Made by a program: the position numbers and the translations under genes | Source of the DNA: a virus | Direction: 5' to 3' (one strand) | DNA: 44,998 nt | Virus record (IMG/VR): IMGVR_UViG_3300026118_000020 | Location: 1 to 44,998 of that record | Notes under the pieces: generated by a model | Seen by the model: the letters and a program-made list of their open reading frames with translations, nothing else | Database searches by the model: none | What the model was told of the DNA's origin: nothing | In this document: piece by piece, positions 1 to 44,998 of the stretch | How the letters are laid out: every line of letters starts with the position of its first letter | How positions within the stretch are numbered: the stretch's first letter is position 1

Positions 1-74
1 GCCGTTTGTTTTTATATTCACGGAGAATCGGGTGGGGCTGACCCCTTTACACGCGACTACTCGAGGAGTTTCCC
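1..74. other. Left end of window, non-coding leader
   Basis: No gene is recognised before the first start codon at 75. The stretch holds a short T-rich run near base 6-15 and a GAGGAG ribosome binding site near 62-67. Position upstream of the terminase genes and downstream (on a circle) of the HNH gene is where actinophages usually have their cohesive-end site, but no cos sequence can be recognised here. Confidence 0.4.
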
Positions 75-455
75 ATGGACTACCACAGGGTGCGCCGGTC
101 GGTGCCGGATCAGGCCGCCGGATTCGCTCCGGTTACGCTGGAGGACGCCGCGCGACATCGAGACGGTCTAAGTTGCCGGAATCCTGCCTCGTACGTGTAC
201 GACGCAAACGGAAGGGGGCGTTGGTGCATCGACTGCAACGCCCCGCTCGGTGAGGAGGCAGCCTGGCACCCGAATGGAGCCGATCTGTCGATTCGGGCGC
301 TCGGCGTGACGATATTGGTCGCCGCTCTTTTGGTCGGCGTCATGTGCTGGTTGCTGGTTGGGATGAACGCCCAGAAGGGCGACGTCCCCGGTCCGAGGTC
401 GACCCCGACCACGTACGGCGCTCCGGCGACTTGTGATAGGGTGACGGGATGCTGA
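75..455 (+). CDS. Hypothetical single-pass membrane protein with Cys pair
   Basis: Unrecognised 126-residue protein. ATG preceded by a good GAGGAG site. Residues 34, 51 and 54 are Cys (CRN then CIDC), suggesting a small metal-binding head, and residues 75-97 form one hydrophobic membrane span followed by a short polar tail. It overlaps the terminase small subunit gene by 7 bases, so it belongs to the packaging operon. Function unknown; the architecture suggests a membrane-anchored accessory rather than a structural protein. Confidence 0.7.
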   Translation: MDYHRVRRSVPDQAAGFAPVTLEDAARHRDGLSCRNPASYVYDANGRGRWCIDCNAPLGEEAAWHPNGADLSIRALGVTILVAALLVGVMCWLLVGMNAQKGDVPGPRSTPTTYGAPATCDRVTGC

Positions 456-835
456 GCAAGACCGGACAGGCGATCTGGGACGCGTACGACGGCGACCGAC
501 TCGACCCGGGTGCCGCTGCTCTGGTCCGTGAACTCGCCAGGTGCGCGGACACCCTGGACCGACTTGACGACCTGGTGATCGGCCGACGCGAATCGTGGCT
601 CACGATCACGTTCGACGACATGGGCGAGGTCCACCTCCAGATCGACAAGGTGCTTGATCTGCGCCGAAATCACCAGCTGACGTTCAAACAGCTGACCGCC
701 GAGGTCCGGTCGGCTGGGCTGCGACCGGCTGAGACGAAGAAGCCGACCGGGACAGCCTCTGTTACGGTCGACCGGGAAGACATGCTGGCAGCAATGAGGG
801 CAGCGAAGGCAGCGCGTGAACGTCAACTCGGGTGA
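449..835 (+). CDS. Terminase small subunit (P27-like)
   Basis: Recognises phage DNA and feeds it to the large subunit during packaging. The 128-residue protein has the usual arrangement of P27-type small terminases: an N-terminal TGQAIWDAYDGD helix, a run of helices with LVRELARCADTLDRLDDL, a central segment, and a C-terminal helix rich in Ala/Arg. The size and the position immediately before the large terminase fit. The gene overlaps both neighbours (7 bases upstream, 20 downstream), implying translational coupling. Assigned from helix pattern and position rather than from a strict motif. Confidence 0.8.
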   Translation: MLSKTGQAIWDAYDGDRLDPGAAALVRELARCADTLDRLDDLVIGRRESWLTITFDDMGEVHLQIDKVLDLRRNHQLTFKQLTAEVRSAGLRPAETKKPTGTASVTVDREDMLAAMRAAKAARERQLG

Positions 836-2333
836 GCTGATCCGGCCTCGGGTCGCCAACTACCCGCCGTACCTCACGAGCGCGGGTGGCGAGGTCGTCG
901 ATCTGATGGCGAAACTCAACAGGCCGATGGATCCGTGGCAGGCGTGGATCGTCGAACGCGGGCTTGGCCAGAAGCGCGACGAGGAGACGCACGATCTGGT
1001 GATGGCGGCCGACACCTGCGGCTGCTGGGTGCCAAGGCAGAATGGCAAGGGCGACATCATCATGGCGCTCGAAGTCGGCTGGTTGTTCCTGTTCGGCATT
1101 CCGCTCATTGGGCATAGCGCCCACCTGTATGCGACGGCGGCCGAGGGTTTCCAACGGATCAAGGTGCTGATCGAGGAGAACGACGCGATCCTCGGTTCGG
1201 CCATCCACCGTGTCTGGGCTGGCGCAGGCAACCAGGGCATTGAGCTGACACCACAGTACAATCGAGCCAGGTTGAAGTTTGCAGCACGCGAGGGCGGGCA
1301 GGGTCTGGGTTTCTCGTTCCCCAAGCTAATCATGGACGAGGCACAGATACTTAGTGCCGACCTCATGCAAACGCTGGTGCCAACCCAGTCGGCAATGTGG
1401 GATCCGCAGGTTTGGTTCTTCGGCACCCCACCTCGCAACGACAAGGCCTGGATCTACCTGATCAAAGAGCAGGGCGAGGGGAACGACCCAACGACTGCTT
1501 GGTTCGACTACGGCATCGAGTATATCGATCCACAGACCCAGGAGTTCAAAGACACCGTCGGCTGTGACGCGGTCAATTACGCGACCAACCCGAGCATGGG
1601 CATTCGACGCGAGAACAGGACAGGCATCCGGAAGGCGACGATCGAGGCCGAGAAGAAAAAGCTCGGCATGACGATCCGGTTTGCGATGGAGCGCAACGGC
1701 ATGTGGCTTCCACGCGCTCGTGTCGCCGGTGACAATGCAATCGACCCGTCCGTCTGGTCTTCGCTCGCTGCCGCCCACCCTGCCGTTCCGCACGACATCG
1801 CGATCGCCTTTTATATCAACCCCAAGCGTACCCACGGCACGATCATGTGGGCAGGCAAAATCGACGGCCTCTGGCGGATTGGCATTGCCGACCACAAGCC
1901 GGGAGTCGACTGGATCATCCCGCGCCTAGTCGACATGAAAGCCAAGTATGGCCCGGTAGCGTTCGCCGTGGATGCGCGGGGCGAGGCGATCATTAAAGAC
2001 CTCAAGGAGATCGGCATTGAAGAGCCCAAGGATAAAGATCGGCCCAAACGAGGCGATCTATTCCTACCGGGCATTGACGGAACCGCGCAGGCTTTCGCTA
2101 TTCTAGTGGATGCTGCGACTGCGCAGGCTCCGCAGGTGTTCCACCACAACGAACCGCCTCTTAACTCGGCTGTCTCGGTCCCGGCTCGACCGTTAGGTGG
2201 GGGGTCGACGTTCGACCACAAGGCCGGTGTGGAGGTCGGTCCGGCGTGCGCTGGTGGCCTGGCCATGCTCGTCTACCGCAATCGAATCGACAAAGTCGTA
2301 TCGGAGTACGACCCGCTCGCCTTCATCCACTGA
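816..2333 (+). CDS. Terminase large subunit
   Basis: ATP-driven motor and nuclease that pumps DNA into the prohead and cuts it. The 505-residue product has an N-terminal ATPase with Walker A-like PRQNGKGD (residues 73-80) and Walker B KLIMDEAQ (170-177), followed by a FFGTPP motif near residue 205 and a C-terminal RNase H-like nuclease half with FAVDARGEAI near 385. Length is normal for the family. The GTG start at 816 lies within the small-subunit gene (20-base overlap). The Walker A ends in Gly-Asp rather than Gly-Lys-Ser/Thr, a variation common in this family. Confidence 0.96.
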   Translation: MNVNSGELIRPRVANYPPYLTSAGGEVVDLMAKLNRPMDPWQAWIVERGLGQKRDEETHDLVMAADTCGCWVPRQNGKGDIIMALEVGWLFLFGIPLIGHSAHLYATAAEGFQRIKVLIEENDAILGSAIHRVWAGAGNQGIELTPQYNRARLKFAAREGGQGLGFSFPKLIMDEAQILSADLMQTLVPTQSAMWDPQVWFFGTPPRNDKAWIYLIKEQGEGNDPTTAWFDYGIEYIDPQTQEFKDTVGCDAVNYATNPSMGIRRENRTGIRKATIEAEKKKLGMTIRFAMERNGMWLPRARVAGDNAIDPSVWSSLAAAHPAVPHDIAIAFYINPKRTHGTIMWAGKIDGLWRIGIADHKPGVDWIIPRLVDMKAKYGPVAFAVDARGEAIIKDLKEIGIEEPKDKDRPKRGDLFLPGIDGTAQAFAILVDAATAQAPQVFHHNEPPLNSAVSVPARPLGGGSTFDHKAGVEVGPACAGGLAMLVYRNRIDKVVSEYDPLAFIH

Positions 2334-2387
2334 CGTGGGAGGCTCCCACCTGCCCCGGTACACTGTCGTGGGACGGGAGGGGCGAGC

Positions 2388-2600
2388 GTGAACGAAGCAA
2401 TTGGCGCGGCGGCTGAGGTTGTCGGCTATGCTCTTCGTGCTGTGCTGTACCTGCTCGGCTGGGTGCCCGTGGTGGCAGGGCCGCTCCTTGTTCTCGGGGG
2501 AACCTGGATGATCTACCCTCCGGCCTGCTACATCCTGGCAGGGCTTGTGATTTCCGTCCTGACCGTCTGGCGGGCAAACTCGAGGAGTGTGCGTAAGTGA
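2388..2600 (+). CDS. Small two-span membrane protein
   Basis: Unrecognised 70-residue protein with two hydrophobic segments (about residues 13-37 and 40-62) separated by a short turn, and a positively charged C-terminus. GTG start after a GGGAGGGG-like site. Its stop overlaps the portal start (GTGA), so it is translated with the portal. Membrane genes inside packaging modules of actinophages usually have unknown roles. Confidence 0.7.
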   Translation: MNEAIGAAAEVVGYALRAVLYLLGWVPVVAGPLLVLGGTWMIYPPACYILAGLVISVLTVWRANSRSVRK

Positions 2601-3871
2601 AGCTGCCTCGTCTGGGTCGCAAGCAAGCCGAGGCCGCGCCGGAGCCCGAGAAGCGGCAGGATTTCATCGGCCAGTGGCCAGCGATCCCCCTGTCGTCGTT
2701 GAACTGGTCGGTCGGCAACTCGTATCAGGAGGTGGACCCCTACACGGGGACGAACAGTCTCCAGTCGGTCGCCTTCCGTGCGGCCGTCGACATGATGGCA
2801 TCTCTCGTCTCGGAGATGCACTTCGACTGCTACCGTGGGCAGAGTGACGGCCGACGCAAGATCATCACGACTCCGGGCAACCTGGACGATCCGGCTGGCG
2901 ATGGTTACGGCGTCCAAGACTGGATCTACATGCTAACCCAGTCTTGGTTCCTACGCGGCAACGTCTACGGCAACAAGCTGGACGTCGGACCGACCGGGAT
3001 GCTGCGGCAGGTCGACCTGTGGAACCCCGACAAGGTCAACGTGACGATCACCGACGGCGAGCAGCACTGGATGTATCAAGGCGGTACCGTCCCGACGTCT
3101 CAGGTCTTCCATCGCCGTGCTTATCCGGTGGCGGGCAATCTGCTCGGTTTGTCACCGGTCGCGGCGCATGCGGACGAGATCGGGTTGTCGATCGCATCCA
3201 CTCGGTTCGGCAAGAGCTGGTTCCAGGACGGCGGGCACCCCGGCGGCATCCTGTCGAACTCCGAGGCGGACATGTCGGACGAGAACGTGGTCCGAACGGC
3301 CAAAGACCGCTTCTTGGCCGCGATGTTCGGTACGCGCGAGCCGATCGTCCTGGGTCGGGGCTGGAAGTTCGACCAGATCCAGGTCAATCCGGAAGAGTCG
3401 CAATTCTTGGAGTCCAGGCAGTATTCCGAGGCGCAATGTGCCCGAATCATGGGACCGGGGGTCGCTGAGGTGCTCGGCTACTCGACTGGATCAACCCTGA
3501 CCTATGCCAACATCGTCGACCGGGACGTCGAGATGTTGAAGTACAGCGCAAACCGCTGGTTCCAGCGAGTCGAGCGCATCCTGTCTTCTTTCCTGCCCCG
3601 ACCGCAGTTCGTTCTGTTCGATCGGGACTCGTTCCTTGACACGTCGATCGCCCAGCGCTGGCAGGTCAACAAGACCAAGCTCGACACCGGTGCGTACGTC
3701 ATCAACGAGATCCGGCGTAAAGACAACCTCGAAGACGTCCCGTGGGGCAACAAGCCGCTGGCGCTCACGCTCGGCGAGCAAAAGGCCGGACCGACCGACC
3801 CCGGCAACCCGCCCCCCGACCCGAGCGGCGACCCGACTCCACCGGACCCGAACGCCGGAGGTGCGCAGTGA
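2597..3871 (+). CDS. Portal protein (HK97 family)
   Basis: Forms the dodecameric ring at the capsid vertex through which DNA passes and on which the head assembles. The 424-residue product has the HK97-type portal core: an N-terminal region with AFRAAVDMMASLVSEM, the wing segment LTQSWFLRGNVYGN, the LLGLSPVAAHADEIGLS helix, and the C-terminal crown segment with MGPGVAEVLGYS and TYANI. A Pro/Gly/Asp-rich tail ends the protein. GTG start in GTGA overlap with the upstream membrane gene; the stop overlaps the next gene in the same way. Confidence 0.94.
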   Translation: MKLPRLGRKQAEAAPEPEKRQDFIGQWPAIPLSSLNWSVGNSYQEVDPYTGTNSLQSVAFRAAVDMMASLVSEMHFDCYRGQSDGRRKIITTPGNLDDPAGDGYGVQDWIYMLTQSWFLRGNVYGNKLDVGPTGMLRQVDLWNPDKVNVTITDGEQHWMYQGGTVPTSQVFHRRAYPVAGNLLGLSPVAAHADEIGLSIASTRFGKSWFQDGGHPGGILSNSEADMSDENVVRTAKDRFLAAMFGTREPIVLGRGWKFDQIQVNPEESQFLESRQYSEAQCARIMGPGVAEVLGYSTGSTLTYANIVDRDVEMLKYSANRWFQRVERILSSFLPRPQFVLFDRDSFLDTSIAQRWQVNKTKLDTGAYVINEIRRKDNLEDVPWGNKPLALTLGEQKAGPTDPGNPPPDPSGDPTPPDPNAGGAQ

Positions 3872-4782
3872 CCCTGCCCGCGCTGATCACCGTTACTGGT
3901 ACAATCCGGGACCAGAACGGCCCGGTTGCCGGTAAGATCGTCTTCTATAGGTCGGCTGTCCTATTCCCGGCAGCGAGCGCAGACGAGAACCTTCTGATCC
4001 CCGACGAGATTGTCGCGGTGGTTGGGGTCGATGGTGTCCTGTCTCAGGCGCTATACGCGAGCAACGACCCGGCTGCCTCGCCGACCGGCTGGACCTGGGA
4101 AGTCCGGCCGCACTTTCCGAGCTGGAAGACCTCATTCAGTGTTGTGGTCCCGTTCGACGCCCCGGGTGGCACGATCAGCCTCAACGAACTGGCACCGGTG
4201 CCACCGGATGGAACGGGGCAACTCTATGCGCTGGCCAACCACACTCATCCGGGTGGAGGTTCGATCACGTACGGACCCGTCACGGCGGAGACGACTTACG
4301 GGGCATCCTCCAACTCGGGCGCGGCAGATTCGGTCAGCCGGTCGGACCACCGGCACGGCAACCCTGCGTTGCCGACTCCGGCAGCGATCGGAGCATCGGC
4401 AACAAGTCACAATCACAGCGGCACTTACGACCCGGTCGGAACGGCGGCTGCGGCGGTTGCGGCGCACGAGGCAGCAAGCGACCCACACCCCCAGTACCTC
4501 ACGGCGACCGAGGGCAACGCTGCTTACCAGTCACTCGATTCTGACCTTACGACGATCGCAGGCCTGACTGCGACGGCGGGTAACACGATTCAGTCGGTCG
4601 GCGGGGCGTGGGCGAGCCGCACGCCCTCTCAGGTCAAGGCGACTCTGGCAGTCGCGATAGGCGACGTGTCCGGCTTGCAGACGGAGTTGGACCAACGAGC
4701 CGAGTCGATCGTCTTGAACCTGGCCGACCTAGTCCCCGGCGGGCTCGCTGCCAATACGGTGATCTTCCGGAAGACCACGTGA
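3868..4782 (+). CDS. Fibre-like protein with His-rich turns
   Basis: The 304-residue product starts with an immunoglobulin/transthyretin-like strand-rich segment (TVTGTIRDQNGPVAGKI) and then shows fibre features: HTHPGGG, RSDHRHGN and SHNHSG His pairs, of the kind that bind metal ions on fibre axes, and the DPHPQYL motif common in phage tail fibres. GTG start overlaps the portal stop (GTGA). Likely a receptor-binding or decoration fibre. Its location between portal and protease, away from the tail genes, is unusual. Exact attachment point on the virion is unknown. Confidence 0.75.
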   Translation: MTLPALITVTGTIRDQNGPVAGKIVFYRSAVLFPAASADENLLIPDEIVAVVGVDGVLSQALYASNDPAASPTGWTWEVRPHFPSWKTSFSVVVPFDAPGGTISLNELAPVPPDGTGQLYALANHTHPGGGSITYGPVTAETTYGASSNSGAADSVSRSDHRHGNPALPTPAAIGASATSHNHSGTYDPVGTAAAAVAAHEAASDPHPQYLTATEGNAAYQSLDSDLTTIAGLTATAGNTIQSVGGAWASRTPSQVKATLAVAIGDVSGLQTELDQRAESIVLNLADLVPGGLAANTVIFRKTT

Positions 4783-5417
4783 CTGCCAGGCGCAATCTCT
4801 GCCCCAACCCGGCATCGAAGAACAATGCAACCGGGTATGGCGGCTCGTCTTCGCCAGTGCGTGCCACCGATTTTCCTACCCCAGCCAATCCGCGTAACAC
4901 TGGAGCACGCGCTGGTAATGCTGGGTTCCTCCAGTGTCCGGCTGCCGCGTGTGCGCCCGGTGACGTGTTCAGCGTGTCGTTCTATGGCCACAACGGGTCT
5001 GTCTCCGATTTCGACTTCGGTCACACGGTTTACGTCGCCTATGCGCGTTCCGCCGGGGGGGATGCGTTCCCCCAGACCCAGGGCTTCACGACAGGCGCGG
5101 TGGGCACAACCGCCCGGTTCTCCCTCGTGGCCAATGCCGCTCCCGCACTTGCGACTGGAATCTACCTGTTGTGGGACTCGCTCCAAGCCGGATACGGCAT
5201 GACAGGCGTGTTGCTGGAGAAGGTTGGAGCGGTTGACGCGTATGCGGATGGTGACACGTCCGGGTGGGCGTGGGACGGCACAAACGGGAACTCGACGTCA
5301 AGCCAGCTGAGCGGGCCAACAGCCACTCTGTGGACGGGATCAGCCGAGGTTCCCCTCACGATTTCGGTATGGAACGGCAGCACCGAGGTGCCAGCCGTGA
5401 TAGACTCTATCGTCTAA
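4779..5417 (+). CDS. Carbohydrate-binding-like virion protein
   Basis: The 212-residue product begins RRNLCPNPASKNNATGYGG, the opening seen in many phage minor tail proteins that carry a beta-sandwich carbohydrate-binding module, and continues with a strand-rich body and a C-terminal WNGSTEVPAV segment. GTG start overlaps the stop of the fibre-like gene. The two are therefore translated as a pair and probably act together on the virion surface. No enzyme motif is visible. Confidence 0.65.
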   Translation: MTARRNLCPNPASKNNATGYGGSSSPVRATDFPTPANPRNTGARAGNAGFLQCPAAACAPGDVFSVSFYGHNGSVSDFDFGHTVYVAYARSAGGDAFPQTQGFTTGAVGTTARFSLVANAAPALATGIYLLWDSLQAGYGMTGVLLEKVGAVDAYADGDTSGWAWDGTNGNSTSSQLSGPTATLWTGSAEVPLTISVWNGSTEVPAVIDSIV

Positions 5418-5436
5418 ATGCCCGGCTGGAGGTAGG

Positions 5437-6240
5437 ATGAAGATCAAGGGGCTTCCGATCGTCCGGTCGGGTCTACCGTTGATGCGCGCCGAGGGGGATG
5501 GGCTAGGCACCTTGTCGGTCCGTTTCTCGCCGTTCGACACCTGGTACGAGATTAACTCGTTCTGGGAGGGGCGGTTCCTGGAGCGGACGATGCCCGGTGC
5601 GTTCACCAAGACGGCCAAAGAGTCCATGCGGTCGGACGGCACCTCGTCACTCAAGGTGTTGTTCAACCACGGCATGGACATGAGCATCGGTGACAAACTG
5701 CTCACCGTGCCGACTCGGTTCGAGGAGACGAAGGAGCCGGATTATCACGGCCCGATCGTTGAGGGGCCGCTGCACGACACCAGCTTCAACAGGGATCTCG
5801 AACCTGGTCTGCGGTCTGGCGGGTATGGTTCGAGCTTCATGTTCAACGTGATTCGCGACGAGTGGAACCACGAGCCGGACACGAGCGACCACAACCCCGA
5901 GGGGATCCCGGAGCGGACCATCGGGGAGGTCCGAGCGTTCGAGGCTGGGCCGGTCACCTGGCCAGCATCGCCGACCGCGACAGCAGGTCTGCGGTCACGG
6001 TGTGGAACCGACGCGTGGATGGAGCGGCTTGCCGCCCGGTCGCATGGCCGGTACGACGAGCTGCTACGATCTTACGAAGCGGCACGGACGTTTTATCGGA
6101 CCGCCGAATATAAGCCTGGTATCCCGACACCCGCCGACCAAGACTCGGTGCGCCGTCAGATCGATGAGGCTGCGATTGCCCGTGAGATGAAGCTCCGGGC
6201 GCACCGACTCGAAGCGATGAAGATGGGGTACCAGAAATGA
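5437..6240 (+). CDS. Capsid maturation (prohead) protease, HK97 family
   Basis: Serine protease that trims scaffold and capsid proteins during head maturation. The 267-residue product contains the family hallmarks: FNHG with the catalytic His (about residue 74), the GGYGSSFMF strand with the candidate Ser (about 127-135), and EVRAFEAGPVTWPASPTA. ATG after GGAGG. It overlaps the capsid gene (ATGA), the normal order portal-protease-capsid apart from the two inserted fibre genes. The last 60 residues are helical and charged, probably the internal tail removed on maturation. Confidence 0.92.
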   Translation: MKIKGLPIVRSGLPLMRAEGDGLGTLSVRFSPFDTWYEINSFWEGRFLERTMPGAFTKTAKESMRSDGTSSLKVLFNHGMDMSIGDKLLTVPTRFEETKEPDYHGPIVEGPLHDTSFNRDLEPGLRSGGYGSSFMFNVIRDEWNHEPDTSDHNPEGIPERTIGEVRAFEAGPVTWPASPTATAGLRSRCGTDAWMERLAARSHGRYDELLRSYEAARTFYRTAEYKPGIPTPADQDSVRRQIDEAAIAREMKLRAHRLEAMKMGYQK

Positions 6241-7817
6241 TGCTCGGACACCTGGCCCAGGGAGGCCAGCCACGACGCAAGCAGATCATCGGCCAGCGCA
6301 AGAACGGCGACCCGATCTACCTGGTCGCCGGTGGCGCGCCGGACGAGCTGGAGCAGCTCGAAGCGCGTCAGCGTGAGCTGATCGACCTGATGGACGCCGC
6401 ACAGAAGGACTCGGCCAACGAGAGCCGATCCGTCGAGCAGCGCAAGGACGACGGCGCGACGTTCGACAAGTACGAGGCCGAGTTCAAGGAGAACGAGGCC
6501 AAGATCGAGGGCGTGCGCTCGGTCATCAAGGAGCGCGAGCAGCGCGAGCAGCGGGTCAAGGAGGCGCGCAAGCAGTACGGCGACCTCAACGTCAAGCCCG
6601 CCGACAAGGACGGCATGGACCGCTTCAACGTCGACTATCGGCGCATGGGCACGGAGGACACCCGCGAGCAGTGGTACAGCCGCGCGTCGACCCTGCTCGA
6701 CGACCGGAAGGTTCAGCGCCACCTGACCGACTACCAGCGCGACCGGCTCGACACGCTGCTGCGGCGTTCGGACGGCGACACCGACGGCGAGCTGATCGCC
6801 GCGTTCCTGGTCGCCACCTCCAACCCGTACTACCGGTCGGCGTTCCAGAAGGCCGCGACCGGCCTCACTCCGGTGTTCTCGCCGGAAGAGGCGCGGGCAG
6901 TCCAGGAGGTCAACTACCTCAAGCGGTCGATGTCGATCGGCACCCCGGCCGCCGGTGGTTTCGCCGTCCCGGTGATCATCGACCCGACCATCATCCTGAC
7001 GGCGCAGGGGTCCGACAACCCGGTGCTGAACCGGTGCCGGATCGAGACGATCACCAACGACCAGTGGAAGGGTCTCTCGTCGGCCGGTGTCTCGTGGAAG
7101 TACGACGCGGAAGCCGCGCCGTCCACGGACAACTCGCCGACGATCGCTCAGCCTGCCGTTCCGACCCACCGTGCCGACGGCTTCATCCCGTTCAGCATCG
7201 AGGTCGGCCAGGACTGGCCCGGTTTCGCGCAGCACATGTCGGACATGCTCGGCTCGGGCTACGACGAGCTGCTGGCCGACAAGCTGACCACGGGCACCGG
7301 TACGAACCTCCCGACCGGTATCGTCCCAGCGCTGACCGGCCAGACCAACCCGGTCGTCTCGACGCCGGTCGGCACGGCGGGCACGATCGCTCCGTCGGAC
7401 ATCTACAACATCTGGGCGCGGTTGCCGCAGCGGCACCGTCGCCGGGGCGCGGTCGCCTGGATGTCGTCGACCAAGACCCAGAACGCCGTGCGCCAGCTCG
7501 GCACCCTGGACCCGAACTTCACGGTCTCGCTCTCCGCCGAGGGCATCGGCCAGCTGTTCGGCCGCGACTACGACCAGAACGACTACGTGACCGACATCGT
7601 CACCGGCACCGGCGTCCAGCCGTGGCTCGTGGTCGGCAACTGGCAGGGCTACCTGTTCGCGCAGCGTGCGGGCATGAACATCGAGTTCGTGCCGATGCTG
7701 TTCGACGTGACCAACAACCGGCCGACCGGCCAGCGCGGCTGGTTCGCGTGGGCGCGCAATGGTGCCAACGTGGTCGACCCGACCGCCTTCCAGCTGCTCA
7801 CCAACAAGAGCAGCTAA
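6237..7817 (+). CDS. Major capsid protein (HK97 fold) with scaffold domain
   Basis: Main shell protein. The first about 130 residues of the 526-residue product are charged and coiled-coil rich (Glu/Arg/Lys from residue 40 to 120), typical of the delta/scaffold domain cleaved by the neighbouring protease. The rest is the HK97 core with SIGTPAAGGFAVPVIID, the P-domain and the C-terminal FEFVP-like strand (NIEFVPMLFD). Codon use is more strongly G/C in third positions than its neighbours, consistent with high expression. A strong hairpin follows about 125 bases downstream. Confidence 0.95.
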   Translation: MMLGHLAQGGQPRRKQIIGQRKNGDPIYLVAGGAPDELEQLEARQRELIDLMDAAQKDSANESRSVEQRKDDGATFDKYEAEFKENEAKIEGVRSVIKEREQREQRVKEARKQYGDLNVKPADKDGMDRFNVDYRRMGTEDTREQWYSRASTLLDDRKVQRHLTDYQRDRLDTLLRRSDGDTDGELIAAFLVATSNPYYRSAFQKAATGLTPVFSPEEARAVQEVNYLKRSMSIGTPAAGGFAVPVIIDPTIILTAQGSDNPVLNRCRIETITNDQWKGLSSAGVSWKYDAEAAPSTDNSPTIAQPAVPTHRADGFIPFSIEVGQDWPGFAQHMSDMLGSGYDELLADKLTTGTGTNLPTGIVPALTGQTNPVVSTPVGTAGTIAPSDIYNIWARLPQRHRRRGAVAWMSSTKTQNAVRQLGTLDPNFTVSLSAEGIGQLFGRDYDQNDYVTDIVTGTGVQPWLVVGNWQGYLFAQRAGMNIEFVPMLFDVTNNRPTGQRGWFAWARNGANVVDPTAFQLLTNKSS

Positions 7818-7942
7818 CCAGACGTGGGGGACCGCCCAGAGATCGGCTCCTGGGCTTAATCGGAAATCCCATCCGCTCGGTCAGGCCTGACACGGGACTG
7901 ATACCGGGATGAAGCCTCCGGGTTCCCCGCCCAACGTCGCCG

Positions 7943-7986
7943 TCGGCCCCCAATTTCTCGGCCTCGTCCCCGAGAGTGGGGGCCGA
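7943..7986 (+). terminator. Hairpin downstream of capsid gene
   Basis: A 10-bp perfect stem (arms 7943-7952 and 7977-7986) encloses a second smaller stem. It lies in the about 209-base gap after the capsid gene and before the next gene, so it probably ends or attenuates the head transcript. The TAGGATA/TATA-like bases just after it (7992-8004) could be a promoter for the following genes, but this is weak. Confidence 0.6.
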
Positions 7987-8026
7987 TGGTCTAGGATAGG
8001 TATATCCGATCCAAGAGAGGGACGAG

Positions 8027-8302
8027 ATGAGCGACCAGAACGAGCACGAGAGCGGCATCGCCTATTCCAGCTTCGAGGGAATGGCGATGTGGACCGGCGG
8101 GCAGCAGTTGCTGCGTGCCGGACAGTCCATCGACAAGAACCACCAGCTCTACCGCGAGCGGCCCGAGCTGTTCCAGGGCCTGGCCCCCATCGACGCGCAG
8201 ATCTCGGCCAACCGCGACCCCGGTCGTGTCCAGCCGATGGTCGAGTCGACGATGAACTCGGGTCCGGGCGGGGGCCGCGTGCGGAAGGTCCAGGGTCAGT
8301 GA
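8027..8302 (+). CDS. Hypothetical protein
   Basis: Unrecognised 91-residue soluble protein, acidic and polar at the start and Gly/Arg-rich at the end. ATG after AGAGAGGGACGAG. First gene after the capsid terminator and overlapping the glycosyltransferase gene by GTGA, so it probably belongs to the same cassette. It may be a small capsid accessory, but no motif supports a specific function. Confidence 0.65.
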   Translation: MSDQNEHESGIAYSSFEGMAMWTGGQQLLRAGQSIDKNHQLYRERPELFQGLAPIDAQISANRDPGRVQPMVESTMNSGPGGGRVRKVQGQ

Positions 8303-9201
8303 CGGGGGCGGCTCCGGAGGACGAGACGGCGGCCACCCCCACCGACATACCGGCGGTGGCCTCCGAGGTCACGGGAGAAGCTCCGGGGGCCATCGCCGGG
8401 GGCACGGTACAGATCGCCTACCTGCACAGCGATCGGGTGTCGCACTCGTGGCACATGTCGCTCATGAACGCGATCGCCTACGACAAGGCGATCGGGCTCG
8501 ACGTCATCGTTGCCGCGCCGTTCGCGGTGAGCTGTTCCGGCCCGAATTCGCTGGTCGAAGGCCGGAACATGGCCGCGACACACTTCCTCGACAAGACCGA
8601 CTCCGAGTGGCTGTTCTTCGTCGACACGGACATGGGTTTCGAGGCCGACGCGATCGAGCGGCTCTTGCTCGCTGCCGATCCGGTGGACCGACCGGTAGTC
8701 GGCGGCTTGTGCTTCGCACTCAAGCACATGGGTCCGGATAACAAGGGCGGTTTCATCGTCCGACCGGTTCCAACGCTGTTCATGTGGGGGTCGACCCCCG
8801 AGCAGGGGTTCGGGTTCACCAACCGGTTCCGTTACCCGCCGGAGACGCTGGTTCAGGTCGCCGGTACGGGCGCGGCGTTCCTGCTGATTCACCGGTCCGT
8901 CCTCGAGGCCATTCGCAAAAACGAGGGCGATCACTGGTTCGACTTCGTGGCCTACGGGGACGGTGCGCAGGTCAGTGAGGACCTGTCGTTCTGCTACCGG
9001 GTCGCCCAGCTCCAGCGGCCGATCTTCGTGCACACCGGTGTCAAGATCACCCACCACAAGACGTTCTGGCTCGGCGAGGACGACTACCGGATGCCCGACG
9101 TCGAGCCGATGCTCAACATCATGAACGCGGCACGGTCGGACGCCGGGGCGTTCACCGCCGAGGAGGTTACGAACCTGATGAGGGGGATCAGTGGAGACTG
9201 A
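8299..9201 (+). CDS. Glycosyltransferase (GT-A type)
   Basis: Predicted to transfer a sugar from a nucleotide donor to a virion protein or other acceptor. In the 300-residue protein, a disordered N-terminus of about 35 residues leads into a Rossmann-like GT-A fold: TVQIAYLHSDRVSHSWHMS, LVEGRNMAATHFL, then FFVDTDMGFE with the DxD metal site (about residues 112-117), and SEDLSFCYRV near the C-terminus, where an Asp is expected as catalytic base. GTG start, GTGA overlap upstream and 11-base overlap with the next gene. Acceptor unknown; virion glycosylation is the best inference. Confidence 0.85.
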   Translation: MTGAAPEDETAATPTDIPAVASEVTGEAPGAIAGGTVQIAYLHSDRVSHSWHMSLMNAIAYDKAIGLDVIVAAPFAVSCSGPNSLVEGRNMAATHFLDKTDSEWLFFVDTDMGFEADAIERLLLAADPVDRPVVGGLCFALKHMGPDNKGGFIVRPVPTLFMWGSTPEQGFGFTNRFRYPPETLVQVAGTGAAFLLIHRSVLEAIRKNEGDHWFDFVAYGDGAQVSEDLSFCYRVAQLQRPIFVHTGVKITHHKTFWLGEDDYRMPDVEPMLNIMNAARSDAGAFTAEEVTNLMRGISGD

Positions 9202-9871
9202 AATCGCTCCTCTCCCCTCCTGGGATTCCGAGGCGACCTGGCGGACTTTCGAGAACGGCGATTTCCACGACTATCTCGGCGAGGTCGAGATTCAGAAGTC
9301 GGGGCAGGACCTCGAACGCTACATGGACCTGATCGAGATCAGCCAGCCGGATGTCGTGATCGAGACGGGGACCCGGCGCGGCGGCTCGGCCCTGTGGTTC
9401 CAGCAGCACGGGCTCAGGGTCATCACGATCGACGCCGACCCGGGGGCGGGCAGCGAAGCGCGCAAGCAGCACGGCGACAACATCCCGAACATCGAGTGGC
9501 TCACCGGCTGGTCGTCGACCGACGTCCGGCTGGTCGGCGAGGTGATGCGGCATCTCCAGAGCGGCCAGCGAGTCATGGTGAGTCTCGACTCGGACCACCA
9601 CATGGCACATGTCCAAAGCGAGATCAACCTGTGGTCGGCTTTCGTCACGCCCGGCTGCTACATGGTGATCGAGGACGCGTGCTTCGACATGTGGCCAGCC
9701 GAGCGCGCTCGGGTCGGCGGGCATTTGATCCCGGAGCGCGGGGGGCCGCTCGGGGCGATCCGGCGCGAGATGCCGCGCCTGGAGAAACTCGGCTGGCGTC
9801 GGGACGAGTCCGTCGAGGGCCTGTACTCGATCTCGCACTCGCCGGTCGGGTGGTGGCGACATGATGCCTGA
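9191..9871 (+). CDS. CmcI-like (cephalosporin hydroxylase family) SAM methyltransferase
   Basis: Members of this family have a methyltransferase Rossmann fold and modify sugars or secondary metabolites. The 226-residue product has VIETGTRRGGSALWFQ as SAM-binding loop (about residues 55-70), ITIDADPG as the acidic strand, and SLDSDHHMAHVQSEI, the metal-site Asp-His signature of the CmcI family. GTG start at 9191. Sandwiched between two glycosyltransferases with overlaps on both sides, it likely methylates the transferred sugar. Substrate unknown. Confidence 0.8.
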   Translation: METEIAPLPSWDSEATWRTFENGDFHDYLGEVEIQKSGQDLERYMDLIEISQPDVVIETGTRRGGSALWFQQHGLRVITIDADPGAGSEARKQHGDNIPNIEWLTGWSSTDVRLVGEVMRHLQSGQRVMVSLDSDHHMAHVQSEINLWSAFVTPGCYMVIEDACFDMWPAERARVGGHLIPERGGPLGAIRREMPRLEKLGWRRDESVEGLYSISHSPVGWWRHDA

Positions 9872-10565
9872 ACTGCTGGTGTTAGTGCCGACCCGCAGTC
9901 GGCCACACAACGTCGAGCCGATCGTCAAGGCTTGGTGGGAGACCGGAGCGTTCGGATTCGCTGATCTGCTGTTCGTGGCCGATGCGGACGACATGCAGAT
10001 CGACGGTTACAGCAAGCTGGTCGGCAGCCAGGCAGGTGCGATGATCCAGATACTTCCCGAATGGATGCCGCTCGTCCCGAAGCTCAACTTCACGGCAGTC
10101 GAGATCGCTCAGGGCGGTCAGTACCGCAACATCGCCTTCATGGGCGACGATCACATCCCGCGTACACGCGGATGGGCGAGCAACCTGATCATGGACCATC
10201 ACAAGAACCAGAACTGGATCTGGTATGGTCGGGACGGGTTCCAGGACCAGAACAAGCCGACGTGGTGGTCGATGGACGCTGAGATCATCCGGCGGCTCGG
10301 CCGGATGGTTCCGGCACCGGTCCAGCATCTCTACTGCGATGACGCGATCAAGGTGCTCGGCGAGAAGGCGGGTTGTCTCGGCTATGATGAGACGATCATG
10401 GTTGAGCACATGCACCCGATCGTCGGCAAGGGCCAGATGGACGAGCAGTATGCTCGGGTTAACCGGCTGCAGCAGTACGAGCGTGACGAGGCGCTGTTTC
10501 GTTCCTGGGTGGCCGACGGACTGGAGCGGGATGCTAAGATCTTGCGGAATGGCGTAGGGGGGTGA
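9861..10565 (+). CDS. Glycosyltransferase-like protein
   Basis: The 234-residue protein has the GT-A style start ELLVLVPTRSRPHNVEPIV, a LLFVADADD nucleotide-binding strand, and IAFMGDDHIPRTRGW with a DD metal site (about residues 95-98). It ends in a helical region. It overlaps the CmcI-like gene by 11 bases and completes a three-enzyme cassette. ATG at 9861 is followed immediately by a second ATG, so the start could be one codon later. Likely adds a second sugar or acts on the same glycan. Confidence 0.75.
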   Translation: MMPELLVLVPTRSRPHNVEPIVKAWWETGAFGFADLLFVADADDMQIDGYSKLVGSQAGAMIQILPEWMPLVPKLNFTAVEIAQGGQYRNIAFMGDDHIPRTRGWASNLIMDHHKNQNWIWYGRDGFQDQNKPTWWSMDAEIIRRLGRMVPAPVQHLYCDDAIKVLGEKAGCLGYDETIMVEHMHPIVGKGQMDEQYARVNRLQQYERDEALFRSWVADGLERDAKILRNGVGG

Positions 10566-10569
10566 CAGA

Positions 10570-11166
10570 GTGGCGATCGGGGACCCGTACAACTCGCGTG
10601 AGCAGTTCAAGGCCGTCTTGAACATCACGAGCAACGAGGAAGACGACTGGATCGATACTTGCCTCCGTGGTGCGCGGGCAGCGATCGAAAACCGGTCCGG
10701 CTGGCCTACGTTCTGGAAGACCGAAGGCATCGAGACGCGGACTATCGACACCTCCGGCAAGGTGGTCCCCGTTCGCCGTTCTGGATTCTCCTACATGAAG
10801 GTGTTGTTGCGCGACGGCATCGCATCGTCGACCGGATTCGCGGTGGCGGGTTACGTGGGCGCGGCGAGCCTGCTGCCGACCAGCTCGATCATCGACGGCC
10901 GACCCTACGACGGCATCAAGTTGCCGTATGGCACTCTGCTCAACGACGGGATGCTCGACGTCACTGCGCAGTTCGGTTGGCCCGAGGTCCCGGACGACAT
11001 CACCTGGGCTCACCAGATGCAGGCCAACCGGCTTTATCGCAGGAAGGGCAGCCCCGAGGGAATCTCCGGTTCAGCTGAGTGGGGACTGACCCGGATCCCC
11101 GCTCTCGATCCGGACGTTTTGGCGATCCTCAAGGGCGGCGGTTACATGCGGGCGGGGATTGGCTGA
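10570..11166 (+). CDS. Head-tail connector (gp6-like adaptor)
   Basis: Ring protein that joins portal to tail. The 198-residue product begins with the helical motif YNSREQFKAVLNITSNEEDDW and continues with a segment ending DDITWAHQMQANRLYRRKGS, the pattern of HK97 gp6-type connectors. GTG start at 10570. Its stop overlaps the next gene. The central beta-rich part (about 55-130) is longer than in short gp6 forms. Confidence 0.75.
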   Translation: MAIGDPYNSREQFKAVLNITSNEEDDWIDTCLRGARAAIENRSGWPTFWKTEGIETRTIDTSGKVVPVRRSGFSYMKVLLRDGIASSTGFAVAGYVGAASLLPTSSIIDGRPYDGIKLPYGTLLNDGMLDVTAQFGWPEVPDDITWAHQMQANRLYRRKGSPEGISGSAEWGLTRIPALDPDVLAILKGGGYMRAGIG

Positions 11167-11603
11167 TGGACTGGAACGCGGTAGCACTGGAGCTGGAGGC
11201 TCTCGCCAAGACGACCGGCATCAACGCGCTCGACTTCGTGCCGGACGATCTGCCGAACGAGGCTTTCTATGTCGGTGAGATGGACATTGAGCCGAACCAG
11301 TCGTTCAACAAGAAGCTACCGAGCGGGCATCGCGCCGGGACTGACCAGGGCACCGTGACCTGCCGGGTTCTGGTCGCGCGGTCGACCGACAAGTGGGCGA
11401 TCCGAAAAATGCGAACCTACATGGCGGGCACCGGCACCGCATCACTCGTCGAGGCGTTCCAAGACCCAGTGAACCAGCGCAACCCCGAGAAGCCATGGTC
11501 TGGCATCAAAGTGCAGTCCCTCCGGGGCAACAGGCTATTCAACGTGGGCGAGGCCAAGTTCTACGGCGTTGAGATCGAGGTCTTCGTGATAGGAGCAGCC
11601 TGA
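11166..11603 (+). CDS. Neck / tail-terminator-like protein
   Basis: The 145-residue protein starts MDWNAVALELEALAKTTGIN, the helix usually seen in minor neck proteins of actinophages, followed by a strand-rich body with VTCRVLVARSTDKWAIRKM. Position between the connector and the tail tube genes supports a role as stopper or tail terminator. Starts in overlap with the upstream stop and overlaps the next start by one base. The identity rests on position and fold pattern only. Confidence 0.6.
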   Translation: MDWNAVALELEALAKTTGINALDFVPDDLPNEAFYVGEMDIEPNQSFNKKLPSGHRAGTDQGTVTCRVLVARSTDKWAIRKMRTYMAGTGTASLVEAFQDPVNQRNPEKPWSGIKVQSLRGNRLFNVGEAKFYGVEIEVFVIGAA

Positions 11604-12370
11604 TGGCGAACCCTCTAGTCTTGCTCGACACCCGGACTTTCGTGTCGGGTGCCGACCTGTCAGGGTATGGCAACATGATCTCGCTGGAAGACGAAGCCGA
11701 GGTCAAGAAGATCACGACCTGGCGGTCCGGCGGGGCAGAGGAGAACAAGGCTGGTCTCCACGGGTGCGACATCAAGGCCAGTGGTCACTGGGAGGCAGGA
11801 GACCCCGGCAAACCCGACGACGTGTTTTGGGCGATGCGGCGCACTCTCGATCCCTGGTCGATCGCCCCGCAGTCTGACTCAGACCTTGCCGCAGGCGGCT
11901 TGATGTATCTGGTCGGGAAGGCGCTGCGGACCAAGCTCAAGATCGGTGACAATATCGGCGAGGTCGCCCCATGGGAGGGCGAGGCCAAGTCGTCCTGGCC
12001 TCTGGTCAGGGGCAAGTGTGCCCACCCGTCCGGCGTTCCCAGGACGGCCACCGGAACCGGCACGATCGTCCAGCTCGGGGCAGTAGCCGCGAACAAGCGC
12101 GCTTATTGCAACCTACACGTCCTGTCGGTGTCCGGCACGGGCACTCCAACCATCACTGTGAAGCTGCAGTCGGCCGCTGCGGCCGGATTCAGTTCGCCGA
12201 CGGACCGTCTCTCGTTCGCTGCCGCTACCGGGACCAGTGTCGCTCTGGGTGGCGGTCAGGGTCTTCGTACCGATGGAACTGCGATTACCGACCAGTATTG
12301 GCGGGTAAGCTGGACCATCACGGGCTCAACGCCCAGTTTCCTGTTTCTCGCCTCGTTTGGCATCGAGTAG
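11603..12370 (+). CDS. Major tail protein paralogue with C-terminal domain
   Basis: Tail-tube type protein, 255 residues. The first about 100 residues match the next gene: both start MANP(L/I)VLLD and carry WRSGGAEENK or YRSGGAEENK, typical of tail tube subunits. The last about 115 residues are Gly/Ser/Thr-rich beta strands (GTPTITVKLQSAAAAGFSS) like surface domains that decorate tails. The pair may be a short and a long tube subunit, or one of them may cap the tube. Confidence 0.8.
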   Translation: MANPLVLLDTRTFVSGADLSGYGNMISLEDEAEVKKITTWRSGGAEENKAGLHGCDIKASGHWEAGDPGKPDDVFWAMRRTLDPWSIAPQSDSDLAAGGLMYLVGKALRTKLKIGDNIGEVAPWEGEAKSSWPLVRGKCAHPSGVPRTATGTGTIVQLGAVAANKRAYCNLHVLSVSGTGTPTITVKLQSAAAAGFSSPTDRLSFAAATGTSVALGGGQGLRTDGTAITDQYWRVSWTITGSTPSFLFLASFGIE

Positions 12371-12384
12371 GAAGGTAGTACAAC

Positions 12385-12807
12385 ATGGCAAATCCCATCG
12401 TTCTGCTCGATGCGACGATGAACATCGGACCTGCCGGGTTCGACATCTCGCCCTGGCTCAAGAAGTTGGAGCTGTCCGACGAGTTCGAGGCCAAGAAGAC
12501 CACGAACTACCGGTCCGGGGGGGCAGAGGAGAACAAGGGCGGCTTGGAGTCGTTCGATGCCGCTCTGACGCTGAACCAGGACTACGACGCGGCGGCTCTC
12601 GACGAAGTGATGTGGGCGCTCCGGCGATCGACGGTCACCTTCGCGGCGCGTGCCCAGCAGTCGGCGGTAACGTCCTCCAACCCGCAGTACTCCGGCAAGC
12701 TGGTCATTACCAAGTGGGTGCCGATTGCCGGTAACGTCGGCGATGTGGCCGAGGTCGAGGTGACCTTCCCGGGGTCGGGTCCGCTGGCTCGGGCGACTGC
12801 CACGTAG
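12385..12807 (+). CDS. Major tail protein (short paralogue)
   Basis: The 140-residue tail-tube subunit is compact, with FDISPWLKKLELSDEFEAKK and the conserved YRSGGAEENKGGLE loop, then a KLVITKWVP strand and a VTFPGSG end. It lacks the C-terminal extension of the previous gene. A strong hairpin follows directly, a usual place for a terminator that sets tail-tube protein excess. Own ribosome site AGGAAGG upstream of ATG. Confidence 0.82.
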   Translation: MANPIVLLDATMNIGPAGFDISPWLKKLELSDEFEAKKTTNYRSGGAEENKGGLESFDAALTLNQDYDAAALDEVMWALRRSTVTFAARAQQSAVTSSNPQYSGKLVITKWVPIAGNVGDVAEVEVTFPGSGPLARATAT

Positions 12808-12819
12808 TTCACGCTCTCC

Positions 12820-12855
12820 GTGCCCCCCGGTACCCACACCTACCCCGGGGGGCAC
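12820..12855 (+). terminator. Terminator after tail-tube gene
   Basis: Perfect 11-bp GC-rich stem (12820-12830 with 12845-12855) and a 14-base loop, 13 bases after the tail-tube stop codon. No U tract follows, as is common in actinobacteria. Confidence 0.7.
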
Positions 12856-12908
12856 GACCATACCCACGAGGGCACGTGAGGTCCTCCGTGGACACGGGAG
12901 ATACCACG

Positions 12909-13163
12909 ATGACGGCATGGGTGATCTGGGCGGTAGGCCGGGTGGGCTACTGGGTCCGGCCGTACGATATGCTTGCCGACCGACGACGCTGGTTTTGGCA
13001 GCGGAGACAGGAGTGCGGGTGGCAACTAGGGTGGCGGTTAGGATTCTTCGACGGGGCAGCGTTTATCTCGTGGTTGGGCGCAAAACCCAGGTCGAATGCA
13101 AGACGTTTGAAGAGGCTTGGCAAGCGAGCATCCCGTACTTTGCGGGGAGGATCCGATGATTGA
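12909..13163 (+). CDS. Uncertain Trp/Arg-rich small ORF
   Basis: An 84-residue reading frame with ATG after GGGAGA. The first half (residues 1-40) is Trp- and Arg-rich with one short hydrophobic stretch and has GC-type third positions; the second half lies over another small frame (13019-13159) and looks like a shadow. Either this gene or the next one, or both in overlap, may be real. No homology recognised. Confidence 0.35.
   Translation: MTAWVIWAVGRVGYWVRPYDMLADRRRWFWQRRQECGWQLGWRLGFFDGAAFISWLGAKPRSNARRLKRLGKRASRTLRGGSDD
13019..13159 (+). CDS. Small basic protein
   Basis: A 46-residue frame beginning with GTG at 13019, which is placed well after AGGAG (13010-13014). The product has alternating hydrophobic residues suggestive of a beta hairpin (GSVYLVVGRKTQVECKTFEE) and is basic. 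Its stop overlaps the next start as ATGA, the pattern of real coupled genes in this genome. It lies in a different frame inside the larger uncertain ORF. Function unknown. Confidence 0.5.
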   Translation: MATRVAVRILRRGSVYLVVGRKTQVECKTFEEAWQASIPYFAGRIR

Positions 13164-13644
13164 GATGGATACTGATCTCAAAGAGAAGATGATCAAGCTC
13201 AAGAAGGCTATGGCTGAGGCCGAGGGAGGCAAGGTCATCAAGCGCGAGCTCGCCAAGGAGCTGCGCAGTCTCATGAATCCGCTGGTTGCTGAGCAGCGGG
13301 CTCGCGTCCTGCGGTTGCCGTCCAAGGGTGGACATGGGCAGTCGATGCGGCAGGCCATTGCTAGGCAGACTAAGGCCGCGACCCGTTGGGGTGGGGAAAA
13401 CGTCGGCGTGTCGATCATCCAGCGTGCGAGGTCGATGCCGCGCGGCTTCGACTACGCTGGGCGTGCGTTCAACCGGGCCGAGGGTTGGCACCCGCAGACG
13501 CTCGGGGGCGAGTCGTTGCATCAGCAGATCCGACCTGCCGGATGGTTTGACGACGTAACTAAGGGCCAGCGGGGTGAGGTCGGTCAGAAGGTCCACCGCG
13601 CTCTCGATGTCGCGGCTGATAAGATCGCCTCGTCAGCACACTAA
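13156..13644 (+). CDS. HK97 gp10-like neck/tail protein
   Basis: The 162-residue product resembles HK97 gp10-type proteins: a charged N-terminal helix (DLKEKMIKLKKAMAEAEGG), Arg-rich centre, and a C-terminal strand region with RAFNRAEGWHP and a final helix. Such proteins join or complete the tail. ATG at 13156 in ATGA overlap with the preceding small frame. It is placed after rather than before the tail-tube genes, which is unusual but seen in some actinophages. Confidence 0.65.
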   Translation: MIEMDTDLKEKMIKLKKAMAEAEGGKVIKRELAKELRSLMNPLVAEQRARVLRLPSKGGHGQSMRQAIARQTKAATRWGGENVGVSIIQRARSMPRGFDYAGRAFNRAEGWHPQTLGGESLHQQIRPAGWFDDVTKGQRGEVGQKVHRALDVAADKIASSAH

Positions 13645-13661
13645 CCCCGGAGGACGAGACG

Positions 13662-14132
13662 ATGTTGGTGATTTGGGACCCCGAGGACGGGTCCGACAAG
13701 CAGACGTGGGAATTCGACCCGGAGGACGTCCCGCGTAAGCGGGCAACCGAGATCGAGAAGCTGTACACGAGCGGCACGTGGGATCAGTGGATCGTCGCCC
13801 TGCAATCGGGCGAGATCGAAGCGCGGGCGATCCTGCTCTGGTACATGATGACCCAGGTCCATCCCAAGTTGCAGTTCAAGGACCTCCCCGACTTCAAGGT
13901 CCGACAGCTCAAGACCGAGATGACCGTTGTCGAGCTGCGAGACCTCTGGAAGCGGATCGTCCGCATGAAACTCCCGGCCGAACAGATGGAGCAGATGGAA
14001 ACCGCGTTTCAGGTCTCGCTCGAAGACGCGGCCGAGCGCGAGGGTCTGACCCTGGACGTCGAGTTCATCGAGGGCCAGCTCGCGATCACAGGTCCGGGTG
14101 CGCCGGGGGACGTCGACCCAAAAGGAGTCTAG
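13662..14132 (+). CDS. Tail assembly chaperone, short form (G)
   Basis: The unshifted 156-residue product of the tail chaperone gene, needed for tape-measure folding and tail assembly but absent from the virion in known systems. ATG after CCGGAGGACGAG. Helical, with an Asp/Trp-rich start and a LWKRIVRMKLPAEQMEQME helix. Ends at TAG shortly after the slippery site CCCAAAA (14117-14123). Position just upstream of the tape measure gene is the family rule. Confidence 0.85.
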   Translation: MLVIWDPEDGSDKQTWEFDPEDVPRKRATEIEKLYTSGTWDQWIVALQSGEIEARAILLWYMMTQVHPKLQFKDLPDFKVRQLKTEMTVVELRDLWKRIVRMKLPAEQMEQMETAFQVSLEDAAEREGLTLDVEFIEGQLAITGPGAPGDVDPKGV

Positions 14133-14269
14133 AGGCGCGATGGCGCGACGTGTGGCTGGACGTGGCGTACCACCTGCATATCCCGCCGCACGTAGCGGAC
14201 GAGATGCCTGTTTGGATGATCGAACAGACCATCTCGGCAGTACACCAGATTCGCGCTGAGACGAAGTGA
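13662..14269 (+). CDS. Tail assembly chaperone, -1 frameshift fusion (GT)
   Basis: Join of 13662-14123 and 14123-14269, 202 residues. The zero-frame codons CCA AAA within CCCAAAA can slip by -1 to CCC AAA, giving a continuation that reads RSLEARWRDVWLDVAYHL and then HIPPHVADEMPVWMIEQT and ends at 14269, 16 bases before the tape measure start. The extension is open only in this frame and has the composition typical of the T part of such fusions. Ratio of short to long product should set tail length assembly. Confidence 0.82.
14117..14123 (+). promoter_or_regulatory. Slippery heptamer CCCAAAA for -1 frameshift
   Basis: Canonical X XXY YYZ heptamer (X=C, Y=A, Z=A), in the right frame relative to the chaperone gene (zero-frame codons CCA at 14118, AAA at 14121). 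The zero-frame stop TAG comes at 14130, within three codons. A GC-rich stretch follows that may pair, but no clear pseudoknot was worked out. Confidence 0.85.
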
Positions 14270-14285
14270 GGTAGGAGGAGGTCCA

Positions 14286-16193
14286 GTGGCAGATACGTCG
14301 CTGATCTTCAACATCATCGCCAGGGACAAGACCTCCTCCACCTTCGGCAAGATCAAGGCGGGGGCTGCGGTCGCCGGTGCGGCGATCGGTGCCGTGTTGA
14401 TGAGCGGTGTGCATGCCGCGATCGAGAAGAGTAAGATTGACAACCTCCTCGCAGCCCAACTCGGGGCGACCCCGGCTCAAGCTAAGATCCTCGGCCAGGC
14501 GTCCGGTAAGGTGTACGCCCAGGGTTTCGGCGAGGATCTTCCACAGGTCAACGAAGCAATCAAGGCCGCCGCACAGAACGGCCTGATAGACATCAAGACC
14601 GCATCGGCAGAGACGGCGGCGGTTGCGACCAAGAACCTGCTGACCGTCGGCCAGGTGCTGGGCGAGGACTCCGAGCGAGTTAGCTCGGCCGTATCGCAGA
14701 TGTTGCGGACAGGCATGGCCAGGTCGTCCGAAGAGGCAATGGATATCCTGGTCAAGGCGACCCAGAATGGTGTAAACAAGAGCCAAGATCTGCTCGACAC
14801 GGTGAACGAGTACGGTGTCCAGTTCCACAAGCTGGGTCTTAGTGGACCGTACGCCATGGGCCTGCTATCGCAGGCAATCAAGGCCGGTGCGCGCGACTCG
14901 GACACCGCAGCCGACGCGATCAAGGAGTTCTCGATCCGGGCGGTTGACGGGAGTAAGACGACTGCTCAAGCTTTTAAAGCACTGGGCCTACCCGTCAAGA
15001 AGACCAGTGAGGCATTCGCAAAGGGCGGTGACATCGCGGCCGAGTCGTTCAACTCGGTGCTGGAGCGCCTGCGAGCGATCCCTGATCCGGTCAAGCGAAG
15101 CCAGGTCGCTGTTCAGCTGTTTGGCACAAAGGCCGAGGACCTCGGCCAGTCGCTGTACGCGATGAATCTTGACACCGCTACGCAGCAGATGAATGGGCTG
15201 AAGGGTGCCACCAACAAAGCGGCAGCGACCGCCGGGCAGGGTGCCTCATCCTGGGGGAACCTGGGTCGGCAGTTCCAGATGGCACTAGTTGACAAACTGA
15301 ACGCAGCGCTCCCGGCAGCCAACGCCGTCTTCGGCTTCATCGAGAAGAACTCGAAGTGGATCACCCCGCTCGCGACGGCGCTCGGTGTCCTGGGTGTGGC
15401 GATCGGAATCGTGACCGCCGTGCAGTGGGCTTGGAATGCTGCGCTCGCTGTCTCGCCGGTTACGTGGATCATCCTGGGTATCGTCGCGCTGGTCGCCATC
15501 ATCGTCGTGGTCGCAACCAAGACCAGGTTCTTCCAGACGATCTGGAACGCCGTCTGGGGTTTCATGAAGGGTGTTGGGGCCTGGTTCGCCGGGCCATTCG
15601 CCAACTTCTTTGTGGCCGTGTGGCACAAGATCGTGGCGTTCGCAAAGGGCGTTTGGGAAGCCATCAAGATGTACTTCGGCTTCTGGAAGGGAGTCTACGT
15701 TCAGATCGGTCTGTGGGCTTGGGATGCCATCAAGTTCATCATCGCCAAGTTCAACGCGTTGAACGCCTTCATCCGGAGCATCCCTGGCAAGATCGGGGGG
15801 GCGTTGAAGAACCTGTTTGCCCCGCTATGGAATGGCTTCCGAGGCTTCCTCAACCGGATCATTGCCGGGTGGAACAGCCTGCACTTCGGCATCCCTGGCT
15901 TCTCGTTTGCTGGCATCCACGTCCCGGGTGTCAGCGTTGGCGTGCCCAACCTTCCGTACCTCGATCGAGGCGCAGGGATGGTACAGTCGGCTGGTTTGGC
16001 GGTTATCCACCGAGGCGAGAAGATCACCCCGGCAGCTCGGGTTACCCCGTACCGCTCAACATCTGGGGGCGAGGGTGGTACGCTCACGATCCGAGGTGAC
16101 GGTTCTCGGGTGGCAAACTTCTTGCTGGAGATTCTGCGGGAGGCGATCCGGGATATGGGTGGGGATCCAGTGAAGGTGCTGACGCCGCGATGA
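14286..16193 (+). CDS. Tape measure protein
   Basis: Sets tail length and passes to the host membrane on DNA entry. The 635-residue product is Ala-rich and helical. A glycine/alanine hydrophobic patch lies at about residues 20-40, and a strongly hydrophobic set of membrane-like helices at about 355-415 (LGVLGVAIGIVTAVQW, then WIILGIVALVAIIVVVA). The C-terminal part has Trp-rich amphipathic segments. No lytic domain is recognised. Using the usual rule of about 0.15 nm per residue, the tail would be near 95 nm. GTG start after GGAGGAGG. Confidence 0.92.
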   Translation: MADTSLIFNIIARDKTSSTFGKIKAGAAVAGAAIGAVLMSGVHAAIEKSKIDNLLAAQLGATPAQAKILGQASGKVYAQGFGEDLPQVNEAIKAAAQNGLIDIKTASAETAAVATKNLLTVGQVLGEDSERVSSAVSQMLRTGMARSSEEAMDILVKATQNGVNKSQDLLDTVNEYGVQFHKLGLSGPYAMGLLSQAIKAGARDSDTAADAIKEFSIRAVDGSKTTAQAFKALGLPVKKTSEAFAKGGDIAAESFNSVLERLRAIPDPVKRSQVAVQLFGTKAEDLGQSLYAMNLDTATQQMNGLKGATNKAAATAGQGASSWGNLGRQFQMALVDKLNAALPAANAVFGFIEKNSKWITPLATALGVLGVAIGIVTAVQWAWNAALAVSPVTWIILGIVALVAIIVVVATKTRFFQTIWNAVWGFMKGVGAWFAGPFANFFVAVWHKIVAFAKGVWEAIKMYFGFWKGVYVQIGLWAWDAIKFIIAKFNALNAFIRSIPGKIGGALKNLFAPLWNGFRGFLNRIIAGWNSLHFGIPGFSFAGIHVPGVSVGVPNLPYLDRGAGMVQSAGLAVIHRGEKITPAARVTPYRSTSGGEGGTLTIRGDGSRVANFLLEILREAIRDMGGDPVKVLTPR

Positions 16194-19100
16194 GCAACCT
16201 GCCGATCTCGCCGGTTGTCGAGATGCACATCCAGGAAGTGCCGGTAGTCTCGGAGGGTTTCGAGGGCACCGGGCCCCCCTACGCGTTCAGCTCAAACAAC
16301 GGCGGCACCAGCAACTGGGCACCCTCCACCAATCTGCCCTTTTTCCAGTCCAAATCATTGAAGTCCCCCACGCTGTCGAATGGGCAGCAGTGCGACCTGA
16401 ACATGGTCACGCCCGCAGGTGCAACGAAGGTGCGGCTGTGGTATTATCTCGATGCGGGGACGTCTGACACGTTCCAGGTGCGCATCGCGGACGTGCTCCA
16501 GATACAGGCGGTCGCAAACAGCGCCGGATGGCAGCAGTTCGAGGGGACCACGGCCGAGGGGCAGTGGGTCACAGTCAGGTACACCCGGGCTGTGGGGGGC
16601 GGAGCAAACGTCGCCTACGTTGACCAGGTTGAGTTCCTGAAGGATGTTTGGGTAGACATCACCGGCGATGTGCGTCTCGATTCCGCACACTCTGGTGGCG
16701 GGATCAAGATCCAGCGGGGTAGGCCGAACGAAAGTCCCGTCTCGGAGCCAACCCAATGCGACATCGTCCTCGACAACACCGGCGGCAAGTGGAGCGAACT
16801 GAATCCGGCAGCCCCCTACTTCGGCCTGGTCGGGCGGAACCAGCCGATGCGTGTGGCGTTGCGTCGGATTCGTGACGATTTCGCTCGCACCTCAGTCAAT
16901 TCGTGGGGATCGACGCCCAACTGGACCGATACGGAGCTGACCGTCCGGGCAGGCTATGCCTGGAACCTGATCGGCACCGCTGCCAATTTCGACGTCGGCT
17001 CCGGTGTGGCCACGATACAGGCAGCGAGCGGCAACCAGCTGGCTCACGTTAGCACCTTCGCCGACGTCGATGTGCTGGTCAAGGTGATGGTTAGCGACCG
17101 GACTTCATCCTTCGGTGTGGTTTTGCGCACGAACTCTGCTGGAACGCAGATGGTACGGGCTTATATCGTGCCAGGCGCGAACGATCAGCTCACGATTGCC
17201 CGCATCGGCTCGTCCGCCGGATGGCTGTTCCAATCCAACTTGGGTTTCCAGGTGGTTGCCAACACCTGGTACTGGTTGAGGGCGCAGATTACCGGGCGTC
17301 GTTACCGTATGAAATTCTGGGCCGACGGATCTGATCAGCCGACGCAGTGGGGCAAGACATATACCGACGACCGGGGAATAGCCGACGGCACGCTGGTCAC
17401 GACCGGCGGGGCCGGTTGCTTCGTCCGGGACGGGTCGGCCCTGGTGACCTTCGAATCCATCGAGTTCAATGTCTGGCGTGCACACACCGAGATCGTGTCC
17501 CTGCCGGTCCAGTTCGATCTAAGCCAGCAGGATACGTGGGTGCCCGTGACGACCCGGGGCATCCTGCGACGGCTCGGCCAGGGGCGTAAGGCGCTCGACT
17601 CGGCGTTGACGCACCATCTGAGGCAGTACCTACCGGGCAGCCAGATGTGGATCACGTTTGAGGATGGCGCGAGCGCCTCGAACCAGGTGGTCGGCGGGAT
17701 CCCCGCGCTAGTGTCTGGCGTCTCGACCGAATCCCCCGATCTGACAGGGGGCAAAGCGCTGCCGGGTACTGCCGGGATTGCCCACTTCACCGAGGATACG
17801 TCGTCTTTCTTCGGGCAAGCACCGAACCACCCTAACCTGAATAGCGCGTGGACCTGCCTCGGGTTCTGGCAGATTGACGCCCTCCCCGCGTCCAACCAGC
17901 GGATATTTAGGTTCCAGGCAACGGGCACGGCAGTCCTCTGGGACATCTGGCTTAACAGCGACGGCAGCATCCGCGTCTTTGCTCTTGACAACACCGGCAC
18001 GGTTATCGGTACGGCGGTAAACGCGGTTATCGGCACCTTGTCGGACTTCCCTGTCGGGTGCTGGGTTTCGGCTGCTCTCTACGTGTTCGATTCTGGTGGC
18101 ACTGTCACCTGGGCTTACAACATCCACCGGCCCGAGCCCGGACGGGGCTTCTACTCGATTAACGGTACGTTCTCCGGCGTTGCTGGTATCTTCAAATCGG
18201 TACTGTACACAGGCAATTCGGTGCTTACTGCTGCCGGGGGGTTGCGGCTTGCACAGGTCCTGCACTACAACGACGACTTGCCGTTCGTCACTTACAACTT
18301 CTCTGATGCGGCGTGCGCATACCAGTCTGAGACCAACATCGCTCGGTTTATCCGGCTGTTGGGTGACGCGAATATCCCTTACTCAGTCATCGCCGACACC
18401 AACAGTCACGGATCCCAGATGGGGTCGCAGTTGCCGAACGAGCTGACCTCTCTACTGTCGGACTGTGCCGATGTCGGGGCGTTCACGCTGGAGGAAGACA
18501 GGGACGATTTTGGCCTGGTGCTGCGTTCCAGGCAGTCGATCTACAACGGGCCGTCGATGCTGTTGGGTGTCGCTGAAGGCCACTTGTCCGAACCGCTTGC
18601 CCCGGCCCCTGACGACCAGGCCACGCGCAACGATGTCACCGTTAAGAGGGTCAATGGCGGGTTCGCGCGCTCAGTTCAGGAGACCGGTCCACTTAACATC
18701 AACCCGCCAGAGACGGACCCCGACGGTGTCGGTGTTTACGACGAGGCTCCCGAGTTCAATTACTACTCGGACTCTCAGTTGCAATCGCATGCGGACTGGC
18801 GCAGGAGTGGTGGCACGTTAAAGGTGCCCAGGTATCCGAGTCTTACTCTCGATCTGACCAACGACACGTACGATCTGGACCTGGATGCCACCTCGCGTGC
18901 TTTGGCCTTGGATGCGGGGGCGTTGGCAACGGTGTCGAATCCTGCCGCCCATCCTGGTTCGCTGCCGCAGGTGGTTCAGTCATACAATGAGCTGATCGAC
19001 CAGTATGATCTCGACATCCAACACACGACTCGGCCTGGTCAGCTCTACAACGTGGGAGTGGTCGGATACACCACTCGGGTTTCACCGAGTGCGATGATCA

Positions 19101-19378
19101 CTGCCGATCCGATCGTTGTCGGCACAACCACGTCGTTCAAGTGTCGGCGGTCGGACGTATCGACCGGGCTATGGGTTCCGACTGCGACGGATGCGGGCGT
19201 CGCCAACTTCGATATACTGGTGGCTGGGGTGCAATTGCACGTCACTTCCATCACCGGGTCGTCCGATCCGCAGACAATCAACGTGAACGCCGCACCGACC
19301 AACGCCGTCGGCACCGGATTCACGATCCCGCCGGGGAGGCCGATCACGTTGGCCGACCCATGGCGAATCGGCTGGTAA
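16190..19378 (+). CDS. Large tail-tip / minor tail protein
   Basis: The 1062-residue protein directly follows the tape measure (ATGA overlap), where distal tail and tail-tip hub proteins are found. Visible parts: an N-terminal beta-sandwich (about 20-150); a segment DVWVDITGDVRLDSAHSGGG and CDIVLDNTGGKWSELNP typical of actinophage tail-tip proteins (about 150-215); a second beta domain (about 230-430); a concanavalin-like domain (about 490-700, with LGFWQIDALP); and a C-terminal hub-like part with FTLEEDRDDFG. It seems to combine hub and receptor-binding functions in one chain, as no other large minor tail protein is present. Confidence 0.85.
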   Translation: MSNLPISPVVEMHIQEVPVVSEGFEGTGPPYAFSSNNGGTSNWAPSTNLPFFQSKSLKSPTLSNGQQCDLNMVTPAGATKVRLWYYLDAGTSDTFQVRIADVLQIQAVANSAGWQQFEGTTAEGQWVTVRYTRAVGGGANVAYVDQVEFLKDVWVDITGDVRLDSAHSGGGIKIQRGRPNESPVSEPTQCDIVLDNTGGKWSELNPAAPYFGLVGRNQPMRVALRRIRDDFARTSVNSWGSTPNWTDTELTVRAGYAWNLIGTAANFDVGSGVATIQAASGNQLAHVSTFADVDVLVKVMVSDRTSSFGVVLRTNSAGTQMVRAYIVPGANDQLTIARIGSSAGWLFQSNLGFQVVANTWYWLRAQITGRRYRMKFWADGSDQPTQWGKTYTDDRGIADGTLVTTGGAGCFVRDGSALVTFESIEFNVWRAHTEIVSLPVQFDLSQQDTWVPVTTRGILRRLGQGRKALDSALTHHLRQYLPGSQMWITFEDGASASNQVVGGIPALVSGVSTESPDLTGGKALPGTAGIAHFTEDTSSFFGQAPNHPNLNSAWTCLGFWQIDALPASNQRIFRFQATGTAVLWDIWLNSDGSIRVFALDNTGTVIGTAVNAVIGTLSDFPVGCWVSAALYVFDSGGTVTWAYNIHRPEPGRGFYSINGTFSGVAGIFKSVLYTGNSVLTAAGGLRLAQVLHYNDDLPFVTYNFSDAACAYQSETNIARFIRLLGDANIPYSVIADTNSHGSQMGSQLPNELTSLLSDCADVGAFTLEEDRDDFGLVLRSRQSIYNGPSMLLGVAEGHLSEPLAPAPDDQATRNDVTVKRVNGGFARSVQETGPLNINPPETDPDGVGVYDEAPEFNYYSDSQLQSHADWRRSGGTLKVPRYPSLTLDLTNDTYDLDLDATSRALALDAGALATVSNPAAHPGSLPQVVQSYNELIDQYDLDIQHTTRPGQLYNVGVVGYTTRVSPSAMITADPIVVGTTTSFKCRRSDVSTGLWVPTATDAGVANFDILVAGVQLHVTSITGSSDPQTINVNAAPTNAVGTGFTIPPGRPITLADPWRIGW

Positions 19379-19388
19379 GGGGGAGCAA

Positions 19389-20081
19389 GTGGGACTCGGA
19401 TCGGGCCAAATCGCGGTCGACACTGACTTTTCAGGTTTGTCCAATCCGCCGAATATCCAGGTTTTCACGGCCTCTGGCACCTGGACCAAACCGGCCAACG
19501 CCCGGTTGGTACAGGTCGAGGTAATCGGCGGGGGTGGTGCCGGTGGAGGAGCCGGAGCTACCGGCGCTAGCCAGGTAAGCTTTGGGGACGGCGGCGGCGG
19601 CGGGGAATACGCCAAGGGGACCTATGCTGCGTCCAGTCTGGGCAGCTCGGTTGCTGTAACGATCGGCGCGGGTGGGACTGCTGGGACCGGTGCTGGGGGC
19701 AACGGAGGCACCACCTCATTCGGTTCCACTATCACCGCAGCCGGGGGCGGTGGGGGTGGTGTGCGTACCGCGTCGACCCCACCGAATTACAGCTCCAACG
19801 GCGTTTCCCGGGCTGGCGGCTCGGGCGGAACGGGCGGAGACTACAGGGTCCCCGGAGGGCCGGGCGTCCGTGGGTCGTCGATCGCTGTCGGTGTGGTGTC
19901 CGGTGGTGATGGTGGACCGGCAGTCCTGTCCGGCCAGGCACTGACCAACGTGAACGCGGCTGGCAACGCCGGATCGCCGTATGGGGGAGGCGGATCGGGC
20001 ACGGCCAACACGGCATCCCAGTCCGCACAGAACGGAGGTACGGGCGCATCCGGCGTTTGTATCGTGACGGTGTTCCTGTAA
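19389..20081 (+). CDS. Glycine-rich tail fibre protein
   Basis: The 230-residue product has the start NIQVFTASGTWTKPANARLVQVEVIGGGG, a broken form of the glycine-rich fibre domain found at the tip of many phage tails (phage adhesion with polyglycine II sheets). From residue 48 on, Gly runs alternate with Thr/Ala. It ends with GASGVCIVTVFL. Likely host-recognition adhesin. GTG start, last gene of the tail module. Confidence 0.8.
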   Translation: MGLGSGQIAVDTDFSGLSNPPNIQVFTASGTWTKPANARLVQVEVIGGGGAGGGAGATGASQVSFGDGGGGGEYAKGTYAASSLGSSVAVTIGAGGTAGTGAGGNGGTTSFGSTITAAGGGGGGVRTASTPPNYSSNGVSRAGGSGGTGGDYRVPGGPGVRGSSIAVGVVSGGDGGPAVLSGQALTNVNAAGNAGSPYGGGGSGTANTASQSAQNGGTGASGVCIVTVFL

Positions 20082-20096
20082 GCAGAAAGGACGAGC

Positions 20097-20996
20097 ATGG
20101 CAACACCTGATGTTTCCATCGCAAGATGGGTTGGCCATCCGAAGTCGTTCACAAGTGGACGCAAGCCGGGGCAGCCCAGCGTCATCGTGATCCACACGAC
20201 CGACGGCCATGAGGGGCCGGACGACGCCGAGAACGGCGCGGTGTGGGACAAGCACCGGACCGACGGCACGTCGACGCACTACTTCGTGGACTCGAACTCG
20301 ATTGTGCAGGAGGTCGAGCACAAAGACGAGTCACACGCCGCGCGGACCCATGGCAACGATATCGGTGTCCACATCGAGATCTGCGGCACGGCGAGCCAAT
20401 CGGCAGCCGGGTGGAGCGACCCCGTCTCGAAGGCGACGTTGGAGAACGCTGCTCGGTTGGTCGTTGCGATCCGCAAGACTGGCAACTTCGGCCTGGTGGT
20501 TCGGCTCACTCCGGCGCAGTTGCGGTTGGCATGGGACGGCGGCAAGGTCCGTGGGATCTGCGGTCACGTCGACATCACCAAGGCGTTCCCGGAGGACAAC
20601 GGGACGCACTACGACCCGGGGCCGAACTTCCCCTGGACCGCTTTCCTTTCTCGCATCCGGGCGCTCGAAGCGCCCACACCCAAACCCCCGGCGGAGGAGC
20701 TTCCCGTGAACCAGACCGATTTCAACAAGCTGTTCCTAGGCGCGATGAAGGACACCGCCATCAGGGCCGAGGTCGGCAAAGCTGTACTGGAGGCATCCGG
20801 CTGGGACCCGTCTGCCAAGTGGCGGACGGACGCACAGCACAAGGGCGACATGCAGGCTCTGCGCGGATATCTGGTCGGCGACCCCAACCCGGAGATCCCG
20901 GACCCGCTGGCCGGTTCACCCCTGGAGCGCATGACCAGGGCGGCCGACGCGATCCTGGCCGGTCCCAGCAGCAGCGGACCGATCCACCCGAGCTGA
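20097..20996 (+). CDS. Endolysin, N-acetylmuramoyl-L-alanine amidase
   Basis: Cuts the bond between muramic acid and the peptide in peptidoglycan at the end of infection. In the 299-residue product, an amidase_2-type domain occupies about residues 20-185: SVIVIHTTDG with the first zinc His, HYFVDSNSIVQEVEH, and ICGHVDITKAF with GPNFPW, giving the second His and the catalytic acid. The C-terminal about 100 residues (after a Pro-rich linker at about 190-200) show no recognised wall-binding domain. It stands at the head of the lysis cassette. No lysin B follows. Confidence 0.9.
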   Translation: MATPDVSIARWVGHPKSFTSGRKPGQPSVIVIHTTDGHEGPDDAENGAVWDKHRTDGTSTHYFVDSNSIVQEVEHKDESHAARTHGNDIGVHIEICGTASQSAAGWSDPVSKATLENAARLVVAIRKTGNFGLVVRLTPAQLRLAWDGGKVRGICGHVDITKAFPEDNGTHYDPGPNFPWTAFLSRIRALEAPTPKPPAEELPVNQTDFNKLFLGAMKDTAIRAEVGKAVLEASGWDPSAKWRTDAQHKGDMQALRGYLVGDPNPEIPDPLAGSPLERMTRAADAILAGPSSSGPIHPS

Positions 20997-21013
20997 CCCA
21001 GATACGTCTGAAC

Positions 21014-21046
21014 GGGGCCTGGTACGATGGCGGTCGTACCGGCCCC
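21014..21046 (+). terminator. Hairpin after endolysin
   Basis: Stem GGGGCC plus GGTACGA pairing with TCGTACC plus GGCCCC, with one bulged T at 21020 and a 6-base loop. It lies 18 bases after the endolysin stop and may partly end the late transcript before the membrane genes. Confidence 0.6.
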
Positions 21047-21076
21047 TCCGGACGAGTCAACTTAGGATGGCTATGA

Positions 21077-21355
21077 GTGAGCAGGCACGCAACCTCCAAG
21101 GCACCCCGGCTGCCTGGTCCTTGGGTTTTGGTTCGGGACATCCTGTCGTTCCTGGGCGGGTGGACACTCATTTTCATGGAGGTGTCGCGGCCGGAGATTC
21201 GGGAGTCGGTGTTGGTGCTAGCGGGCTCGGTCATCGGAGTACCGGGTCTGGCGGTGGGGGCCACGTCGATAGCCGAAGCGCTCGCCCGACGCCGCAATGG
21301 TATCGACGAGTTGTCGTCGCAGCCAGCGGACTCAGCCTCCTCTTCGTCCTCGTAG
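21077..21355 (+). CDS. Holin-like two-span membrane protein
   Basis: 92 residues with GTG start at 21077. Two hydrophobic segments, VLVRDILSFLGGWTLIFM (about 17-34) and SVLVLAGSVIGVPGLAVG (about 44-61), joined by a short charged loop PEIRE, and a Ser-rich tail. This pattern is common for actinophage membrane proteins beside the endolysin and fits a class II holin. An overlapping frame (21067-21375) is not hydrophobic and looks like a shadow. Confidence 0.7.
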   Translation: MSRHATSKAPRLPGPWVLVRDILSFLGGWTLIFMEVSRPEIRESVLVLAGSVIGVPGLAVGATSIAEALARRRNGIDELSSQPADSASSSSS

Positions 21356-21371
21356 TCTTGGTGGCGGTCAG

Positions 21372-21710
21372 GTGACCTCGCGCACCGAGCTTGGCGAGCC
21401 GCCGTCGACTCTCCGGCGCGAGATCAGGATACCGATCTACTGGCTTGTGGTCGGTTTGATGGTGATGGTCGTGTCGCCCCTGCTGTCAATCTACACGTCC
21501 GTCAAGATCAGCCAGCGGACGATCGTGCAGACTCAGACCGAGCAGGCCAAGGCAGCGAACCAGGCCAGGGTTGAGGGTCTCGCGGTGTATTGCCGTTTGG
21601 TGGGCACACAGGTGGACGTATACTCGGAGGCGATCACGTCCACAGGCAAGCGAGCCTATGACACGTGGTTGACCGAATATCGCAGATCGGGCTGTAAGCC
21701 CGGAAAGTAG
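21372..21710 (+). CDS. Single-span membrane protein, coiled-coil tail (lysis module)
   Basis: 112 residues from GTG 21372. A charged N-terminus leads to one membrane span (PIYWLVVGLMVMVVSPLLSI, about 25-44) and then a Gln/Thr/Ala-rich helical segment outside the membrane with two Cys (CRLVG and SGCKPG). The topology resembles actinophage lysis accessory proteins that may bridge to the cell wall. Alternative: unrelated membrane accessory. No motif decides. Confidence 0.65.
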   Translation: MTSRTELGEPPSTLRREIRIPIYWLVVGLMVMVVSPLLSIYTSVKISQRTIVQTQTEQAKAANQARVEGLAVYCRLVGTQVDVYSEAITSTGKRAYDTWLTEYRRSGCKPGK

Positions 21711-21717
21711 GACGAGG

Positions 21718-21900
21718 ATGGGTAAGCTGAGCAAGGCATGGGCGGGTGGCATCGCCGGAGCGGTGGTAGGCGCGGCCGGTTACGTCTACGGAGGCGGGTC
21801 GATCTCCCAGGAGGTCGGCAAGTTCATCGGCTCCGTGGTCACCGGTTTCGTCGGTGGCTTCCTGGTCGTCTTCATCTCCCCCGCCAACAAGACTCGCTGA
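21718..21900 (+). CDS. Small hydrophobic protein, holin candidate
   Basis: 60 residues, ATG after GGACGAGG. Two short Gly/Ala-rich hydrophobic segments (WAGGIAGAVVGAAGYVYGG and FIGSVVTGFVGGFLVVFI) with Lys at both ends: a typical class II holin outline. Third membrane gene of the lysis cassette, so pinholin or antiholin pairing with 21077-21355 is possible. Confidence 0.7.
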   Translation: MGKLSKAWAGGIAGAVVGAAGYVYGGGSISQEVGKFIGSVVTGFVGGFLVVFISPANKTR

Positions 21901-21911
21901 GGAGCGCCCAC

Positions 21912-22400
21912 ATGCGACGTTTCATTGCTCTGCTGGCTGCGTTCCTGCTCGCTGCCGCTGGTGTCGTCGGCGTGGCCTCGCCCGCTTCGGCCAGCGTGCT
22001 CGGCTGTCCGGCGGACCAGGTCTGCTTGTATCAGTGGCTGAACTTCGGTGCTCCGGCGGGTGCAACCAACCCGGGGTGGAAGTCGTCATTCCACAACCTG
22101 TTGTCGCAGCACTGCATCAACCTGACCAACCCGGCAGCATATTGGCCGAACGGGACCCCCGTGTGGGACAACTCGGCGTCGCTGGTCGTCAACGGTTCCG
22201 GCGCCTACGGCCAGCAGGACGGCGTGTCGTTCTACAACTCGCTCAACTGCAACAGCAACACCGGTGTCATCAGCTACAACGCGAACTGGACCAGCAGCGA
22301 GGCCGACTTGCGGACGGTACCGATGGGGTACGGCTATTACGCGTACCACACCATCGCCTCGATCGGCTGGCGCGAGAACTGCCCGCCGAGCGGCTGTTAG
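21912..22400 (+). CDS. Secreted protein, I36 peptidase-inhibitor-like
   Basis: 162 residues. A classic signal peptide (MRRF, then hydrophobic to residue 24, cleavage after ASPASA) precedes a mature domain with GCPADQVCLYQW, aromatic Gly/Asn-rich strands and three Cys pairs, matching the beta/gamma-crystallin-like fold of the I36 inhibitor family common in Streptomyces secreted proteins. ATG 11 bases after the holin-like gene. In a phage, a secreted protease inhibitor in the lysis block is odd; it could protect released virions or the lysin, or block superinfection. Function inferred only. Confidence 0.75.
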   Translation: MRRFIALLAAFLLAAAGVVGVASPASASVLGCPADQVCLYQWLNFGAPAGATNPGWKSSFHNLLSQHCINLTNPAAYWPNGTPVWDNSASLVVNGSGAYGQQDGVSFYNSLNCNSNTGVISYNANWTSSEADLRTVPMGYGYYAYHTIASIGWRENCPPSGC

Positions 22401-22513
22401 TTCGAGACCCGGCTGGCCTGTGGTGATCGTCGGGACCGCCCCCGCCCTGACACACCGGCCAGCCGCTGCCGATTCGTCCCGTGACCCCACGAGCATGCGG
22501 ACGACGGCACGGG

Positions 22514-22554
22514 ACGGCCCCCCACCTGGCATCGCGGCCGGGGTGGGGGGCCGT
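22514..22554 (+). terminator. Late-region terminator
   Basis: Perfect 13-bp stem (22514-22526 and 22542-22554) followed by TTTC on the + strand. It closes the rightward late transcript in the gap 22401-22561 and faces the leftward operon. Nothing else is seen in this gap. Confidence 0.8.
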
Positions 22555-22561
22555 TTCGTGT

Positions 22562-22987
22562 TCAGGAGTTGCGGTAGTTGATCGTGTGGCGGGACATTCC
22601 CATTGCCGCCGCGATGGTCGCGATGGCCAGCTCCGACATCGGCATCGAGTAGTAAGGGTCGACTCGGGCGATCATGTGGGCGACGTGGCTGCCTGCTTGC
22701 CAGCTCGGGGAGCACATTTCGTCGATGATCGAGCCGAGGTGCTTGGCGGTCCGGGTCCGCATCGTCCGGCGGAATTTGGACTGCAAGGCGTAGGAGTGGT
22801 CGAGCTGCTTGATCGCCAGCTTCCAGCGCGTCTCAACGTCGTGGCTGCCCCACGCCTCGATAACCCAGCTGGCCAGTCGCGCCACGTGCTTTGCGTCGTG
22901 GCCCGGCAGGTAGGTCGCGTAGGTCGGCTGGCCGCAACGGCACGCGCAGCCGGTGTACTGCCGCTTCGACTTCGAGTTCTCGCCCAT
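22562..22987 (-). CDS. Possible DNA-binding protein, Cys motif plus C-terminal HTH-like helix pair
   Basis: 141 residues. N-terminus GCACRCGQ then YLPGHDAK (Cys 14, 16, 18; His 30), a short zinc-binding motif that recurs in two other proteins of this genome (25312 and 26626 genes). Middle is helical, and the C-terminus IAAAMGMSRHTINYR looks like a helix-turn-helix recognition part. Start at 22987 comes six bases after a TAAAAT -10 box with no ribosome site, so the mRNA may be leaderless. A regulator is likely; targets unknown. Confidence 0.65.
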   Translation of the reverse strand: MGENSKSKRQYTGCACRCGQPTYATYLPGHDAKHVARLASWVIEAWGSHDVETRWKLAIKQLDHSYALQSKFRRTMRTRTAKHLGSIIDEMCSPSWQAGSHVAHMIARVDPYYSMPMSELAIATIAAAMGMSRHTINYRNS

Positions 22988-22993
22988 GCGTTC

Positions 22994-23040
22994 ATTTTAC
23001 CATATGGATCGGCCCCGGGGTAACCCCCCCGGGGCCGATC
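22994..23040 (-). promoter_or_regulatory. Promoter module with terminator hairpin (leftward copy)
   Basis: On the - strand: a 14-bp perfect hairpin (23007-23020 with 23027-23040) directly after the stop of the 20-residue gene, then TATGGTAAAAT (22994-23004) and, six bases on, the start codon 22987. Same design as modules at 27170, 27505, 28307 and 28970. The hairpin both ends the upstream transcript and occupies the -35 area of the next promoter. Confidence 0.75.
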
Positions 23041-23043
23041 GGC

Positions 23044-23106
23044 TTACCAAATTCGGATGCGGATGCGGACGTGGCGTCCGAGCGGGATCGTGATGTAGAT
23101 TTTCAT
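23044..23106 (-). CDS. Very small basic protein (20 residues)
   Basis: Frame of 20 codons, product MKIYITIPLGRHVRIRIRIW, whose ATG overlaps the stop of the upstream gene (ATGA) and whose TAA lies right before the hairpin terminator. Alternating hydrophobic and Arg residues predict a basic beta strand. The coupling geometry argues for a true gene in spite of its size. Function unknown. Confidence 0.55.
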   Translation of the reverse strand: MKIYITIPLGRHVRIRIRIW

Positions 23107-23417
23107 CGGTGAAGCCCCGAGACGCGCTCGATGTGGAGCTGGGCGTCGGCGGCCCGGTCGTAAGCCGCCCCGTTTTGCTGCAACTCCCAGCGGTCGTCAC
23201 CAACCTGGGTCGCCTGGAAGGCCGCCCAGCCGCGATCCTTCTTGCCGCTGAATCCAGGGCGGGTCCAGGTGATGACCTTCACGACCAGCTGCTGCCCGTC
23301 GGCCAGGTCGGCAACGAACTCCGCACCGTTGCGTCCGCCTCGCCGGTTCCAGACCAGCTTAAGGCTGTCCTTGATGGCCTGCGCGGGGCGTGGCCCCGGC
23401 TCGTCGTGGAAGCTCAT
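23103..23417 (-). CDS. Hypothetical protein
   Basis: 104 residues, not recognised. Ordered alternating strands in the first half (AEFVADLADGQQLVVKVITW) and aromatic residues; ATG in ATGA overlap with the upstream gene. Part of a leftward operon 23686 to 23044. No membrane span, no Cys. Confidence 0.7.
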   Translation of the reverse strand: MSFHDEPGPRPAQAIKDSLKLVWNRRGGRNGAEFVADLADGQQLVVKVITWTRPGFSGKKDRGWAAFQATQVGDDRWELQQNGAAYDRAADAQLHIERVSGLHR

Positions 23418-23686
23418 CGGGTCACCTCGTAGATGCCGTCACGGCCGACCGTCCAGGCCTTGACGAAGTGGGGGGTGTCAAGCATGCCGAGCGCGACCTT
23501 GGTTGCCTCGTCGCGGGTTCCCTCAGGGCGACCGAACTTTGGCTGCGCGCCCGGAACCATCCGGTGCCGGACGAAGACGACGTAACCGGACTGCCCTTTG
23601 CCCTTGGCCATTTGCTTCATCAGCGCAGCCATCGTGTCGACGCCAGGCTCCGCGTTGGCGGTCGGGTCGATGAGGGTGGTTGCCAT
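23414..23686 (-). CDS. Hypothetical protein
   Basis: 90 residues. The ATG at 23686 is chosen because AGAGGAGA lies just before it; a longer frame to 23722 has no such site. Product is a small mixed-charge protein with SGYVVFVRHRMVPG and a final strand; unrecognised. First gene of a three-gene leftward operon with ATGA overlaps. Confidence 0.7.
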   Translation of the reverse strand: MATTLIDPTANAEPGVDTMAALMKQMAKGKGQSGYVVFVRHRMVPGAQPKFGRPEGTRDEATKVALGMLDTPHFVKAWTVGRDGIYEVTR

Positions 23687-23726
23687 TGGGTCTCCTCTGC
23701 TCGGGGGACGCGGCGCGCCCACACCC

Positions 23727-23951
23727 CTATTCTACCGTACGGGCTGGCTTCGGCACAAGGACCTCGACCGACCGGTGCCCAGCGGGGACGACCGACCCGT
23801 CGGGCAGGGCGACCCATACCCTGCGCTTGTCCTGGTCGATCCGCACAACCGTGCCCGTCTGCCCGTGCTTCGAATGGTTGCGGTTGGTGATCTTGACGTG
23901 AGCGTGCTGTCGGAGTGGTGATAGCCCGGTCCAGTCGGTAAGACCTCCCAC
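23727..23951 (-). CDS. Small KOW-like protein
   Basis: 74 residues. GTG start at 23951 follows AAGGAGG with good spacing. The core reads VKITNRNHSKHGQTGTVV followed by RVWVALPDGSVVP, like a KOW/SH3 small barrel found in RNA-binding and transcription-associated proteins. Its last codons contain the next promoter. Role in RNA or translation is a guess. Confidence 0.65.
   Translation of the reverse strand: MGGLTDWTGLSPLRQHAHVKITNRNHSKHGQTGTVVRIDQDKRRVWVALPDGSVVPAGHRSVEVLVPKPARTVE
23729..23740 (-). promoter_or_regulatory. -10 box GTACGGTAGAAT for leftward operon
   Basis: On the - strand the bases GTACGGTAGAAT match the TATGGTAGAAT promoter family of this genome. It lies in the last codons of the upstream gene (23727-23951) and 43 bases before the start at 23686, with a normal leader and ribosome site. 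No -35 is evident. Confidence 0.5.
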
Positions 23952-23981
23952 GGTTCAGCCTCCTTGTTATCCTGGGGGTTG

Positions 23982-24013
23982 CCCCCGCCCTGGCTCGCGA
24001 CCGAGGGCGGGGG
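23982..24013 (-). terminator. Hairpin between leftward genes
   Basis: 10-bp perfect stem (23982-23991 with 24004-24013), 12-base loop, between the stop at 24021 and the ribosome site of the gene starting 23951. Probably a terminator or attenuator. Confidence 0.6.
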
Positions 24014-24020
24014 TCCGCCA

Positions 24021-24359
24021 TCATTTGAACAGGTCGTAGGCAGCGAGCAGGGCAGTGAGGGCACTCGCCCGGCTGGCCACCTCGGCGCGCCACCACTTGA
24101 CGTCGCTGGACGCCAGGACGTACGAGCGCTCGTTGTCGACGTAGGAGATGTTCCGGTCGTCGAGTGCAGCCTTGATCTTGGCGAACTTGGCCCATGCGGT
24201 TCGCTGCCGGTGTAGTGCCCACACCAGCTCGACCGCTGCTCGCCTCGCCTCAGCGATCAACTCCTCTTTGCCAGGGAAGGCGTAGGTTGACCAGTCGGGG
24301 GGCAGGGGGGCCGACGTGTTGCGCGGGTCGCTGGCTTTGGTCCGGACGGGGCGTGTCAT
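24021..24359 (-). CDS. Hypothetical helical protein
   Basis: 112 residues, unrecognised. Pro-rich start, then long helices (KEELIAEARRAAVELVWALH and AEVASRASALTALLAAYDL) with a strand pair between them. The start overlaps the stop of the upstream 28-residue gene by one base (TGATG). Confidence 0.65.
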   Translation of the reverse strand: MTRPVRTKASDPRNTSAPLPPDWSTYAFPGKEELIAEARRAAVELVWALHRQRTAWAKFAKIKAALDDRNISYVDNERSYVLASSDVKWWRAEVASRASALTALLAAYDLFK

Positions 24360-24445
24360 CAGAGTTTCCTCATCAGGAGGACGGTCAAGATGGCGAGTTG
24401 GACGCTGATGACCATCAGCATCATCATGATCGGACCGAGGGTCAC
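24359..24445 (-). CDS. Tiny membrane protein (28 residues)
   Basis: GTG at 24445 after AAGGGGAAG. The product is almost wholly one Met/Leu/Val hydrophobic helix ending in RKL. The start overlaps the upstream stop (GTGA) and the stop overlaps the next start, so it is embedded in the operon. Unknown function; typical of phage micro-proteins acting on host membrane complexes. Confidence 0.6.
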   Translation of the reverse strand: MTLGPIMMMLMVISVQLAILTVLLMRKL

Positions 24446-24633
24446 GGCAGCTTCCCCTTTGGCAGAGCGACCCGGCGTTTCTGCTCGCCGACCATCTTGG
24501 CGAGCAGATCGACCTGGGCGTGGTCGGTGTCCCAACCGCTCCGGCGTGGGTCGGTCACGATCCCCCACGTCGCCCGTTTGCGTGCGTGGTAATTAGCCGA
24601 CCAGCGCGTCAGCATGCGTTGGATGAAGCGCAT
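24442..24633 (-). CDS. Small basic protein
   Basis: 63 residues, very basic (Arg/Lys), with SANYHARKRATWGIV and a C-terminal KMVGEQKRRVALPKGK. ATG at 24633 after GAGAGGAAC; this makes a 41-base overlap with the whiB gene. A later ATG inside would shorten the overlap. Perhaps nucleic-acid binding because of charge; not recognised. Confidence 0.6.
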   Translation of the reverse strand: MRFIQRMLTRWSANYHARKRATWGIVTDPRRSGWDTDHAQVDLLAKMVGEQKRRVALPKGKLP

Positions 24634-24880
24634 TCTCTGTTCCTCTCAGTGCTCCTCGTCGCCGGATGGCTCGGCGCTCGCCCTCGGTCATTCCGCCCCA
24701 GATCCCGAACTCGACGCCCTGGTCGAGTGCCCACGCCAGGCAGCCGACCCGGGACGGGCAGAGGTTGCAGACGCTCTTGGCGAACTCGGTGTCGGCAATG
24801 GCGGCAGGGCCGTAGCCGACCGGGAACCAGCGCTCGGGGTCGTAGTTGCGGCAATGGAAGCGGGGGTCAGATCGCGGCAC
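24593..24880 (-). CDS. whiB: WhiB-family iron-sulfur transcription factor
   Basis: Actinobacterial regulator carrying a [4Fe-4S] cluster. 95 residues with all four cluster Cys (10, 38, 41, 47; spacing CX27CX2CX5C), the GIWGG turn at 59-63 and a basic tail with ERRAIRRR for DNA contact: a full-length, intact WhiB. GTG at 24880 is chosen from the GAGAGGAGG site. Phage WhiB proteins such as that of mycobacteriophage TM4 can dominate host WhiB2 and block division or superinfection; the same could hold here. A hairpin terminator lies before it. Confidence 0.92.
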   Translation of the reverse strand: MPRSDPRFHCRNYDPERWFPVGYGPAAIADTEFAKSVCNLCPSRVGCLAWALDQGVEFGIWGGMTEGERRAIRRRGALRGTENALHPTHADALVG

Positions 24881-24902
24881 GACGTGCCTCCTCTCGTCCT
24901 GG

Positions 24903-24940
24903 GCGCGGCCACCCCCACCCGCATGCGGGGGTGGCCGCGC
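24903..24940 (-). terminator. Hairpin between 24945 gene and whiB
   Basis: 14-bp perfect stem (24903-24916 with 24927-24940), 10-base loop with GCATGC. Directly after the stop codon of the upstream leftward gene. Confidence 0.7.
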
Positions 24941-24944
24941 CGAT

Positions 24945-25124
24945 TTACGGGGTGACCGCCGGGGCGGCCGGGAACAGGGGCGGGACCTCACGCGGCCAGG
25001 CCTTCTCTCGTCCGTGGTTGCCCAGGTCGTCCCACCACAGCGAGCAGTTCGCGTGGATGGAGTGGGCGACTGTGCGAGCACACTGCAAGTCACGTCCGGG
25101 GTAGCGACTCGCACATCGTGGCAT
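24945..25124 (-). CDS. Small Cys/His protein
   Basis: 59 residues from ATG 25124 (AGGAGG site in front). Cys at 4, 15 and 27 with His 21 and 24 (CASRYPGRDLQC, HSIHANC) could hold a metal ion; a Trp-Trp-Asp-Asp motif follows and the tail is Pro-rich. Similar short Cys/His proteins are common in actinophages without known function. Confidence 0.65.
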   Translation of the reverse strand: MPRCASRYPGRDLQCARTVAHSIHANCSLWWDDLGNHGREKAWPREVPPLFPAAPAVTP

Positions 25125-25311
25125 CTCGACCTCCTGCTGCCCCGCACGGCGCGTGGCACCCCTATCGTATCCCATGGGTTGCCGACGCCACAACCCCCCG
25201 GACGTACCGGCCTGGCTCGAGGATTTGCACGCGAATAGGGGTTATGGCGTCGGGGCGCGGTGTGGTACGATCGTTGCTTCCGATTCCCACCCCACCTGGA
25301 GGGTTCCCACC
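25125..25311. promoter_or_regulatory. Divergent promoter region
   Basis: 187-base gap between divergent genes. Leftward -10 TACGAT (complement of 25164-25169) in GATACGATAGGGG and rightward -10 TACGAT (25266-25271) within TGTGGTACGAT, the latter matching the genome's extended -10 family. A ribosome site GGAGGG precedes the start at 25312. No -35 is clear on either side. Confidence 0.55.
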
Positions 25312-26034
25312 ATGACCGACGTCGAGACCGTCGACCCCGGCACCACGGCCGAGCAGCAGGAGGCCGTCGAGAAGATGGAACCGGCCGAGCCCCAGGCCGC
25401 CCCGGTCGACAAGTCCCACCCCTGCCTCTGCCGCTTCTACGAGGTCTACGACCCGAAGGACGAGGAGGCCGTCTTCACGACCGGCTGCGAGCTGACGACC
25501 AAGGCGACGTTCGCCCAGGGTCACGACGCCAAGCTCGTCAGCTTCCTGGTCGACGGGAAGGCCGACGGCTACGAGATCCGGACCGTGAAGGACGGCAAGA
25601 CCACCAAGCACGACACCCCCGGCGAGGCGGTGGCCGACGCCAGCAACGCGCTGCAGACCAAGGCCGAGAAGGCCTGGAGCAACCGGGTCGCCAAGGACAC
25701 GGCGGCGGCAACCCGGAAGGCCAACCGGGACAAGCTGAAGGCCGACAAGCTCGCCGCTAAGGAGAAGGCCAAGGCCGAGAAGGAAGCCGCAGCCGTGAAG
25801 GCCAAGGCCGACAAGACCGACGGCCCGAAGGCCGTGGGGGCGGAGGTCGTCGCCGGATCGAACGAGGGCTCGACGGCCGAGCTGCAGCCTGGCCAGGCCG
25901 TGATCAAGGTCGGCCGCTGGGAGTACGTCGCCAACATCACCGGCGACGGCACGGCGATCTACACCGACGGCTCGGGTGCCGAGCAGACCCGCGAGCGCGA
26001 CGGTTACCAGCTCCTGCGCTCCTACGAGGGCTGA
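25312..26034 (+). CDS. Cys-motif protein with Lys/Ala coiled segment (paralogue 1)
   Basis: 240 residues. Acidic start, then a small Cys/His unit CLCRFYEVYDP and FAQGHDAKLVSFLV (Cys 38, 40, 59; His 71), a long Lys/Ala/Glu helix (about 110-180) and a C-terminal IKVGRWEYVANI strand unit. The gene at 26626 has the same three-part plan, so these are paralogues. High G/C third positions and a strong ribosome site suggest abundant expression. A nucleic-acid-binding role is plausible from the basic helix, but no family is recognised. Confidence 0.75.
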   Translation: MTDVETVDPGTTAEQQEAVEKMEPAEPQAAPVDKSHPCLCRFYEVYDPKDEEAVFTTGCELTTKATFAQGHDAKLVSFLVDGKADGYEIRTVKDGKTTKHDTPGEAVADASNALQTKAEKAWSNRVAKDTAAATRKANRDKLKADKLAAKEKAKAEKEAAAVKAKADKTDGPKAVGAEVVAGSNEGSTAELQPGQAVIKVGRWEYVANITGDGTAIYTDGSGAEQTRERDGYQLLRSYEG

Positions 26035-26057
26035 CCGGGGTCATCCGACCAGGCAGC

Positions 26058-26095
26058 AGGACGGCCCCCGTTTCACGTGGAACGGGGGCCGTCCT
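26058..26095 (+). terminator. Terminator with parS-like loop
   Basis: 15-bp perfect stem (26058-26072 with 26081-26095) between convergent genes, ending transcription from both sides. The loop and stem top spell GTTTCACGTGGAAC (26070-26083), the 14-base sequence known as a parS variant bound by ParB in Streptomyces and relatives. An identical copy, inverted, sits at 30916-30929 in another terminator. Confidence 0.85.
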
Positions 26096-26109
26096 GTGTG
26101 TGTCAGCGG

Positions 26110-26358
26110 TCAGCGGTTGTTGACCTCGGGCCAGTTGTCGGCCACGATCCGGTGAGGCTCAACCGGACCCTCGTCCTCGTTCGCGTCCAGGAACCTGCCG
26201 CCAGCGTCGACTGCGCGGCCGGACACGGAGTCGTGGTAGCCGGTCACGTCGGGGGCCGGTACCATCCGGTCGGTTGGCGGCTCGGTCGGCACTTCCAGCT
26301 GGGTTGGGGGTGCCGGTGTCGGGTCGTTGGTGGGTGCGGCGTCTTTGCGTACGGCCAT
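26110..26358 (-). CDS. Hypothetical Pro-rich acidic protein
   Basis: 82 residues, ATG 26358 with GGAGG in front. First half is Pro/Thr-rich and likely disordered (APPTQLEVPTEPPTD), second half acidic with GRAVDAGGRFLDANEDEG. Unrecognised single-gene leftward unit, bounded by the parS-type terminator and the complex promoter region. Confidence 0.65.
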   Translation of the reverse strand: MAVRKDAAPTNDPTPAPPTQLEVPTEPPTDRMVPAPDVTGYHDSVSGRAVDAGGRFLDANEDEGPVEPHRIVADNWPEVNNR

Positions 26359-26625
26359 GGTTGAACCTCCGTGGTGGTGTGGCTCGCTGCCGCCCCAGGG
26401 TACCATTGGCGCGGTCGGCCCGCACCCTGGCGGTAAACGTCCTAGGATCCTATGATATCGAATCGAAGCGTTTCGATTACGCTTCGTGACGCCGGCCGTC
26501 ACTGACCGTGATGTGACGTAGATCACATGCTCGAGTTGACACAAGCCAATTCCTGTTGCCCGTACGATAGGGTAGAATTGTATTCAGAGGGCGGGGGGAC
26601 CGCCCACCAAGCAAAGGAGCCCGAA
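26359..26625. promoter_or_regulatory. Complex regulatory region with inverted repeats and Crp-type site
   Basis: 267-base gap between divergent genes and locally AT-richer than its surroundings. It holds nested inverted repeats AATCGAA/TTCGATT (26461-26467 and 26472-26478) and CGAAGCG/CGCTTCG (26464-26470 and 26480-26486), the Crp-type site at 26512-26527, TTGACA at 26536-26541, -10 candidates TACGAT (26563-26568) and TAGAAT (26573-26578), then a GGCGG/CCGCC hairpin in the leader and AAGGAG before the start at 26626. Confidence 0.7.
26512..26527 (+). promoter_or_regulatory. Crp/GlxR-type operator
   Basis: TGTGACGTAGATCACA is a perfect TGTGA-N6-TCACA palindrome and also fits the actinobacterial GlxR form TGTGANNTANNTCACA. 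Its centre lies about 55 to 65 bases before the likely transcription start of the 26626 gene, the usual place for class I activation by a cAMP-receptor-family protein of the host. Confidence 0.7.
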
Positions 26626-27159
26626 ATGTCGAAGACCACCGCTTGCGCCTGCCGTTCCTTCTCGTTCGGCACCTACGGCCCCGACGGCTCGGCCGAGTCG
26701 TTCGAGGACTACGGCACCGGCTGCAACCAGACGACCACTCGGACCTTCGCCCAGGGCCACGACGCCAAGCTGGTCGGCTTCCTGGTCCGGGCGCAGTTGG
26801 CGGGCGAGGAGATCCGCCGGACGACCGGGGGCGTCGTCCACACCTTCCCGGGGGCCGTCGCGGCGGCAGCGACCAGCAGCGACGCGCTGGCCCTGAAGGC
26901 GCAGGCGCAGCTCGACGCCGCTCGGGCGCGGGTCGCCAAGGCCGCAGCCCGCGAGGCCACCAAGGTCGCCCGCAAGTCGGCCAAGGCCGCCACCCCGGCT
27001 CCCGCGCCCAAGGCCGAGCCGACCACCCGCGAGGCCAAGATCAAGGTCGGCCGCTGGACCTACGACGCGACGATCATCATCGCGACCGGCGAGGCGACCT
27101 ACGCCAAGAAGCTCGGCGGGTCGGTCACCGTCGCCCAGGGCGACTACACGGAGGTGTGA
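26626..27159 (+). CDS. Cys-motif protein with Lys/Ala segment (paralogue 2)
   Basis: 177 residues, ATG after AAGGAGCCCGAA. Cys 7, 9, 33 and His 45 in ACACRSFSFG and FAQGHDAKLVGFLV, an Ala/Arg/Lys helix (about 85-135) and a final IKVGRWTYDATI strand unit. Shorter relative of the 25312 gene. Placed under the Crp-type site and the strongest-looking promoter of the region, it is probably an early, abundant protein. Function unknown. Confidence 0.75.
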   Translation: MSKTTACACRSFSFGTYGPDGSAESFEDYGTGCNQTTTRTFAQGHDAKLVGFLVRAQLAGEEIRRTTGGVVHTFPGAVAAAATSSDALALKAQAQLDAARARVAKAAAREATKVARKSAKAATPAPAPKAEPTTREAKIKVGRWTYDATIIIATGEATYAKKLGGSVTVAQGDYTEV

Positions 27160-27169
27160 TCTACTTCAC

Positions 27170-27263
27170 GGCCCCGGGGGGATTCCCCCGGGGCCGACCC
27201 CTATGGTAGAATAGAATTAGAAGGCGGGGGGCGTGCCCCCGCCCCGCACAGAGGAGGCCCAAA
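27170..27263 (+). promoter_or_regulatory. Repeated module: terminator hairpin, promoter, leader hairpin, RBS (copy A)
   Basis: Hairpin with 11-bp stem (27170-27180 with 27185-27195), then TATGGTAGAAT (27202-27212) followed by AGAATTAGAA, then a leader hairpin of GGCGGGGG and CCCCCGCC, then GAGGAGGCCCAAA before ATG 27264. The upstream hairpin ends the previous transcript and the -10 starts the next. Confidence 0.75.
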
Positions 27264-27497
27264 ATGCCCGAGTTCACCGACCAGACGATCGTCCCGCAGG
27301 CTGCCGCCGCGATGGGGGTTGGGGCCGAGGACATCGACGCTGCTGACGCCGTGACCGCCTCGCTGGTCATCAGCTTCGCCCTTAGCCGTCCGGCGCTCGG
27401 CAAGTCCGACCGACTGGCCTGCACGGCGATCCTGATGCTGTCGCAGGACAACCCGGACGCCGCGCGGCAGCTGGCCATCGAGCTGACGACTCCCTGA
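27264..27497 (+). CDS. Hypothetical small helical protein
   Basis: 77 residues, unrecognised, Ala-rich and helical with one moderately hydrophobic helix (VTASLVISFALSRPALG). Sits alone between two promoter modules, so it is transcribed as its own unit. Confidence 0.65.
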   Translation: MPEFTDQTIVPQAAAAMGVGAEDIDAADAVTASLVISFALSRPALGKSDRLACTAILMLSQDNPDAARQLAIELTTP

Positions 27498-27504
27498 CCC
27501 GACC

Positions 27505-27591
27505 GCCCCCGGGGGATTCCCCCGGGGGCACCCGGTATGGTAGAATAGAATTAGAAGGCGGGAGGACCGCCTCGGGCGTGAGGAGGACAGG
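27505..27591 (+). promoter_or_regulatory. Repeated promoter module (copy B)
   Basis: 11-bp stem (27505-27515 with 27519-27529), TATGGTAGAAT (27536-27546) plus AGAATTAGAAGGCGG, leader hairpin GGCGG-GAGGA-CCGCC, and GAGGAGGACAGG before ATG 27592. The span from TATGG to GGCGG is the same as copy A. Confidence 0.75.
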
Positions 27592-27750
27592 ATGGACAAG
27601 AAGGCGATCGCGAAGCTCGTGGGGGAGCTTGCCGAGCTGGCCTCGTATCGGGACATCGACACGACGGTCACGATCATCGAGTCGCTGGCCATTCACCTCC
27701 GCGTAAAGCCGGAGTCCATCCCGGGCTACGCTGAATTGAAGGGCATGTGA
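27592..27750 (+). CDS. Small helical protein
   Basis: 52 residues, opening MDKKAIAKLVGELAELASY and ending PESIPGYAELKGM: amphipathic helices, mixed charge, unrecognised. First gene of a four-gene unit that runs to 28298; ATG is well placed after GGAGGACAGG. Confidence 0.65.
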   Translation: MDKKAIAKLVGELAELASYRDIDTTVTIIESLAIHLRVKPESIPGYAELKGM

Positions 27751-27751
27751 C

Positions 27752-27952
27752 ATGGACTTCAAATTCAAGGTCTCGATCGACGGGCAGGATTTTACCTGGG
27801 TCGCCGGGGGCCGCGACGACCTGGAGGCCGAGGAGGCGGTCGAGGTCGCCTTAGAGGCCGACGGCGAGGAGGCGTACGAGATCGAGCTGCTCGGCGAGGC
27901 GACCCAAGACGACCTGGACGACCACAACACGCTCTTTGCAACGGAAAGGTGA
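27752..27952 (+). CDS. Small acidic protein
   Basis: 66 residues and strongly acidic (Glu/Asp), with a strand pair at the start (FKFKVSIDGQDFTWVAGG) and an acidic helix. Could act as a DNA mimic or be an inhibitor, but there is no direct evidence. Starts one base after the previous stop. Confidence 0.65.
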   Translation: MDFKFKVSIDGQDFTWVAGGRDDLEAEEAVEVALEADGEEAYEIELLGEATQDDLDDHNTLFATER

Positions 27953-27957
27953 CGGGC

Positions 27958-28125
27958 ATGGACGACGATCGATTCTGGAGCGACGTGGCTATCCTGACCG
28001 AGGCAGCCCGGATCGACCCGGTTTTCGCGATTGAGCTGGACGCGGCCGGAACGGACGAGCGGGTCGACCAGCTAGTCGCAGACGCGCGAAAGATCATTGA
28101 GGATGCAACCCAGGAGGGGTACTGA
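27958..28125 (+). CDS. Small acidic helical protein
   Basis: 55 residues, acidic, helical throughout (DDDRFWSDVAILTEAARID). ATG at 27958 after AAAGGTGACGGGC; stop TGA shares its A with the next ATG. Unrecognised. Confidence 0.65.
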   Translation: MDDDRFWSDVAILTEAARIDPVFAIELDAAGTDERVDQLVADARKIIEDATQEGY

Positions 28126-28298
28126 TGGGCGACAAGAAGGCCGCCGAGAACGTCGGCAAACTGATCAAGAAACACGCCAAGAAGCCGAAGCCCATGCCGA
28201 CCGTGGCTAAGCGAATGAAGAGCGTTAAGAAGCCTGCGCCCAAGAGCGAGCCCAAGAACGTGCTGGCGCTGATCGCCAAACACCTACGCGGCCGATAG
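28125..28298 (+). CDS. Small Lys-rich basic protein
   Basis: 57 residues with about one third Lys/Arg (KLIKKHAKKPKPM, KRMKSVKKPAPKSEPK). Overlaps the preceding stop by one base. Its charge opposite to the two acidic proteins just upstream suggests DNA binding or pairing with them. No family recognised; the sequence resembles histone-tail-like basic peptides. Confidence 0.6.
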   Translation: MGDKKAAENVGKLIKKHAKKPKPMPTVAKRMKSVKKPAPKSEPKNVLALIAKHLRGR

Positions 28299-28306
28299 GG
28301 GCTTCG

Positions 28307-28395
28307 TCGCCCCGGGGGGAATTCCCCCGGGGCGATTCCGTATGATAGAATGGAATTAGAAGGCGGGAGGACCGCCCCGACGAAGGAGGCCCCGA
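28307..28395 (+). promoter_or_regulatory. Repeated promoter module (copy C)
   Basis: 12-bp stem (28307-28318 with 28324-28335), TATGATAGAAT (28341-28351) plus GGAATTAGAAGGCGG, leader hairpin GGCGG-GAGGA-CCGCC, GAAGGAGGCCCCGA before ATG 28396. Confidence 0.75.
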
Positions 28396-28710
28396 ATGCT
28401 CGCAATCGCCCTGGTCGTCCCGAACTTCCCGGACCACGTCCGTAGCGACACTTACTCGATCGACTACGGCCGGATCTGCGGCCTGACCGCGACCGCCCCC
28501 ACCACGACCGACCTGCTGTTGGCTGACGCTGCCGACAAGCTCACCCTGGTCACGCGCCTTGCCCGTTCCCGTCCCAACTCGTCGCAGTGGCGAGCAGCCG
28601 CTCGGGCAAGCCGCGAGGCCACAATCGCCTACTCGGCCGCAAAGGGTCTAAGCAGGGAGGACGCGTTGGCCCGAATCCACCAGGTTGCGGCCAGGCGTAA
28701 GCAGTTCTGA
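28396..28710 (+). CDS. Hypothetical protein
   Basis: 104 residues, unrecognised. Strand-rich first 40 residues, then two helices (TTTDLLLADAADKLTLVTRL and REDALARIHQVAARRK). First gene after module C. Confidence 0.65.
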   Translation: MLAIALVVPNFPDHVRSDTYSIDYGRICGLTATAPTTTDLLLADAADKLTLVTRLARSRPNSSQWRAAARASREATIAYSAAKGLSREDALARIHQVAARRKQF

Positions 28711-28747
28711 GGTCCAAGACCCCATCGATATGGAGGATAGAAGGAAA

Positions 28748-28963
28748 ATGGCCAGACGACGCAAGCCCGTGGCACAGACCCCCAAGCTGCGCAACGAGTC
28801 GGGACGCCCGTTGACCGGCGACGGTCGGACGCGGGGTGGCCAGATCGGAGGCAGTGAGGTCGAGTTCAGGACCGCTGGCGGATCGACCGTCGGCACGGGG
28901 GGCCTTCTGCGAGCCCTCCGCTGGATCGGCGGAGGGAGACACAGGGGAGGGGGCCAGAGCTAG
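28748..28963 (+). CDS. Small Arg/Gly-rich protein
   Basis: 71 residues from ATG 28748 (GAAGGAAA in front; an earlier in-frame ATG seven codons before is possible). Basic N-terminus MARRRKPVAQ and Gly-rich remainder, probably disordered. Ends seven bases before module D. Moderate support only. Confidence 0.5.
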   Translation: MARRRKPVAQTPKLRNESGRPLTGDGRTRGGQIGGSEVEFRTAGGSTVGTGGLLRALRWIGGGRHRGGGQS

Positions 28964-28969
28964 CAAGCT

Positions 28970-29067
28970 AACCGCCCCGGGGGGGGGGTTCCCCCGGGGC
29001 GGTTCCATATGGTAAAATAGAACTATCGCGGGGGGCCTGCCCCCGCCCCCCCTCTAAGGAGCCCGAA
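28970..29067 (+). promoter_or_regulatory. Repeated promoter module (copy D)
   Basis: 14-bp stem (28970-28983 with 28991-29004), TATGGTAAAAT (29008-29018), a leader hairpin GCGGGGG/CCCCCGC, and TAAGGAGCCCGAA before ATG 29068. The ribosome site plus spacer equals that of the 26626 gene. Confidence 0.75.
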
Positions 29068-29229
29068 ATGCGCAATCGCCCCCTCGCCGTTTTCCTGGCC
29101 TTCGACGCCGTTGCCCTGACGCTGCTGGCGATGTACGGCGACCTCAGCCACCCGATCTGGACGGCTGCGCTGGCTGGGCTGCTCGGCGTGGTGGCCTACA
29201 TGCAGTGGCGCGGCCCCCGGAAGGGCTGA
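29068..29229 (+). CDS. Small two-span membrane protein
   Basis: 53 residues. Two hydrophobic segments (LAVFLAFDAVALTLLAMYG and WTAALAGLLGVVAYMQW) joined by DLSHPI, and a basic end. ATG after AAGGAGCCCGAA. Last gene of the rightward early block. Unrecognised; possibly inner-membrane factor in host takeover or exclusion. Confidence 0.7.
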   Translation: MRNRPLAVFLAFDAVALTLLAMYGDLSHPIWTAALAGLLGVVAYMQWRGPRKG

Positions 29230-29242
29230 CACCGGACGAGCC

Positions 29243-29282
29243 CCAGCGGCCCCCCGCCGACATACCGGCGGGGGGCCGCTGG
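29243..29282. terminator. Bidirectional terminator
   Basis: 17-bp perfect stem (29243-29259 with 29266-29282), loop of 6 bases, and TTTG after it on the + strand. It separates the rightward early block from the leftward nucleotide-modification operon. Confidence 0.85.
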
Positions 29283-29295
29283 TTTGTCCCGTGAG

Positions 29296-29397
29296 TCAGG
29301 AGACGGCAAGTAGGGACGCTCCGATGGACAGCGCGACATATCCGGCCCCAACGGCGACAATCAGCGCGCCCAGATGGCGATCGATCCAAGCAAGCAT
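29296..29397 (-). CDS. Tiny membrane protein (33 residues)
   Basis: ATG at 29397 after GTGAGGAAC. Product starts MLAWIDRHLG and is then one hydrophobic helix to its end (LIVAVGAGYVALSIGASLL). Six bases or so after the stop of the preceding gene, it is the last member of the purZ operon. Unknown. Confidence 0.55.
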   Translation of the reverse strand: MLAWIDRHLGALIVAVGAGYVALSIGASLLAVS

Positions 29398-29402
29398 GTT
29401 CC

Positions 29403-29798
29403 TCACTCCACTTCGTGTCGTTTGTACTCCGCCTCACCTGCCGTGATCAGCAGAGCAAGCGCACGCGCCTCAGCCGCTGTCACTATTCTGTTCGGTCCGA
29501 TGCGCTCCCGCGCGTCCAGGGCAAACAGATACTCCGCCTCGGTCGGCTTGCGGCTACCGTCGAGCGGCCAACCAAAGATGGTCGCGCCGAACACCGAACC
29601 AGCGGAGGCGGGGGCGACCAGCCTGGACGGCGGGTCCGGTTTCATCAGGAACTCGGCGAATCGAACTGTTGCGTCGGCCCGTTCGGGTCCGGTGAGCGGC
29701 TTCCACCCGTCGATCTTATACCCACGACCATTCTTCTCATCGACCCCCATCGACTCGACCAGTTGAAACGCCAGCCGCAGCGCCTCCTCGCGAGTCAC
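29403..29798 (-). CDS. Hypothetical protein
   Basis: 131 residues, GTG start in GTGA overlap with the gene before it. Ordered helical regions at both ends (TREEALRLAFQLVESMGVDE and AEARALALLITAGEAEY) around a Gly/Pro-rich centre. Unrecognised; co-transcribed with the dUTPase fusion. Confidence 0.7.
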   Translation of the reverse strand: MTREEALRLAFQLVESMGVDEKNGRGYKIDGWKPLTGPERADATVRFAEFLMKPDPPSRLVAPASAGSVFGATIFGWPLDGSRKPTEAEYLFALDARERIGPNRIVTAAEARALALLITAGEAEYKRHEVE

Positions 29799-29977
29799 GC
29801 GGTAAACCGTTCGAACAGGACGTAGCCGAACGCCCCGAGGATGACCACGGCGGCCGAGCCGAAGATCGCGATGGACAGGCCGACCGTGGTGCCGTTGCCC
29901 TCGCCCGACCGCCCCCGAGGTTGCTTCTTGCGCTTGGGGCGGTCGGCCGATCCGTCAGTTGGCCATTCCAGCGGCAT
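29795..29977 (-). CDS. Small single-span membrane protein
   Basis: 60 residues: basic Arg/Lys-rich first half (DRPKRKKQPRGRSGEG), then one membrane helix at about 33-54 (LSIAIFGSAAVVILGAFGYV). Start overlaps the dUTPase stop (TAATG). Function unknown. Confidence 0.65.
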   Translation of the reverse strand: MPLEWPTDGSADRPKRKKQPRGRSGEGNGTTVGLSIAIFGSAAVVILGAFGYVLFERFTA

Positions 29978-30888
29978 TAGTGACCACTACTCCCGTAGCC
30001 GTTGTGCCCCCGCTCGTGGGCCGGGAGGTCCGAGACCTCGACCAGCTCACCGGACCAGGCGGGGAGCAAGATCAACTGCGCGAGCCGGTGTCCGGGCTCG
30101 AACGTCACCGGCGCGTTGCTCCGGTTCTCGATCCCGACCATCAGCTCGCCTCGGTAGCCCGAGTCGATGATCGCCGACCGCACGTCGCACCGGTGCCGCG
30201 CCCAGGTCGACGAGCGGCCGGTGATCCAGCCGAAGTAGCCGTGCGGGATGGCGACGTGGACTCCGGTGCCGACCATGCTGTACTGTCCCGGGTCGAGCAT
30301 GACCGTCTCGGTGATCGCGAGGTCGAGTCCAGCATCGCCCCGGTACCTGCCTTGTTGTAGGTTCGCTGCCGCCCCCGCGACCTGCATCTCGGGCGGCTCG
30401 TGCGTCGGCGATTCGACCGCCGGGATCTTGGGGCCGAACGCGAGGGTGTCGTCCTGGAGAGGCCGCTGAGCAAGCATTTTCCTCAGGTCGTCCGGTGCTA
30501 CCGGTATGACGTCGTCAGCAATGATGTCGACGACCTGCGCACCTTGGCGCGACCAGGCAGCGAGCTGCACGGAGTACCGGATGTCCGTGAATATCACAAC
30601 CGGCTTGTTGCATTGGAGTGCCAAGCCGATCTCGACCGGCACACCGAGGGTGGCGACCCCGGCGGGCAGGACGGCGATGAACGCGTCGCAAAGATAGATT
30701 GCCGTGTTGTTGATCGAGTCGATCTTCTCGGCATGCTGAGCATCGCCGGTGTTGGCGAGGTACGCCTCATCCGGCTTGAACGCACCGACACCGGCCTGGA
30801 CCATCAGGACATTGAGATCGGTGATGAACGATCCGAGCCAGGACAGCTCACCGGCCTGGTCGATGGGACGTGCGAGGTAGACGAACAT
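29977..30888 (-). CDS. Fusion: nucleoside 2-deoxyribosyltransferase-like + dUTPase
   Basis: 303 residues from ATG 30888 (GAGAGGAAC in front). Residues 1-125 form a deoxyribosyltransferase-like Rossmann domain: FVYLARPID (2-10), DAFIAVLPAG (68-77) and GVPVEIGLA (82-90) with the likely catalytic Glu86. Residues 180-303 are a complete dUTPase: GDAGLDLAI (184-192), GRSSTWA (224-230), IIDSGYRGEL (240-249), GHRLAQLILLP (266-276) and ERGHNGYGSSGH (292-303), i.e. all five trimeric-dUTPase motifs. dUTPase makes dUMP and keeps uracil out of DNA. The N-terminal domain may cleave or exchange bases of deoxynucleotides. Such a fusion is unusual. Confidence 0.88.
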   Translation of the reverse strand: MFVYLARPIDQAGELSWLGSFITDLNVLMVQAGVGAFKPDEAYLANTGDAQHAEKIDSINNTAIYLCDAFIAVLPAGVATLGVPVEIGLALQCNKPVVIFTDIRYSVQLAAWSRQGAQVVDIIADDVIPVAPDDLRKMLAQRPLQDDTLAFGPKIPAVESPTHEPPEMQVAGAAANLQQGRYRGDAGLDLAITETVMLDPGQYSMVGTGVHVAIPHGYFGWITGRSSTWARHRCDVRSAIIDSGYRGELMVGIENRSNAPVTFEPGHRLAQLILLPAWSGELVEVSDLPAHERGHNGYGSSGH

Positions 30889-30907
30889 GAGTTCCTCTCG
30901 GGGGAGA

Positions 30908-30937
30908 GGCCGCCCGTTCCACGTGAAACGGGCGGCC
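30908..30937 (-). terminator. Terminator with parS-like loop (second copy)
   Basis: 11-bp perfect stem (30908-30918 with 30927-30937), 8-base loop. The top spells GTTCCACGTGAAAC (30916-30929), the exact reverse complement of the site at 26070-26083. It follows the stop at 30945 and precedes the dUTPase fusion gene, so it may attenuate the purZ transcript. Confidence 0.85.
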
Positions 30938-30944
30938 GACTCGG

Positions 30945-31322
30945 TCAGACTTGCGGGAGGTCCTTGATGGCACGAACCATGGCGGACGGGGTGGTGAAGC
31001 CGAAGAACCGGTCGAGGTAGTCGTACACCTCGGACAGCCACCCCTCCTTGAAAGTGATGTCGCGGTGGTCGACCCACTCGCGGTTGGTCGGCCCCCCGTG
31101 CTGGCGGATCCGCACCGACCCGTGGATGTAACCGAAACTGATGACCTGGTGGCGGCTGGTCGACTGCGCGATGGCAATCGACTCCAGTTCCTCGGGCCGA
31201 CCCGGAATCGACCGCAGCCGGTAGCGGGCGATGCACCGGGCGCGCAGGACCGACATCAGCCGACTGGGCGATTCGGTCGAGGCGGACAGGTTCGGGATCT
31301 GGATTTCGAGTGTCACGCTCAC
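30945..31322 (-). CDS. Hypothetical protein of the purZ operon
   Basis: 125 residues, GTG at 31322 in GTGA overlap with the mazZ-like stop. N-terminal strands (SVTLEIQIPNLSAS), an Arg-rich centre, a His/Gln part (SRHQVISFGYIHGSVRIRQH) and a C-terminal helix (YDYLDRFFGFTTPSAMVRAI). No HD pair or other motif that would make it DatZ. Its place directly after mazZ makes it a candidate for a new part of the Z pathway. Confidence 0.7.
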   Translation of the reverse strand: MSVTLEIQIPNLSASTESPSRLMSVLRARCIARYRLRSIPGRPEELESIAIAQSTSRHQVISFGYIHGSVRIRQHGGPTNREWVDHRDITFKEGWLSEVYDYLDRFFGFTTPSAMVRAIKDLPQV

Positions 31323-31786
31323 TTTGGCTCCGTTCCGGGCCATCCACCGGCGTCGCGAATACGCTGCGCCATGCGGACGTAGACCCCGATGTCGAGAAGG
31401 GTGTCGTCGGAGGGTCGGTCGCCGCGCCGGATCGCCGACGTCCAGCGGGCGAGCTTGCCGATGATGTAGAAGTAGACGCCGAGTTCCGCCAGCTCGGCAT
31501 CGGTCGAGTATGGCCCTTCGAGGTGAAGGACGGTTGCCATCTGGCGGCCGATCTCGACCAGGTCATCCGACCCATACTCGATCGCTTTGGCGACGGTCTG
31601 ATCCGCCTCCGCGCTGGCCTTGGTGAACCACCAGGCGCGTAGTTCCTGCTCGGGGTCGAGCGGCACCGGATCGGCGTCCCGCGTCTCATCGAATATGACG
31701 TGGTTGAACGTCAGGCCAGCCGCGCGCATCTGCTCCGCTCCTCGCCGGACCTGCTCGGTCCAGCGGTCGGGCACGGCCTGGCTCAC
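31319..31786 (-). CDS. mazZ: MazG-like nucleotide pyrophosphohydrolase, MazZ candidate
   Basis: In the Z-DNA pathway MazZ turns dGTP into dGMP, the substrate of PurZ. 155 residues, all helical, from GTG 31786 in GTGA overlap with purZ. The MazG-like metal-binding acids are seen in KAIEYGSDDLVEIG (E70, D75, E78) and AELAELGVYFYIIGKLARW (E98, E101), with DDTLLDIGVY (D132) after. Context beside purZ makes dGTP the likely substrate. By sequence alone another nucleotide (dATP, dUTP) is possible. Confidence 0.82.
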   Translation of the reverse strand: MSQAVPDRWTEQVRRGAEQMRAAGLTFNHVIFDETRDADPVPLDPEQELRAWWFTKASAEADQTVAKAIEYGSDDLVEIGRQMATVLHLEGPYSTDAELAELGVYFYIIGKLARWTSAIRRGDRPSDDTLLDIGVYVRMAQRIRDAGGWPGTEPK

Positions 31787-32820
31787 AGCTCGACCAGCGA
31801 CTTCGGACCGGTGCCGACGAGCCGGACATTGCACTCGGTGATGTCCTCGACCTCGGCCAGGTACTTCATGACCTCGTGGTCCAGGCTGAGCTGGTCGGTC
31901 TTGTTGGCGCAGCTCGGGAACATCTGGTCGACCATGGTGACCGCCAGGTCGATGTTCGCGTGCCAGTCGCCCCCGCCGTTCGCGGCAACCGCCTCACCGA
32001 CCAGCTCCCAGTCGGGCTCGCCGACCCGCCGGATCTTGCTGGTGACGGTGGTGTGCTCCTGCGGGAGGCCGAGCCGCTCCCAGGTCGTCTCACCCTTCAA
32101 CGGGCCGGAGTTCCCGGCGACCCGGATCGGGTAGACCCGAGCGACCAGGACGATCCGCAGGTTGCTGACGTACTCGGCCCAGGGCGAGATGCCAGCCATG
32201 GACAGGAAGTCGATGGCCCGGCAGTCGGACGAGGTCACCTGCGGGTAGAACCGAGTGTGCAGACCGAGCCCGTAACCCTGGGTGCCCTCGACCACGACCT
32301 TACCGGCGTCACGCAGGTCGAACGGTCCGTCCTCCGACAAATACGGCTTGAACGTTGGCAGCGCCGAGATCGTGTCAGCTCGGCGCATGATCCGGTCGGC
32401 CCGAGCGCCTCCGATGCCCTTGCCGGTCGAGCCGATGGTGTTCACCAGACCGAGCAGGTTCTCGGCCTCGCGGTGGCGTGGGGTCAGGATGGTCGCGCTC
32501 GGGTGGATCGACAGCCGACCGTCGATCCGGTGTCCCGCCTCGACCGCCTGGTTCATCTCCGAGAGCAGCACCTCCGGGTCGATCTCGGAACCGGCCGCGA
32601 TGTGCAGTTGACAGATCGAGCTGGTCACGGCAGCGACCGGGAGAGCACGGAACTTGAAGACCCGGCCTTCCGAGTCGTAAACCGTGTGACCGGCGTTCGG
32701 ACCGGCGACCCGGATCGCGATGTCCGACTCGTCGACCTGGCGCTCGCCCAGCCAACCGCAGACAGCGCCCTTGCCTTCGCTGCCGAACTGTGCTCCGGCG
32801 ACGACGGTGATGGTTGCCAC
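31783..32820 (-). CDS. purZ: 2-aminoadenylosuccinate synthetase (PurZ)
   Basis: Joins dGMP and aspartate using ATP to form the 2-amino adenylosuccinate precursor. 345 residues, much shorter than bacterial PurA (about 430), as PurZ enzymes are. P-loop GAQFGSEGKG (9-18): the catalytic Asp of PurA (GDEGKG) is Ser14, a feature of PurZ. AGPNAGHTV keeps the His (45); STGKGIGGARADRIMR and VVEGTQGYGLGLHT follow the PurA plan. GTG 32820 is chosen from GAGGAGG in front and from the P-loop position. First gene of its operon, with its own promoter (32871-32900). Confidence 0.93.
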   Translation of the reverse strand: MATITVVAGAQFGSEGKGAVCGWLGERQVDESDIAIRVAGPNAGHTVYDSEGRVFKFRALPVAAVTSSICQLHIAAGSEIDPEVLLSEMNQAVEAGHRIDGRLSIHPSATILTPRHREAENLLGLVNTIGSTGKGIGGARADRIMRRADTISALPTFKPYLSEDGPFDLRDAGKVVVEGTQGYGLGLHTRFYPQVTSSDCRAIDFLSMAGISPWAEYVSNLRIVLVARVYPIRVAGNSGPLKGETTWERLGLPQEHTTVTSKIRRVGEPDWELVGEAVAANGGGDWHANIDLAVTMVDQMFPSCANKTDQLSLDHEVMKYLAEVEDITECNVRLVGTGPKSLVEL

Positions 32821-32870
32821 GTACCCTCCTCGGGGTGGATGCGACCGGACAGTCCGGCCGCAGCAGGGAT

Positions 32871-32945
32871 ACTCTACCCCGGGGCTTGCCCCGGTGTCAA
32901 TGGCCATCTTGACACGTAGGCAAGCAGTAGCGTACGATACCTGGC
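32871..32945. promoter_or_regulatory. Divergent purZ and purB promoters, facing -35 boxes
   Basis: Leftward: TTGACA (complement of 32895-32900), 18-base spacer, TAGAGT (complement of 32871-32876), leader of about 45 bases to purZ. Rightward: TTGACA (32909-32914), 18-base spacer, TACGAT (32933-32938), then ACCTGGC and ATG 32946, so purB mRNA is probably leaderless. The -35 boxes face each other over 8 bases (TGTCAA-TGGCCATC-TTGACA), a symmetric element that one regulator could cover. Confidence 0.85.
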
Positions 32946-34157
32946 ATGATTCCGAGGTATTCCCACCCGCTGATCACCGAGCAGTACTCGGCAACCCAGA
33001 CCTACAACGACTGGCTGACGATCGAGCTGGCGACCCTCATTGCCCAGGTCAACCAGGGCGTGATTCCCGACACCAGCGTCACCCAACTGCTCACGCAGGA
33101 TGTGCAGGGGCTGCGGATCGACGACCCGGCCGCATCGCTGATCGCCGAGTACGAGGGCCGGACCCACCACGACGTGGGAGCGTTTATGGCGTGGCTGCGC
33201 GACCAGGTCAGCGGGGGGCAGTGGCTACACTTCGGCCTGACCTCAAGTGATCTGGTCGACACGGCGCAGGGCCTGCGGTTTCGGCGGCTACACCGGCCTC
33301 TACTGGTCGAGCTGGGCAACCTGACTAGCGCGCTCACGAAGTACGCGTCGAACGACCTGCCTGTGCTCGGCATGACCCATGGGCAACCAGCCGAGCCGAC
33401 CTCGATCAAGGCGCGGGGCTGGAACTGGCTGGCTTACGTGGATGGGCCGATTGTCCAACTCAGCATGCTGGTCCGGCGCATGGCGGTCTGCAAACTAAGC
33501 GGCCCGGTCGGCACCTACGCCCACAACCCGTCGACGGTCGAGGCCGAGGTAGCGGTCCACCTCGATCTGATCCCTCAGGGTCCGGGCGCGAGCCAGATCG
33601 TCCCTCGGTCGACGCTGGCGATGTGGGCAAGCGCGGTGGCGACCCTGCTGTCGGTGTACTCGAAGATCGCGACCGACATGCGGCTGATGTCGATGCGAGA
33701 CGAGGTCTACTGGCCTCGGGACCCTGATCACGTCGGCTCGTCGGCGATGGCGCATAAGAACAACCCGATCGAGGCCGAGCAAATGATTGGGTTCGCCCAG
33801 ATGGCGCGCGGCTTCGCTGCCATGCTCCAGCCGCTCGACCTCTGGCTTGAACGGGACATCTCCCATTCAAGTGTCGAGCGGGTTGCCGTTCCGGACCTGT
33901 GGCATCTGCTGTTCGTTGGAACGACGCGTATGACCAAGTTGCTCGAAGAGGCGACCCTCCGGCCTTTGATGGCCGAACAGCATCTGACCGATGAGTCAAA
34001 CGCAGCCTGGACGCACAAGGTGACACTCGATGCTATCCGGGACGGTATGGGCTGGCAGGAGGCACGTGAGTACGCGTTGAACTTCGACACCGAGTCGTAT
34101 GACGTGATGGGTGACGCGCGTCGATTCATGGACAACTACCCGGCGGGTCAGCGGTGA
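32946..34157 (+). CDS. purB: Adenylosuccinate lyase
   Basis: Splits fumarate from (2-amino)adenylosuccinate, here giving the Z monophosphate. 403 residues in the fumarase/aspartase superfamily: RTHHDV (72-77), GLTSSDLVDTAQ (97-108), MTHGQPAEP with His145 as general acid (143-151), and the signature loop GSSAMAHKNNP (264-274) with the Ser base. Full length and all catalytic positions kept. Most Z phages use the host PurB; an own copy is less common. Start at 32946 is forced by the promoter; no ribosome site is visible. Confidence 0.94.
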   Translation: MIPRYSHPLITEQYSATQTYNDWLTIELATLIAQVNQGVIPDTSVTQLLTQDVQGLRIDDPAASLIAEYEGRTHHDVGAFMAWLRDQVSGGQWLHFGLTSSDLVDTAQGLRFRRLHRPLLVELGNLTSALTKYASNDLPVLGMTHGQPAEPTSIKARGWNWLAYVDGPIVQLSMLVRRMAVCKLSGPVGTYAHNPSTVEAEVAVHLDLIPQGPGASQIVPRSTLAMWASAVATLLSVYSKIATDMRLMSMRDEVYWPRDPDHVGSSAMAHKNNPIEAEQMIGFAQMARGFAAMLQPLDLWLERDISHSSVERVAVPDLWHLLFVGTTRMTKLLEEATLRPLMAEQHLTDESNAAWTHKVTLDAIRDGMGWQEAREYALNFDTESYDVMGDARRFMDNYPAGQR

Positions 34158-34294
34158 GCGTCTGGGTGATCGTCTACGGCAACTACGAACCGGCTGAGGT
34201 CCACTCGATCTGGAAGACTAAAGAGCGTGCCGAGCGCGAGTGTAGCAATCTCGACTCAGCCTGGCATGTTGAAGAGTGGGAGGTTGGCGAGTGA
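34154..34294 (+). CDS. Small protein of DUF7336 type
   Basis: 46 residues, SVWVIVYGNYEPAEVHSIW then a helix KTKERAEREC and WHVEEWEVGE: a small alpha/beta unit often seen in phages and bacteria. GTG in GTGA overlap with purB, and it overlaps the next start in the same way. Function unknown. Confidence 0.65.
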   Translation: MSVWVIVYGNYEPAEVHSIWKTKERAERECSNLDSAWHVEEWEVGE

Positions 34295-34530
34295 ACCAGG
34301 CGCAGGCGGCCGAGCTGCTCGGTTGCTCCGAGGCGACTGTGAGTCGTCTGCGGTCGGGTGACCGGACCCCGAGTGTCCGAATGATGCAGGAAATCAAGCG
34401 GCTGCTGTCGTGGTCTCTCGATGACCAGGCGGCAGCGATCGAGCGAGGGGACTACGGCACGTTGTTGGCTGGTAGGATGGACCGGCTGCGGCTGCGACGT
34501 CGGCACCGACGCGGCAGGGCAGCGTGTTGA
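34291..34530 (+). CDS. XRE/Cro-type helix-turn-helix protein
   Basis: 79 residues from GTG 34291. QAQAAELLGCSEATVSRLRSG is a clear HTH with recognition helix EATVSRLR (residues 14-21), followed by RMMQEIKRLLSW and a basic C-terminus with many Arg. DNA-binding regulator, perhaps of the purB or replication genes. No dimer or protease domain that would mark a lysogeny repressor. Confidence 0.8.
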   Translation: MNQAQAAELLGCSEATVSRLRSGDRTPSVRMMQEIKRLLSWSLDDQAAAIERGDYGTLLAGRMDRLRLRRRHRRGRAAC

Positions 34531-34706
34531 CTCACCGGCCCTGCGGAGCATGTAACGCGCTGGTCCCGTCTGCGACCGGCTGCAAACACTGGCCCGGTGT
34601 CGGCTACAAAGCGGGCAAGCCAGGTCGGGTGCGTGGGCGGTCGCTCGGGGCCGCTGCGCCACCACCTCCGGCCCCGGTCTTGCCTCCGGGGCAAGCCGTA
34701 CTGTAG
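34524..34706 (+). CDS. Small zinc-ribbon-like protein
   Basis: 60 residues from GTG 34524, overlapping the HTH gene by 7 bases. CGACNALVPSATGCKHW gives Cys 7, 10, 20 and His 22 for metal binding; the rest is Gly/Pro-rich. Its stop TAG is part of the TAGAAT -10 box of the next gene. Confidence 0.55.
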   Translation: MLTHRPCGACNALVPSATGCKHWPGVGYKAGKPGRVRGRSLGAAAPPPPAPVLPPGQAVL

Positions 34707-34709
34707 AAT
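34698..34709 (+). promoter_or_regulatory. -10 box GTACTGTAGAAT before helicase gene
   Basis: Same family as the other TRTGGTAGAAT boxes; a short CTTGCC/GGCAAG hairpin just upstream takes the -35 place. About 29 bases later comes TAGGAG and the ATG at 34745. Confidence 0.5.
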
Positions 34710-34744
34710 AGTCTGGTCCCACCCCGACTGTGTTAGGAGTCCCG

Positions 34745-36292
34745 ATGCCGCTAACCTCTCCGGCTGCCGCGCCTGTTCCGCTCGGCACTCGTTACGGCCG
34801 ACTGGTCGCCCCCGCCCAAGTCGTCCCGACAACCGACATGAAGCTGACCGGCCAGCAGGATGCCATCTGCGGGGCCGTGAACGAGGGACACCGCGATATC
34901 GTGGTCGAGGCGCTCGCGGGGACCGGCAAGACGTCGACCCTGGTCGCGATTTCCAAGCAGCAGCTTCGGCGTCCGGGCGTCTACCTGGCCTTCAACAAGT
35001 CAGTGGCGATCGAGGCTGGCGGCAAGTTCCCGGACTGGATCCACGTTTCAACGGCGCACGGCCTCGCCTACCAGGCCATCGGAAAGGACTACGGCAACCG
35101 ACTGCCGGGCAACCCTGGGGCGAGCCGGATGGGCGCAAACCAGATGGCCAGCATCATGCGTGTCAAGCCGGTCATGCTGGACACCGGCACCATCAACCCG
35201 GTGCACCTGGTTCGGATGGCGCAAGCGACGGTAAACGCCTTCATGAAGACAGCCGACCCGGAGGTCTTGCCTCGGCACATCCCCAGCCGCTGCCTGGTGG
35301 ATCACAGTCCGCACGACCTGGGCGAGGCAATTCTCACCGTCGCCCGCCGGATCTGGCAGGACCTGAGCAGCACAACCGGCCGCTTCCGCTTCACGCACGA
35401 TGTCTACCTGAAGCTGTGGCAGCTCGGCACCCCGCGTCTGCCGTTCGACTACATCATGTTCGACGAGGCGCAGGACGCCGACCCGGTGATTGCCTCGATC
35501 GTCAACAGGCAGCAGGTCCAGCGGCTGTGGGTTGGCGATCGCAATCAGGCGATCTACGGCTGGCGCGGGGCGGTCGACGCAATGAGCAAAGTCGTCGACG
35601 CCAAGCGCTACCCGCTCACCAAATCGTGGCGCTTCGGCCACGCGATCGCCGACGAGGCGAACAAGTGGCTCGATCTGCTCGGCTCGCAATGGAAGGTGGA
35701 GGGCAACTCGGCGATCCGGTCGACGATCGGCGAGGTCACCATCCCTCGGGCGATTCTCTGCCGGGGCAACGGCACGGCGCTCGGCTGGGTGTTGAAGTTC
35801 CACGAACAGTCGATTCCGGTCGCGCTGGCCCCTGGCGACAAGAACGCGGGCAAGGACATCGAGCGGTTCGCTTGGGCTGCCAGGGATCTGATGAAGCCGG
35901 ATGCCGACGGCACCGACCACCCCGACCTGGTCGGGTTCACGAACTGGGCGCAGCTCATCAAGCACGTCGATGAGGAAGAGGACACCGATGACCTGAAGCG
36001 TCTGGTTGGGATCATCGTCAAGGTCGGCGTCTCGGCGGTCATTGACGCCGTCCGGGGGTGTGTGACCGAAGACCGCGCAATGATCACCGTCTCGACAGCG
36101 CACAAGGCGAAGGGCCTGGAGTGGTCGTCGGTCCGGGTCGCTGACGACTTCATCCCGCCCTGCATGAAAGAGGGCTACGACCCGACCAAAGGGCCGGACA
36201 CCGAGGCCATGATGTTGAACTACGTGACCGTGACCCGCGCTAAGGAGCGGATCGAGCTAGGTGCCCTCTCCGAGCCGGAGATGTGGGCGTGA
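34745..36292 (+). CDS. UvrD/Rep-like superfamily 1 DNA helicase
   Basis: Unwinds DNA 3' to 5' with ATP. 515 residues. Motif I EALAGTGKTSTL (57-64 core), motif II IMFDEAQDADPV (about 238), motif III LWVGDRNQAIYGWRG, motif V VSTAHKAKGLEWSSV and motif VI MLNYVTVTRAKERIEL are all present, so the enzyme should be active. ATG 34745 with TAGGAG in front is preferred over the upstream GTG. Likely the replication or recombination helicase together with the Cas4-like nuclease downstream. Confidence 0.92.
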   Translation: MPLTSPAAAPVPLGTRYGRLVAPAQVVPTTDMKLTGQQDAICGAVNEGHRDIVVEALAGTGKTSTLVAISKQQLRRPGVYLAFNKSVAIEAGGKFPDWIHVSTAHGLAYQAIGKDYGNRLPGNPGASRMGANQMASIMRVKPVMLDTGTINPVHLVRMAQATVNAFMKTADPEVLPRHIPSRCLVDHSPHDLGEAILTVARRIWQDLSSTTGRFRFTHDVYLKLWQLGTPRLPFDYIMFDEAQDADPVIASIVNRQQVQRLWVGDRNQAIYGWRGAVDAMSKVVDAKRYPLTKSWRFGHAIADEANKWLDLLGSQWKVEGNSAIRSTIGEVTIPRAILCRGNGTALGWVLKFHEQSIPVALAPGDKNAGKDIERFAWAARDLMKPDADGTDHPDLVGFTNWAQLIKHVDEEEDTDDLKRLVGIIVKVGVSAVIDAVRGCVTEDRAMITVSTAHKAKGLEWSSVRVADDFIPPCMKEGYDPTKGPDTEAMMLNYVTVTRAKERIELGALSEPEMWA

Positions 36293-36384
36293 GGAAAGAC
36301 ACGCGGATTGCGTTGATCGTGTGGTTGGCCGCCTCGATCGTTGTGGTCTTGGCGGCCATCGCCGGGGGGCTGACGCAACGATGA
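36289..36384 (+). CDS. Tiny membrane protein (31 residues)
   Basis: GTG at 36289 in GTGA overlap with the helicase stop. One hydrophobic helix (IALIVWLAASIVVVLAAIAG) between charged ends. Translationally coupled to the helicase. Unknown. Confidence 0.6.
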   Translation: MRKDTRIALIVWLAASIVVVLAAIAGGLTQR

Positions 36385-36396
36385 GGGAGGTGCAAG

Positions 36397-36492
36397 ATGT
36401 ACGACTGGTTCGAGCAGAAGTTCGTCATGTTGGGCGCGGCGTTTATCGTCCTGCAAGCGGTCGCGTTCAGCTTGGCCCCAATCTGGATCTAG
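36397..36492 (+). CDS. Tiny membrane protein (31 residues)
   Basis: ATG after GGGAGGTGCAAG. Product starts MYDWFEQKF, then a hydrophobic helix VMLGAAFIVLQAVAFSLAP. Second micro-protein after the helicase, in the same transcript. Unknown. Confidence 0.6.
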   Translation: MYDWFEQKFVMLGAAFIVLQAVAFSLAPIWI

Positions 36493-36576
36493 ACTCAAGA
36501 CGACCCTGGCCGATGATTCCGGCCGTCGACCCGTGGGAAGGGCAGCCGCTTTTCCCGGCGCGAGAGGAGTACATCC

Positions 36577-36930
36577 GTGCTGCGCGACCCGACCGAGATT
36601 GCCGAGGGCGACACGGTCTACCTATACCCGCAGACGAAGCACGCGTCAACCAACTGTTTCCGGTTGCTCACGGTCAAGGTGGGCAAGAAGCCGGAATCAC
36701 ACTGGCCGATGGTCCTGGTCATCTGGACCGAGGATGGCAAGGACTTTTGGGAGCTGGTGCACCGAGACAACATCCGCAAACGCCCGGCGTCTACACAGTC
36801 CGCAGCAGCCGAGAAGAAAGGCGGAGACACCGTCGGAGACGGTGGTGGGGCCATGTCTAAGTGGAGCAAGCGGGGCGTGATGACAGGGTCGAAAGCCCCC
36901 GAGATTGTTGGGCAGGACACACTGTGGTGA
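36577..36930 (+). CDS. Hypothetical protein
   Basis: 117 residues, GTG after GAGAGGAG. First 70 residues look like a compact beta barrel (EGDTVYLYPQTKHAS, HWPMVLVIWTEDGKDFWELV); the rest is Gly/Lys-rich and flexible. Unrecognised. Stop overlaps the next start. Confidence 0.7.
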   Translation: MLRDPTEIAEGDTVYLYPQTKHASTNCFRLLTVKVGKKPESHWPMVLVIWTEDGKDFWELVHRDNIRKRPASTQSAAAEKKGGDTVGDGGGAMSKWSKRGVMTGSKAPEIVGQDTLW

Positions 36931-37271
36931 ACGTAGAACGTCCCGCCCGGCTGCGGCACGAGATGCGTCTCGGACCGACCGGTATGTGTGCGTCCGATGT
37001 GTTCATTCCGACCCTCTCGGCGCATGGCGGTGTCGAGTATCGACGCGAGGCCTGTGGATTCCCGGAGTGGATGCACAAGGACGGGGGAGAGGTGCCGGAG
37101 GGTGAGACGCCCCCCGTTCCGATTTCCCAGGTCGTCGAGTGCGCAACTTGCGAGGAGGTCCTGTTCAGCCAGCTATTCCGCTGGGTGCACAGTCCAGACT
37201 CGACCCAGCACGACGACCACGTTCCGGTGCCTCAACCTCGAATGGCCCCGCCTGTCATACCCCCGGCGTAG
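36927..37271 (+). CDS. Hypothetical Cys-containing protein
   Basis: 114 residues, GTG in GTGA overlap. Cys at ECATCEEV and MCASDVF and ACGF may hold a metal; the tail is Pro-rich. Unrecognised member of the replication operon. Confidence 0.65.
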   Translation: MNVERPARLRHEMRLGPTGMCASDVFIPTLSAHGGVEYRREACGFPEWMHKDGGEVPEGETPPVPISQVVECATCEEVLFSQLFRWVHSPDSTQHDDHVPVPQPRMAPPVIPPA

Positions 37272-37281
37272 GATGGGACCC

Positions 37282-38058
37282 ATGGCACTCACCGCCCCGA
37301 CACAGAAGCTTCACCCGTTCGGCCTGGAGATCATGCAGATGGTCCGGGCCTACGACGCCAACCGGCCTCGCTCGCTCCAGCAGTTTCTCGGCCCGAGCGA
37401 GATCGGCGCGCCGTGTGACCGCCAGATCGCAATGAAACTGGCAGGGATCCCGGAGGTCAACGAGACAGCCGACCCGTGGTTCCCGATCATCGGCTCGGCT
37501 GTACACGCGTGGCTCGCCGACGCGGTGGTCTGGTTCAACGACGTCTATCTGGAACGGGCGACCAACCCGCGTTTCCTAGTCGAGAACCGGGTGAAGGTGA
37601 CAGCCAAGGAGGGCGGGTACGACACGTCGGGGCACACCGACGTCTACGACGCGGACTTCAAGCGTGTAATCGACTGGAAGATCGTCGGCACCACGACGAT
37701 GCGCAAGGTCAAGAACGGGGCGACCCCCGAGGAGAAGGCCGGACCGCAGTACACCGTCCAAGGCAACACGTACGGTCGGGGCTGGGTCGAGGCCGGGTAT
37801 GAGGTCAAGGAGCTGCTGATCTGTTTCCTGCCCCGGTCGAACTTCCTCAAGAACATGCAGATTGTCCAGTTGCCGTTCCGGCCGGAGTTGTCCGAGCAGG
37901 CGCTAGCGAGGGTGGCAGCGATCGACCAACTGAGGCACTTCATCCAGCCGCACGAATTCCCGGCGAGCGGATGCTCGATCTGGTGTCCGTTTTACCGGCC
38001 GAGCTACCCGCTGGGCGCGACCTCGTGCCCCGGACACGGAGAGGCGAAGGACGATTGA
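37282..38058 (+). CDS. Cas4/RecB-like PD-(D/E)XK exonuclease with Fe-S Cys
   Basis: DNA exonuclease for recombination or replication. 258 residues. PD-(D/E)XK core: His75, Asp120 in SGHTDVYD, and Asp131-x-Lys133 in VIDWKIVG, with the RecB-type QYTVQG motif (156-161). Four Cys (45, 231, 235, 249) sit where Cas4 and AddB-type enzymes bind a [4Fe-4S] cluster. No CRISPR genes are near, so the role is phage DNA processing. ATG 37282 is used; GTAGGATGGGA before it can serve as ribosome site. Confidence 0.88.
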   Translation: MALTAPTQKLHPFGLEIMQMVRAYDANRPRSLQQFLGPSEIGAPCDRQIAMKLAGIPEVNETADPWFPIIGSAVHAWLADAVVWFNDVYLERATNPRFLVENRVKVTAKEGGYDTSGHTDVYDADFKRVIDWKIVGTTTMRKVKNGATPEEKAGPQYTVQGNTYGRGWVEAGYEVKELLICFLPRSNFLKNMQIVQLPFRPELSEQALARVAAIDQLRHFIQPHEFPASGCSIWCPFYRPSYPLGATSCPGHGEAKDD

Positions 38059-38366
38059 TGTGGAAGGTGGACGCCGTAGGGACGGCGGAGGCGTACGGGT
38101 CAGCCGGGGGTCTGATCGAGTTCGAGCAGCCTGACACCGACGGTGAGATCGCTATCGGGATCGAGGTGGACTCATGCGGGTGCATAAGCGAGGTCTGGGC
38201 CTACCTCGGGCTGAAAGAGCGGCGAGAACTAATCAAGTGGCTACGGGCGAACACGCCCATGGAGGACGAGAATGAGCAACATGCAGCGACGTCTCGAAGC
38301 GATGCGCCGGGACCTACACGAGATGAAACGACTGGTCCGGCTGTCAACGCACGACCTGCGACCTGA
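38058..38366 (+). CDS. Hypothetical protein
   Basis: 102 residues, ATG overlapping the nuclease stop (TGATG). The first 70 residues are well formed (GLIEFEQPDTDGEIAIGIEV, SEVWAYLGLKERRELIKWL); the last 30 lie over the next gene and look disordered. The long overlap of about 95 bases with the next gene is odd, perhaps because a former stop was lost. Confidence 0.6.
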   Translation: MWKVDAVGTAEAYGSAGGLIEFEQPDTDGEIAIGIEVDSCGCISEVWAYLGLKERRELIKWLRANTPMEDENEQHAATSRSDAPGPTRDETTGPAVNARPAT

Positions 38367-38430
38367 GAAGGTGATCGAGCTGATCGATGGTGTGATTCGG
38401 GCCGACCGCGACCGGATCGGACAGCGATGA
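38272..38430 (+). CDS. Small helical protein
   Basis: 52 residues: MSNMQRRLEAMRRDLHEMKR and HDLRPEKVIELIDGVIRADR, two amphipathic helices. ATG after GGAGGACGAG; stop overlaps the next ATG. Basic, perhaps a small coiled-coil DNA- or protein-binding factor. Confidence 0.6.
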   Translation: MSNMQRRLEAMRRDLHEMKRLVRLSTHDLRPEKVIELIDGVIRADRDRIGQR

Positions 38431-38621
38431 TCAAGACGATTCTGTACTGGGAGGTCGAGCCAGGCGCAATCGCTGAAGTCGGCGAGGAGACCTTCGGGCA
38501 GGTTGCCGATAAGCTCGCCCAGAACGCGGCATCGGCACGTAACATGAAGATCGTGGGGGACCGTGAAATCACCAACTCGGACGACGGCAAGCGCAAGATC
38601 TACGTCTGGCACGTCGAATGA
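38427..38621 (+). CDS. Hypothetical small protein
   Basis: 64 residues, alpha/beta pattern (TILYWEVEPGAIAEVG, a helix, GKRKIYVWHVE). ATGA overlaps on both ends. Unrecognised. Confidence 0.7.
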   Translation: MIKTILYWEVEPGAIAEVGEETFGQVADKLAQNAASARNMKIVGDREITNSDDGKRKIYVWHVE

Positions 38622-38827
38622 AGCGACAGGTACAGCTCGTCGGCGGACCGGCTAACGGCAAGCTCGTGATGGTCGAATACACCCAGGACCGATTCCTGTT
38701 CGTTGTCCCGATCGTCGCCGTCTGGACGAATGGTCCGATCGAACCGCAGACCGAGTCGCCTCAGCAGGTCGTCTACACACCGAGACGCCGAGGCGATTAC
38801 AGCTGGTACCCAGAGGGGGAGCAATGA
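38618..38827 (+). CDS. Hypothetical small beta protein
   Basis: 69 residues; the start VQLVGGPANGKLVMVE is a pattern common to small actinophage proteins of unknown function, and the rest is strand-rich with aromatic residues. ATGA overlaps on both ends. Confidence 0.7.
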   Translation: MKRQVQLVGGPANGKLVMVEYTQDRFLFVVPIVAVWTNGPIEPQTESPQQVVYTPRRRGDYSWYPEGEQ

Positions 38828-39087
38828 GAAGGAAACTCGCGGTCACGTTACTGGCCATCAACCTGATCCTGCTGTCGCAGGTCGGGTGGAGTTGCGACAC
38901 GCCGGTCACACCGAAGTCTCAGTGTCAAAGTGGCGCGACCAAGGCCAGTCACAGCGGGGGCAAGACCAAGTACTTCGAATGCCACAACAACGAGTGGATT
39001 CCGGTCGACTGCCTGAACAAGTCGACCAAGAGCAGCGGCGGCCACCACTACACCTGCCGCAGCAACGAGTGGAAGCGCGACAACTGA
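38824..39087 (+). CDS. Secreted Cys-rich protein
   Basis: 87 residues. N-terminal signal sequence (MRRKLAVTLLAINLILLSQV) and five or more Cys in a small mature part with the repeated unit CHNNEWIP and CRSNEWKR. Cys24 right after the hydrophobic core (GWSC) resembles but does not match a lipobox. It would be exported or surface-anchored: superinfection exclusion is a reasonable guess. Confidence 0.7.
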   Translation: MRRKLAVTLLAINLILLSQVGWSCDTPVTPKSQCQSGATKASHSGGKTKYFECHNNEWIPVDCLNKSTKSSGGHHYTCRSNEWKRDN

Positions 39088-39097
39088 ACATCCGGGA

Positions 39098-39140
39098 TTG
39101 ACACCGGGGCAAGACCCATGGTGGGATACCGATATCCCAC
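39098..39140 (+). promoter_or_regulatory. Promoter with overlapping palindrome
   Basis: TTGACA (39098-39103), 18 bases (CCGGGGCAAG like the purZ promoter spacer), then TGGGAT (39122-39127). A perfect 8-bp inverted repeat GTGGGATA-CCGA-TATCCCAC (39121-39140) covers the -10, an operator-like site. The gene start is at 39166 after AAGGAG. Confidence 0.6.
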
Positions 39141-39165
39141 CCGAGTAGGACGAGAAGGAGTTCTA

Positions 39166-39864
39166 GTGGCACTCTCCGCACCGCAGACGATGGGGGACAT
39201 GCTCCCCCAATCGGATGTCAACGGGCACACGATGATCGTGGCCCCGACCGAGTTCATCCCGCACATCCCGACCAAGAACACCAAGGCAGGCGAGCAGTCG
39301 CCCGCGATCCGCTGCAACATCGTCGACTTCTCGGTTGCCGACCCGAACAACCCGGCGATCTACCGGGGCGTCCTGTGGTTCGGCGTGATCTCGGGGTCGC
39401 TGCGGCGGCAGGTCGGTCAGCTTCTGGCGGCTCGGATGGGGCAAGGTCAGGCGACCAACGGCAACAACCCGCCGTGGCAACTGATCGACGTCACAGGCGA
39501 GGCCGACTGGATGGCGTTCATGAACAACTGGCTCGACAACACGCAGGCGGGCAAGGACTTCCAGGCCGAGGCCGAGAACGAGGTCCGGCAGGCGGCACTG
39601 AACACGCCGGTGGCCGGTGCTCCGGCCACCCCCCCGGCACCGGCTGCGGCTGCCCCGCCCGTCCCACCGGCGGCTCCTGTCGTGACCGCCCCGCCCGCTG
39701 CCCCGCCGGTGGCCGTGCCCCCGGCCGCAGCGCCTCCCGTGGCCGCTCCGGCGGCAACCCCGGCTCCTCCGGCGGGTCTGGAGGCTTTGCTCGCTGCCAT
39801 GCCCGATGACCAGCGCGCGGCGGCTCTCGCGGTCCTCGCCGCTCAGAGCCAGGCGGCTCACTGA
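39166..39864 (+). CDS. Possible ssDNA-binding-like protein with Pro/Ala tail
   Basis: 232 residues from GTG 39166 (AAGGAG in front). The first about 130 residues are strand-rich (AIRCNIVDFSVADPNNPAIY, RGVLWFGVISGSLRRQVGQL) as in OB-fold proteins that act in replication; a long Ala/Pro/Val linker (about 150-205) leads to a last helical piece (LEALLAAMPDDQRAAALAVL). Own promoter, placed before the primase gene. Fold suggestion is tentative. Confidence 0.65.
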   Translation: MALSAPQTMGDMLPQSDVNGHTMIVAPTEFIPHIPTKNTKAGEQSPAIRCNIVDFSVADPNNPAIYRGVLWFGVISGSLRRQVGQLLAARMGQGQATNGNNPPWQLIDVTGEADWMAFMNNWLDNTQAGKDFQAEAENEVRQAALNTPVAGAPATPPAPAAAAPPVPPAAPVVTAPPAAPPVAVPPAAAPPVAAPAATPAPPAGLEALLAAMPDDQRAAALAVLAAQSQAAH

Positions 39865-40034
39865 TGAAACCCAACCCGGTGACCCAGGCGGTCGGGGAGA
39901 CTCTCAAGCAGATGCACATGGCCGGTGAGGTCGTGGGCTGGGGCCGAGCGAACGGTCTCGACGAGCCGATGGACGTGATCGGGGTCGAGCTGTCCGACGG
40001 CCGGGAGTTCTTCATCGAGATCAAGGCCGCGTAG
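39864..40034 (+). CDS. Small hypothetical protein
   Basis: 56 residues, ATG overlapping the stop before (TGATG). A helix (VTQAVGETLKQMHMAGEVVG) and two strands (DVIGVELSDGREFFIEIKA). Unrecognised; in operon with 39166 gene. The following gap 40035-40138 has a weak 9-bp repeat (40054-40062 with 40094-40102) and nothing else. Confidence 0.65.
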   Translation: MKPNPVTQAVGETLKQMHMAGEVVGWGRANGLDEPMDVIGVELSDGREFFIEIKAA

Positions 40035-40138
40035 ACGATCCTCCTCGGGACGACTCGGCCCCTGGACACTGAACCCGGAAAGGGCGAGGTCTGGGGGCCG
40101 AGCCGTCGGTTCACACAATTGGATACGAGGGGGAATGG

Positions 40139-42634
40139 GTGTCACTTCCACTCGCCCTGGAATGGGCGTCACAGGGCTGTCGCGTCCTGCCGGTCAACGG
40201 ATCGACGAAGCGACCCCTGATAAAAGCATGGCAAGAGAACTGCACGACGGACGAGGAGCAGATCAGGGAGTGGTGGCGTGAGTATCCTCAAGCGCGTGTG
40301 GGCATCGCAACCGGGGACGGCGGATTTGACGTCCTGGACTTCGATGTCTCGGACGGCAAGCCTGGCCTCGCCCAGATGGAGCGGCTTCTCGACCTTGGCG
40401 TCTTGGTGCCAGGTACGTTCTGGCTGGTCAGTACTCCATCCGGTGGTCGGCACGTGTACCTGCGGGGCACCGATCAGCGAAACAAGCAGAACGACAAGAG
40501 CGTGCCCGGTGTTGACTTTCGAGGCGTCGGGGGCATGGTCCTCGCTTTCGGCAACCCTGGATACCGCCGCATCACAGGTTCCGGTCTTGGACGGGACGAT
40601 CTCAAGACAGTTGACTGGGGTTCAGTCGTCGCTGCTCTCGCGCCCGAACCTGTGGTGGATCGGTCCGAGCCTTTACGACACCCGATCGGCGTTCAGGATG
40701 CTCAACACCGGCCAGTAACGTCCAAGCTGGTCGCGCCGAATCGTGCGGCCTATGACAACCCGGTCGGCGAAGAGTCACCGCTCGACTGGTTCTGCAGTCA
40801 CAACGATCTAAGTGACCTGCTTAGGGCTGACGGCTGGCAGTATGCCTACGAACACGGGGGACGAGACTACTGGGTGCGTCCAGGCAAAGACCCGAAAGAC
40901 GGCGTGTCCGCCAACGTCATGATCAACCCTGACGGTCGGCAGACGCTGATGAATTTCAGCAGCTCCGTCGGTTTGCCGACCGACCGGGGGTTGAGCGCTG
41001 CGCAGTATTGGGCGTACACCCGACACCGAGGCGACATGCGGGCGGCGGCCGGTGAGATCCGCCGGACGCTCATGCCCCGCCGGACGCCCCCGGGAGGTCA
41101 CGGGACGAACCAGACGGCCGTGGGGGGCACGGACGCACCCCCGGCCGCTCCTGTGGCCTCGGAGACGCCCTCCAGCGGGCAACTGGTACCAGCGGACAAG
41201 GCTGGTATCCCAGAGATGGTGCAACAGTTCTGGAAGGCACGGCCCGAGCTGGCCGAGGTGTACTGGCAAGCACAGATCAGCGACACCTCGCCGTGGGCCG
41301 TCCTCGGTACCGTGCTGGCTTGCGTCGCCGGACGAGTCGGACCGCACGTGCGAATCCCGCCGAAGGGAGGAGTAGGGGCGGCAGCGAGCCTGAACATCCT
41401 GGTAGCCATCAACGGCGACTCGGGGGAAGGCAAGGGGGTCTCGGGGCAGGTTGCGCGTGGATTCTGCGGAGCACCCTACCCGCCGTGGCGCAAGCCGGGC
41501 ACCGGGCAGGGTATCGCCGCGATGTTCACTGAGCAGACAAAAGAGGGGCCGGTCCAGTCCAACGATACCGTGATCTTGAACGTCACCGAGATCACGCAGC
41601 TCGGGGCACACATGGACCAGCGAGGCGCAACCATCACATCCACGTTACTTGAAGTCTACATGGGGGAGGAGCTAGGAGAGCACTATGCCAACAAGGAGCT
41701 GCGTCGACCTGTCCGTGAAGGTCAGTATCGACTCGCGCTGGTCGCAGGTGTTCAGCCTGACAACGCCGCGATCCTATTCGATCACGCGGTATCCGGGCTG
41801 CCGCAACGTTTCCTGTGGTTACCGGCCTTCTGGGAATCTGCGGTCGTACCTGAAGGGCTGCTTGAGCCACCAGCTCCGGGGCCAGCGCTGCGCAAATGGC
41901 ACGGCTGGCAGGCGGTACATCCAGGCACACTCGACGAAAGCCTTCAACTCGCTGACGAGTGGAGTCCGTCTTCTGGACTCGCCGCGCCTGGCCCTGGAAA
42001 GAAAAAAGCCGAGCCCGAGGCGGTCAGTGCTCCAAGCAAGGACGAACTCCTGGTTACGTATGCGCCTGGGGTTCGCAGGCACATCGAGACTGACAGGAGG
42101 CGCAGGCGCAACGAGATCCGGCGCAAGAAGGCCGAGGGCATCGACGCTGCCGACCCGGATTCGCACGTCCTACTGACCCGCATCAAGATTGCCGCTCACC
42201 TAGCCATCTGGCTCGACAACACCACTCACATCAGCGACGAGATCTGGGAGCTGTCGGCAGTCCCGATCTGGGTTAGCAATCGGACCCGCATCGAGGCCGA
42301 GAAACGCATCCAGAAAGCGCAAGAGAACAAGAGCGCCGGACGGGCACGTGCCATGGTCGCCCAGAAGGCAATCATCGAGGAGGCGGACGACCACAAACGC
42401 AACGCCGTCTACATCAACGCGCTCGACCGGCTGGTTCACGTGCTGGGTAGCACACCTGGGTGGCTCACGACCCGCGCCGTGAATGCCAAGCTCAACTCAC
42501 GAGAAAAGAAAGCCTGGCGCGAGGCAGGCTACGAGATGACCGAGATGCTCGGCGATCTGGTCCTCGCCGACAAGGTGGAGACTCAGGAAGTCCAGCGGGG
42601 CGGCAACACCGCAGTCGAGTGGCGCGCCAAGTGA
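40139..42634 (+). CDS. Primase-polymerase / DUF3987-type ATPase fusion
   Basis: Likely replication protein, 831 residues from GTG 40139. N-terminal bifunctional primase-polymerase (archaeo-eukaryotic primase) domain, about 1-175, with LDFDVSDG (DxD at 67-69) and STPSGGRHVYLRG (His105). The middle domain has a P-loop INGDSGEGKGVS (424-435) and a VILNVTEITQ segment like DUF3987 ATPases. The C-terminus (about 750-831) looks like a winged helix. It is the only polymerase-like enzyme in the window. In Z phage S-2L a PrimPol copies the modified genome. Confidence 0.85.
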   Translation: MSLPLALEWASQGCRVLPVNGSTKRPLIKAWQENCTTDEEQIREWWREYPQARVGIATGDGGFDVLDFDVSDGKPGLAQMERLLDLGVLVPGTFWLVSTPSGGRHVYLRGTDQRNKQNDKSVPGVDFRGVGGMVLAFGNPGYRRITGSGLGRDDLKTVDWGSVVAALAPEPVVDRSEPLRHPIGVQDAQHRPVTSKLVAPNRAAYDNPVGEESPLDWFCSHNDLSDLLRADGWQYAYEHGGRDYWVRPGKDPKDGVSANVMINPDGRQTLMNFSSSVGLPTDRGLSAAQYWAYTRHRGDMRAAAGEIRRTLMPRRTPPGGHGTNQTAVGGTDAPPAAPVASETPSSGQLVPADKAGIPEMVQQFWKARPELAEVYWQAQISDTSPWAVLGTVLACVAGRVGPHVRIPPKGGVGAAASLNILVAINGDSGEGKGVSGQVARGFCGAPYPPWRKPGTGQGIAAMFTEQTKEGPVQSNDTVILNVTEITQLGAHMDQRGATITSTLLEVYMGEELGEHYANKELRRPVREGQYRLALVAGVQPDNAAILFDHAVSGLPQRFLWLPAFWESAVVPEGLLEPPAPGPALRKWHGWQAVHPGTLDESLQLADEWSPSSGLAAPGPGKKKAEPEAVSAPSKDELLVTYAPGVRRHIETDRRRRRNEIRRKKAEGIDAADPDSHVLLTRIKIAAHLAIWLDNTTHISDEIWELSAVPIWVSNRTRIEAEKRIQKAQENKSAGRARAMVAQKAIIEEADDHKRNAVYINALDRLVHVLGSTPGWLTTRAVNAKLNSREKKAWREAGYEMTEMLGDLVLADKVETQEVQRGGNTAVEWRAK

Positions 42635-42871
42635 AGGCGGGGGGGTGTAGGACGTGTAGGACAGTCCTACACCCCCCCGGCGCATACGCACAGACGATTA
42701 CTGACTGTTATACAGCCCAGGATAGTTGTTGTGACAAAGATCCCCGGTCAGAGGCCATGTGGGGCGTTGTCGCCCGTCGAGGGGGATTACGTATTGTTAT
42801 TGCGTCCGGCCGCCGGGGGGGTGTAGGACTGTCCTACACGTCCTACACCTCTAGTCGTGGAGACAGTTGTC
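42635..42871. other. Putative replication origin with 39-bp inverted repeats
   Basis: 237-base gap after the primase gene. Two perfect 39-base inverted repeats (42644-42682 and 42811-42849) enclose 128 bases. Each arm has three copies of GTGTAGGAC, ordered forward-forward-reverse and forward-reverse-reverse. Within each arm a long hairpin can form (16 bp at 42638-42653 with 42664-42679). The centre has AT-richer parts such as GATTACTGACTGTTATACAG (TTATACA resembles a DnaA box) and TTACGTATTGTTATTG. Iteron-like copies plus AT-rich centre beside the primase suggest an origin; a terminator is the alternative for the first arm. Confidence 0.6.
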
Positions 42872-43219
42872 GTGCCACCTAAGAAAAGAGCGAATCCGAG
42901 ACCGGTCTATCTGGAGACGACGATTCCGGTCATCAGACGACACTCGTGTGGTGTGTGGCTCGCTGCCGGGGTCGCTGAGGGCATGAAGGCCGAGGTCGAG
43001 CTGATCATTCTGGATACTTATCAGCGTCTATGGTGCATTTGTGGGCGTATACCGATGTACTGCCTGCGCCGGACAGGGCTCGTCCAGATGGATCCGGGGC
43101 GACTCACCGACCCACGGAATGCCGACCTGATGCCTCAGCACTATTGTCATATCAAGTGGCCGCAACCACCACCTGCTCGGCTTCCGCGACCAGCTAACGA
43201 GGATATCCCACCCTACTGA
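42872..43219 (+). CDS. Cys/His-containing hypothetical protein
   Basis: 115 residues. GTG 42872 is preferred because GGAGACA lies before it; GTG 42857 would add five residues. HSCG, WCICG, MYC and HYCH could form one or two metal sites, so a DNA- or protein-binding role is likely, directly beside the putative origin. Unrecognised. Confidence 0.6.
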   Translation: MPPKKRANPRPVYLETTIPVIRRHSCGVWLAAGVAEGMKAEVELIILDTYQRLWCICGRIPMYCLRRTGLVQMDPGRLTDPRNADLMPQHYCHIKWPQPPPARLPRPANEDIPPY

Positions 43220-43231
43220 TAGGATGGCCCC

Positions 43232-43453
43232 ATGAACACTCTAACCTACCCCGAGGCGGGGACCAACGCAGCCAGCGTCCTCGACTATATCCGGTCGAAT
43301 CCGGAGACGTCCCGAAACTCGATCATCACGGCCCTGGAGCTTAACTCCAGTGTCGTAAAGAAAGTGGTTGTGTCCCTGCTGCGCCACGAACTGATCGAGG
43401 ACAACCCGGACGGACGCGGGTATCACCGGTACTCCGTGAAGGCCGCCTCGTGA
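43232..43453 (+). CDS. Winged-helix DNA-binding protein
   Basis: 73 residues: ASVLDYIRSNPETSRNSIIT then LNSSVVKKVVVSLLRHELI and a wing DGRGYHRYSV, a complete small winged helix. ATG after ATAGGATGGCCCC. A regulator or origin-binding factor, given its neighbours. Confidence 0.75.
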   Translation: MNTLTYPEAGTNAASVLDYIRSNPETSRNSIITALELNSSVVKKVVVSLLRHELIEDNPDGRGYHRYSVKAAS

Positions 43454-43680
43454 AGGTCCGGGTCGAGGGCAGCGGGCATTGCGTCGAGATCGAGATCAAC
43501 GATGCCGAGATGATCTCGGCGAAGGCCCTGACCCGTCTGGCCGAGCGGACCTGGATGCGCACGAAGAGTCCCGAACGCCAGCAGATCGGATATGCGGGGC
43601 AGCTGACTGAACGGACCCACGATCGGCCCGTTCAGGGGGCCGGTGACTATCAACGGCAGGTGCGGCCGGTGACGGCATGA
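43450..43680 (+). CDS. Hypothetical small protein
   Basis: 76 residues, GTG in GTGA overlap. Strands at the start (VRVEGSGHCVEIEIND) and an Arg-rich helix and tail. Unrecognised. Stop overlaps the next start (ATGA). Confidence 0.65.
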   Translation: MKVRVEGSGHCVEIEINDAEMISAKALTRLAERTWMRTKSPERQQIGYAGQLTERTHDRPVQGAGDYQRQVRPVTA

Positions 43681-44198
43681 CCCTGGAGTACATGCGACCC
43701 TGGCCAGACCTCGACCGGATCACGGCATGGCAAGCCCAGGAGCGAATGGCGGCGGGAATTCGGTGTTGGAACTGTCAGGCTGCCAACAAGAAGCTCAAGC
43801 CGGTACCGGGACTCAAGGACCGGCTCGGATGCACCGGCTGCCTTCGAGAGCGCAAGAAGGCGAAGCGGGAGACGGCGCGCAACGCCCGACAGGTGCGCAC
43901 CTTCGGAGTCACTGCGGCCGAGGGTGACGCCATAGTCGAATACCAGGGCGGTGGGTGCATCTGCGCCGAGTGGACCGGGTACAACGGAAATAGCAGGTCA
44001 CTCAGCACCGACCACGACCACCGGACAGGGGTGGTCCGAGGGAAACTGTGCAAGCACTGCAACGACCTGCTCGGCCGAATCAAGGACGACCCGGAGTACT
44101 TCCGGCGGATGATCGCCTACCTGGCCAACCCACCGGCCGTGCGGCTACTCGGAGAAAGGGTGGTGCCCGGACATGAAGATCCCGGAAAGGGCGAATGA
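43677..44198 (+). CDS. Endonuclease VII-like (recombination) nuclease
   Basis: Cuts branched DNA such as Holliday junctions before packaging. 173 residues. An extra Cys pair set (CWNC at 30-33, CTGC at 52-55) is followed by the endonuclease VII core: CIC (94-96), STDHDHRTGVVRGKLCKHC (His113/Asp114/His115; Cys125, Cys128) and NDLLGRIKDD. All metal and catalytic positions are present. ATG in ATGA overlap. Confidence 0.88.
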   Translation: MTLEYMRPWPDLDRITAWQAQERMAAGIRCWNCQAANKKLKPVPGLKDRLGCTGCLRERKKAKRETARNARQVRTFGVTAAEGDAIVEYQGGGCICAEWTGYNGNSRSLSTDHDHRTGVVRGKLCKHCNDLLGRIKDDPEYFRRMIAYLANPPAVRLLGERVVPGHEDPGKGE

Positions 44199-44412
44199 CA
44201 CGGACCCGGTTCTGGTGTTGGTGGCACCGGAGCTAGTCACCGAGCTGGGCGAGTGGAGTAGGCCGGTACAGGTTCGGATCGAACGCCGGAACGGCGCGTG
44301 GGAGATGATCGCCCGGACCCACATCTGCCCAGAACCGATGCGGGTGCGCGGCATGGGCGGCCCTGGGTACAGCGCGACCGGACCGATGCCGGATAACCTG
44401 GGATCCTGCTAG
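44173..44412 (+). CDS. Hypothetical protein
   Basis: 79 residues; ATG 44173 overlaps the endonuclease VII gene by 26 bases. Strand-rich (PVLVLVAPELVTELG, VQVRIERRNGAWEMIA), Gly/Pro-rich tail. Unrecognised. Confidence 0.6.
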   Translation: MKIPERANDTDPVLVLVAPELVTELGEWSRPVQVRIERRNGAWEMIARTHICPEPMRVRGMGGPGYSATGPMPDNLGSC

Positions 44413-44430
44413 GGCGGAGGGATAAACGCG

Positions 44431-44958
44431 ATGACGGATGACCTGCTACAATACGCCCAGGACCCTTCCGGGGTGGGAGGTCTGCGGGGACCGGAGCTGC
44501 TGGCCATGGCAACTCCGGTCCCTCCTATCGATCCCCGCACCAAACCATCTCGATCCCGACCCAATCGTGGGCGCAAACGCAGGTACATAGGTCCCCTGCT
44601 CGCAGAACCCCCCTGGGATATATTGAAGGCGACGGGATACCCCATACCCCCCGACCTTACACCCCTACCCATAGTACCCCCCATGTGGAGGAGGGGGCCC
44701 AGGTACCAGGAATGGCGAGTGCAGGTCCACAGCATGTGGGGCACGACCTGCCACTTGTGCGGGCACGAGCAGGCGCACACGGCCGACCACCTGGTCCCGC
44801 TATCGACCTGGGGCAACCAGCCATACGACCCACGACTGAGCCGACCCGCCCATGGCATAGAGGGTTGCCCGACCTGCTATGTCAAGTGCAATAGCAGTAG
44901 AGGAAACAGGGCATTGGCAATTCAGATTGCAAATTATCGGCCAGCAATTGAGTTGTGA
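44431..44958 (+). CDS. HNH endonuclease
   Basis: 175 residues. The first about 90 residues are Pro/Arg-rich; the HNH core is at 96-165: RVQVHSMWGTTCHLCGHEQ (Cys107, Cys110), TADHLVPLS (Asp119, His120) and GCPTCYVKCNSSRGNR (Cys146, Cys149, Asn154). HNH genes next to the terminase act with TerL in cos cleavage in many HK97-type phages. On a circular map this gene lies just before the terminase genes, as expected. Confidence 0.9.
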   Translation: MTDDLLQYAQDPSGVGGLRGPELLAMATPVPPIDPRTKPSRSRPNRGRKRRYIGPLLAEPPWDILKATGYPIPPDLTPLPIVPPMWRRGPRYQEWRVQVHSMWGTTCHLCGHEQAHTADHLVPLSTWGNQPYDPRLSRPAHGIEGCPTCYVKCNSSRGNRALAIQIANYRPAIEL

Positions 44959-44998
44959 AAATGGACCGGCTTTTTAAGAGGAGTTGGGAAAGCACGAC
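44959..44998. other. Right end of window
   Basis: Forty bases after the HNH gene with no complete gene. An AGAGGAG ribosome-like site (about 44978) points at something that would start beyond the window or at its left end if the molecule is circular. Confidence 0.35.

Follow-up and report, generated by a model that had tools for sequence, protein, structure and literature searches.

A predicted PurZ0-type 2-aminoadenine cassette with its own PurB-family lyase in an actinophage-like genome without DpoZ

Overview and genome features

The IMG/VR virus record IMGVR_UViG_3300026118_000020 probably encodes a PurZ0-type cassette for dZTP synthesis and dATP removal in an actinophage-like genome that has no DpoZ. 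The window analysed was the whole 44,998-base record (positions 1 to 44,998), called G000 here. The gene content predicts that 2-aminoadenine (Z) probably replaces A in the virion DNA. The original prediction of a Z-gene set with its own PurB stood at the sequence level; the set proved to be of the less-studied PurZ0 type and not of the purZ-mazZ-datZ type, having DmtZ-DutZ and no DatZ. The features are listed in Table 1.

Table 1. Predicted genes and candidate promoter sites in and around the Z cassette of G000
Feature	Position	Strand	Remarks
ORF of unknown function, end of the Z operon	29403..29798	-	conserved in part of the group
dmtZ-dutZ fusion	29977..30888	-	NDT-family domain and dUTPase-fold domain; ATG start with GAGAGGAAC upstream
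small ORF of unknown function	30945..31322	-	conserved in the group; starts at a GTG that overlaps the stop before it (GTGA)
PurZ0-linked four-helix protein, activity unknown	31319..31786	-	GTG start at 31786
purZ0, GTP-type succino-2-amino-dAMP synthetase (predicted)	31783..32820	-	GTG start
purZ promoter candidate	32871..32900	-	TTGACA-18-TAGAGT; inverted repeat CCGGGGCAAGCCCCGG in the spacer
purB promoter candidate	32909..32938	+	TTGACA-18-TACGAT; back to back with the purZ candidate
purB, phage adenylosuccinate-lyase-family enzyme	32946..34157	+	TIGR00928, 3.5e-69
HTH protein, candidate regulator	34276..34530	+	weak PHROG HTH matches, 2.8e-6
helicase promoter-like site	34680-34709	+	TTGCCT-18-TAGAAT; precedes the UvrD helicase gene
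UvrD-family helicase	34730..36292	+	Pfam UvrD; PHROG 1967
PrimPol	40139..42634	+	Pfam Prim-Pol, 5e-28

G000 is a tailed-phage genome with terminase, portal, protease and capsid genes at its start. The capsid resembles those of Gordonia, Mycobacterium and Rhodococcus phages, and megablast with the left 24 kb found no close isolated relatives. G000 is one of seven related contigs with PurZ0 and PurB (G000, G001, G002, G003, G008, G010 and G013). The gene order from TerS to HNH, with similar ends, is shared by G000, G001, G003, G008 and G010; G002 is circularly permuted and spans the HNH-TerS junction. The permutation of G002 and the synteny of the group indicate that the gene set is essentially closed. 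By these features, G000 appears to be a complete or near-complete actinophage-like genome, with a presumed actinobacterial-type host.

On the minus strand (32820 to 29977), the synthetase is followed by two small genes with GTGA overlaps and by the deoxyribosyltransferase-like/dUTPase fusion. On the plus strand, purB is followed by the HTH protein, the UvrD helicase, an exonuclease and PrimPol. The second small ORF showed 38–55% identity in six related contigs. The ORF at the operon end was found by tblastn in G001, G002, G003 and G010 (61, 48, 60 and 42%, respectively), and family searches with it gave no match. The HTH gene was found in eight contigs (42–77%), with relatives in other PurZ0 phages too. 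Besides scattered weak matches, the cassette and this small HTH gene were what the group had in common with the other PurZ0 contigs; the group capsid, helicase and exonuclease were unmatched there, and PrimPol was matched once. These comparisons are most simply explained by transfer of the whole cassette to a different phage backbone that lacks PolI.

PurZ0-type synthetase

A PurZ-like synthetase had been predicted on the minus strand, and the HMM search confirmed it. The protein passed the NCBIfam PurZ model NF038379 (320.6 bits, cut-off 300) and failed the PurA equivalogs, which all scored far under their cut-offs (archaeal-type PurA model 210.9 bits, cut-off 368). The ORF is listed as 31783-32907, and the likely start is the GTG at 32820, preceded by a GAGGAGG site. 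The best solved-structure match was 7vf6, the PurZ0 of Gordonia phage Archimedes (268.7 bits); archaeal PurA (145.9 bits), phiVC8 PurZ (128.7 bits) and S-2L PurZ (90.5 bits) scored lower.

In the alignment, the loop QFGSEGKG has Ser where PurA has the catalytic Asp13, as in all PurZ. The Asp of TMVDQ is retained, as in PurZ0 and archaeal PurA, and the classical PurZ of phiVC8, S-2L and DMU1 have Asn at this position (FLNF). In PurA, this Asp reads guanine, so its retention points to GTP use by the synthetase. In the tree, classical PurZ split off at 100/100. G000 and five related contigs fell on the PurZ0 side (94/97), and the fork joining all PurZ0 rows had 90/95; both nodes are drawn open, and archaeal PurA forms a long branch whose placement is unsafe. 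By sequence, the synthetase is of the PurZ0 type, with predicted use of dGMP and GTP.

DmtZ-DutZ fusion

The fusion of DmtZ and DutZ in PurZ0 phages was described in 2026 (PMC12884076). In that work, activities of the two families were measured in Wayne and Ghobes: DutZ hydrolyses dATP and dGTP, and DmtZ hydrolyses dAMP and is able to transfer the deoxyribose-5-phosphate of dAMP onto the Z base (PMC12884076). The G000 fusion aligned over its full length with the Wayne DmtZ-DutZ (31%, 1e-31). It matched the Pfam family dUTPase (PF00692, 2e-25) and, below threshold, Nuc_deoxyrib_tr (2.3e-6). All six key residues of DmtZ are conserved (Tyr6, Asp12, Pro57, Asn77, Glu103 and Trp124, Ghobes numbering). 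The DutZ domain has the dUTPase fold, is linked to PurZ0 and DmtZ, and is fused as in Wayne. The predicted activities are therefore those of a dAMP hydrolase/deoxyribose-5-phosphate transferase and a dATP/dGTP pyrophosphohydrolase; since the two domains are about 30–45% identical to the characterised enzymes, the substrate preference could differ. The fusion, and not a MazZ, is the recognisable dATP/dGTP-hydrolysing enzyme of the cassette as judged by homology. The gene lies inside the interval of the original prediction and was overlooked there.

The four-helix protein

The gene overlapping purZ had been called MazG/MazZ. The GTGA overlap was correctly described (purZ stop TGA at 31785-31783, GTG start at 31786; in the mechanical ORF list the gene begins at 31834), and the name MazZ was dropped. 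The protein had no match in Pfam, NCBIfam or PHROG, and a PDB profile search likewise gave no match to MazG, MazZ or DUF5664. In hhalign, the family had a probability of 0.1% against the DUF5664 alignment and of 0.9% against S-2L MazZ. AlphaFold2 predicted a confident four-helix domain (pLDDT 91), and Foldseek with two AlphaFold2 models found nothing significant (best E 1.4). A search for DUF5664 gave no match either in the test records or in its positive controls, and is uninformative. Because sequence and profile gave no match to MazG, MazZ or DUF5664 and fold no significant one, the MazZ identity is unsupported; judged by these comparisons, the family is either unrelated to MazZ or diverged beyond recognition.

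The family matched 31 of the 50,697 phage records in INPHARED (18 Microbacterium, 6 Gordonia, 5 Streptomyces, 1 Micrococcus and 1 Curtobacterium), all of them from genera with PurZ0; in Microbacterium, Gordonia and Streptomyces, the family and PurZ had equal counts. A profile scan of IMG/VR found 31 loci, 30 of them on contigs that reach far enough to be testable, and PurZ was directly upstream and DutZ downstream in 30/30. No match was found in plasmids. In all the data examined, the family thus occurs together with PurZ0, and this linkage by itself strongly suggests that the protein acts in the Z pathway. In the PurZ0 phages of Arthrobacter, the same gene position holds a DUF5664 protein that is a measured dATP/dGTP hydrolase (PMC12884076). 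The four-helix protein is proposed to be an obligate pathway partner, most likely a pool enzyme in the place of DUF5664.

Phage PurB

The predicted purB on the plus strand was also recovered, as a diverged relative. It scored 233.7 bits against TIGR00928, under the equivalog cut-off of 326.2, so it is better called a PurB-family lyase than a proven PurB equivalog. The active-site motifs THHDV, SSD, THGQPAEPTS, GSSAMAHKNNP and ERDISHSS are intact, including the catalytic His and Ser motifs, and the best solved structure was the adenylosuccinate lyase 8jbd (4.9e-49). In INPHARED, PurB was also present in 11 of the 207 records with a PurZ-like match (organism counts): 6 Gordonia and 5 Streptomyces, annotated as PurB-like or adenylosuccinate lyase. 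Phage PurB in Z phages is thus already present in sequenced records and is not new here. The open-access papers that were searched name the PurB of the Z pathway as bacterial, and none of them describes a PurB encoded by a Z phage. The claim that the set is more complete than most holds for PurB and fails for the Z-selective polymerase, which is missing here, unlike in most Z phages.

In the PurB tree, a branch with 100/98 support divided 14 PurZ0-phage sequences from 29 bacterial ones. The bacterial set was picked by similarity to the G000 PurB and may therefore lack typical actinomycete PurBs; within these sampling limits, the tree fits one origin for the PurBs of PurZ0 phages. A recent acquisition of the gene from a host was unsupported, the bacterial matches reaching 37% at best. 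With the G000 PurB as the only query, viral contigs gave no match, the patterns of this protein being too specific. A phage-specific PurB clade might be needed if the deoxy, 2-amino substrate is a poor one for the host lyase.

Absence of DpoZ and DatZ

DNA polymerase I (DpoZ; DNA_pol_A, PF00476) was absent from all seven contigs of the group, and it was present in every other tested PurZ0 record longer than 37 kb. Two further related contigs without PolI are short fragments and uninformative on its absence. A contig-end effect was rejected, the genomes being syntenic from TerS to HNH and G002 being permuted across the junction. Many phages rely on host PolIII, so the absence of PolI is not strange in itself. 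DatZ (PF12917) was absent from six tested group contigs, and its positive controls matched. Among the long G000 ORFs checked, PrimPol alone looks polymerase-like, with the AEP motifs D67-F-D69, GRH and GVD. Among the records tested for PolI, PrimPol was found in all those longer than 28 kb, and the group contigs keep it.

Proposed pathway and alternative explanations

We infer from sequence all enzyme activities, the GTP use, the regulation and complete substitution in G000. DutZ would convert dGTP to dGMP and dATP to dAMP, and PurZ0 would make succino-2-amino-dAMP from dGMP and Asp, GTP being the donor. The phage PurB would then remove fumarate to yield dZMP. DmtZ would destroy dAMP and could pass its deoxyribose-5-phosphate to free Z base, which would be a Z salvage. 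Host kinases would produce dZTP, and PrimPol and/or the host replicase would insert Z; neither is expected to be Z-selective, and we propose that they would insert Z because dATP would be scarce. With no Z-selective polymerase, the Z chemistry is probably enforced by cleaning of the nucleotide pool. The simplest account, by analogy with DatZ in S-2L, is that DutZ and DmtZ would keep A out through their action on the nucleotide pool.

The reading of the original prediction, a classical purZ-mazZ set in which PurZ uses ATP and is supplied by a MazG-type dGTPase encoded in the overlapping gene, is improbable. The synthetase bears the PurZ0 signature in its structure match, alignment and tree, DatZ is absent, and comparisons of the four-helix protein with MazG, MazZ and DUF5664 gave nothing by sequence or profile and nothing significant by fold. 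What resembles a classical set is the order of purZ and a small alpha-helical protein, as in S-2L purZ-mazZ, together with the conserved E63, D90, D94 and an Arg in the family, which are loosely MazG-like; the canonical ExxE...ExxD pattern, however, is not conserved. Among the non-significant fold matches, the MazG-like DR2231 recurs and S-2L MazZ appears once (E 6.5). Purine auxiliary metabolism, in which synthetase and PurB would serve to raise AMP production in the host and the DNA would be normal, would agree with the carriage of purB by some non-Z phages (PMC8093824). It is highly improbable in view of the change from catalytic Asp to Ser, the PurZ0 placement of the synthetase, and the strict linkage to DmtZ-DutZ; the characterised relatives of this fusion have deoxynucleotides as their only substrates.

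It is possible, if rather unlikely, that the cassette works and the substitution is partial, with A and Z mixed in a genome without DpoZ. A phiVC8-like DpoZ favours dZTP about 10- to 100-fold (PMC8599892), and G000, having no PolI, has no substitute for this preference. The Z-cluster of S-2L in E. coli, without DpoZ, brought Z into DNA, but in plasmids only about one adenine in four was replaced (PMC8342488). S-2L itself, however, has all adenines replaced with a non-selective PrimPol plus dATP removal (PMC8065100), and in G000 the dATP/dAMP pool would be attacked by both DutZ and DmtZ. Starting from the PurZ0-type cassette as the preferred reading, we tentatively propose that this PurZ0 lineage may reach full Z substitution with no Z-selective polymerase: the whole cassette would have been transferred to an unrelated replication chassis, and A would be excluded by pool enzymes alone, the four-helix family among them. 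If so, Z phages would have arrived twice, independently and with different enzymes, at an arrangement like that of S-2L. The genome sets apart two factors that go together in nearly all known Z phages, the selectivity of the polymerase and the control of the nucleotide pool. The four-helix family and the phage PurB clade are of interest for building Z-DNA in cells.

Comparison with known Z phages

Gordonia phages Ghobes and Archimedes share with G000 the PurZ0, the four-helix-type protein, DmtZ, DutZ and their own PurB, and in them too the opposite-strand purB leads into a helicase-exonuclease-PrimPol module. Unlike G000, they have DNA polymerase I between purB and purZ, and their DmtZ and DutZ are separate genes; their replication and structural genes have no detectable relation to those of G000. 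The Arthrobacter phage Wayne group has PurZ0 and the fused DmtZ-DutZ like G000, whereas DUF5664 replaces the four-helix family, purB is lacking and DpoZ is present. Streptomyces phages Galactica and Hiyaa also have PurZ0, the four-helix-type domain, DmtZ-DutZ and PurB. They differ from G000 in genome size (about 81–83 kb), in having DNA polymerase I, and in their purB, which is on the purZ strand at a distance of about 5 kb from that gene. Cyanophage S-2L resembles G000 in having a Z cassette and PrimPol and no DpoZ, but its enzymes are a classical ATP-type PurZ, MazZ and DatZ, without PurB, DmtZ or DutZ.

Promoters and repeats

A divergent promoter region shared by purZ and purB had been predicted, and the two candidates of Table 1 bear it out. 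Three promoter-like sites were found in 5.6 kb, compared with 0.5 in shuffles. The −10 element of purB ends 7 nt before the ATG, so the mRNA may be leaderless. The 16-mer TTGACACCGGGGCAAG has exact copies at the purZ site and at 39098-39113, and weaker copies occur at the purB and helicase sites, making 4 matches with ≤3 mismatches where 0.42 were expected.

Repeated elements and accessory genes

The perfect inverted repeat immediately downstream of the PrimPol gene is built from six GTGTAGGAC units, where 0.13 are expected in the window, and it is a candidate replication origin. The break point of the related contig G002 lies at about the position of this repeat.

The 16-mer TTGACACCGGGGCAAG may be an operator common to the purZ promoter and the site before ORF 39118, and the HTH protein is a candidate regulator for this putative operator. 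The element of approximately 70 nt resembles a promoter or leader, comprising a stem-loop rich in G+C followed by TATGGTAGAATAGAATTAGAAGG. Small ORFs stand downstream of its four direct copies, and it is perhaps a repeated terminator-promoter unit.

The glycosyltransferase-like gene, directly preceded by the major capsid gene, is kept across the whole group of related contigs (57–65%). Glycosylation of the capsid or of DNA is a possible role of its product.

Positions of the repeats and genes discussed
Feature	Position	Details
~70-nt element, direct copies	27176-27245, 27510-27579, 28315-28384, 28982-29051	n = 4
~70-nt element, inverted copy	22994-23037	n = 1
Inverted repeat, perfect	42644-42849	39 nt; 128 nt between arms
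16-mer, exact copies	32885-32900, 39098-39113	purZ promoter; before ORF 39118
HTH protein	34276-34530	
Glycosyltransferase-like protein	7909-9201	PHROG 34859, 4e-20

Outside the PurZ0 phages, a Stenotrophomonas virus Jojan60 (L193) protein annotated as a purine trans deoxyribosylase is an NDT-type fusion whose C-terminal part is a DUF5664-type domain.
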